Shown one piece after another: positions 1-32,863 of a stretch of DNA of 32,863 bases. Each line of letters begins with the position of its first letter. Positions within the stretch are counted from its first letter, which is position 1. The notes beneath the pieces are model-generated. The model saw only the letters and a list, made by a program, of their open reading frames with translations, ran no database searches and had not been told where the DNA came from. A program made the translations under genes and the position numbers. Origin of the DNA: Desulfobulbaceae bacterium (lineage in GTDB: Bacteria > Desulfobacterota > Desulfobulbia > Desulfobulbales > VMSU01); assembly GCA_015231515.1 (NCBI GenBank), contig JADGBM010000026.1:1-32863 (forward strand), read 5' to 3'.

Positions 1-1218
1 GGGGGTAATCAAAGGGGAAACAATACAGTTGCGCCCGATCTTCAATCCGTCAGGAAGATGGGCATCTTTACCAATCAGAGAAATGCCGTTATACAGATGT
101 GAGGGGTATTTGCCATTGACTACAGTTTTATCGCCAAGGCCAATCCGGACATTCTTCCCGACAATAACTCGTTTATCCATAATGGTCAGATCGATGGTAG
201 ATCCCTGGCCAATATGACAGTCATCAAATAGTACCGAGTCCCTGACAACAGCACCTGCTGCCACAGTGACCCCGGGAGAGAGCACCGAATTCACGACCTC
301 GCCCTCAATTGTACAACCAGCCGAAATCAAAGAGTTTGTAACCACCGATCCAGCTGCAAATCGGGCTGGGCAACGATCGGCCACCTCGCCTCCAGCCTCA
401 ACATTCGAGCGTATGCCCCACTGTTCAGGGGAAATGCCTGAATCATCGCTCAACAAATCCATATTGGCCTGCCAATAGGCCTGTACGGTACCAACATCGC
501 GCCAATAGCTTTCAAATGGGTAGGCATAAACCCTATCGCGGCTAATCGCTTTAGGAATAAGGTGCATTCCAAAATCAACTTCTTCTCTGTTTTCCTCAAG
601 GAGATTCAGCAGATAGTCAGTATCAAAGACATAAATACCCATGGAGGCCAGATTGGTCCTGGGTTTTTCGGGTTTTTCCTCCCAGTCAATAATTCGATCA
701 TCGTCATCAACAATTCCTGTGCCGAATTGGTGAATATCTTCCATAGGCACAACCATCATACCAATTGTAATATCGGCATTTTTACGACGATGAACCGCTA
801 GCATATGGTCAAAATCCATCTGGTAAATATGATCTCCAGATAAAATCAAGACCTCTTTGGAGGGATGGGCCTTTATAAAATCGATATTCTGCCGAACAGC
901 ATCAGCCGTCCCTCTGTACCAGTCGGAGTCTTTAAAACCTGTTTTGGGGGGCAGGACCGTAACCCCGCGAATTCTGCCGGTGAAATCCCACGCCGCCCCG
1001 GTTCCCAAATGCTTCATGAGCGACATTGGTTTGTACTGAGTCAGCACCCCGACCCTGGTCAGGCCTGAATTCATAACATTACTTAAGGAAAAATCAATAA
1101 TCCGGTATAGGCCACCAAAAGGCACAGCAGGTTTCGCCCTGGTCTGCACCAAAATATTCAAACGGCTGCCCACCCCGCCGGCAAGGAGCAATACCAATGT
1201 TTTATTGACATGCATCAT
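1..1218 (-). CDS. glgC: Glucose-1-phosphate adenylyltransferase-like nucleotidyltransferase (3' partial)
   Basis: This is a sugar-1-phosphate nucleotidyltransferase of the GlgC family, which makes ADP-glucose from ATP and glucose-1-phosphate for glycogen synthesis. The 406 visible codons run off the left edge, so the last few residues of the C-terminal beta-helix are missing (family length is about 420). Standard catalytic motifs are present: LLAGGVGSRL near residues 11-20, RAKPAVPFGG, WYRGTADAV, LSGDH, EKPEKP, SMGIYVFD and YWRDVGT. Hexapeptide-type repeats follow from about residue 290. The start chosen is the ATG at 1218, which overlaps the TGA of the upstream gene as ATGA; a second ATG follows directly. 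It is the last visible gene of a three-gene operon and looks like the active member of a tandem GlgC pair. The exact sugar and nucleotide are not proven by sequence. Confidence 0.9.
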   Translation of the reverse strand, partial: MMHVNKTLVLLLAGGVGSRLNILVQTRAKPAVPFGGLYRIIDFSLSNVMNSGLTRVGVLTQYKPMSLMKHLGTGAAWDFTGRIRGVTVLPPKTGFKDSDWYRGTADAVRQNIDFIKAHPSKEVLILSGDHIYQMDFDHMLAVHRRKNADITIGMMVVPMEDIHQFGTGIVDDDDRIIDWEEKPEKPRTNLASMGIYVFDTDYLLNLLEENREEVDFGMHLIPKAISRDRVYAYPFESYWRDVGTVQAYWQANMDLLSDDSGISPEQWGIRSNVEAGGEVADRCPARFAAGSVVTNSLISAGCTIEGEVVNSVLSPGVTVAAGAVVRDSVLFDDCHIGQGSTIDLTIMDKRVIVGKNVRIGLGDKTVVNGKYPSHLYNGISLIGKDAHLPDGLKIGRNCIVSPLITP

Positions 1219-2474
1219 CGAATTATCTCTCCGCTCTGAATATCTCGATTGAACTTCTCGGGGGGCAGTTCCGGGTATATCGTACAGTTGCTGCCAATAA
1301 CAGCACCAGACGGCACATGGTTGTTCCATCCCACGACCGTTGCCTGCCGATCGTGAATCGGCCCACTCTCTCCAACTCTCACTGCTTCACCGACCACAGT
1401 ATTAACATCACTAACGACTTTATCAAGCACCGCGTTTTCACCCACGACATTGTTAAAAAACAAAACCGAGTCACGAACAACAGCACCCTTTTTCACATGC
1501 ACGCCGGGGAATAAAATCGATCGTTCCACTGTACCGTCAATAACACAGCCATTATAAATCAAACTATCCTGCACCTGAGCCTGGCTGCCAAGCTTAAGCG
1601 GTTGAAAATCACGAATCCCTCTATGTTCAAGATTTGTGCGGATTCCCCGGCGCTTCAGATCAATTTTAGGCTCACTCCCCAACAGATCCATATTCGTCTG
1701 CCAGAACTCTTCGATAGTTCTAGTGTACCCCCAATAATCATAGAATTTAAAGCCATACACCTTTCTCTGCTCAGCCATCACCCGTGGAATAATATCACGG
1801 CCAAACTCAAAAGAGGTATCCTCTCGGATATTGCTCTCCAGAGTTCGATACAACACCTCAGGCTTAAAACAAAATATAGTCATCGAGGCCCAGTTGGAAG
1901 TAGGTTTTTCAGGTTTCTCCTTATACTGAACAATGCGTCCGCCAATCTGGCCGTCTTCACTGTCAATACTTGCAACCCCGAATCGATGCGCCTTTTCGAT
2001 TGGCACTTCCAGGCAGGCAATGGTCAGATCAGCATCTTTATCCCTGTGATATCGGATCATCTCCTGGTAGTCCATATTATAGACATGGTCACCAGAAAGA
2101 ATAACAACCACCTCCGGGGCATGATACTTGATAAAATCGAAATTTTGATACACAGAATCCGCAGAACCGCGATACCAGTTTGAACTGGCATGCCCTGTTG
2201 AAGGAGGCAGAATAGATATGCCGCGATACCTGCCAATCATATCCCAGGCGGCGCCGCTGCCGATGTGGTTAATCAAGGAAAAACTTCTGAACTGACTGAG
2301 AATAGCAACCCGTTCAAGTCCCGACTGCATCAGGTTGCTCAAGGGAAAATCTATAACCCTGGCAAAACCGCCAAAAGGAACTGCAGATTTAGGTCGATAA
2401 TAGGTGAGAACGTTAAGTTCATCGACCCGACCACCGGCCAAGACCATAGCTAGAACTTTCGGTTTGAGATTCAT
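1215..2474 (-). CDS. GlgC-family paralogue with altered catalytic motifs
   Basis: This 419-residue protein is homologous over its whole length to GlgC: an N-terminal Rossmann-like nucleotidyltransferase domain (about 1-270) and a C-terminal left-handed beta-helix. Several features are kept, such as RPKSAVPFGG, WYRGSADSV, LSGDH (126-130) and EKPEKP. Two key motifs are changed. The nucleotide-binding GGxGxRL is GGRVDEL at 14-20, so the second Gly and the Arg are lost. The YWRDVGT motif is YWGYTRT at 247-253, so the Asp expected to bind Mg is Tyr. Similar divergent GlgC copies are known beside normal ones in other bacteria, comparable in idea to GlgD. A regulatory or partner subunit of the adjacent GlgC is my inference. 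Its start overlaps the upstream stop, and its stop overlaps the downstream start, both as ATGA. Confidence 0.85.
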   Translation of the reverse strand: MNLKPKVLAMVLAGGRVDELNVLTYYRPKSAVPFGGFARVIDFPLSNLMQSGLERVAILSQFRSFSLINHIGSGAAWDMIGRYRGISILPPSTGHASSNWYRGSADSVYQNFDFIKYHAPEVVVILSGDHVYNMDYQEMIRYHRDKDADLTIACLEVPIEKAHRFGVASIDSEDGQIGGRIVQYKEKPEKPTSNWASMTIFCFKPEVLYRTLESNIREDTSFEFGRDIIPRVMAEQRKVYGFKFYDYWGYTRTIEEFWQTNMDLLGSEPKIDLKRRGIRTNLEHRGIRDFQPLKLGSQAQVQDSLIYNGCVIDGTVERSILFPGVHVKKGAVVRDSVLFFNNVVGENAVLDKVVSDVNTVVGEAVRVGESGPIHDRQATVVGWNNHVPSGAVIGSNCTIYPELPPEKFNRDIQSGEIIR

Positions 2475-3505
2475 AAATGCCTTTTGGAGAGACGCATCAA
2501 GGTTGTTGTCTTAAAATCCTGGTCGGCCTTGTCAAGGTTTTCCAATGGCACTTCTGCTCTGGCAGCATCACGATGGCCACCGGCAGAACCAAGAGGGCCA
2601 AAAATTTTCTCGGCCAGTTTACCAGCATTCTTTTTATAGCCGTCACATCGAAAGATGACGACCAGTTTCTTCTGATGAATGCCCGAAACAAAGACCCAGG
2701 CAACTTTATTCACCTGGTTGAAGAAGTCGGCAATAATAACAAGAATATCAGGACTGCGAACCTTTCCGACATGGACGTAGAGTCGACGCTGGCTTATCTT
2801 CATGTCCATCAGGGCTGTACGAAAATAACTCAACTCGGAGGGGCGCAGAGCCGACAATTCAATCTTACGGACCATGTTATGGTTTGCAAGATTAAAAAGG
2901 TATCGAAAGGAGATAGCATCAGCCAGATTGGCCCGCTTTTCAAAGTTATGCGTATCAACTTTTATGGCATAAAAGAGCGCCGTTGCCATTGCCACTGCGG
3001 GCTTCATATTGGCAGCCCGTAAATACTCGATCATCATCGAAGCAGTTGCTCCATAATCAGGCCTGATATCGACATACTGCGACTCCCAACCCTTGGTGAT
3101 AGGATGGTGGTCTATAACAACATCAAAATGAATATTTTCAAAAGCTGGAAGATGAAAAGGCTGAGAGTCAAGAAGAACGAACTTTGTGTACTTTTCGAGA
3201 TCAAGAGTATGCAAACGTTCAGCTGGAATCTTCAGAAGATCGACCATAGCCACGTTACTCAGCCTTCTGATCTCGTTGGGATACCCGACAACAACACTCT
3301 TCACTTTATAGCGCAAAAGTCTTTTCACGGCCATCGCACAGGCCAAGGCATCAGGGTCAGCATTGATGATGACGATCACCTCATCATCCTTTCCGAAAAC
3401 TGCCCAAAATTCACGGAGACGCTCTTTAGCAGTCTTCTTGGGGAGTGTAAGCTTAGACCTACGGCTGCTGGTTTTTAGTTTTTTAAGGCTCATAGTCCGT
3501 GACAT
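2471..3505 (-). CDS. DHH-family phosphoesterase (NrnA/RecJ-like)
   Basis: This is a 344-residue DHH/DHHA1 phosphoesterase, the superfamily of nanoRNases, pAp phosphatases and cyclic dinucleotide hydrolases. Motifs in order are a DxD metal site (NADPDA, 48-53), LLDSQ (111-115), the DHH triad (132-134) followed by a GATAS segment, and the C-terminal DHHA1 signature GSAGGHRDAAR near residue 308. The first 30 residues are Lys/Arg-rich. The usual NrnA histidine before the DxD is Asn here. The exact substrate cannot be read from sequence. It heads an operon with two GlgC-type genes (4-bp overlaps). The start is uncertain: ATG at 3505 or 3493, neither with a strong ribosome-binding site. Its promoter must lie between 3506 and the upstream terminator at 3574-3604. 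Confidence 0.85.
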   Translation of the reverse strand: MSRTMSLKKLKTSSRRSKLTLPKKTAKERLREFWAVFGKDDEVIVIINADPDALACAMAVKRLLRYKVKSVVVGYPNEIRRLSNVAMVDLLKIPAERLHTLDLEKYTKFVLLDSQPFHLPAFENIHFDVVIDHHPITKGWESQYVDIRPDYGATASMMIEYLRAANMKPAVAMATALFYAIKVDTHNFEKRANLADAISFRYLFNLANHNMVRKIELSALRPSELSYFRTALMDMKISQRRLYVHVGKVRSPDILVIIADFFNQVNKVAWVFVSGIHQKKLVVIFRCDGYKKNAGKLAEKIFGPLGSAGGHRDAARAEVPLENLDKADQDFKTTTLMRLSKRHL

Positions 3506-3573
3506 ACCAAGTCAAAAAAAGAGGAACTGACAAACTTCAGCTGCACTCTTTTCACGGGCCAAACAGACCCACA

Positions 3574-3604
3574 TAAAAAAAGTCCCTGCTTATTCCAAGG
3601 GACT
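3574..3604 (-). terminator. Rho-independent terminator after the RACE-like gene
   Basis: Read on the minus strand, a perfect 7-bp stem (AGTCCCT with AGGGACT, 3581-3587 and 3598-3604, 10-nt loop) is followed by a run of seven T (3580-3574). It lies about 100 bp downstream of the stop at 3702 and separates that gene from the DHH-glgC operon. Confidence 0.8.
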
Positions 3605-3701
3605 GCGCACAATGAAAAAAACACTACCATAACATTATTTATTAATGCAACCAAATATTCGGCCGCAGACTGTCGGCCACCTGCCCCAAACACCGGCAGG
3701 C

Positions 3702-5243
3702 CTATCGACCAAATACCGGCACTGAAGGGAACAGTGAGCTATCCGTATGAGGAATAAATTTTGATCCGGAAAAACGCATCATAAACTCCTGGTTCACGTT
3801 GAGTTCAACATAAGTGATTTTCTGCATAATCATCTGACAGCGCTCTCTTGCTGAAGAATGCAGTAATACTTGCTCAGCACCGGCCAGAGAACTATTGCCA
3901 ATCGCCTCGTAGGTGGACAGCGGCAGATCCGGTAACATCCCCAGTGTAACAGCCTTCCCAGGATCTATATGCCGGCCGAAAGCCCCGGCGACGTAAATCC
4001 TGGCCAGATCGGAAAAACTTAAACCAACCTGCCCAAGCAAGGTAGTTAAAATTGCGTACATGGCTGCCTTGGAGCGCATCATTGCATCAAGATCAACCTG
4101 GGATATTTCCACAGCTTTGTGCCCAGCACAATGTTCAGCTGCTACAACTGTGTATGTGGGTGTATCACCAGCCACATAGAGCCGCCCCGGAGCCGAACCG
4201 GCTCGAAACTTGCCCCGCAGATCAATAATCTGGGCAAGGTAAAGCTCCGCCACCAGATCAATAATTCCAGAACCGCATATCCCACGCGCCGGCTCATCAG
4301 CAATGGTCGTATATGCCACCTCTTTGGTCGACGGATCAATACAAATATGCTCTATAGCGCCCGGCCCGGCCCGCATCCCCATGCTTGCGACCCCGCCTTC
4401 AAGTGCCGGCCCGGCGGCTCCGGCGCAGGCGATCAACCAATCCTTATTGCCGACCACAACCTCCGCGTTAGTACCGACATCAATCAGCATGGATATCTGG
4501 TCGCCAGTATCCATACCACTCGATAAAATCCCAGAGATGAGATCTCCGCCAAAATAGCTGCCAACGCTTGGCAATATAATAACCGGCGCTGAAGCTGAGA
4601 CCAAAAGGCCCAATTCTCCAGCCATAAAACTGTCTGGTGCATTTATAACAGGTATGTATGGCTCTCGACAGATGTTGTAGGGGTCAAGGTTCAGAAAAAA
4701 ATGGATCATGGTGGGGTTGCCGGACACACTTAAGCCCCTGATCTGGTCAACAGGCACGCCCGCCGACTTTGCCAACTCACCTGCCAACTCGTTTATCGTA
4801 CGAATTATTTTTTTATGAAGATCATTGAGACCATCAGCACGCCCGGCATAATGAATTCGGCTGAGAATGTCATCACCACAGGAAATCTGAGAGTTCTCCT
4901 TATTGGCCCAGGCCAGACGGTTCCCAGTAAAAAGGTCAATCAACGTCGCCTCAAGATGAGTTGTTCCTAAATCAAGCGCCATTGCCGGCAGCACATCCGG
5001 CAGATCAGAGAGCAGATCAACCAGCTCCAGCCGCCCTTCACGCTCATTGACAATGGCAGAACCAGAAAATTTAGCTTGACGAAAACGGCGTGACACAGTA
5101 GTGACCTGAGCCATAGGAACAACAAGTCGCCCAGTGCCTGTTTTCTCCTCCACAGCCCTTTTCAGGCGGTCGATATCGGCACTGTTGTCATGAAGGCCTG
5201 GTGGTTCCGCCGATATTGGAATACATTGAACAATCGCTGTCAT
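3702..5243 (-). CDS. RACE-like ASKHA ATPase (DUF4445) lacking the N-terminal ferredoxin domain
   Basis: This 513-residue protein matches reductive activators of corrinoid-dependent enzymes (RACo/RamA type), which use ATP hydrolysis to drive one-electron reduction of Co(II) corrinoid to Co(I). It shows a middle domain (about 20-85), the phosphate-binding motif ALDLGTTHLEA, SCGDDILSRI, SGNPTM, LPSVGSYFGGD, IDVGTNAE, a glycine-rich AGAAGPALEGG and ARGICGSGIID, and a late VAGAFGRHI. Family members are usually 600-650 residues with an N-terminal [2Fe-2S] domain; this one has none, and no cysteine cluster at its N-terminus. An in-frame TGA three codons before the ATG rules out an N-terminal extension. 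An electron-donating partner is therefore probably encoded elsewhere. No corrinoid protein or methyltransferase is adjacent, so its target is unknown. Confidence 0.85.
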   Translation of the reverse strand: MTAIVQCIPISAEPPGLHDNSADIDRLKRAVEEKTGTGRLVVPMAQVTTVSRRFRQAKFSGSAIVNEREGRLELVDLLSDLPDVLPAMALDLGTTHLEATLIDLFTGNRLAWANKENSQISCGDDILSRIHYAGRADGLNDLHKKIIRTINELAGELAKSAGVPVDQIRGLSVSGNPTMIHFFLNLDPYNICREPYIPVINAPDSFMAGELGLLVSASAPVIILPSVGSYFGGDLISGILSSGMDTGDQISMLIDVGTNAEVVVGNKDWLIACAGAAGPALEGGVASMGMRAGPGAIEHICIDPSTKEVAYTTIADEPARGICGSGIIDLVAELYLAQIIDLRGKFRAGSAPGRLYVAGDTPTYTVVAAEHCAGHKAVEISQVDLDAMMRSKAAMYAILTTLLGQVGLSFSDLARIYVAGAFGRHIDPGKAVTLGMLPDLPLSTYEAIGNSSLAGAEQVLLHSSARERCQMIMQKITYVELNVNQEFMMRFSGSKFIPHTDSSLFPSVPVFGR

Positions 5244-5414
5244 AGTTTTGCGTCAGCCCGCCGGTTAAATTAAAAAGCAAAGTTTGAGGCTTTAGCGGCA
5301 AGTTTTAAAATTACTCACAACTCTATAATTACGCTCGCGACTCGAACCTTTTTATAGTACCTGCCTCAAGGCCATAGGAAAACTATTTTTTCACAGCAGT
5401 TTACCTCAAGTGTC
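5244..5414. promoter_or_regulatory. Divergent intergenic region
   Basis: These 171 bp separate the RACE-like gene from fluC and must hold promoters for both directions. It is AT-rich. No conserved fluoride-riboswitch core (GGNGATGG with a downstream pseudoknot strand) is visible before fluC, and no clear sigma70 pair stands out. Confidence 0.4.
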
Positions 5415-5810
5415 ATGCTTATGATAAAAATCATACTCATAATGATCGGTGGCGGTATTGGTGCAGCCTTCCGGCATGGCCTATTTATCGGAGTGCATAG
5501 CCTCACCGGCCTTACGTTTCCAGTCGGAACGCTGAGTGTTAACCTGCTCGGGTCTTTTCTTATCGGCCTCTTCTGGGGCCTTTTTGAAAGCTCCCACTTA
5601 AGTCCGGAAATGCGGCTTTTTCTTTTTACTGGCGTCCTTGGCGGCTTCACAACCTTTTCTACCTTTATGCGGGAGACAACCCAACTACTGAAAATCGGGC
5701 AGTGGAGAGAGGCAGTCCTTTACCTGGGAATGTCCAATATTTTAGGTATACTCCTGGTCGTGCTAGGTTTTTTCTCAGCGCACCATATCGTTATCGCAAT
5801 GCGAAGCTAA
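5415..5810 (+). CDS. crcB: Fluoride channel FluC/CrcB
   Basis: This 131-residue, four-helix inner-membrane protein has the hallmark motifs of the Fluc family: GGGIGAAFRH in helix 1, GTLSVNLLGSFLIG in helix 2, and the phenylalanine-rich pore segment GVLGGFTTFSTFMRET. Fluc proteins form antiparallel homodimers that export fluoride down its gradient, protecting enzymes such as enolase and pyrophosphatase. It is the first gene of a plus-strand run and ends only 8 bp before lptG. An ATG two codons downstream is an equally possible start, since neither has a clear Shine-Dalgarno sequence. Confidence 0.93.
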   Translation: MLMIKIILIMIGGGIGAAFRHGLFIGVHSLTGLTFPVGTLSVNLLGSFLIGLFWGLFESSHLSPEMRLFLFTGVLGGFTTFSTFMRETTQLLKIGQWREAVLYLGMSNILGILLVVLGFFSAHHIVIAMRS

Positions 5811-5818
5811 ACTAAACT

Positions 5819-6895
5819 ATGACCCTGCTCGATCGATATCTCATCAAACAGTTTTTCAAGAACTTACTTCTGATCGTCTGTGCTTTAGTGAGTATCTATT
5901 TACTTGTCGATTTTTTTGAGCGCATCGACAATTTTATGAATGCTAAGATGCCGATGAGCCTTGCCGCAAAATATTTTCTGCTCAAAATCCCCTTTATGAT
6001 TGATATGCTCCAACCGGTATGTATTCTGCTGGCCGGAGTTATTACCCTGGGTCTGCTTAACCACAACCATGAATTTATGGCTTTAAAAGCCGGGGGTATA
6101 AGCACCTCACGGATCACGCGCCCCCTTTTACTGTCTGCCTGTCTAGTCTCACTCGCAGCCTTAGGTTTCGCTGAATGGATTTTACCCCCAACGTTTACTC
6201 AAACTGAACGTATCTGGAATGAGGAGGTTCACCAGAAAATCCCCAAGGGCATTCTCAGGAAGGGCCGCACATATTTCAGGGGAGAACAAGGGATTTACAC
6301 CTTTATCCGATCAACAGAAGGCAAAGACACGTTCACTGACTTTGCCTACACTGAGCTGACTTCCCGCTTCGAACCAAAGCTGCTGCTGACAGCCAAAAAA
6401 GCTCTATGGGACGGCAAGTGGACTTTTTATGACGGCCAGACAAAAACACCTGTCAGTATGGCTGACAACACCTACACGATTACGCTTTTTGAGCAAACAA
6501 CGGTCTCGTTGCCAGAAACACCGGAAGATTTTTTTGCCCCAACCTACAAAACCAGCGAACAATCAATCAGCACCTTGTTCTCCAACTTAACTGATGCCAA
6601 ATCAGATAAACTCCTGGAGATGGTTAATCTGCACAGCCGACTATCCTTTATTTTTCTGGGTCTCCCCCTTATTTTCATAGGACTTCCGGTTATTTTGCTG
6701 ATCAGCAATAAATGGAGACGAGACCTCACCCTCGCTGTTCCGGTAAGTTGCGGGCTTGCCTTTGCTGCCTGGATCTGGTGGAGCACCTCTCAGTCAATGG
6801 CCAAAGCCGCCTATCTGCCGCCAATCGTTGCCGCCTGGGCCATGCCGTTAATCATCTGTCCTTTGGGCTTCTGGCTTTTAAGAAGACAGGAATAG
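5819..6895 (+). CDS. lptG: LptG/LptF-family LPS export permease (LptG-like)
   Basis: This 358-residue protein belongs to the YjgP/YjgQ family, inner-membrane permeases of the LptBFGC ABC exporter that extracts lipopolysaccharide and passes it to the periplasmic Lpt bridge. It has the typical N-terminal signature (DRYLIKQFFKN), about three helices in the first 125 residues including the LNHNHEFMALKAGG coupling segment, a large periplasmic beta-jellyroll (about 130-260), and three helices at the C-terminus. Length is normal. The LptF partner is not in the window. It sits 8 bp after crcB and 23 bp before the next gene, so it may be co-transcribed with the ATPase/radical SAM cluster. LptG rather than LptF is assigned by overall look only. 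Confidence 0.87.
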   Translation: MTLLDRYLIKQFFKNLLLIVCALVSIYLLVDFFERIDNFMNAKMPMSLAAKYFLLKIPFMIDMLQPVCILLAGVITLGLLNHNHEFMALKAGGISTSRITRPLLLSACLVSLAALGFAEWILPPTFTQTERIWNEEVHQKIPKGILRKGRTYFRGEQGIYTFIRSTEGKDTFTDFAYTELTSRFEPKLLLTAKKALWDGKWTFYDGQTKTPVSMADNTYTITLFEQTTVSLPETPEDFFAPTYKTSEQSISTLFSNLTDAKSDKLLEMVNLHSRLSFIFLGLPLIFIGLPVILLISNKWRRDLTLAVPVSCGLAFAAWIWWSTSQSMAKAAYLPPIVAAWAMPLIICPLGFWLLRRQE

Positions 6896-6918
6896 CCTGC
6901 ACCAGCTTTCAGCAAACC

Positions 6919-7674
6919 ATGAATATAGATTTCAGTGAATTAAACAGTGTTGGCATAGTTGGCATGCCCCCCGTTGCCGTGATCCAGCAACTCAACAACA
7001 ACCAGATTACCATCCATGACTTAGACGCCAAGTTGGTTCCGCAAAGTATTGACGGAACCTCTCCCTTCCTGCCAAGAGTTTATTGTGCAATTTTACGTAC
7101 CGTTGTTCTTAACGCCATGCATCTTGATCTTGATGCAATTTTTATCGATGTCGGCCCAGGCAAATGCGACAGTGCGTTGCACGTTTCGACCATACTCCAA
7201 GCGCTCTTAAACATTCCGGTTATCCGCACCAGAAACATTGATACCGCAGCCTATGGCACCCCGATCTCCCTGACCAGACTTGACTTAACCGCTAAATTTC
7301 TACAAATCACCGAGGGTGTCAAATCAACAGAGCCTTTTTCGAAACAGGAGCCTTGTGAGGCTCGAGCCGGTTTCTGGGGAGTCCCGCCCAGAGACTTTGC
7401 CGTTCTTGCCCCTTTTCCTGACTCAACCCATATCTTCGGTTGGACACGCTGCATGGAGAACAAAACTCCAGCCGATGAAGAACTGGAAAAACTCGTCAAT
7501 CCGGAGATCCCAACCGTTTTCTTTGCCCAGTCTTTTTGCGCCAAAACCGCGTTGGGGAAATTTTTAGCTGACCAACACCCGCAGGCCCTTTTTGTCGATG
7601 TGGACTTTCACACAGGGAACAGTGCCAAGGCCAAAATCCAGGCCTTTCTCGAACTGTCCGGGGCACTGCGATGA
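6919..7674 (+). CDS. Compact 2-hydroxyacyl-CoA dehydratase subunit-like protein (uncertain)
   Basis: This 251-residue soluble protein is not a family I can name with confidence. Its layout resembles a shortened HgdA/HgdB-type subunit (2-hydroxyacyl-CoA dehydratase or benzoyl-CoA reductase fold). A segment with GKCDSALHVSTILQALLNIP (81-100) resembles the family's CD-x-x-x-L-P element. The C-terminal TVFFAQSFCAKTALGKFL (199-216), then FVDVDFHTG and a final KIQAFLEL, resembles the usual closing Cys/LDGD/RIEAF region. Cysteines at 56, 83, 146, 178 and 207 could bind an Fe-S cluster; CEARAGFWG (146-154) is distinctive. Its stop overlaps the start of an HgdC-like ATPase as ATGA, which supports a component/activator pair. 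The ATG at 6919 was chosen because a start farther upstream would overlap lptG by about 180 bp. No Shine-Dalgarno is evident. Confidence 0.75.
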   Translation: MNIDFSELNSVGIVGMPPVAVIQQLNNNQITIHDLDAKLVPQSIDGTSPFLPRVYCAILRTVVLNAMHLDLDAIFIDVGPGKCDSALHVSTILQALLNIPVIRTRNIDTAAYGTPISLTRLDLTAKFLQITEGVKSTEPFSKQEPCEARAGFWGVPPRDFAVLAPFPDSTHIFGWTRCMENKTPADEELEKLVNPEIPTVFFAQSFCAKTALGKFLADQHPQALFVDVDFHTGNSAKAKIQAFLELSGALR

Positions 7675-8351
7675 TCCTCGGTGATTTCGGCACATCATAC
7701 TGCAAGTTCTGGGACATCTCCTCTCCCGACAATCAACCTGCAATTGTACCCACCAAGGAACTGCCGAGCACTATAGCGGTCGACATTGCCACAGGTCATA
7801 ACGGCAAGCGTTTTTGCGGGGAGTATATTAATGAGCTTATCGCCCTGGCACGTGGAGGGGAAGCCCTGATTGACGAAAAGGATTATGTCTTGCTCGATTG
7901 CGGCAGCCGTGATATCAAATTCATCACGATGCAGAATGGGGTGCTGAAAGATATGGACTGGAACACCGAATGCGGTGCCTCCATGGGTTTTACAATAGAG
8001 CTGCTTGAGAAATACTACAATCTCGATTACCAAAAGATGGCCGCCCCTCTGAGAACGTTCTCAATTACCTGCGGGGTTTTGGGCATGAGCCACATTTTTG
8101 ACGCCGTCATCGCCGGCACACCGGTCGCTGACGCTGTTGCCAGTTTCATCAAGGGTATCGCAGTTAACGCCTATCGTTTTGCCGGATCACCTGAAAAGAT
8201 GTATCTTTCCGGAGGGCTCTGCGATAATCCCATCTTCGTTAACAGCTTCCCCTGTAAAATCATCCCCTTAGGCCGCTTCACCTTACTCAAAGGCCTTGAG
8301 CATTATGCTAAAAAGCTTTCCCCCCTAAACAACACAAAAGGTCTAAAATGA
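7671..8351 (+). CDS. HgdC/BcrA-like ATPase activator (ASKHA, BadF/BadG family)
   Basis: This 226-residue protein aligns over its length with activators of 2-hydroxyacyl-CoA dehydratases. Those are homodimeric ASKHA ATPases with one [4Fe-4S] cluster between subunits that fire low-potential electrons into a partner on ATP hydrolysis. Matching elements are GDFGTSYCK (the GIDIGSTTTK position), ATGHNGKRF (ATGYGR), LLDCGSRDIKFI (VIDIGGQDxK), NTECGASMG (NDKCAAGTG), ITCGVLG (STCTVFA) and LSGGLCDNP (TGGVAxN). The two cluster ligands are kept as C101 and C134. It is slightly shorter than the usual 260 residues. Start and stop both overlap neighbours as ATGA, so production is translationally coupled to the upstream compact protein and the downstream radical SAM enzyme. 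The physiological substrate is unknown. Confidence 0.85.
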   Translation: MILGDFGTSYCKFWDISSPDNQPAIVPTKELPSTIAVDIATGHNGKRFCGEYINELIALARGGEALIDEKDYVLLDCGSRDIKFITMQNGVLKDMDWNTECGASMGFTIELLEKYYNLDYQKMAAPLRTFSITCGVLGMSHIFDAVIAGTPVADAVASFIKGIAVNAYRFAGSPEKMYLSGGLCDNPIFVNSFPCKIIPLGRFTLLKGLEHYAKKLSPLNNTKGLK

Positions 8352-9763
8352 TTTTTCTAGTAAATCCTTATATCACAAGTGCCGAACGCTATGGAAAAGA
8401 TATTGGTGACATTGGCGGCCACCAGATGCCTCTGGGGATCTTTTATTTAGCGGCTGCATTAGAAAAAGCCGGCGAAGATGTTTGCGTAATGGATTGTGAA
8501 TCTCTCAACGTCACCCATGAAGAGTTCATTTCTAAAGTAAAAGAATTAAATGGGGTGATAGTTGGCATAACATCCACAACTGTTGGATTCTACCGAGCAC
8601 GTTCCCTTGCAGAAATGCTGCGCAAAACAATTCCCGGCATCCATATTATTATTGGTGGCCCTCACATGAGTGCCATGCCTGAACAAACTATGCAAACCGG
8701 TGTATTCGATTATGGCATAACCCACGAAGGTGAAACACCGCTGACAAAACTTGTATCCTTTTTACTGCATCAAAAAGGCGAACTAGCAAATGTGCCAAAT
8801 CTCTATTATTTAGAAAACGGCATTCAGAAAACTGGCCGTATGGAATATATTCAGGACATGGATTCAATTCCATTGCCAGCCCGGCATCTCAGTAAAGATC
8901 TCTCAATCTACAAACCACCGGTTGGTGCATATCGAGAGAAGCCAGTGATGAACATGCTCACCAGCAGAGGATGCCCATACCACTGCATATTCTGTGACAA
9001 CAATACCTTTGGCAGGAAAACACGATTTTTTTCTGCTGAATATGTTGTAAATGAGATAAAACAGCTCATCTTTACCTACGGTGCCAAAGAAATCGCATTT
9101 CTTGATGACACTTTTGTCCTTGACAAAAAAAGACTACGAAAAATCTTCGAGCTTCTCGATGCAGACAATATCCATTTCCCTTGGACCTGCATGACACGTG
9201 TAAACAACCTTGACTTCGAAACTTTGGAATTCATGTCCAACCATGGTTGTTGGCAAATTAGAATTGGTATTGAGAGTGGTAACCAGAAAGTTATCGATTT
9301 TATCAAGAAGGGTATCACTCTTGAACAAGTCCGGAATGTGGCAAATTGGAGCAACTCATTAAGAATTAAAGTGTCAGGCTTTTTTATCATCGGACACCAC
9401 ATTGACACCCCCAAAACTATTCAAGACACTATTGAATTCGCCCTTTCCATACCCCTGACCGACATTATCGCCACAATAAACACGCCAATTCCCGGAACCG
9501 AATCCTATAAACTTGCAAAACAGTATGGTGACTATCAAGAGGACGACTGGCTTTCCCTTAACTACTGGACCCCCATTTTCGTGCCCCACGGCTTAACCAA
9601 GGAGTTTATGCTTAAAAAGCAAGTCGAAATGTACAGCAGGTTTTACCGGCGTCCTGCAATTCTGCTGAAACAGCTTCAAAAAATTAAGTCATGGCAAGAG
9701 TGCAAGCTGTACATACATAACGCATATTTAGGAGCCAAATTTCTTATTAAAGGTAACAACTAA
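8348..9763 (+). CDS. B12-binding-domain radical SAM protein (class B-like)
   Basis: This 471-residue protein has an N-terminal cobalamin-binding Rossmann domain (about 1-150, with a GGPHMSAMPE segment and EGE near 127) and a radical SAM TIM barrel starting at about 200. The barrel carries the CxxxCxxC cluster motif at C209, C213 and C216 (SRGCPYHCIFCDN). Later segments ELA-type IAFLDDTF, RIGIESGNQKVIDFIKKG, GFFIIGHH and TPIPGTESY are typical of this superfamily (BchE, HpnJ/HpnP and related enzymes). The C-terminal 80 residues are Lys-rich and variable. Members methylate unactivated carbon or rearrange rings in lipids, pigments and natural products; the substrate here is unknown. The start overlaps the stop of the HgdC-like gene (ATGA). 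The gene is more AT-rich than lptG upstream. Confidence 0.9.
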   Translation: MIFLVNPYITSAERYGKDIGDIGGHQMPLGIFYLAAALEKAGEDVCVMDCESLNVTHEEFISKVKELNGVIVGITSTTVGFYRARSLAEMLRKTIPGIHIIIGGPHMSAMPEQTMQTGVFDYGITHEGETPLTKLVSFLLHQKGELANVPNLYYLENGIQKTGRMEYIQDMDSIPLPARHLSKDLSIYKPPVGAYREKPVMNMLTSRGCPYHCIFCDNNTFGRKTRFFSAEYVVNEIKQLIFTYGAKEIAFLDDTFVLDKKRLRKIFELLDADNIHFPWTCMTRVNNLDFETLEFMSNHGCWQIRIGIESGNQKVIDFIKKGITLEQVRNVANWSNSLRIKVSGFFIIGHHIDTPKTIQDTIEFALSIPLTDIIATINTPIPGTESYKLAKQYGDYQEDDWLSLNYWTPIFVPHGLTKEFMLKKQVEMYSRFYRRPAILLKQLQKIKSWQECKLYIHNAYLGAKFLIKGNN

Positions 9764-9775
9764 AAATGTAGCGCT

Positions 9776-9805
9776 TTGTATTGCATTGCATTGTATTGCA
9801 TTGAT
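9776..9805. repeat. Pentanucleotide tandem repeat (TTGCA/TTGTA)
   Basis: Six consecutive 5-bp units lie in the 70-bp gap before the membrane glycosyltransferase gene: TTGTA, TTGCA, TTGCA, TTGTA, TTGCA, TTGAT. They end 28 bp before the ATG at 9834. Short tandem repeats in this position can change promoter or leader spacing by slippage; that role is inferred. Confidence 0.7.
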
Positions 9806-9833
9806 TATTTTCTAAAAGCCAACAACTCTCCAT

Positions 9834-11627
9834 ATGATAAATATTTTCTTAACTACAACCTGTCTTGGTGGGTACATATTCGCCTCCAGGCAATTATTTA
9901 ATATACCATTTCGCTTTGCCCCTTTCTTCAGTGTATCCTTTCTAGGGGTATTACTTTTTCTTCTTGGGCTAACCAACCAACTGGAGACAGGAAGCTATTT
10001 TTTAATCACCCTAGGGTATATTTTTTTTGCCGCTTCGGCTTTTCACCTCATCCGCTCCCCCCTTAAGTATAAAGACATCACAACTTCACAATTAGTCTTG
10101 TATCTTCTGCTCATTGTATTCGCCTATCTTTACACAATCGACATGCCATTTTCAGTTATTGACGACTATGTCTATTGGGGGGTGATCGGGAAATATCTCC
10201 ACATCACCAATCATTTTCCTGACAGCCAGACGAGTATCATGCCCCGCCACCTTTCATACACTCCTGGCACCTCTCTCATACACTATTTTTTCTTTAAGGT
10301 TACTAGAGAGTACTCTCCAGCACTCTCCTATTTTGCACAAAATATCATGTTTTTTTCGGCAATTTTTGTTGTGACAAAACCACACAGATTAAAGTTATCA
10401 TTACTTCTTCTCGGCATAACCATAATTCTAGCAACCCTGCAATTTGGAAGTATTTTAGCCAAATTATCACCAGATTTCTTACTCGCCACCTATTTCGGGG
10501 CTATGCTCTGGATCATTTTTAGTACCGAAAAAACGTCGACAAAATTACTGACTATGTCAATGCCACTTCTCCATCTTTACCTATTGAAAGAAATCGGTAT
10601 CTTTCTGAGTTATTCCCTTCTGGCAATAAGTTTTTTTATGTTTGTAAGAAAAGTTCCGCCCCGGAATATTGCAAAAATAACAACATCTATTCTGGCAATT
10701 GCAGGAAGCGTTTTCTTTGTGAAATTTTCGTGGCAATCCTATTGCCATGGAATGGGTTTCACTCAAATCACAACTGCAGTCAACAAGCATAGCATAATCA
10801 ACAGCCTTAAAATATTTTCTAACGAGACTATTTGGCAAGGATTCACCATATTTATCAAAAGCATAACTATTGGCCCAGCAGACCGACTAAACCTTCCTTT
10901 TTTATTCTGGTACATTCTGCTTTTCTTTTTATGGAAAAATATTATACGAGAATCGACTACTTCTCGAAAAATTGACTATCAAGTTTCACTCGCTTTAATG
11001 AGCTTGTTTTTTCTAGTCTACCTTTCAATGCTCTATTTCATGCAAATTATTGTTTTTAATGTAGGTGGGAGTTTTGACCATACACTTGGCATGACTCGCT
11101 ATGTAAACATCTATCTTGGAGCGATTATTTTCTTTACATTAGTGACTTCTTTAGGACGGCACCTTTCCATAGAAAAAGCCCTTAAAACCACATGGATTAT
11201 GTTTTTTTGTCTTTTAATCACACTTTTTTTGGTCGTTTCTAGAAATAAACGATTAGAGCAAGACGCTCCTGATTCAATGTCTGAAAAAATTGCCAATCAA
11301 ATCATACAAAAAATTACCCCCAGCGCTGATGTAAAAATTTATGTTATTCCTGGAAATGGCGAGAACCTATTGGGCCTTCGTCTACTTTACCACCTTCAAC
11401 CCGCTAGAGTTAGCTACAGCTCTGCTCCAGCAACGGAGGAGTCACTGCTTAGGAACTTAACATCATATGACTATTGTCTCTTGTACAACGTATCGCCCCA
11501 GGTTACCGAATGGATAGAAAAAATAACCAACCGAAAATTTGCAGGCCTAGAGTTTTATAAAATTGATTACATCAACATAGATGGACAGAATAGCGATTCC
11601 AGCATTAAGCTTCAGAGGCTTTTCTAA
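9834..11627 (+). CDS. Multi-pass membrane protein, probable GT-C-type glycosyltransferase
   Basis: This 597-residue protein has roughly eleven or twelve hydrophobic helices in its first 460 residues and a soluble C-terminal domain of about 120 residues. The first large extracytoplasmic loop carries an acidic pair in a DDYVYWGVIGKYL context (about 110-122), the typical placement of the catalytic Asp in GT-C enzymes such as ArnT or PMT that use polyprenyl-phosphate sugars. A late FDHTLGMTRYVNIYLG segment also fits this fold. No named family was recognised, so the assignment rests on topology and motif placement. The downstream gene encodes a DPM1-like synthase of polyprenyl-phosphate sugars, a natural donor-making partner. 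Codon use and base composition are strongly AT-rich compared with the flanking metabolic genes. Confidence 0.8.
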   Translation: MINIFLTTTCLGGYIFASRQLFNIPFRFAPFFSVSFLGVLLFLLGLTNQLETGSYFLITLGYIFFAASAFHLIRSPLKYKDITTSQLVLYLLLIVFAYLYTIDMPFSVIDDYVYWGVIGKYLHITNHFPDSQTSIMPRHLSYTPGTSLIHYFFFKVTREYSPALSYFAQNIMFFSAIFVVTKPHRLKLSLLLLGITIILATLQFGSILAKLSPDFLLATYFGAMLWIIFSTEKTSTKLLTMSMPLLHLYLLKEIGIFLSYSLLAISFFMFVRKVPPRNIAKITTSILAIAGSVFFVKFSWQSYCHGMGFTQITTAVNKHSIINSLKIFSNETIWQGFTIFIKSITIGPADRLNLPFLFWYILLFFLWKNIIRESTTSRKIDYQVSLALMSLFFLVYLSMLYFMQIIVFNVGGSFDHTLGMTRYVNIYLGAIIFFTLVTSLGRHLSIEKALKTTWIMFFCLLITLFLVVSRNKRLEQDAPDSMSEKIANQIIQKITPSADVKIYVIPGNGENLLGLRLLYHLQPARVSYSSAPATEESLLRNLTSYDYCLLYNVSPQVTEWIEKITNRKFAGLEFYKIDYINIDGQNSDSSIKLQRLF

Positions 11628-11637
11628 TTTAAAGCAA

Positions 11638-12339
11638 ATGAATAGAGTTTCAGTAATAATTCCAGCATATCAACCAGGTCCGGAACTCGTAAAGACAGTC
11701 GAGGGCCTTAGGGGTAAATCAGACAACTTAGAGATTATCGTTGTTAATGACGGGTCAGCGCCATTGTATAATGACATGTTCAATCAAGTAATTAATTATG
11801 ACGTTCATTTGGTCACCTATTTACAAAACCTTGGGAAAGGTGCGGCGCTTAAAAAAGGATTTGAATACTGGCAAACTCACTTTTCAAATGCACAAGTTGG
11901 TGTAGTAACAGCTGATGCCGATGGGCAACATCATGTTGATGATATTCTTCTGCTGGTCAAAGCCATGCAAAATGACTCAAATTCGTTACACCTAGGAGTA
12001 CGTCAACTCAGCGCAGAAGTTGTTCCATGGCGTAGCCAACTAGGTAACTGGTTATCTGCCCTTATTTTTCAGTCTGTATCAAAGATTCAAATTATTGACA
12101 CACAAACAGGATTAAGAGGAGTGGGCACAAAATTACTCACGCACACGAAAAACTGTAAGGCAACCGGATATGATTTCGAGATGGAAATGCTTCTTATAGC
12201 TGTAAAAAACAATATTCCAATACGCCAACACCCAATTAGAACACTTTATCTTGCCGGGAACACGTCATCTCATTTCAAGCCAATCAAGGACTCTTGCAAG
12301 GTATATAAGGTTTTCTGGAACCATCTGATCCATAAATAA
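11638..12339 (+). CDS. Family 2 glycosyltransferase, DPM1-like polyprenyl-phosphate sugar synthase
   Basis: This 233-residue cytoplasmic GT-A enzyme has the full GT2 signature: VSVIIPAYQPG at the N-terminus, VVNDGS, NLGKGAALKKGF, the metal-binding DADGQHHVDD, and DTQTGLRG. LGKGAAL and the TGLRG block are typical of dolichol/undecaprenyl-phosphate mannose or glucose synthases. It probably charges undecaprenyl phosphate with a sugar used by the membrane GT-C-like enzyme encoded just upstream. No C-terminal membrane helices are present. The start at 11638 was chosen because the fold begins there and leaves a 10-bp gap; the in-frame ATG at 11581 would overlap the upstream gene by 47 bp. The sugar is unknown. 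Confidence 0.87.
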   Translation: MNRVSVIIPAYQPGPELVKTVEGLRGKSDNLEIIVVNDGSAPLYNDMFNQVINYDVHLVTYLQNLGKGAALKKGFEYWQTHFSNAQVGVVTADADGQHHVDDILLLVKAMQNDSNSLHLGVRQLSAEVVPWRSQLGNWLSALIFQSVSKIQIIDTQTGLRGVGTKLLTHTKNCKATGYDFEMEMLLIAVKNNIPIRQHPIRTLYLAGNTSSHFKPIKDSCKVYKVFWNHLIHK

Positions 12340-12345
12340 AAAACA

Positions 12346-12540
12346 ATGCTTATAAAGACCACTCGACCTAACTGCTTTGGCTGTCGTCATTTTTTCATAA
12401 CCCATGAACCAGCTCATCCCTACGGCTGTGGCGCTATGGCTTTCAAGTCCAAGGAGTTGCCGTCAACTGTGGTCTACAAAAACTCCGGACTTGATTGTCA
12501 GATGTTTACAAAAAAAATACAGAAGAAACCAATTGGTTAA
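12346..12540 (+). CDS. Small four-cysteine protein, putative metal binder
   Basis: This 64-residue protein begins 6 bp after the GT2 stop. It has cysteines at 10, 13, 28 and 51 in an NCFGCRHF, PYGCGAMAFKS and SGLDCQMF context, suggesting one zinc or iron site. The pattern (CxxCxHF, an aromatic/PxGC block, SGxxCxxF) looks like a small conserved protein family I have seen in proteobacteria, sometimes labelled by mistake as uracil-DNA glycosylase. I do not assign a function. Its evident motif structure makes it unlikely to be a random ORF. Confidence 0.72.
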   Translation: MLIKTTRPNCFGCRHFFITHEPAHPYGCGAMAFKSKELPSTVVYKNSGLDCQMFTKKIQKKPIG

Positions 12541-12584
12541 GGGGAGGGGGAAGCGAACACCTTAAGAAAAAGAAGGAAGGGAGA

Positions 12585-12719
12585 TTACTTCTCAGTGTTG
12601 TAATAACGGTAACAGTATTCTTTTACCAGGGCATGCCGGGCAGAGAGGTCCAATTTGAAATAGATTGGGCTCAACATCAAAATCGATAATGCCTGTCTAA
12701 TTTTGTCTTTGGTTATCAT
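12585..12719 (-). CDS. Possible small hypothetical protein (44 residues)
   Basis: This minus-strand ORF starts at an ATG preceded by GGAAAGAG about 7 nt upstream. Its product reads MITKDKIRQALSILM, then SPIYFKLDLSARHALVKEYC, which looks like a small amphipathic helical protein rather than random sequence. A longer reading from 12803 adds 28 residues without similar support. No family or function is recognised. Confidence 0.4.
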   Translation of the reverse strand: MITKDKIRQALSILMLSPIYFKLDLSARHALVKEYCYRYYNTEK

Positions 12720-13177
12720 TTGCGATCTCTTTCCAATTAACTGATGAACATTCTGCTCTCTGACATGTCGAGGGACATCGTAACCGATTACACTCTGCAC
12801 CATTTCATCTGCAAGGAGCGCGCCACGTAACCATCAACTCGACACTCCGCCCCCAGCAAGGCGCTACCTATCTGATATTGCAACAAATACCAAAACAACA
12901 ATATCCTCGGCACAGAACATGAGTCACAACGATCTGGTTTTTTTTCACCCCCAACCACACCAAAACCAGGGTCACATTCCGCGAAATCGGATTTTTCTCC
13001 ACACTTCCGGACAACAACCTGTCGAGAACCACACCAAACCAGACAAGGTAAGAAATCAGCAGCAGCCCACGAAGACCTTGTCACAACCTCACCAATCAAT
13101 TATGCTCTACAGCCTTATCAGCGAACGATTCAGGCTACTATTTGTAACAACGACGTCAACCAGCCCACGAAGGACAG
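12720..13177. other. Low-coding intergenic stretch
   Basis: About 460 bp hold no convincing gene on either strand. Open frames here (for example 12788-13099 minus and 12919-13200 plus) have odd composition and no motif. The 12-bp word CAGCCCACGAAG occurs twice (13063-13074 and 13161-13172). The stretch may be decayed coding DNA, and it should contain the promoter of aat. Confidence 0.45.
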
Positions 13178-13858
13178 ATGCCCGTTTTTCAACTTTCTGA
13201 CTCTATTTTTTTCCCCCCACCTGAGCTTGCCCGTGAAGACGGTCTGCTCGCTATAGGAGGGGATTTATCACCGGAAAGGCTCCTCATGGCCTACCAGATG
13301 GGAATCTTCCCATGGTACTCCCAAGGTGAACCGATTCTCTGGTGGTCCCCTACCCCACGACTGATCCTGCAGCCCCACAAGTTTCATTTATCCAAACGAT
13401 TGGCCCGAGAACTCAAAAAAGGTGCATTCTCTATTACCGCAGACACGGTATTCAGTGAGGTAATTAACAACTGTTCAAAACCACGCGCTGGTCAATCGAA
13501 TTCAACATGGATTACCAAAGAGATGAGGGCGGCCTATTGCACAATGCATGAACGTGGCTATGCACACTCAATTGAATCGTGGCATAAAGGTGAACTCGTT
13601 GGCGGCGTTTATGGGATTTCACTGGGCGGCGTTTTTTTTGGCGAATCAATGTTCGCTACGAAGAGCAATGCCTCGAAGGCGGCACTCTATGCCCTTTCGC
13701 AAAAGCTTGCCCTGTGGGATTTTGATTTTATTGATTGCCAAATGCACACCAGCCATCTTTCTTCTTTAGGGGCTGAAGAGATATCAGGCCCTCAATTTTT
13801 TTCAACTTTGCAGAAATCAATTTTTCGCTCTGATCATCGGGGGAAATGGACTCTGTGA
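13178..13858 (+). CDS. aat: Leucyl/phenylalanyl-tRNA-protein transferase
   Basis: This 226-residue enzyme transfers Leu or Phe from charged tRNA to proteins with N-terminal Arg or Lys, marking them for ClpS/ClpAP degradation (the bacterial N-end rule). Length and motifs are standard: FPPPELAREDGLLAIGGDL, MGIFPWYSQGEPILWWSP, TPRLIL, SNSTWITKEM, GYAHSIESWHKGELVGGVYG, GGVFFGESMF, and FIDCQMHTSHLSSLGA. An AAGGA lies very close to the ATG (3 nt). Neither clpS nor clpA is in the window, and the gene stands alone between a low-coding stretch and the pnt operon. Confidence 0.95.
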   Translation: MPVFQLSDSIFFPPPELAREDGLLAIGGDLSPERLLMAYQMGIFPWYSQGEPILWWSPTPRLILQPHKFHLSKRLARELKKGAFSITADTVFSEVINNCSKPRAGQSNSTWITKEMRAAYCTMHERGYAHSIESWHKGELVGGVYGISLGGVFFGESMFATKSNASKAALYALSQKLALWDFDFIDCQMHTSHLSSLGAEEISGPQFFSTLQKSIFRSDHRGKWTL

Positions 13859-13914
13859 CGGGCCTTGCCAGGGTTTTTGGTACCATCTTTTGCTCTCAAT
13901 GCTCATGGTTTTCC

Positions 13915-13943
13915 TTGACATGGCAAGGCGTATACGATAAGAA
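13915..13943 (+). promoter_or_regulatory. Candidate sigma70 promoter for pntAA
   Basis: A perfect -35 box TTGACA (13915-13920) is followed after 17 bp by TAAGAA (13938-13943), a weak -10 match. It lies about 55 bp before the pntAA start. An 8-bp inverted pair (CCTTGCCA 13863-13870, TGGCAAGG 13921-13928) overlaps the spacer and could be an operator. Confidence 0.4.
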
Positions 13944-13997
13944 CGTCCGGATAAGGTTTTCTGACCACCACAACTCTTAAATTTCAAGGAAAAATAA

Positions 13998-15140
13998 ATG
14001 AACATTGCCGTCCTGAAAGAATCCACAGCAGGAGAAAATCGAGTCGCGATTGTCCCCGACTCCGTGAAACGGCTCATAAAAAGCGGCTTCAACATTTGCA
14101 TTGAAAGTGGTGCAGGCGATAAAGCCGGGTTCGCTGATAGCATGTACGAAGAAATTGGCGCAACCATAGAGCCATCTCTTGAAAAACTTGCCAGTATGTC
14201 TGAAACACTTATAAAGGTTCAACCGCCAACCATTGAAGAAGTTGAAACATACGGCGAGGATAAATCCCTGATCTCTATTATCCAACCTTTTATCCACCCA
14301 GACCTGATCAACAAACTTAACGAAAAGAAGATCACCTCTTTTGGACTTGATGTAATTCCACGGACAACTCTTGCTCAGAGTATGGATATCTTAAGCTCCA
14401 TGAGTACCATATCCGGTTACAAAGCTGTTCTTCTTGCTGCGGCCTCAATCAACAAATTTTTCCCAATGCTTATGACAGCTGCTGGTACCGTTGCACCGTG
14501 CCGAGTTATGGTTCTTGGTGCCGGTGTTGCCGGGCTCATGGCCTGTGCAACTGCGAAACGACTGGGGGCTGTTGTTGAAGCTACCGACGTTCGCCCCGAG
14601 GTCAAAGAGCAGGTCAAGAGTGTTGGTGCAAAATTCCTTGAAGTTAAGAGTGATGAAAGTGGTGCTGGTGAAGGCGGTTATGCCAAAGAGATGTCTGACG
14701 ACTACAAGCAGAAGCAGGCTGCCATGATTGCCAAGCATATTGCTAAATCTGATGTCGTCATTCCGACTGCGCTTATTCCAGGCAGAAAAGCACCTATTCT
14801 GATTACTGAAGCCCATGTCAAATCAATGAAACCTGGTTCTGTAATTGTCGACCTTGCTGCAGAGATGGGCGGCAATTGTGAACTGACTGAAAAGGGTAAG
14901 GACGTTGTTAAGCATGGTGTACTGATTATTGGTAACACCAATCTGCCAAGCTCAATGGCGTTTCACGCAAGTCAAATGTTTTCAAAAAACATTGAGCGCT
15001 TTCTCGTCCACCTTACAGATGAAAAAGGCTTTAAGATGGACATGAAAGACGAAATCACTGCTGGCTCTATCATTACGATGGGCGGCGAGATAATACATGC
15101 CATGACCAAGAAAATCATGTCAGAAGCAGGAGGAAACTAA
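13998..15140 (+). CDS. pntAA: NAD(P) transhydrogenase subunit alpha part 1 (NAD-binding)
   Basis: This 380-residue soluble domain I of the proton-translocating transhydrogenase binds NAD(H) and exchanges hydride with NADP(H) on PntB, coupled to proton movement. It resembles alanine dehydrogenase and shows AVLKESTAGENRVAIVPDSV at the N-terminus, the RQD-loop region (IIQPFIHPDL), and the NAD-binding VMVLGAGVAGLMA. These are followed by TDVRPEVKEQVKSVGAKF, SDVVIPTALIPGRKAP and VIVDLAAEMGGNCE. A Shine-Dalgarno AAGGA lies about 8 nt before the ATG. The alpha subunit is split in two here, as in Rhodospirillum, with 1 bp between this stop and the next start. Confidence 0.95.
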   Translation: MNIAVLKESTAGENRVAIVPDSVKRLIKSGFNICIESGAGDKAGFADSMYEEIGATIEPSLEKLASMSETLIKVQPPTIEEVETYGEDKSLISIIQPFIHPDLINKLNEKKITSFGLDVIPRTTLAQSMDILSSMSTISGYKAVLLAAASINKFFPMLMTAAGTVAPCRVMVLGAGVAGLMACATAKRLGAVVEATDVRPEVKEQVKSVGAKFLEVKSDESGAGEGGYAKEMSDDYKQKQAAMIAKHIAKSDVVIPTALIPGRKAPILITEAHVKSMKPGSVIVDLAAEMGGNCELTEKGKDVVKHGVLIIGNTNLPSSMAFHASQMFSKNIERFLVHLTDEKGFKMDMKDEITAGSIITMGGEIIHAMTKKIMSEAGGN

Positions 15141-15141
15141 C

Positions 15142-15441
15142 ATGGACGGCTCCATACTCATAGGACTCTACATATTTGTTCTTGCGCTGTTTGCCGGTGC
15201 TGAACTTATTTCAAAGGTTCCGCCAACTTTACACACCCCTTTGATGTCCGGCTCAAATGCTATTTCAGGTATCGCTATACTTGGTGCTTTAATGGCTGCC
15301 GGCAATGCAAAGGAGATGAATATAACTTCAATTATCGGTATGTTAGCTGTTATCTTTGCAACAATTAACGTTGTTGGCGGTTACATGGTAACCGACCGCA
15401 TGCTACAGATGTTCAAAAAGAAAGAGAAAGTAACTAAGTAA
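15142..15441 (+). CDS. pntAB: NAD(P) transhydrogenase subunit alpha part 2 (membrane)
   Basis: This 99-residue protein supplies the first part of membrane domain II. Three or four hydrophobic helices are visible, with the conserved FAGAELISKVPPTLHTPLMSGSNAISG segment split across helix and loop, then a Lys-rich cytoplasmic tail. It is placed between pntAA and pntB with an AGGAGG ribosome-binding site, the classical three-gene arrangement. Confidence 0.94.
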   Translation: MDGSILIGLYIFVLALFAGAELISKVPPTLHTPLMSGSNAISGIAILGALMAAGNAKEMNITSIIGMLAVIFATINVVGGYMVTDRMLQMFKKKEKVTK

Positions 15442-15498
15442 AAACAACACATATCTTCTTTTCACAGAACAACCAATTCTACACAAGAGAGTTTTCTA

Positions 15499-16905
15499 AT
15501 GTTAAGCCAAAATTTCATTAACTTTACATATTTAATTTCAGCTATTCTTTTCATGCTTGGGCTGAGAAACTTGAGTTCCCCAGCCACAGCACGACTTGGC
15601 AACAAACTTTCAATGAGCGGTATGAGCTTGGCGATTATCGCAACCTTAATGGTATCCGGCCTATCATTCAAGTTCATTATAATCGGCATTATTATCGGTA
15701 CAATTATTGGTGCATATTCCGCTATAAAAGTTAAGATGACCTCAATGCCGGAGATGATTGCCCTTTTTAACGGGTGTGGCGGTGCGGCATCCGCTTTGGT
15801 TGCACTTTCTGAGTTCCAGCTGAAAGGTGATCTATACGGCGCCGGCATGGTATCCCAGATCGGCGGCTTTTCAATGACCACCCTGCTCTTATCTGTGATT
15901 ATCGGCACATTGACCTTTACCGGCTCAATCATTGCCTACGCTAAGCTTCAGGGCATTATTTCCGGCCAGCCTATTACCTACACAGGTCAACAGTTTGTTA
16001 ACGGCCTGATCGTCCTTGCCACTGTCGCCCTTTCTGTCATGATCTACCAAGATCCAACAAACATTACATTTTTCTACCTGGTCATAGGTCTCTCTCTATT
16101 GCTGGGTGTATTATCCGTTATACCAATCGGTGGCGCCGACATGCCGGTCGTTATTTCACTTCTTAATTCATACTCCGGTGTTGCGGTCTCCATGACAGGG
16201 TTCGCCCTAAACAATAATGCCTTGATTATTGTCGGCTCACTTGTTGGGGCATCAGGAATTTTTCTGACCATGATCATGTGCGAGGCCATGAACCGCTCTC
16301 TGGCCAATGTTCTTTTTGGCGCCTTTGGGACAGTTTCTGAAGGTGCCGCCCAGGCAGCTGCGGATGGTCCTGGCGGTTCGGTTAAAGGCTACGAGATTGA
16401 AGACGTTATAACCGTTCTTGAAAATGCGACATCACTTATCATTGTGCCAGGTTACGGAATGGCTGCGGCACAGGCTCAGCACGCAGTGCGTGAACTTGGT
16501 GATTATCTCGAAGAAGAAGGTGTTGAGGTTCGATATGCAATTCACCCAGTCGCAGGACGAATGCCTGGCCACATGAATGTGCTTTTAGCTGAGGCCGATG
16601 TCTCCTACGACCAGCTCTTTGCCATGGAGGATATTAATGACGATTTCAGCTCAACTGATGTCGTTCTTGTCATTGGTGCTAATGATGTCGTTAATCCGGC
16701 CGCTAAAACCAATGAAAGCAGTCCAATTTTTGGCATGCCTGTTCTCAATGTCGAAGAGGCACAAACCGTTATTGTTTTGAAGCGAAGCATGAATCCAGGC
16801 TTTGCAGGAATAGAAAACGAACTGTTTCTTAAGGACAACACCATGATGCTCTTTGGTGATGCAAAAAAATCTATTCAAGACCTTGTTTCACATCTTAAAG
16901 GATAA
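15499..16905 (+). CDS. pntB: NAD(P) transhydrogenase subunit beta
   Basis: This 468-residue protein has eight or nine membrane helices (about 1-260) forming the proton path with PntAB, and a C-terminal NADP(H)-binding domain III (about 290-468). Domain III motifs are IVPGYGMAAAQAQHAV, IHPVAGRMPGHMNVLLAEA, VVLVIGANDVVNPAAK and VLKRSMNPGFAGIEN. Together with PntAA and PntAB it makes NADPH from NADH using proton motive force. It is 57 bp downstream of pntAB. The following split glutamate synthase operon is a likely NADPH consumer. Confidence 0.95.
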   Translation: MLSQNFINFTYLISAILFMLGLRNLSSPATARLGNKLSMSGMSLAIIATLMVSGLSFKFIIIGIIIGTIIGAYSAIKVKMTSMPEMIALFNGCGGAASALVALSEFQLKGDLYGAGMVSQIGGFSMTTLLLSVIIGTLTFTGSIIAYAKLQGIISGQPITYTGQQFVNGLIVLATVALSVMIYQDPTNITFFYLVIGLSLLLGVLSVIPIGGADMPVVISLLNSYSGVAVSMTGFALNNNALIIVGSLVGASGIFLTMIMCEAMNRSLANVLFGAFGTVSEGAAQAAADGPGGSVKGYEIEDVITVLENATSLIIVPGYGMAAAQAQHAVRELGDYLEEEGVEVRYAIHPVAGRMPGHMNVLLAEADVSYDQLFAMEDINDDFSSTDVVLVIGANDVVNPAAKTNESSPIFGMPVLNVEEAQTVIVLKRSMNPGFAGIENELFLKDNTMMLFGDAKKSIQDLVSHLKG

Positions 16906-16944
16906 ATATAGAAGTTTTTAGCTATTAGACTGAAGGCTTCACAA

Positions 16945-16993
16945 AAAGGCACGACTACGCTGACCCACGTTAATAGAGCCGTATCGTGCCTTT
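16945..16993 (+). terminator. Stem-loop between pntB and the glutamate synthase operon
   Basis: A perfect 10-bp inverted repeat, AAAGGCACGA (16945-16954) and TCGTGCCTTT (16984-16993), encloses a 29-nt loop. It could be a weak terminator after pntB or a leader structure before the glutamate synthase genes. The T-run after the stem is short. Confidence 0.45.
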
Positions 16994-17035
16994 GTCGTTC
17001 AATATAAAACATTATTTTCCACAGGAGAACCCACT

Positions 17036-18178
17036 ATGTGTCGTCTTGCAATGAAGACAGCATCTGAGCCATTCTCTCCCTACTCGGTACTTCAGGCAAT
17101 GGAGGCCATGCAGGAAGGATATGACGGCAGCGGTTTAGGACTTCTGCTTCGAGGTGTGACCTTTGCCGACTATAAATATAAGTCTGGCGATCCAATACTT
17201 TCAGGAATTGCTCATACTGAAAGTGCCCTGTATCGACTTAACGATTACATGCAGGACAAAGGTTTCACACTTAAATACGACCACGAGTTTGACACCGACT
17301 TTTCGCTTGTCGAAGCCAAAGATCGGCACCAGTACTTCGTCCGCGTCTACAATACCCCTAGCAGTTGGGACAGTTTTACGCAGGAACAAATTGACCAGGA
17401 ACTCATGCTCACCCGACTGGCACTGCGTAAAAACGGCGAAGAAAATAACGGAGACCTGACCGTGTTTGGTTTCTGGCCTGACGTTGCCATAATCAAAGAA
17501 GTTGGCTGGCCACTCACTATTGGCGACGCCCTTCGCTTGAGCGATAACAGAATATCCTCTCGAATCTGTATGGCACAGGGCCGTCAGAACACCAACTATG
17601 GCATTAATCTTTATGCCTGCCACCCCTTCTTTGTTCAGGGTATTGCCACAATGACCAATGGTGAAAACACCGCTTTTATTCCAATCAAAGAGTATCTGTC
17701 CGGGGTGCATTGGCCTGGATACACCGGATACCAAAGTGATTCAGAGGTGTTTGCCCACATTCTTCACTACGTTATTCGTAAACTTAAATTACCTTTAGAG
17801 GCATACAAGCATGTCATTACTCCTCTAAATTCCGTTGAACTGAGTAATCATCCTCAGGGCGACTTCTTGAAAGGGCTCAGGGATGTCTGCCGACGCTTAA
17901 TTATCGACGGACCAAACTGTGTTATGGGTACCTTACCCGATGAAACAACAATCATGTGCATGGACTCCAAGAAATTACGTCCGGCTACTATAGGCGGAAA
18001 TCCTGGAGAATGGGCCCTGGCCTCTGAAATGTGCGGTGTTGATGCAATGATACCCGAACGAGACAAATCTCTTGATTTTCAACCAATGCGCGAAAACAGT
18101 ATTATTGTTCCACCTGACCGAAAGGAGTATAAGATATGGTCTCAATTCGATCCATTCCCTCTACACCAAGCAGCTTAA
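17036..18178 (+). CDS. Glutamate synthase glutaminase subunit (class II amidotransferase)
   Basis: This 380-residue protein corresponds to the N-terminal glutaminase domain of GltB, released as a separate subunit. It begins MCRLAM, giving Cys2 as the N-terminal nucleophile once Met is removed, and has the glutamine-binding type MTNGENTAF and a late GEWALASEMCGVDAM element. It releases ammonia from glutamine for the synthase subunit encoded next. The start is firm: AGGAG sits 8 nt before the ATG, and Cys must be residue 2. Its 3' end overlaps the next gene by 43 bp in a different frame. Such split, archaeal-type synthases are known in anaerobes. Confidence 0.88.
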   Translation: MCRLAMKTASEPFSPYSVLQAMEAMQEGYDGSGLGLLLRGVTFADYKYKSGDPILSGIAHTESALYRLNDYMQDKGFTLKYDHEFDTDFSLVEAKDRHQYFVRVYNTPSSWDSFTQEQIDQELMLTRLALRKNGEENNGDLTVFGFWPDVAIIKEVGWPLTIGDALRLSDNRISSRICMAQGRQNTNYGINLYACHPFFVQGIATMTNGENTAFIPIKEYLSGVHWPGYTGYQSDSEVFAHILHYVIRKLKLPLEAYKHVITPLNSVELSNHPQGDFLKGLRDVCRRLIIDGPNCVMGTLPDETTIMCMDSKKLRPATIGGNPGEWALASEMCGVDAMIPERDKSLDFQPMRENSIIVPPDRKEYKIWSQFDPFPLHQAA

Positions 18179-19773
18179 CATACCACGATCTTCCCTGGAT
18201 AATTGAGCATCGCGAAGACCGATGCCAGTTGTGCGGGCGTTGCACGTCTGTCTGCCCCAAAGAGTGCCTTCAGCTGACCTATAGACGTCAACGAATGCCT
18301 CGTCTGGATATACTTCAGAAAAAACGTGGCAGTGACTACAAAACATTTGTGGGAATTCGTCAAAAAACCGACCTCGACCATCGTTGCATCGGTTGTGGCA
18401 TGTGCTCCATGGTTTGCCCTAATGAAGCCATTGGCCCTAAGCCAAACGCCAATGACGAACGCGCCCGTTTCCATAGTTACCAGAAACTCGACGCGGCAAA
18501 ACGTGGCGGTCGACGTAATGACCGTTCCAGCCTCCTTGATCAGATCATGTTCAATAGAATCTCAATGCTCACTGACCCTGCCCTTGATGCCGGGCGGCAT
18601 GAGTTCTATCTGAACACCATTCTTGGCCGTATTCTTTCACCAGAAGAGTACCTGAGGCGCAAGCAAACCGGTGAGTGGATTCCTCCTACCCGTGAGATCT
18701 TCCCCTTCATTATCGGCTCAATGTCCTTTGGAGCCCTGTCACCTAATATGTGGCTCGGTCTCTTGCAGGGTGTCGCTTATTGCAATGAAGTTCTGGGGAT
18801 ACCAGTCGTAATGTGTACCGGTGAGGGTGGTTGCCCTCCCTGGGTTTTAAAAAGTAAATTTTTAAAATATATCATTCTACAGATCGCTTCCGGTTATTTT
18901 GGCTGGGATGAGATTATCCGTGCAATTCCAGAGATGCAGTGTGAACCTGCAGCTATTGAAATAAAATACGGTCAGGGCGCCAAGCCTGGTGATGGCGGAC
19001 TTCTCATGTGGTTCAAGGTCAGCCAGCTCATCGCTCGATTACGCGGAGTGCCTCAAGGAGTCGATCTGCCGTCACCTCCTGTCCACCAGACGCTGTATTC
19101 AATTGAGGAAAGTGTAATGAAGATGATTCAGACACTTTCAATGGCCTGGGATTTCAAAGTCCCGGTTTATCCCAAAATATCAGGATCAACCTCAGCTAAA
19201 TCTGTTTTAAACAATCTGGTTCGTAATCCCTATGCAGCTGCTCTGCTTATAGACGGTGTTGATGGTGGTACAGGTGCCGCCTATAACATCAGTATGCAGG
19301 CAACTGGTCATCCGATAGCCTCTAATCTTCGTGAATGTTATCTTGACCTAGTAGCCCAGGGCAAGCAAAACGAGATCCCTCTCTTTGCTGCCGGGGGTGT
19401 CGGTAAAAATGGAAATGTTGCGCAAAATGGTATGGCTCTCATTATGCTTGGTGCCTCTGGCGTGCATATCGGCAAGTACATTATGCAGGCTGCGGCTGGC
19501 TGCCTTGGCAGTGAGAAAGACCGTTGCAATGTCTGTAATGTTGGTATTTGCCCTAAAGGTATTACCAGCCAGAACCCTAAATTATATCGACGACTTAATC
19601 CAGATGATGTAGCACAGCGAGTCGTTGATGTTTTCTCCGGCATTCGAATTGAAATGAAAAAAATCATGGCGCCTCTCGGCCGATCTCAATGCTTACCAAT
19701 CGGCATGTCAGATGCTCTTGGAATAGCAGACAAGGATGTTGCTGATAAACTGCAAATTAAATATGTCTGTTAA
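18136..19773 (+). CDS. Glutamate synthase FMN subunit with N-terminal double [4Fe-4S] ferredoxin
   Basis: This 545-residue protein is the archaeal-type GltB core. Residues 30-44 and 84-94 are two CxxCxxCxxxC ferredoxin motifs. The FMN-binding glutamate synthase barrel follows (about 150-520), with IGSMSFGALSP, CTGEGGCPPW, IEIKYGQGAKPGDGG, YPKISGSTSAKS and DGVDGGTGAA. A cysteine-rich segment at about 456-475 (ending CNVCNVGICPKG) corresponds to the [3Fe-4S] region of GOGAT. It condenses ammonia with 2-oxoglutarate and reduces the product to glutamate. The start lies inside the upstream gene and is supported by AAGGAG 8 nt before the ATG, so the two genes are probably translationally coupled. 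Confidence 0.9.
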   Translation: MVSIRSIPSTPSSLTYHDLPWIIEHREDRCQLCGRCTSVCPKECLQLTYRRQRMPRLDILQKKRGSDYKTFVGIRQKTDLDHRCIGCGMCSMVCPNEAIGPKPNANDERARFHSYQKLDAAKRGGRRNDRSSLLDQIMFNRISMLTDPALDAGRHEFYLNTILGRILSPEEYLRRKQTGEWIPPTREIFPFIIGSMSFGALSPNMWLGLLQGVAYCNEVLGIPVVMCTGEGGCPPWVLKSKFLKYIILQIASGYFGWDEIIRAIPEMQCEPAAIEIKYGQGAKPGDGGLLMWFKVSQLIARLRGVPQGVDLPSPPVHQTLYSIEESVMKMIQTLSMAWDFKVPVYPKISGSTSAKSVLNNLVRNPYAAALLIDGVDGGTGAAYNISMQATGHPIASNLRECYLDLVAQGKQNEIPLFAAGGVGKNGNVAQNGMALIMLGASGVHIGKYIMQAAAGCLGSEKDRCNVCNVGICPKGITSQNPKLYRRLNPDDVAQRVVDVFSGIRIEMKKIMAPLGRSQCLPIGMSDALGIADKDVADKLQIKYVC

Positions 19774-19803
19774 TTTCAAAAATATACCCAAAGGAGTATG
19801 CAA

Positions 19804-22149
19804 GTGAAAGGCGAGAATACTAAAGCCATCACGGTAAAAGGCTTAGACGAAAACGGTCTTCGAGTCAGCTCTCAAGACTTTGAAAAGTTGGTTCAGCAGG
19901 CATTCAAACAATCCACGACTCTTAACCTGGAGACTTACGGTCAGCATAATGTCGGCGGCCGACTTGTCGGTGCCGAAGGACCGGTTCTCATAAACATAAG
20001 CGGTCCGGTTGGCCAGCGATTAGGCTGCATGGGGCGTCCGGGGACGACTATTATAAGTAACGGTCCTGCCTCTGACGACGTTGGTTACCTTAATATTGGC
20101 GCTGACATAGTAATTCTTGGTGATGCAACCAATGGTGTTTGTAATGCCATGGCGGAAGGACGTGTTATGGTTAAAGGCTCTCTTGGTTCAAGAGCGCTTA
20201 CCATGACTAAATGGAATCCGGATTATAACCGCCCACAACTATGGGTTCTTGGTTCCGTTGGTGACACCTTTGCTGAATTTAACTGTGGTGGTATCGCTAT
20301 TGTTTGTGGTGTTAATCCGAAGTCGAAAAACATTCTTGGCTACCGCCCCTGTGTCGGTATGGTTGGCGGCTGGATATATTTTCGTGGAGAGACAGACAAC
20401 TCGTACTCTAAAAACAATGTAAAAGAGATCGCCCCTGACGACGATCAATGGCAATGGCTGATGGATCGTATGCCTGAGTACCTTGATACCATTGGCCACT
20501 CAGATCTGCTCGCCACTCTTTCCATTCGTGATGAATGGAAAATACTGATGGGCATTACCCCGCAAGAGAGAGCCCTGATGTTCAGCGGCCCTATGCCTAT
20601 GCAGGAGTTCAGGGCCAAGGTCTGGGATAAGGGTTTTGGTGGTGGAGACCCTCTTCGCGACCTGGCGCCCGGTCTCGACAGGTCGCCAATTGGTCTTATT
20701 GAAACAGGTGATCTCCGCAGAAAGACTCCCTACTGGGCAAACAAGGAAACGTCTGCTCCCTGTTCTTTTTATTGCCCTATTCATATTCCGACAATAGACA
20801 GGCTCAGACTTCTCCGTGAAGGTAAAATTCAGGAAGCCTACGAACTGATCATGGAGTATACCCCCTTCCCCGCCTCTGTTTGCGGGGCCGTGTGTCCCAA
20901 CCTCTGCATGGAAAACTGTTCTCGGCAGGTTGTTGACGAACCAATCGATGTTGCCCTTCTCGGTCGATCAATTTTAAACGTACCTGCACCAAATACAAAA
21001 GCGCCTGTCGGTAAGAAAGTTGCCATCATTGGCGGTGGCCCTGGTGGCATAAACGCAGCCTATCAACTTGCCCGGGCTGGTGTTGAGGCCCATATTTTCG
21101 AGAAAGACCAACAACTGGGCGGTAAACTTGCCCAGGTGATTCCTTGGGAAAGGTTGCCTCTGGCCTCCTGGCAGGCCGAAATCGACCGTTTCGTGAGCAT
21201 GCCTAATATTCATGTTAATTACGGCGTTGATATGGACAGCGACAAGTTTACTCAACTTAAAAAAGAGTTTGACTATATTGTTATCGCTGTTGGCACCCAC
21301 GAACCCCGTCGCATTCCTTTTCCGGGCCATGAAAAAGTAATACCAGCTCTGGATTTTTTAAAGTCAGCAAAATCTGATACACCGATGAAAATTGGTAAAA
21401 AAACAGTGATTATCGGTGCAGGTAATGTTGGCTGTGACGTCGCTTGTGAGGCCTATCGCCTTGGCACAGAGAAAGTCACCTTGGTAGATATTCAAAAGCC
21501 TCTTGCCTTTGGTAAAGAAAAAGAAGCTGCCGAAAAACTGGGCGCGACCTTCCAATGGCCAGTCATGACCAAGGAAGTCACCGATGAAGGCTTGATTGAT
21601 AATTCCGGAACCCTTTATCCCGCCGACACCGTTATCATTTCAATAGGCGACGTGCCTCGCCTTGGTTTTCTTCCTGACGCGATAGAATGCCTTAATGTTG
21701 GCGGGGCCAGCTGGATAAAAACGGATAACGCCGGCCGAACCTCTGATTCGAAAATATTTGCAATTGGTGATGTTAAACGACCTGGCCTCGCCACAAACGC
21801 ACTTGGCGCCGGCAAAGATTCCGCTGAAGCCATTATTGCAGATATTGAAGGCAGAGAGTGGAAGCCTTTTGCTAAAAACGTGGTCTCCATTACCAACCTG
21901 ACTCTTGCGCATTACTGCCCGACACCTACTGATGGAACTCCGGAAGAAGAGGCCGACCGCTGCTTGAGTTGCGGCTCCTGTAGGGACTGTCACCTTTGTG
22001 AAACCATATGCCCCACCAATGCCATCAAGCGCCGCGAGCTAAAAGAGGTTAACGACTATGAGTATATCTCTGATGATAGTAAATGTATCGCCTGCGGCTA
22101 TTGTGCAGACACCTGTCCTTGCGGGATTTGGCAGATGAGACCCTTTTAA
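19804..22149 (+). CDS. Fusion: GXGXG domain, GltD-like NAD(P)H oxidoreductase and ferredoxin
   Basis: This 781-residue protein joins three modules. Residues 1-240 form the GXGXG beta-helix (GltB C-terminal domain, GATE motifs such as VGGRLVGAEGPV and GMVGGWIYFRG). Residues about 315-715 are a GltD-like flavoprotein, with N-terminal Fe-S cysteines (SFYCPIHIP and CGAVCPNLCMENC), FAD motif GGGPGG near 409 and a second dinucleotide motif GAGNVG near 538. The last 60 residues carry two ferredoxin-type clusters (CLSCGSCRDCHLCETICP and CIACGYCADTCP). It feeds electrons from NAD(P)H to the FMN subunit. The GTG at 19804 is preferred: AAGGAG is 7 nt upstream of it but only 1 nt from the ATG at 19798. 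A strong terminator follows. Confidence 0.9.
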   Translation: MKGENTKAITVKGLDENGLRVSSQDFEKLVQQAFKQSTTLNLETYGQHNVGGRLVGAEGPVLINISGPVGQRLGCMGRPGTTIISNGPASDDVGYLNIGADIVILGDATNGVCNAMAEGRVMVKGSLGSRALTMTKWNPDYNRPQLWVLGSVGDTFAEFNCGGIAIVCGVNPKSKNILGYRPCVGMVGGWIYFRGETDNSYSKNNVKEIAPDDDQWQWLMDRMPEYLDTIGHSDLLATLSIRDEWKILMGITPQERALMFSGPMPMQEFRAKVWDKGFGGGDPLRDLAPGLDRSPIGLIETGDLRRKTPYWANKETSAPCSFYCPIHIPTIDRLRLLREGKIQEAYELIMEYTPFPASVCGAVCPNLCMENCSRQVVDEPIDVALLGRSILNVPAPNTKAPVGKKVAIIGGGPGGINAAYQLARAGVEAHIFEKDQQLGGKLAQVIPWERLPLASWQAEIDRFVSMPNIHVNYGVDMDSDKFTQLKKEFDYIVIAVGTHEPRRIPFPGHEKVIPALDFLKSAKSDTPMKIGKKTVIIGAGNVGCDVACEAYRLGTEKVTLVDIQKPLAFGKEKEAAEKLGATFQWPVMTKEVTDEGLIDNSGTLYPADTVIISIGDVPRLGFLPDAIECLNVGGASWIKTDNAGRTSDSKIFAIGDVKRPGLATNALGAGKDSAEAIIADIEGREWKPFAKNVVSITNLTLAHYCPTPTDGTPEEEADRCLSCGSCRDCHLCETICPTNAIKRRELKEVNDYEYISDDSKCIACGYCADTCPCGIWQMRPF

Positions 22150-22178
22150 TCCTTGATTCAAATTTCATATTCTACTTC

Positions 22179-22211
22179 AAGGCATCGTATTTTTTACGAT
22201 GCCTTTTTTTT
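22179..22211 (+). terminator. Rho-independent terminator of the glutamate synthase operon
   Basis: A perfect 11-bp stem, AAGGCATCGTA (22179-22189) with TACGATGCCTT (22195-22205), has a five-T loop and is followed by a T-run to 22211. It lies 30 bp after the stop at 22149. Confidence 0.93.
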
Positions 22212-22322
22212 GGGGGGTAGTCTCGTAAAAAGTCCAAAACCGAAAAATCGCACCCAATGATTTCAATATGTTAGGTTGGGTAAAATTGCCAAAATCGGAC
22301 TTTTCACGAATACATCAAGGCT

Positions 22323-22550
22323 TTATTTCTTTTTGTTGCTGCATTCACAGCAGGTATTAAGTCCAATTACAGCATACAGAGGACAGAACCGCAACAATCC
22401 GGTCAATAAGGGGGCAAAGGCTAGAACCTTGATAATTGTTTTCGAGGTTCCTGCGGACACAACTGGATTGTCAAAGTAACCGATATAAACGAGGCAGGCG
22501 AAAACAATTAGACGAATAGCCATGTCAATGGTACCAACATTTTTTTTCAT
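22323..22550 (-). CDS. DUF2892 (YgaP-like) two-helix membrane protein
   Basis: This 75-residue protein begins MKKNVGTIDMAIRLIV and has two hydrophobic helices, matching the DUF2892 family of small inner-membrane proteins. A Cys-rich tail (CCEC) precedes the Lys-rich end, and another Cys lies at the LLRFCPLYAVIG helix. An AAAGGAGAGGAG element sits upstream of the ATG. It lies 55 bp after the second cytochrome gene on the same strand and may be the last gene of that operon. The family's function is unknown; an isolated DUF2892 helix pair is known from YgaP sulfurtransferases. Confidence 0.85.
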   Translation of the reverse strand: MKKNVGTIDMAIRLIVFACLVYIGYFDNPVVSAGTSKTIIKVLAFAPLLTGLLRFCPLYAVIGLNTCCECSNKKK

Positions 22551-22605
22551 AACAACTCCTCTCCTTTAAGTTCTATTAAACGCAAAACATCCCATAAGGC
22601 CGTTA

Positions 22606-23484
22606 TTAATTGCTAAATCTACCTGACAAGCCTGGATGACAGCGGCTACAGCTATTCATTGGAAATGCAACTGTCATATGGCACATGCCGCAATAATAGC
22701 CATAAAGGTTTTTTTCCTTATCAAATTCTTCGGTACCAAAACTTTCAATTTTAAACACGTCTGGGTGGCAATTCGAACAGTCAAGCCAGGCTATGTGCTC
22801 CTTATGTGGAAACGAGACATGAATACGCGAGACGTTTGTATACCACTTTAAAGGTTCATACAAATTAGAAGGCAAGGGTAACGATGTCTGCTCATCACCA
22901 GCGCTCAGAATATTCTTTGGCCTGATAACAGATGTCTTGATAGCGTTTACCCAGTCTATCTTATCCCCGTCGGTCAGCCGAGGGAGGTCAGCCGCCAGTT
23001 TTTCATATTCAGGACTGGAATAGACGGCGTTCAATTTTTGTTTACTGAGGTGACACCGATCACAAGCAAACTCAACTGAAAAAGCAATCTTGCCATTATG
23101 GCAGGCCCCGCAAAATCGCCCATCAAGATAATCCTCCCGGGTGATACCACTCTCTCCCTTTTTCATGCTGAACTCAAGCTCAACATGACATACGCGGCAG
23201 GTATACTCGACCCTGTGGGTGGCATGTGAAAAAACAACCGGATCCACCCCCCTCTTTTCAGTTCGACCCCGCATAACTAAAACACCATAACGATCAGGGC
23301 GCCCGTTATACATAGCCATATGCAGCAAATTATCGAGTTCGGCACGAGAAAGAGGAGGTTTGCTATATTTCTTGTGCCGAATAACTGCACCCGGTGGCCT
23401 CTGATCGATGAGTTCATCGATACAGCCACCCGAAGTGAGAAGAATTAAAAAAATGCCGACACAGCTGCAAATATACCTCAGCAC
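22606..23484 (-). CDS. Six-heme c-type cytochrome, probable lipoprotein
   Basis: The 293-residue product has six CxxCH heme sites (CRVCH, CGACH, CDRCH, CSNCH, CGMCH, CSRCH) in two three-heme halves. Each half begins with an F-x-H-x-x-H segment that can supply distal ligands, as in c3/c7 cytochromes. The N-terminus is a hydrophobic stretch ending LLTSGGC, a plausible though atypical lipobox, so the protein is probably exported and may be membrane-anchored. The GTG at 23484 was chosen: it leaves a 29-bp gap after the upstream cytochrome and puts the signal at the N-terminus. The longer frame from 23550 starts at a TTG inside the neighbour with no ribosome-binding site. It is a paralogue of the upstream gene. 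Electron partners are not evident. Confidence 0.85.
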   Translation of the reverse strand: MLRYICSCVGIFLILLTSGGCIDELIDQRPPGAVIRHKKYSKPPLSRAELDNLLHMAMYNGRPDRYGVLVMRGRTEKRGVDPVVFSHATHRVEYTCRVCHVELEFSMKKGESGITREDYLDGRFCGACHNGKIAFSVEFACDRCHLSKQKLNAVYSSPEYEKLAADLPRLTDGDKIDWVNAIKTSVIRPKNILSAGDEQTSLPLPSNLYEPLKWYTNVSRIHVSFPHKEHIAWLDCSNCHPDVFKIESFGTEEFDKEKNLYGYYCGMCHMTVAFPMNSCSRCHPGLSGRFSN

Positions 23485-23513
23485 TCCAACTTTTCTCTCC
23501 TGCTCTCGCACCG

Positions 23514-24293
23514 TTACTGACTCACAGGCGTTGAGTGACAATTGTTGCAATCATTAAGAGGAAAAGCGACACTACCATGGCATATACCACAGAATTTTCC
23601 TTCCGTGATCTCCTTCATGCTCATTTCCGTTTTACCTGTTTCAAGTGCAAAAGGTTCAGGATGGCACATCCCGCAGCCATTCCAGGCCACATGCAGCTTA
23701 TGGGAGAAGATAATTCCCGGCAACCCGGGCAGTTTTGGTGCAATTGGTTCATCCCTGAGATTACTTACCTTGTTCTCAGAATCAAACGTTACACCCTCAA
23801 TATAGTCTTTAACAACTATGGTACCTGCCGCTTCAGCCTGGTTCCAGTCAATCTTGTTGCCGTAGTTGGCATTAGGCATATTCTTCTTAAATTCGAAAAA
23901 CGCCCTCTTGGCACGGCGTTCTTTCTCTTTGGCATCATTGGTATCCTTAGGATGGCATTTTGAACACTCACTGATATCAAAGGACTCTTTCCCATTATGG
24001 CAGGTACCACAATAGCGACCATCTTTGTTATCTTCCTCCATTATTTCAGTCTCTCCTGCCATTTCAAATTCGATATCAACATGGCATAAACGGCATGAAT
24101 GCTTTGCCCTGTGGTTCCAGTGGCGAAAAACGACAGGCATTTGCCCTTTGTTTTTAACCATTTTATCCAAAACAACTTCACCATATTCATGACTTTTCTT
24201 CACTTGAGCAGTACTATCAATTGGCAGCAGCCCGAGAACTGCAAGAACCCCAAAAAACATCCACAATCCGTATCTTTTAATTTTTTCTCCCAT
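23514..24293 (-). CDS. Periplasmic six-heme c-type cytochrome (c3/c7-like)
   Basis: This 259-residue protein has a cleavable signal peptide (KRYGLWMFFGVLAVLGLL, predicted cut after STAQ) and six CxxCH sites (CRLCH, CGTCH, CSKCH, CGMCH, CGICH, CNNCH). They fall into two three-heme modules separated by a charged linker. Conserved FRHWNH and FSHKLH segments before each module give likely axial histidines. The same order of motifs (YCGTCHNG and SxxFPLNDCNNCH) occurs in the next gene, showing duplication. The second ATG (24293) is preferred to the first (24296) because AAAGGAG lies 7 nt from it. It likely carries electrons in the periplasm; donor and acceptor are unknown. Confidence 0.88.
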   Translation of the reverse strand: MGEKIKRYGLWMFFGVLAVLGLLPIDSTAQVKKSHEYGEVVLDKMVKNKGQMPVVFRHWNHRAKHSCRLCHVDIEFEMAGETEIMEEDNKDGRYCGTCHNGKESFDISECSKCHPKDTNDAKEKERRAKRAFFEFKKNMPNANYGNKIDWNQAEAAGTIVVKDYIEGVTFDSENKVSNLRDEPIAPKLPGLPGIIFSHKLHVAWNGCGMCHPEPFALETGKTEMSMKEITEGKFCGICHGSVAFPLNDCNNCHSTPVSQ

Positions 24294-24296
24294 CAT

Positions 24297-24605
24297 GTGC
24301 TCCTTTTCACTTGTTTTTTACAGTTCCCTACCCTATTATTTAGTTCGTAATTGGCAATTCAATAGCTGCGGATAACAATATCGCATTTAATATACTTCGC
24401 CCATCACCTGCTTAACACACCGTTCCACCATACAGCTAAAACTTAACCCCAAGCAAGATATTTAACAGATATTTAATTGTTTACAGACTCAAACATACAC
24501 TTACCAGCAAAATCCGGCCTCAAATTATCTATATTTTTTTACAATACTATGGTATTAATTCCTCGTAAAATGCAGTTATCATTAAAATGAACAAGGGAGA
24601 TACTC
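24297..24605. promoter_or_regulatory. Divergent intergenic region between cytochromes and mscS
   Basis: This 309-bp AT-rich region must contain the promoters of both operons. The only structure seen is a direct repeat AGATATTTAA at 24456-24465 and 24467-24476, an 11-bp period. No gene or RNA is recognised. Confidence 0.45.
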
Positions 24606-25424
24606 ATGGAAGACAAGCTGCCAATCATCGCCGACTGGTTCATCCAGTATTCAGGTAAAATTATTGCCGCACTCCTCATTTTTATTATCGGCCGCTGGCT
24701 GGCGATTCGCCTATCCTCGATGTTTTCAAAAATTCTCGAGAAGAACAAGGTCGAAATAACCCTTGTCAGCTTTCTGAAAAACATTATTTATTATGCCCTG
24801 CTTATCGCCGTTCTCATCGCGGCACTTAACCAACTCGGCATCAACACCGCATCTTTTCTCACTGTCGTTGGTGCGGCCGGCCTGGCTATTGGTCTGGCCC
24901 TGAAAGACTCATTAAGCAATTTTTCTTCCGGTGTTATGCTCATACTTTTCAGGCCATTTAAAATCGGTGATTTTGTTACCGCTGCTGGTGTTAGCGGCAC
25001 AGTAAATCAGATCAGTATTTTTAACACTGAAATGGCTACCCCGGACAATCAGAAGATAATCATCCCCAATAGTGCCATCATGGGCGGTGTGATAACCAAT
25101 GTCACAGCAAACCCAACCAGACGAATTGACCTGGTGGCCGGAATCAGCTATGCAGATGACATCGGAACAGCACGAAAAGTTCTTGAAAAAATTATTGCTG
25201 ATGACTCGAGAATACTTGCTGACCCGGCAACTAAAATTGCGGTATCAGAACTCGGCGACAGCAGTGTTAACTTTATTGTCAGGCCATGGGTTAATGCCGA
25301 AGAATACTGGGATGTACGCTTCTCAATAACAGAGCAGATCAAGCTTCAGTTTGATGCCGCGGGTCTTAATATTCCGTACCCTCAACAAGATGTTCATCTC
25401 TTTGTAGAAAAAAATGTTGTTTAA
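24606..25424 (+). CDS. mscS: Small-conductance mechanosensitive channel MscS
   Basis: This 272-residue protein follows E. coli MscS closely. It has three N-terminal helices, with the pore helix TVVGAAGLAIGLALKDSLSNFSSGVMLILFRPFK carrying the Gly/Ala packing pattern. The beta domain contains IIIPNSAIMGGVITN, and the C-terminal alpha-beta domain ends at FDAAGLNIPYPQQDVHL. It opens under membrane tension to release solutes in hypo-osmotic shock. AAGGGAG precedes the ATG. An OmpA-like gene follows after 39 bp, and a second, more divergent MscS lies on the opposite strand at 27053. Confidence 0.94.
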   Translation: MEDKLPIIADWFIQYSGKIIAALLIFIIGRWLAIRLSSMFSKILEKNKVEITLVSFLKNIIYYALLIAVLIAALNQLGINTASFLTVVGAAGLAIGLALKDSLSNFSSGVMLILFRPFKIGDFVTAAGVSGTVNQISIFNTEMATPDNQKIIIPNSAIMGGVITNVTANPTRRIDLVAGISYADDIGTARKVLEKIIADDSRILADPATKIAVSELGDSSVNFIVRPWVNAEEYWDVRFSITEQIKLQFDAAGLNIPYPQQDVHLFVEKNVV

Positions 25425-25463
25425 AATACGTAAATTTAAAACTTATCTCAAAAAAGGTGCCAT

Positions 25464-26747
25464 ATGAAAAATCCAAAAACAAGGTTCTTATCAGCTTTAC
25501 TTATCAGTCTATTACTTACTTCCTGTGCCATGCTTTCAAGCCAGCCGGAACCATCCTTTACTCCGATCAATTTAAACGACAAAGTAAGCTCCGGAGAGTA
25601 TCAGAAAAAAACAGACAACTTCCTGCTTCTCTTTGACGCCTCATCTTCGATGTTTCTGGACTATAACCAGGAGATGAAGTTTAAACAGGCCAAGCGCATT
25701 GCCAACCGTATGAACCAGACCATTCCGGATCTTGATCTGCAATCCGGCCTTGGTGTCTTTGGCCCAACAGCCATTGGCCGTGGTAATGGCAGCAAACTAT
25801 CTTACGGCATGACTAGTTATAACCGTAAAGCCTTTGGCGATGCACTACAGCAAGTCTCCTCACCGTCAGGCAACACCCCAATGACGCAAGCCATTAAGCT
25901 TGCCGGAAGCAACCTTGCTGAGAGCAAAGGAAAAATCGCGGTTATTTTGATCAGTGATGCGGAGGATGTTGGCAATCCTCCGCTTGCAGCTGCCACAGAG
26001 CTTAAAGCAACGTACGGCGACAGGATTTGTGTTTACACCGTTCTGATTGGCAACAATTCTACCGGCAAAGCAACTATGACCCAGATAGCTAACGCCACCC
26101 AGTGCGGATTTGCCACAGATTATGCATCCATAGAAAGTCCTCAGGGTATGGCAGATTTTGTTGAACGAATTTTCCTTGAAAAGGCTACAGATTCAGACGG
26201 CGATGGTGTTTTTGACAGCATGGATCAATGCCCTGGAACACCAAAAGGAACACCTGTCGATGCAGTTGGTTGCCCAATCAAAAAGGCAGATGACGATAAA
26301 GATTCTGATGGTGACGGGGTATACGACTCTAAAGACCAATGCCCTGGCACACCTTACGGAATCAAGGTTGATCAGTACGGGTGTCCCCTTCCCATTGAAG
26401 GCAGTGTGACAATCGAACTTCGGGTTGAATTCGACTTTGATAAGGATACAGTTCGCCCTCAGTATCGGCAGGAGTTACAGGATTTTGCTGATTTCTTGAC
26501 CTCATACCCCAACCTGACGGTCACCCTTGAGGGTCACACGGACAACTACGGTTCCAAAGAGTATAATGAGGAACTGTCAATCCGTCGGGCCAAAAGCGTT
26601 CGACGCTACCTAGTCGGTGAATTCGGTTTATGGGGCAACCGGATCACAACAACAGGCTATGGTTTTTCACGGCCTGAGGCCGATAATACAACTAGCCAAG
26701 GACGCCAGAAAAACAGACGGGTTTACGCAATCATTCAATCGAATTGA
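25464..26747 (+). CDS. OmpA-family lipoprotein with vWA domain and thrombospondin type 3 repeats
   Basis: The 427-residue protein has a lipoprotein signal with lipobox LTSC (C21). A von Willebrand A domain follows (about 52-235), whose MIDAS-type DASSS is near residue 58. Next come two calcium-binding thrombospondin-3-type repeats (DSDGDGVFDSMDQCPGTP and DSDGDGVYDSKDQCPGTP, about 241-310). The last part is a C-terminal OmpA/MotB peptidoglycan-binding domain (about 318-427), with EFDFDKDTVRPQY, LEGHTDNYGSKEYN and the final GRQKNRRV. It is probably anchored in the outer membrane and tied to peptidoglycan; the vWA domain may bind a partner. It follows mscS, and a bidirectional terminator lies just downstream. 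Confidence 0.93.
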   Translation: MKNPKTRFLSALLISLLLTSCAMLSSQPEPSFTPINLNDKVSSGEYQKKTDNFLLLFDASSSMFLDYNQEMKFKQAKRIANRMNQTIPDLDLQSGLGVFGPTAIGRGNGSKLSYGMTSYNRKAFGDALQQVSSPSGNTPMTQAIKLAGSNLAESKGKIAVILISDAEDVGNPPLAAATELKATYGDRICVYTVLIGNNSTGKATMTQIANATQCGFATDYASIESPQGMADFVERIFLEKATDSDGDGVFDSMDQCPGTPKGTPVDAVGCPIKKADDDKDSDGDGVYDSKDQCPGTPYGIKVDQYGCPLPIEGSVTIELRVEFDFDKDTVRPQYRQELQDFADFLTSYPNLTVTLEGHTDNYGSKEYNEELSIRRAKSVRRYLVGEFGLWGNRITTTGYGFSRPEADNTTSQGRQKNRRVYAIIQSN

Positions 26748-26780
26748 AAATTTTCACCATAACACCTTAGTTTAAAATAA

Positions 26781-26817
26781 AAAAAAGGCATAGACCTTGC
26801 GGTCTATGCCTTTTTTT
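26781..26817. terminator. Bidirectional Rho-independent terminator
   Basis: A long perfect stem (GGCATAGACC 26787-26796 with GGTCTATGCC 26801-26810, loop TTGC) is flanked by A6 on the left and T7 on the right. It can end transcription of the plus-strand ompA-like gene and of the convergent minus-strand small lipoprotein gene. Confidence 0.93.
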
Positions 26818-26837
26818 ATGGTCTATAACAACAACTC

Positions 26838-26996
26838 TTACTTACTCAACTCTTCAGCCTTCTTCTTCACCGCATCAAAAGCAGTGTCGACTTCTTTTCC
26901 AGCTTTTTCTGCGGCACCTTCCTTTTCACATGCAACGATACCAACGGTAAAAATAACCACGCACAATGCGACAAAAATACGTTTAATTATCTCCAC
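26838..26996 (-). CDS. Small lipoprotein, entericidin-like in layout (52 residues, GTG start)
   Basis: This short gene starts at a GTG with a strong GAGGAGGAG ribosome-binding site about 6 nt upstream. The product begins MEIIKRIFVALCVV and has a textbook lipobox GIVAC (C23). The mature part of about 30 residues is helical and charged (EKEGAAEKAGKEVDTAFDAV). It is followed after 20 bp by the bidirectional terminator. The size and plan recall entericidin-type lipoproteins, but homology is not shown. It lies 56 bp after the minus-strand mscS gene and is probably the last gene of that operon. Confidence 0.8.
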   Translation of the reverse strand: MEIIKRIFVALCVVIFTVGIVACEKEGAAEKAGKEVDTAFDAVKKKAEELSK

Positions 26997-27052
26997 AGGT
27001 GCTCCTCCTCAAATAAAGTTTCATTGTGACCAACAACAGACCTCATAACTGA

Positions 27053-27889
27053 TTAAACCACTTTTTCAGGTGACGATATGATTGCCACCTCGCGCTGAGG
27101 GAAGGGAATTGAGATGTTCCCCTCCTTTAACGCCGTAAAAATTGCACCATTGGCCAAAAAGCGCATTTGAAAATAGTTCCTGGTGGGCACCCAAAAACGA
27201 ATCCCAATATTAATCGAAGAGTCGCCAAACTCATCAATCCCAATTTGAGGTGCAGGATCCTGACAAACATCTTCCAAGTTGGCGAGTGCTGACTTAATAC
27301 GATAAACGGCCTCATTTGGATCGTGGTGATAGGCGATTCCGACTGTCGTTTCAACCACTTTATTAGCGAATGAGTTATGAATAATTTCACCGACAATATG
27401 TTTGTTCGGTATGGTGATCTGCTCATCATCTTCTGTTGTTAAAACGGTCGCGGCCAGTTTAATCTCCTTGACAATGCCGGTAACCCCCTGAACTGAGATG
27501 GTATTACCAACCACAAATGGCCGACTAATGATAATTGACAATCCAGCACCATAATTCGACACGGGCCCCTGGATCGCAAAACTGGCCCCAAAGGCGAGGG
27601 CGCTGACTGCCGCCACAAGAGGAGCGACAGAAATCCCAAACTGGCCGATGGTAATGATAACAACGAAAACAACAACCAGCATTTTAGCAACACTGCCGGT
27701 AAATTTACTGAGGGTCACGTCAAGGTTATGCTTTTCACAGAGTCGAATAACCAGCGCCGCAACCCAACTCGCCAGTTTAAGCCCTACAACAAGAACTATA
27801 AGTGCACCCAATATCTGAAAACTGTATTTCACAGCAAACTCAATGGCAACGGTATATAAACCCTCTAAGTTGGCAAGTTCTTCTTTCAT
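27053..27889 (-). CDS. Mechanosensitive channel MscS family protein, divergent copy
   Basis: This 278-residue MscS homologue has helices near 15-45, 65-90 and the pore helix VSALAFGASFAIQGPVSNYGAG. The beta-domain signature ITIPNKHIVGEIIHN follows, and the C-terminal domain ends near NISIPFPQREVAI. It keeps the fold but differs from the copy at 24606 in the pore region (SFAIQGP for GLALKDS), so gating or selectivity may differ. AGGAG lies 8 nt before the ATG. It is the third gene of a minus-strand run with a DUF2959 lipoprotein and a YqaE peptide, and it is followed by a small lipoprotein gene. Confidence 0.92.
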   Translation of the reverse strand: MKEELANLEGLYTVAIEFAVKYSFQILGALIVLVVGLKLASWVAALVIRLCEKHNLDVTLSKFTGSVAKMLVVVFVVIITIGQFGISVAPLVAAVSALAFGASFAIQGPVSNYGAGLSIIISRPFVVGNTISVQGVTGIVKEIKLAATVLTTEDDEQITIPNKHIVGEIIHNSFANKVVETTVGIAYHHDPNEAVYRIKSALANLEDVCQDPAPQIGIDEFGDSSINIGIRFWVPTRNYFQMRFLANGAIFTALKEGNISIPFPQREVAIISSPEKVV

Positions 27890-27918
27890 GCTCAGTTCTC
27901 CTGGAATCTATTAGTCTC

Positions 27919-28080
27919 TTATTTCTTTTTAACCACCAGCCATAGAGCGTGAACAGAGCCAGGCAGAAGACCGCATAGCGTTAAAACAATATTGATCCAG
28001 AACTGAAACCCGATACCAACCGTTAAAAACGCAGCGACAGGTGGAAGAAATATGGCTAGTATAATTCGTACAATGTCCAT
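27919..28080 (-). CDS. YqaE/Pmp3-family membrane peptide
   Basis: This 53-residue two-helix protein reads MDIVRIILAIFLPPVAAFL and then FWINIVLTLCGLLPGSVHALW with a KKK end, the complete Pmp3/YqaE signature (LPPVAAF, a GxGxxFWINIxLTLxGxxPG block). Members are small plasma- or inner-membrane proteins linked to salt and membrane-potential stress. AAAGGAG lies 7 nt before the ATG. A longer open frame over the same bases (27929-28111) is a shadow. It sits between the DUF2959 lipoprotein gene and mscS, with gaps of about 30 bp on each side. Confidence 0.92.
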   Translation of the reverse strand: MDIVRIILAIFLPPVAAFLTVGIGFQFWINIVLTLCGLLPGSVHALWLVVKKK

Positions 28081-28114
28081 AACAAGGCTCCTTTAAGAAA
28101 GATTTAAACAACCT

Positions 28115-28777
28115 TTATTTTTTTAGTGTTTCTATAAACGCATTAGCCTCTTTTATAGAGGCTTCCATCTCCTTAACCAGCAGAACAATATCACCTTCAA
28201 CAGCCACCAGTTCATTCTGCAGCGAAGCAATAGCCTGCGCATTCAGATTATGCTTAAGATACAAAACCTGATCCTTAAAGGCGCTTAAGACGGGTGCTAT
28301 TTTCTTCTCGGCTTTTTTCATGGCAGAAATAAGCTTGGCATAATGCGTACGAGTTGCATCAAGTTTTTGCTGACTGTCTTTGCGGAGCGCTGCACTTGAA
28401 TATTCTTTCAACTCACTTTTCCATTCATCAAACAAAGCCTCTGAGACACTTTCAACTTTCTGAATTCTGTCATGTACAGCCTCAGCCTTTTTTTCACTTA
28501 GCTCATAGGTTTCATTAAGCGTATTGTACTTATCCTCTAAATCACCACCTTTAATCCCCAGCACCGTTGTAAATTGTTGGAGAGCTGATTTGAATTGCTC
28601 TTTAGCTTCAGACTGGGTATCGCGGGCTTCGGCCACTCGATCCATCATAATGTCGCGTTTATGAACGCCCATTTTCTCCATTGCACCATAGTAAACTGTT
28701 TGACAGCCATAAAGTCCAGGCATCGCCAGAATAAAAGCCAAACAAACTAAAACAAAAACTTTTCGAGCTATCTCCAT
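28115..28777 (-). CDS. DUF2959 lipoprotein
   Basis: The 220-residue product has a signal peptide with lipobox GLYGC (C25) and the DUF2959 signature that follows directly: QTVYYGAMEKMGVHKRDIMM, DRVAEARDTQSEAKEQF. The rest is a long, highly charged coiled-coil region, which fits a periplasmic rod-like lipoprotein. Family function is unknown. The ATG at 28777 was chosen since it gives a proper signal peptide and has GGGGGAG upstream; starting at 28867 would add 30 residues ahead of the signal. It is the first gene of the four-gene envelope operon. Confidence 0.88.
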   Translation of the reverse strand: MEIARKVFVLVCLAFILAMPGLYGCQTVYYGAMEKMGVHKRDIMMDRVAEARDTQSEAKEQFKSALQQFTTVLGIKGGDLEDKYNTLNETYELSEKKAEAVHDRIQKVESVSEALFDEWKSELKEYSSAALRKDSQQKLDATRTHYAKLISAMKKAEKKIAPVLSAFKDQVLYLKHNLNAQAIASLQNELVAVEGDIVLLVKEMEASIKEANAFIETLKK

Positions 28778-28894
28778 ACAACTCCCCCTTTTCTCAAAGT
28801 TAAAACACGCAAACCAATTAAAAACTCTATCCGACCAGGCATTGATGAGACCAATCGTCATTTTCACGTTAATTTACTCATCAAACAACTGTGT

Positions 28895-28921
28895 TTTACA
28901 AATATATGCAATATGTATAAT
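28895..28921 (+). promoter_or_regulatory. Candidate sigma70 promoter for the DUF748 gene
   Basis: A consensus -10 TATAAT (28916-28921) is preceded after 15 bp by TTTACA (28895-28900). The spacer is short. It lies 80 bp before the start at 29002, inside the divergent region shared with the DUF2959 operon. Confidence 0.35.
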
Positions 28922-29001
28922 ATGAAATGATACCACTTTTCAAGTAATGACACACAACTGAAGAGATAGTTCGCAACACGCTCGATACTGAGAGGAAGAC
29001 C

Positions 29002-32000
29002 ATGCAAAACAAACAGTCCTTTTTTCAGCGCCTCAAAATGCTCTCTCGCCCAAAAAAAATAGCACTTTCAGTTCTGACAGGTTTCACTCTTTATGCTCTG
29101 GTCGGCTTTCTAATTCTCCCACCAATCATCAAACTCACTCTGGAGAAGAAACTGCCCCCCATTCTGCACAGAGATGTTTCCGTCAATAAGATACGGCTAA
29201 ACCCTCTAACTCTCTCGGCAACAATTGAAGGCTTTCAGGTTCTCAAAAAAGAAGCAACTGGTCCGCTTGTTAGTTTTGAAAAACTGCACATCGATCTCCA
29301 GGCCGTCTCTGTATTTAAAGGCGCTTTGATTATTAAATCAGTGATGCTCAAGACTCCAACGATCAATTTCAGTCGCATCAACGACTCCACCTACAGCTTC
29401 TCGGATCTGATACCCAAAAATTCAGAGGAAACAGCTGCCACCAAACCCGCATCCCCATTTTTATTTTCAGTAAACAATATTGAAATTATCGGCGGTGATA
29501 TTTCATTTTCTGACCAGCCAAAAGAAAAAACCCATCAAATCTCACAACTGAACTTGGCTCTGGCCAGCATTTCAAACTTACCCTATCATATTGAAACTTT
29601 TATCCAGCCCACCTTTTCAGCAAACGTGAACGGCACCCCTTTTGCCTTAGATGGTGTAACAAAACCTTTCGCAACCTCACGCGAAAGCGACATCAATATC
29701 GACATCAAAAACCTTAATATTGCCGAGTATGTTGCCTATCTACCGAACCCCACAAAGGCAGTCCTGTCGTCGTGCCTTCTCGACATCAATGGAAATCTTG
29801 ATTTTACATCCACACAAAATAATAGCGCCACAAACACCCTTTCTTACACCGGAGAAATAGTCTTTAAAGAAATAGCCATTACTGACCAAGAGGGGAAACG
29901 CTATATTGAACTGCCCCGAATTACCATCACCACCGCGGCATCAAATCTTCTCGACCTTAAAGTTCACATCTCTAAGCTGGAGATTGAAGCCCCGAAGTTT
30001 ATTGTGAAACGCACCAAAGACCAACAGATTCTGCCGCTGACCATTCTGCTTCCTGATGCAAACGAGTCCACGCCTCACCCCCCCGAAGAAAATAAAGGAG
30101 TTGAAATATCCGGCGAACCAGATCACTCCAACCCGTTTAACCTTGCCATCGATACTATCTCTCTGGTCAACGGGCAGCTTACCTATACAGACGAGACTGT
30201 TGATTCCTTTGAAACCATACTCCAGCCTTTCAATGTTCAAGTGAAGAACTTCAACACGGCACAGGGTAAAACGGCCAGTTACGATCTCTCGGTTTCAACA
30301 GAAACATCGGAAACAATCACCAGCACCGGCACAGTTCAACTCAACCCACTGGCAGCAAACGGCAATGTCAGGGTCAGCAAGGTTAGCCTTCCTAAATATA
30401 TGCCCTATGCCAATGCCCTGTTGAGGCCCGAAATAACAAGCGGATCACTCGATTTTTCAACAGATTTCAGCGTCTCGATATCTCAAGACAACAGTCCGAA
30501 ACTCCTTTTAGAGAACAGTACTGTTCTGCTTGAAAACTTTAAACTCTTAGACAAAGGCAAGCCTGTTATTGATCTTGCCGAACTTGCTCTTGTCGGTGGA
30601 CAAATCGATCTTGCCAAAAAAACAATGCATCTTGAAAGTTTTACTTCAAAAAAAGCTTTGTTTACTGTCATTCGCGACCAGAACAGCCTACTTAACGTCA
30701 ACTCATTTGTTATAGAACCAACCGCAAGCGAAAAGCAGGAAAGCACAAAACCTCTCGCCCCAGACACCTCCGAACAGTCGCAAGCCCCATGGGCCATCTC
30801 TTTAGGTTCAGCCAATTTTTCAGATCATGAGCTGATATTTCTGGATCAGAGCCTTGCCAAACCATCTACACTTCGCGCCCATAACATATCGATAAAGCTG
30901 GCAGGTTTTTCCACAACCGGCCCTCCCGGCAGCATCGATTTCTCAACAGAACTCAACAGTGCCGGTTCAATCAAAGCACGTGGAAAGGTTGGCATATCAC
31001 CCGTATCAGCTGAACTTGAGACGGAGGTCAACCAGGTTGGATTCAAGCCCTTTCAAGCCTACGTTGATGAACTCTTCAATGTCCTGATTACTGACGGCAG
31101 TCTTTCTTCCAGTGGAACACTTACGCTGCATTCAGATTCGGAAAATCCCGTTTTAAACTTTACCGGCACTGGAGCCATCGACAATTTTGCCTCCATAGAT
31201 ACAAAGTTCAGAGAAGATCTCGCCCGCTGGAACAAAATCAGTCTGTCTTTGGCCTTTATCTCTGACCCCTTCAGGTTAGTGATTGATGATGTTCAATGGG
31301 ACGAGCCTTACGCAAAAATCGTGATTTCCGACCAGGGAACTATCAACCTTTCAGAACTCACAAAAAAACCACCTTCAACTCCCCCATCGCAGGTACCCGC
31401 TTCTCAAGATCAAGCTGACCAACCAGCGGCTAAAGACATCACCATTAAGAAATTTACCGTAGACAAGGGCCAATTCGACTTTATCGATAATAAAATCAAG
31501 CCAGCCTACGCATCATCTCTAAGTGATTTTTCCGGTACTGTTACTGGTTTATCTTCAAAGGTAGCAACTCAGGCCGATGTTAAATTCGAAGGCAAACTCA
31601 ATCAGTTTTCACCTATTCTCATTTCAGGGTCAATAAACCCACTTGCTAAGGATTTGTTTGCCGATCTAAAAATTGATTTCCATGATATTGACCTGAGCCC
31701 CACTTCTCCATATACAGGTAAACATCTCGGCTATAAAACCGATAAAGGCAAGTTGACCTTGAACCTCCACTATATTGTCCAGGGGAGAGAGATTTTAGCC
31801 AAGAACCACCTCTTTTTAGACCAGTTCACCTTAGGTGAGACTGTTGAAAGCCCTGATGCTGTCAGTCTGCCGATTCACCTTGCCCTTGCCCTATTAAAAA
31901 ACAGATCCGGTGAAATCATCCTGAACATCCCGGTTCAGGGCAACCTTGATGACCCTCAATTCAGCATTGCCAGCGTTGTGGTAAAGGTTCTCTTTAATCT

Positions 32001-32361
32001 TATCACTAAAGCTGTAACCTCACCCTTTGCCCTTTTAGGTGCTTTGATACCTGACGGAGAAGATTTACAATTGGTACCGTTCAAGCCTGGCTTGGCAAGT
32101 ATTTCAGATGAGCATTCTAACAACCTGACACAAATAGCCTCAGTCCTCTACGAACGACCAGGTCTGCGGATGGACATAGTCGGAAAAGTTGATCCGCAGA
32201 AGGACGGACAAGCTATCGAAGAGTTACGCTTTCAAAAAATGATCAAACTTCAGAAAGCCAAAGATCAACAAAAAAATGCCTTCAGCAAAGATGCGCTTCC
32301 AGATATAGAAGATATTGTGGTCAGCGAAGAGGAATATCCACAATATTTATTTATGGCATAA
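29002..32361 (+). CDS. DUF748 (AsmA-like) protein, C-terminus cut off by an in-frame stop
   Basis: This 1119-residue protein has one N-terminal membrane helix (about 20-45) and a very long periplasmic part made of AsmA/TamB-like beta repeats, with the DUF748 opening DVSVNKIRLNPLTLSATIEGF. Near the end it shows the family's FKPGLASISDEHSNNLTQIASVLYERPGLRMDI block. AsmA-like proteins act in lipid transport between membranes or outer-membrane homeostasis. Family members normally run on through a conserved Ala/Arg-rich tail (LxxLAxxRAxxVKxYL). Here the frame meets TAA at 32359-32361, and the missing tail follows in the same frame. AGAGGAAG precedes the start. The truncated protein may still fold, but the gene may equally be newly inactivated or carry a sequence error. 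Confidence 0.88.
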   Translation: MQNKQSFFQRLKMLSRPKKIALSVLTGFTLYALVGFLILPPIIKLTLEKKLPPILHRDVSVNKIRLNPLTLSATIEGFQVLKKEATGPLVSFEKLHIDLQAVSVFKGALIIKSVMLKTPTINFSRINDSTYSFSDLIPKNSEETAATKPASPFLFSVNNIEIIGGDISFSDQPKEKTHQISQLNLALASISNLPYHIETFIQPTFSANVNGTPFALDGVTKPFATSRESDINIDIKNLNIAEYVAYLPNPTKAVLSSCLLDINGNLDFTSTQNNSATNTLSYTGEIVFKEIAITDQEGKRYIELPRITITTAASNLLDLKVHISKLEIEAPKFIVKRTKDQQILPLTILLPDANESTPHPPEENKGVEISGEPDHSNPFNLAIDTISLVNGQLTYTDETVDSFETILQPFNVQVKNFNTAQGKTASYDLSVSTETSETITSTGTVQLNPLAANGNVRVSKVSLPKYMPYANALLRPEITSGSLDFSTDFSVSISQDNSPKLLLENSTVLLENFKLLDKGKPVIDLAELALVGGQIDLAKKTMHLESFTSKKALFTVIRDQNSLLNVNSFVIEPTASEKQESTKPLAPDTSEQSQAPWAISLGSANFSDHELIFLDQSLAKPSTLRAHNISIKLAGFSTTGPPGSIDFSTELNSAGSIKARGKVGISPVSAELETEVNQVGFKPFQAYVDELFNVLITDGSLSSSGTLTLHSDSENPVLNFTGTGAIDNFASIDTKFREDLARWNKISLSLAFISDPFRLVIDDVQWDEPYAKIVISDQGTINLSELTKKPPSTPPSQVPASQDQADQPAAKDITIKKFTVDKGQFDFIDNKIKPAYASSLSDFSGTVTGLSSKVATQADVKFEGKLNQFSPILISGSINPLAKDLFADLKIDFHDIDLSPTSPYTGKHLGYKTDKGKLTLNLHYIVQGREILAKNHLFLDQFTLGETVESPDAVSLPIHLALALLKNRSGEIILNIPVQGNLDDPQFSIASVVVKVLFNLITKAVTSPFALLGALIPDGEDLQLVPFKPGLASISDEHSNNLTQIASVLYERPGLRMDIVGKVDPQKDGQAIEELRFQKMIKLQKAKDQQKNAFSKDALPDIEDIVVSEEEYPQYLFMA

Positions 32362-32367
32362 AGGGAG

Positions 32368-32697
32368 ATGCTTGATCAAAAAGACACTAGATCGAAGGGG
32401 GCTAAAACCTGGAGCAAGTTCACTGATTTTATCAAACAAGAGAGCCCTGAAAAGAACCTGTCACATAGCGAGATTAAAGAGCAGATACTCGCCGACATTC
32501 AGGCCTCAGAAGAAGACCTTCGGCTACTCGCCCATGAGCGAGCAGCCAATGTCAAAAACTATCTTATCGCCTCAGGGAAAGTTGAAGCCGAAAGGCTATT
32601 TGTTCTTGAACCAAAAGTCGTACAATTAAAAGAAGGGAGCACTTCAGGAAAGGACATGAGCAACATTGCCATGCAGGTTGATCTTGTTATTAAGTAA
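32368..32697 (+). pseudogene. Detached C-terminal segment of the DUF748 gene
   Basis: This 109-residue frame is in the same reading frame as the gene upstream, separated from it by a single TAA and two codons (AGG GAG). Its SEEDLRLLAHERAANVKNYL followed by ASGKVEAERLFVLEP and a closing QVDLVIK is the normal C-terminal end of DUF748 proteins. The GGGAG before the ATG touches the start codon, so independent translation would be poor, although re-initiation 6 bp after the stop is possible. Confidence 0.75.
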
Positions 32698-32863
32698 AAC
32701 CTGAGGAAACCGGGACAGATCTATTTCTCAATGTGCTGATGCGTCAAAAAGTCATGGCTTAGAGCCTATTATAAGGGGATATAGGTGACACCGTTATATA
32801 GCAAAAACATGCAATGAGCTACTTAACTAGAAAGTTGTTCAGAGTCCAGCACCCCTAAAGACT
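32698..32863. other. Terminal intergenic sequence
   Basis: No gene, RNA or clear terminator is seen in the last 166 bp. Confidence 0.4.

Follow-up and report, generated by a model that had tools for sequence, protein, structure and literature searches.

Two adjacent genes of a Desulfobulbaceae bacterium, denoted P1 and P2, probably encode a self-contained, ATP-driven two-component electron-transfer system of the BCR/HAD/double-cubane superfamily, whose target is probably not an acyl-CoA and to which the third gene of the locus, P3, does not belong. The genes were found in a stretch of 32,863 nucleotides (contig JADGBM010000026.1 of assembly GCA_015231515.1), which is referred to, at its full length, as the window. 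A preliminary description of this DNA had proposed a new ATP-driven reductase made up of all three gene products. Our analysis retains the pair, with P1 predicted to have the HgdA/HgdB fold and P2 predicted to be HgdC-like and bearing the expected cysteines, and removes the third gene from the partnership.

The three open reading frames and the two 4-bp ATGA overlaps that had been described were found in the window, with the second overlap joining P2 to P3. For P1, an in-frame start further upstream is possible; its relatives start near the annotated site, as in locus L041 (MERVGIVGVPP). The positions of the genes and of the codons discussed below are given in Table 1.

Table 1 Positions of the genes, the first gene overlap and the conserved cysteine codons in the window.
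Feature	Position	Strand	Description
RACo-like gene	3702-5243		without N-terminal [2Fe-2S] domain; upstream of P1
P1	6919..7674	+	251 aa; compact two-domain HgdB/DCCP-like protein, presumed Fe-S reductase or electron-transfer component
P1 Cys56 codon	7084..7086	+	invariant; aligned with BzdN C73 and the DCCP LPRNxC motif; putative proximal cluster ligand
P1 Cys83 codon (GPGKCD)	7165..7167	+	invariant; aligned with BzdN C100/TTCD motif; putative proximal cluster ligand
P1 Cys178 codon (GWTRC)	7450..7452	+	invariant; in the strand-helix connection that holds C263/C293 (distal-cubane ligands) in BzdN
P1 Cys207 codon (FAQSFC)	7537..7539	+	invariant; aligned with BzdN C327; putative proximal cluster ligand
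ATGA overlap P1/P2	7671..7674	+	4 bp, read from the sequence
P2	7671..8351	+	226 aa; short HgdC/DCCP-R-like ASKHA ATPase (activase)
P2 Cys101 codon	7971..7973	+	invariant; aligned with the first HgdC cluster cysteine (NDKCAAGTG)
P2 Cys134 codon	8070..8072	+	invariant; aligned with the second HgdC cluster cysteine (STCTVF)
P3	8348..9763		471 aa; B12-binding radical SAM protein

P1 of the window matched nothing in Pfam, NCBIfam or the PDB sequences, and the profile of the P1 family matched nothing in the PDB. The search with PF06050 (HGD-D) that the preliminary description had suggested was successful in part: 18 of 57 P1 members were matched (best E 9.3e-5), all below threshold. The cut-off of the model is 28.4 bits, the scores that were read individually lay at 15.0-17.5 bits, and P1 of the window was not matched. 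Where coordinates were listed, the match spanned the stretch containing C56 and C83. An AlphaFold2 model of P1 built with 46 sequences (pLDDT 88.4, pTM 0.85) contained two Rossmann-like domains, at residues 10-133 and 150-247 as assigned by DSSP, which correspond to the two alpha/beta domains of the family. Every Foldseek match of this model at E<=0.001 was a chain of MbdN, HadBC, BzdN or DCCP. The VIA Z scores were 11-15 over about 230 residues against HadBC, BzdN, MbdN and DCCP (14.7 for HadBC 3o3n, 14.3 for DCCP 7yzm and 14.2 for BzdN 8s02), while the best unrelated fold scored 7.6. A profile-profile alignment of P1 with a target set of DCCP-like proteins, BzdN, a HadBC subunit and MbdN was collinear over 245 columns, with a probability of 59% and E 9e-5 for one comparison; against close DCCP homologues alone, the profile-profile score was not significant. 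On the strength of its model, P1 is therefore a compact form of the HgdA/HgdB fold. The predicted fold, the VIA and Foldseek matches and the sub-threshold PF06050 hits agree with the earlier view of P1 as a shortened dehydratase- or reductase-like protein, and the structure prediction proposed at that time returned this fold and not an unrelated one.

TIGR00241 was matched by 43 of 45 P2 members (best 1.1e-12), with P2 of the window scoring 38.3 bits, below the cut-off of 125.4. The search with PF01869, also suggested earlier, likewise matched the family (33 of the 45 members) but not P2 of the window. In the PDB, the P2 profile found HgdC (1hux, 3.2e-10) and DCCP-R (7yyl, 7.3e-10). The AlphaFold2 model (pLDDT 90.8) has the activase-type ASKHA fold by VIA comparison, with Z scores of 19-21 across MbdQ, DCCP-R, HadI and HgdC (21.4 for MbdQ, 21.2 for DCCP-R); the next family, pantothenate kinase, reached 16. 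C101 and C134 were invariant across 45 aligned P2 rows. From its sequence and model, P2 is predicted to be an HgdC-like activase, and the HgdC plan with both cluster cysteines that had been read in it is borne out.

The two genes form a genuine unit that is strictly co-inherited in one class of sulfur bacteria and in two small related groups. Of 58 relatives, 53 had P1. The titles of the 80 named loci that were fetched were mostly Desulfobulbaceae or Deltaproteobacteria, and Desulfobulbus, Desulfurivibrio, Desulfocapsa and the cable bacterium Electronema were among the hosts. Among 110 loci, P1 was followed by a co-directional P2 in every one that extended far enough. Overlapping frames were the commonest arrangement among 109 pairs (4 bp in 50, 14 bp in 22 and 1 bp in 14). 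The genes were non-adjacent in G007 and G363, which are probable contig breaks, and in G388, with about 3 kb between them. The profile searches for the pair covered the phylum of the window. In the phylum sample of 296 genomes, 19 had P1 and the same 19 had P2; in the class sample of 160 genomes, the count was 125 for either gene, the genomes being the same among the matches listed. P1 also occurred in all genomes of two further small classes (8/8 and 5/5). None was found on the plasmids searched for P1. The presence in 53 of 58 relatives had suggested universal housekeeping genes, but whole clades, complete genomes included, are without the pair. Elsewhere, the genome of the window also encodes a DCCP-like protein of the conventional type together with an activase of its own (G000:C8:32931-34777), and P1-P2 is therefore an additional system. 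In the open-licence literature, we found no paper describing such a pair in Desulfobulbia.

The five cysteines that had been noted in P1 are present, at positions 56, 83, 146, 178 and 207. C56, C83, C178 and C207 were invariant in 57 aligned P1 sequences and were found in every full-length sequence read, both outlying classes included, while C146 was 94% conserved and was absent in one of these two classes. In BzdN, the [8Fe-9S] cluster is held by Cys36, Cys73, Cys100, Cys263, Cys293 and Cys327, while the [4Fe-4S] cluster of BzdO is held by three cysteines (PMC11971306). By profile-profile alignment, P1 keeps the three proximal cluster cysteines, with C56, C83 and C207 placed on BzdN C73, C100 and C327. 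In the alignment, BzdN C36 is unmatched in P1, and for the pair C263/C293 there is a single candidate, C178. In the C-terminal domain of P1, one connection is left that leads from strand 2 to the following helix; C178 lies there, at the place that holds C263 as well as C293 in BzdN. Compared with the six double-cubane cysteines, P1 thus has four that are invariant and is without two of the ligands.

From these features, the following mechanism is likely. By homology, a P2 dimer would carry one [4Fe-4S] cluster on C101 and C134 of both protomers. P2 would bind ATP and dock on P1, and binding and hydrolysis of ATP would allow the transfer of one electron of very low potential into the Fe-S cluster of P1. 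This cluster would be bound by C56, C83 and C207, and perhaps also by C178, at a site between the two alpha/beta domains. P1 would then either reduce a small molecule reaching its open groove or hand the electron to a partner protein. A narrower variant, for which we see perhaps some three chances in ten and which we therefore regard as unlikely, is that P1 is an electron relay or maturation factor, in which the cluster is fully protein-ligated by the four invariant cysteines and the electron from P2 passes to a partner docked in the groove. Such a relay would be in keeping with the number of invariant cysteines, which is exactly four even when the sequences read from the two small outlying classes are included, and with the absence of the helices that would fill the groove. 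However, no candidate partner gene was found conserved beside the pair outside the order, and the co-occurrence data show that acetyl-CoA synthase is not a necessary partner and that the RACo-like protein without the Fe-S domain is not a strict one (see below).

P1 also differs from its relatives in a missing domain. In BzdN and BzdO, a three-helix intermediate domain combines with an N-terminal helix into a bundle that occupies the interdomain groove and is part of the CoA channel, and the three helices at BzdN residues 156-227 are involved in binding the CoA tail (PMC11971306). Compared with BzdN, both the three-helix domain and the N-terminal helix are absent from the model of the 251-residue P1. 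Doubt about an acyl-CoA substrate stems mainly from this absence. As an argument from the anatomy of a model, the loss of the middle domain speaks against CoA substrates without excluding them, and the cluster of P1 would therefore probably serve a target other than acyl-CoA thioesters. It is accordingly improbable that P1-P2 is simply a shortened conventional acyl-CoA dehydratase or benzoyl-CoA reductase. The fold is shared and the top VIA match was HadBC, but the known members are heterodimers with a CoA-binding helical domain, while P1 is a single gene from which this domain is absent; two different catalytic subunits were not seen, and a single P1-type gene stood beside P2 in the neighborhoods read.

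Comparison with the characterized families placed P1-P2 close to several of them and inside none. DCCP/DCCP-R (6eno, 7yyl, 7yzm) is similar in its two alpha/beta domains, in its ATPase fold and in having a single reductase-type subunit with a single dedicated ATPase. DCCP, however, has about 420 residues and six cluster cysteines, whereas P1 has 251 residues and four and possesses neither the helical middle domain nor the N-terminal part. DCCP reduces small molecules in vitro. The class I benzoyl-CoA reductases BzdNOPQ and MbdONPQ share the BzdN/MbdN fold with P1 and the MbdQ activase fold with P2, but P1-P2 has a single activase gene, and both the CoA-binding bundle and a second catalytic subunit are missing. 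HgdABC and HadBCI resemble the pair in the HadBC and HgdC/HadI folds, and their proximal cluster and both activase cysteines can be aligned with it. They differ from it in that P1 is a single subunit with no middle domain and that their activase has 270-276 residues, about 45 more than the 226 of P2. PlsAR, which makes plasmalogens, is likewise an ATP-driven reductase of the superfamily with a role outside CoA metabolism, acting on a phospholipid (PMC10191378); by its description alone, it differs in that the activation and reduction/dehydration domains are combined in PlsA/PlsR.

The one-domain 4-thio-UMP desulfidase TudS is a shortened relative on the same scaffold (PMC11971306). P1, in contrast, has two domains in its model. 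We know of no ATPase partner for TudS, while P1 occurs with P2. A TudS-like sulfur chemistry, in which a [4Fe-4S]/[4Fe-5S] cluster of P1 takes sulfur from a thiolated compound, would draw on this shared cluster scaffold and on the hosts of P1, which by their organism titles are mostly sulfur-metabolizing bacteria. We consider it a poor candidate, since P1 goes strictly together with an ATPase of the activase type, whereas desulfuration by TudS is non-redox, judging from the title of a paper cited in PMC11971306. Overall, P1-P2 departs from each characterized family in at least one of the features compared, namely the middle domain, the second catalytic subunit, the six cysteines and the model cut-offs. 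Because the pair probably shares the mode of action of the BCR/HAD/DCCP superfamily and yet lacks tested features of each family, we regard it as a known kind of system in a new form.

Acetyl-CoA synthase and the RACo-like gene upstream of P1 were examined as possible partners. The short RACo-like gene was a common upstream neighbor of P1-P2, and the two well-complete genomes without P1 among the 58 relatives were also without the short RACo. This neighborhood is suggestive, and one could imagine that the pair activates a corrinoid protein or acetyl-CoA synthase together with the RACo-like protein. However, the phylogenetic profiles do not fit. Genus g14 keeps P1-P2, and there the pair co-occurred with neither gene: searches of its 16 genomes revealed no acetyl-CoA synthase (cdhC), and the short RACo was missing from the four genomes checked. 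Conversely, acetyl-CoA synthase was present in many genomes without P1-P2. In addition, crcB and lptG lie between the RACo-like gene and P1, which points to general synteny. We therefore rejected acetyl-CoA synthase as the partner and a strict link to the RACo without the Fe-S domain, and such an activation role is very improbable. In genomes of the order, lptG usually lies upstream of the pair; in the cable bacterium loci and the two other classes it does not. The lipid or envelope substrate that had been proposed from lptG and the downstream glycosyltransferases is thus weakly founded, as lptG is not constant and the glycosyltransferase is part of the low-GC module of P3.

P3 matched B12-binding and radical SAM models, as expected from its description as a cobalamin-dependent radical SAM enzyme, and its best NCBIfam model, HpnJ, was far below cut-off. 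The neighborhood search proposed to follow up the three-gene operon did not find the trio conserved in other genomes: P1-P2 was present in 125 genomes of the class, while P3 adjoined the pair in the window only, among 110 loci. The closest relatives of P3 were 33-35% identical and were found in 2 of 58 relatives, on contigs other than that of P1, which leaves little room for a pair dedicated to a B12 radical SAM protein. The GC content of P3 and the two following genes was 0.42, 0.38 and 0.40, compared with 0.46-0.51 for the upstream genes, and no homologues of these two genes were found in the other neighborhoods fetched. Because of the unique adjacency, the distant relatives on other contigs, the low GC and the lack of homologues of the next genes elsewhere, P3 most likely belongs to a separate surface-glycan module, which was probably acquired. 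P3 opens this low-GC, lineage-specific glycosyltransferase module, the P2-P3 overlap is local, and P3 is not a component of the P1-P2 system. Apart from that overlap, nothing favors the idea that the pair activates or acts together with P3, and neighborhood, distribution and composition rule out the trio as a unit to the point that we give this reading hardly any credence.

ATP-driven reductases of this superfamily reach potentials accessible to few enzymes, and CoA thioesters are the substrates of most members whose role is known. Tentatively, and with slightly less than even confidence, we suggest that P1-P2 may be one of the smallest ATP-driven reductases in the BCR/HAD/DCCP superfamily and may represent a branch of its own that has no CoA-binding middle domain and delivers electrons of very low potential to a non-CoA target, possibly a protein, in sulfur bacteria of the Desulfobulbia type, including cable bacteria. 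P1 and P2 are small enough for purification as two proteins and direct testing, and the clades without the pair offer a natural comparison in the search for its target. The occurrence of a compact, strict pair without the CoA-binding domain in most of a class, scoring above no curated cut-off, suggests that there is a further use of this chemistry.

The RACo-like protein encoded upstream of the P1-P2 pair (compact HgdB-like protein and HgdC-like ATPase) has no N-terminal [2Fe-2S] domain. Its gene was found to be kept across most of the window's order, and was absent from the four checked genomes of g14, a genus that keeps the pair. Acetyl-CoA synthase was likewise absent from the g14 genomes without the RACo-like gene. 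A second, longer RACo is located on contig C72 of the window's own genome, G000.

Coordinates of features in the window and its genome
Feature	Location	Strand	Remarks
RACo-like ASKHA protein	window 3702-5243	-	RACo linker, middle and C-terminal domains present
Low-GC module	window 8348-12339	+	three gene products: B12 radical SAM, membrane protein, glycosyltransferase
Conventional DCCP-like protein and activase	G000:C8:32931-34777		loci L167, L181, L213
Two adjoining ORFs with multihaem c-type motifs	window 22606-24296	-	sequence

Upstream of the conventional DCCP-like and activase genes lies one that encodes a polyferredoxin-like membrane protein, and loci L168 and L177, which come from further genomes in the order, show this upstream neighbour as well. 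The first multihaem ORF matched cytochrome c7, while c-type motifs in the second were seen by reading the sequence.

Two complete P1-P2 pairs were found in a single genome (G016:C27 and G016:C33). At G006:C61 and G371:C1, P1 was split over two overlapping frames beside an intact P2, which may reflect a frameshift or assembly error.

Together with the B12 radical SAM protein and a family 2 glycosyltransferase, the low-GC module encodes a 597-aa membrane protein, for which Pfam gave no significant match. The module looks lineage-specific and acquired.
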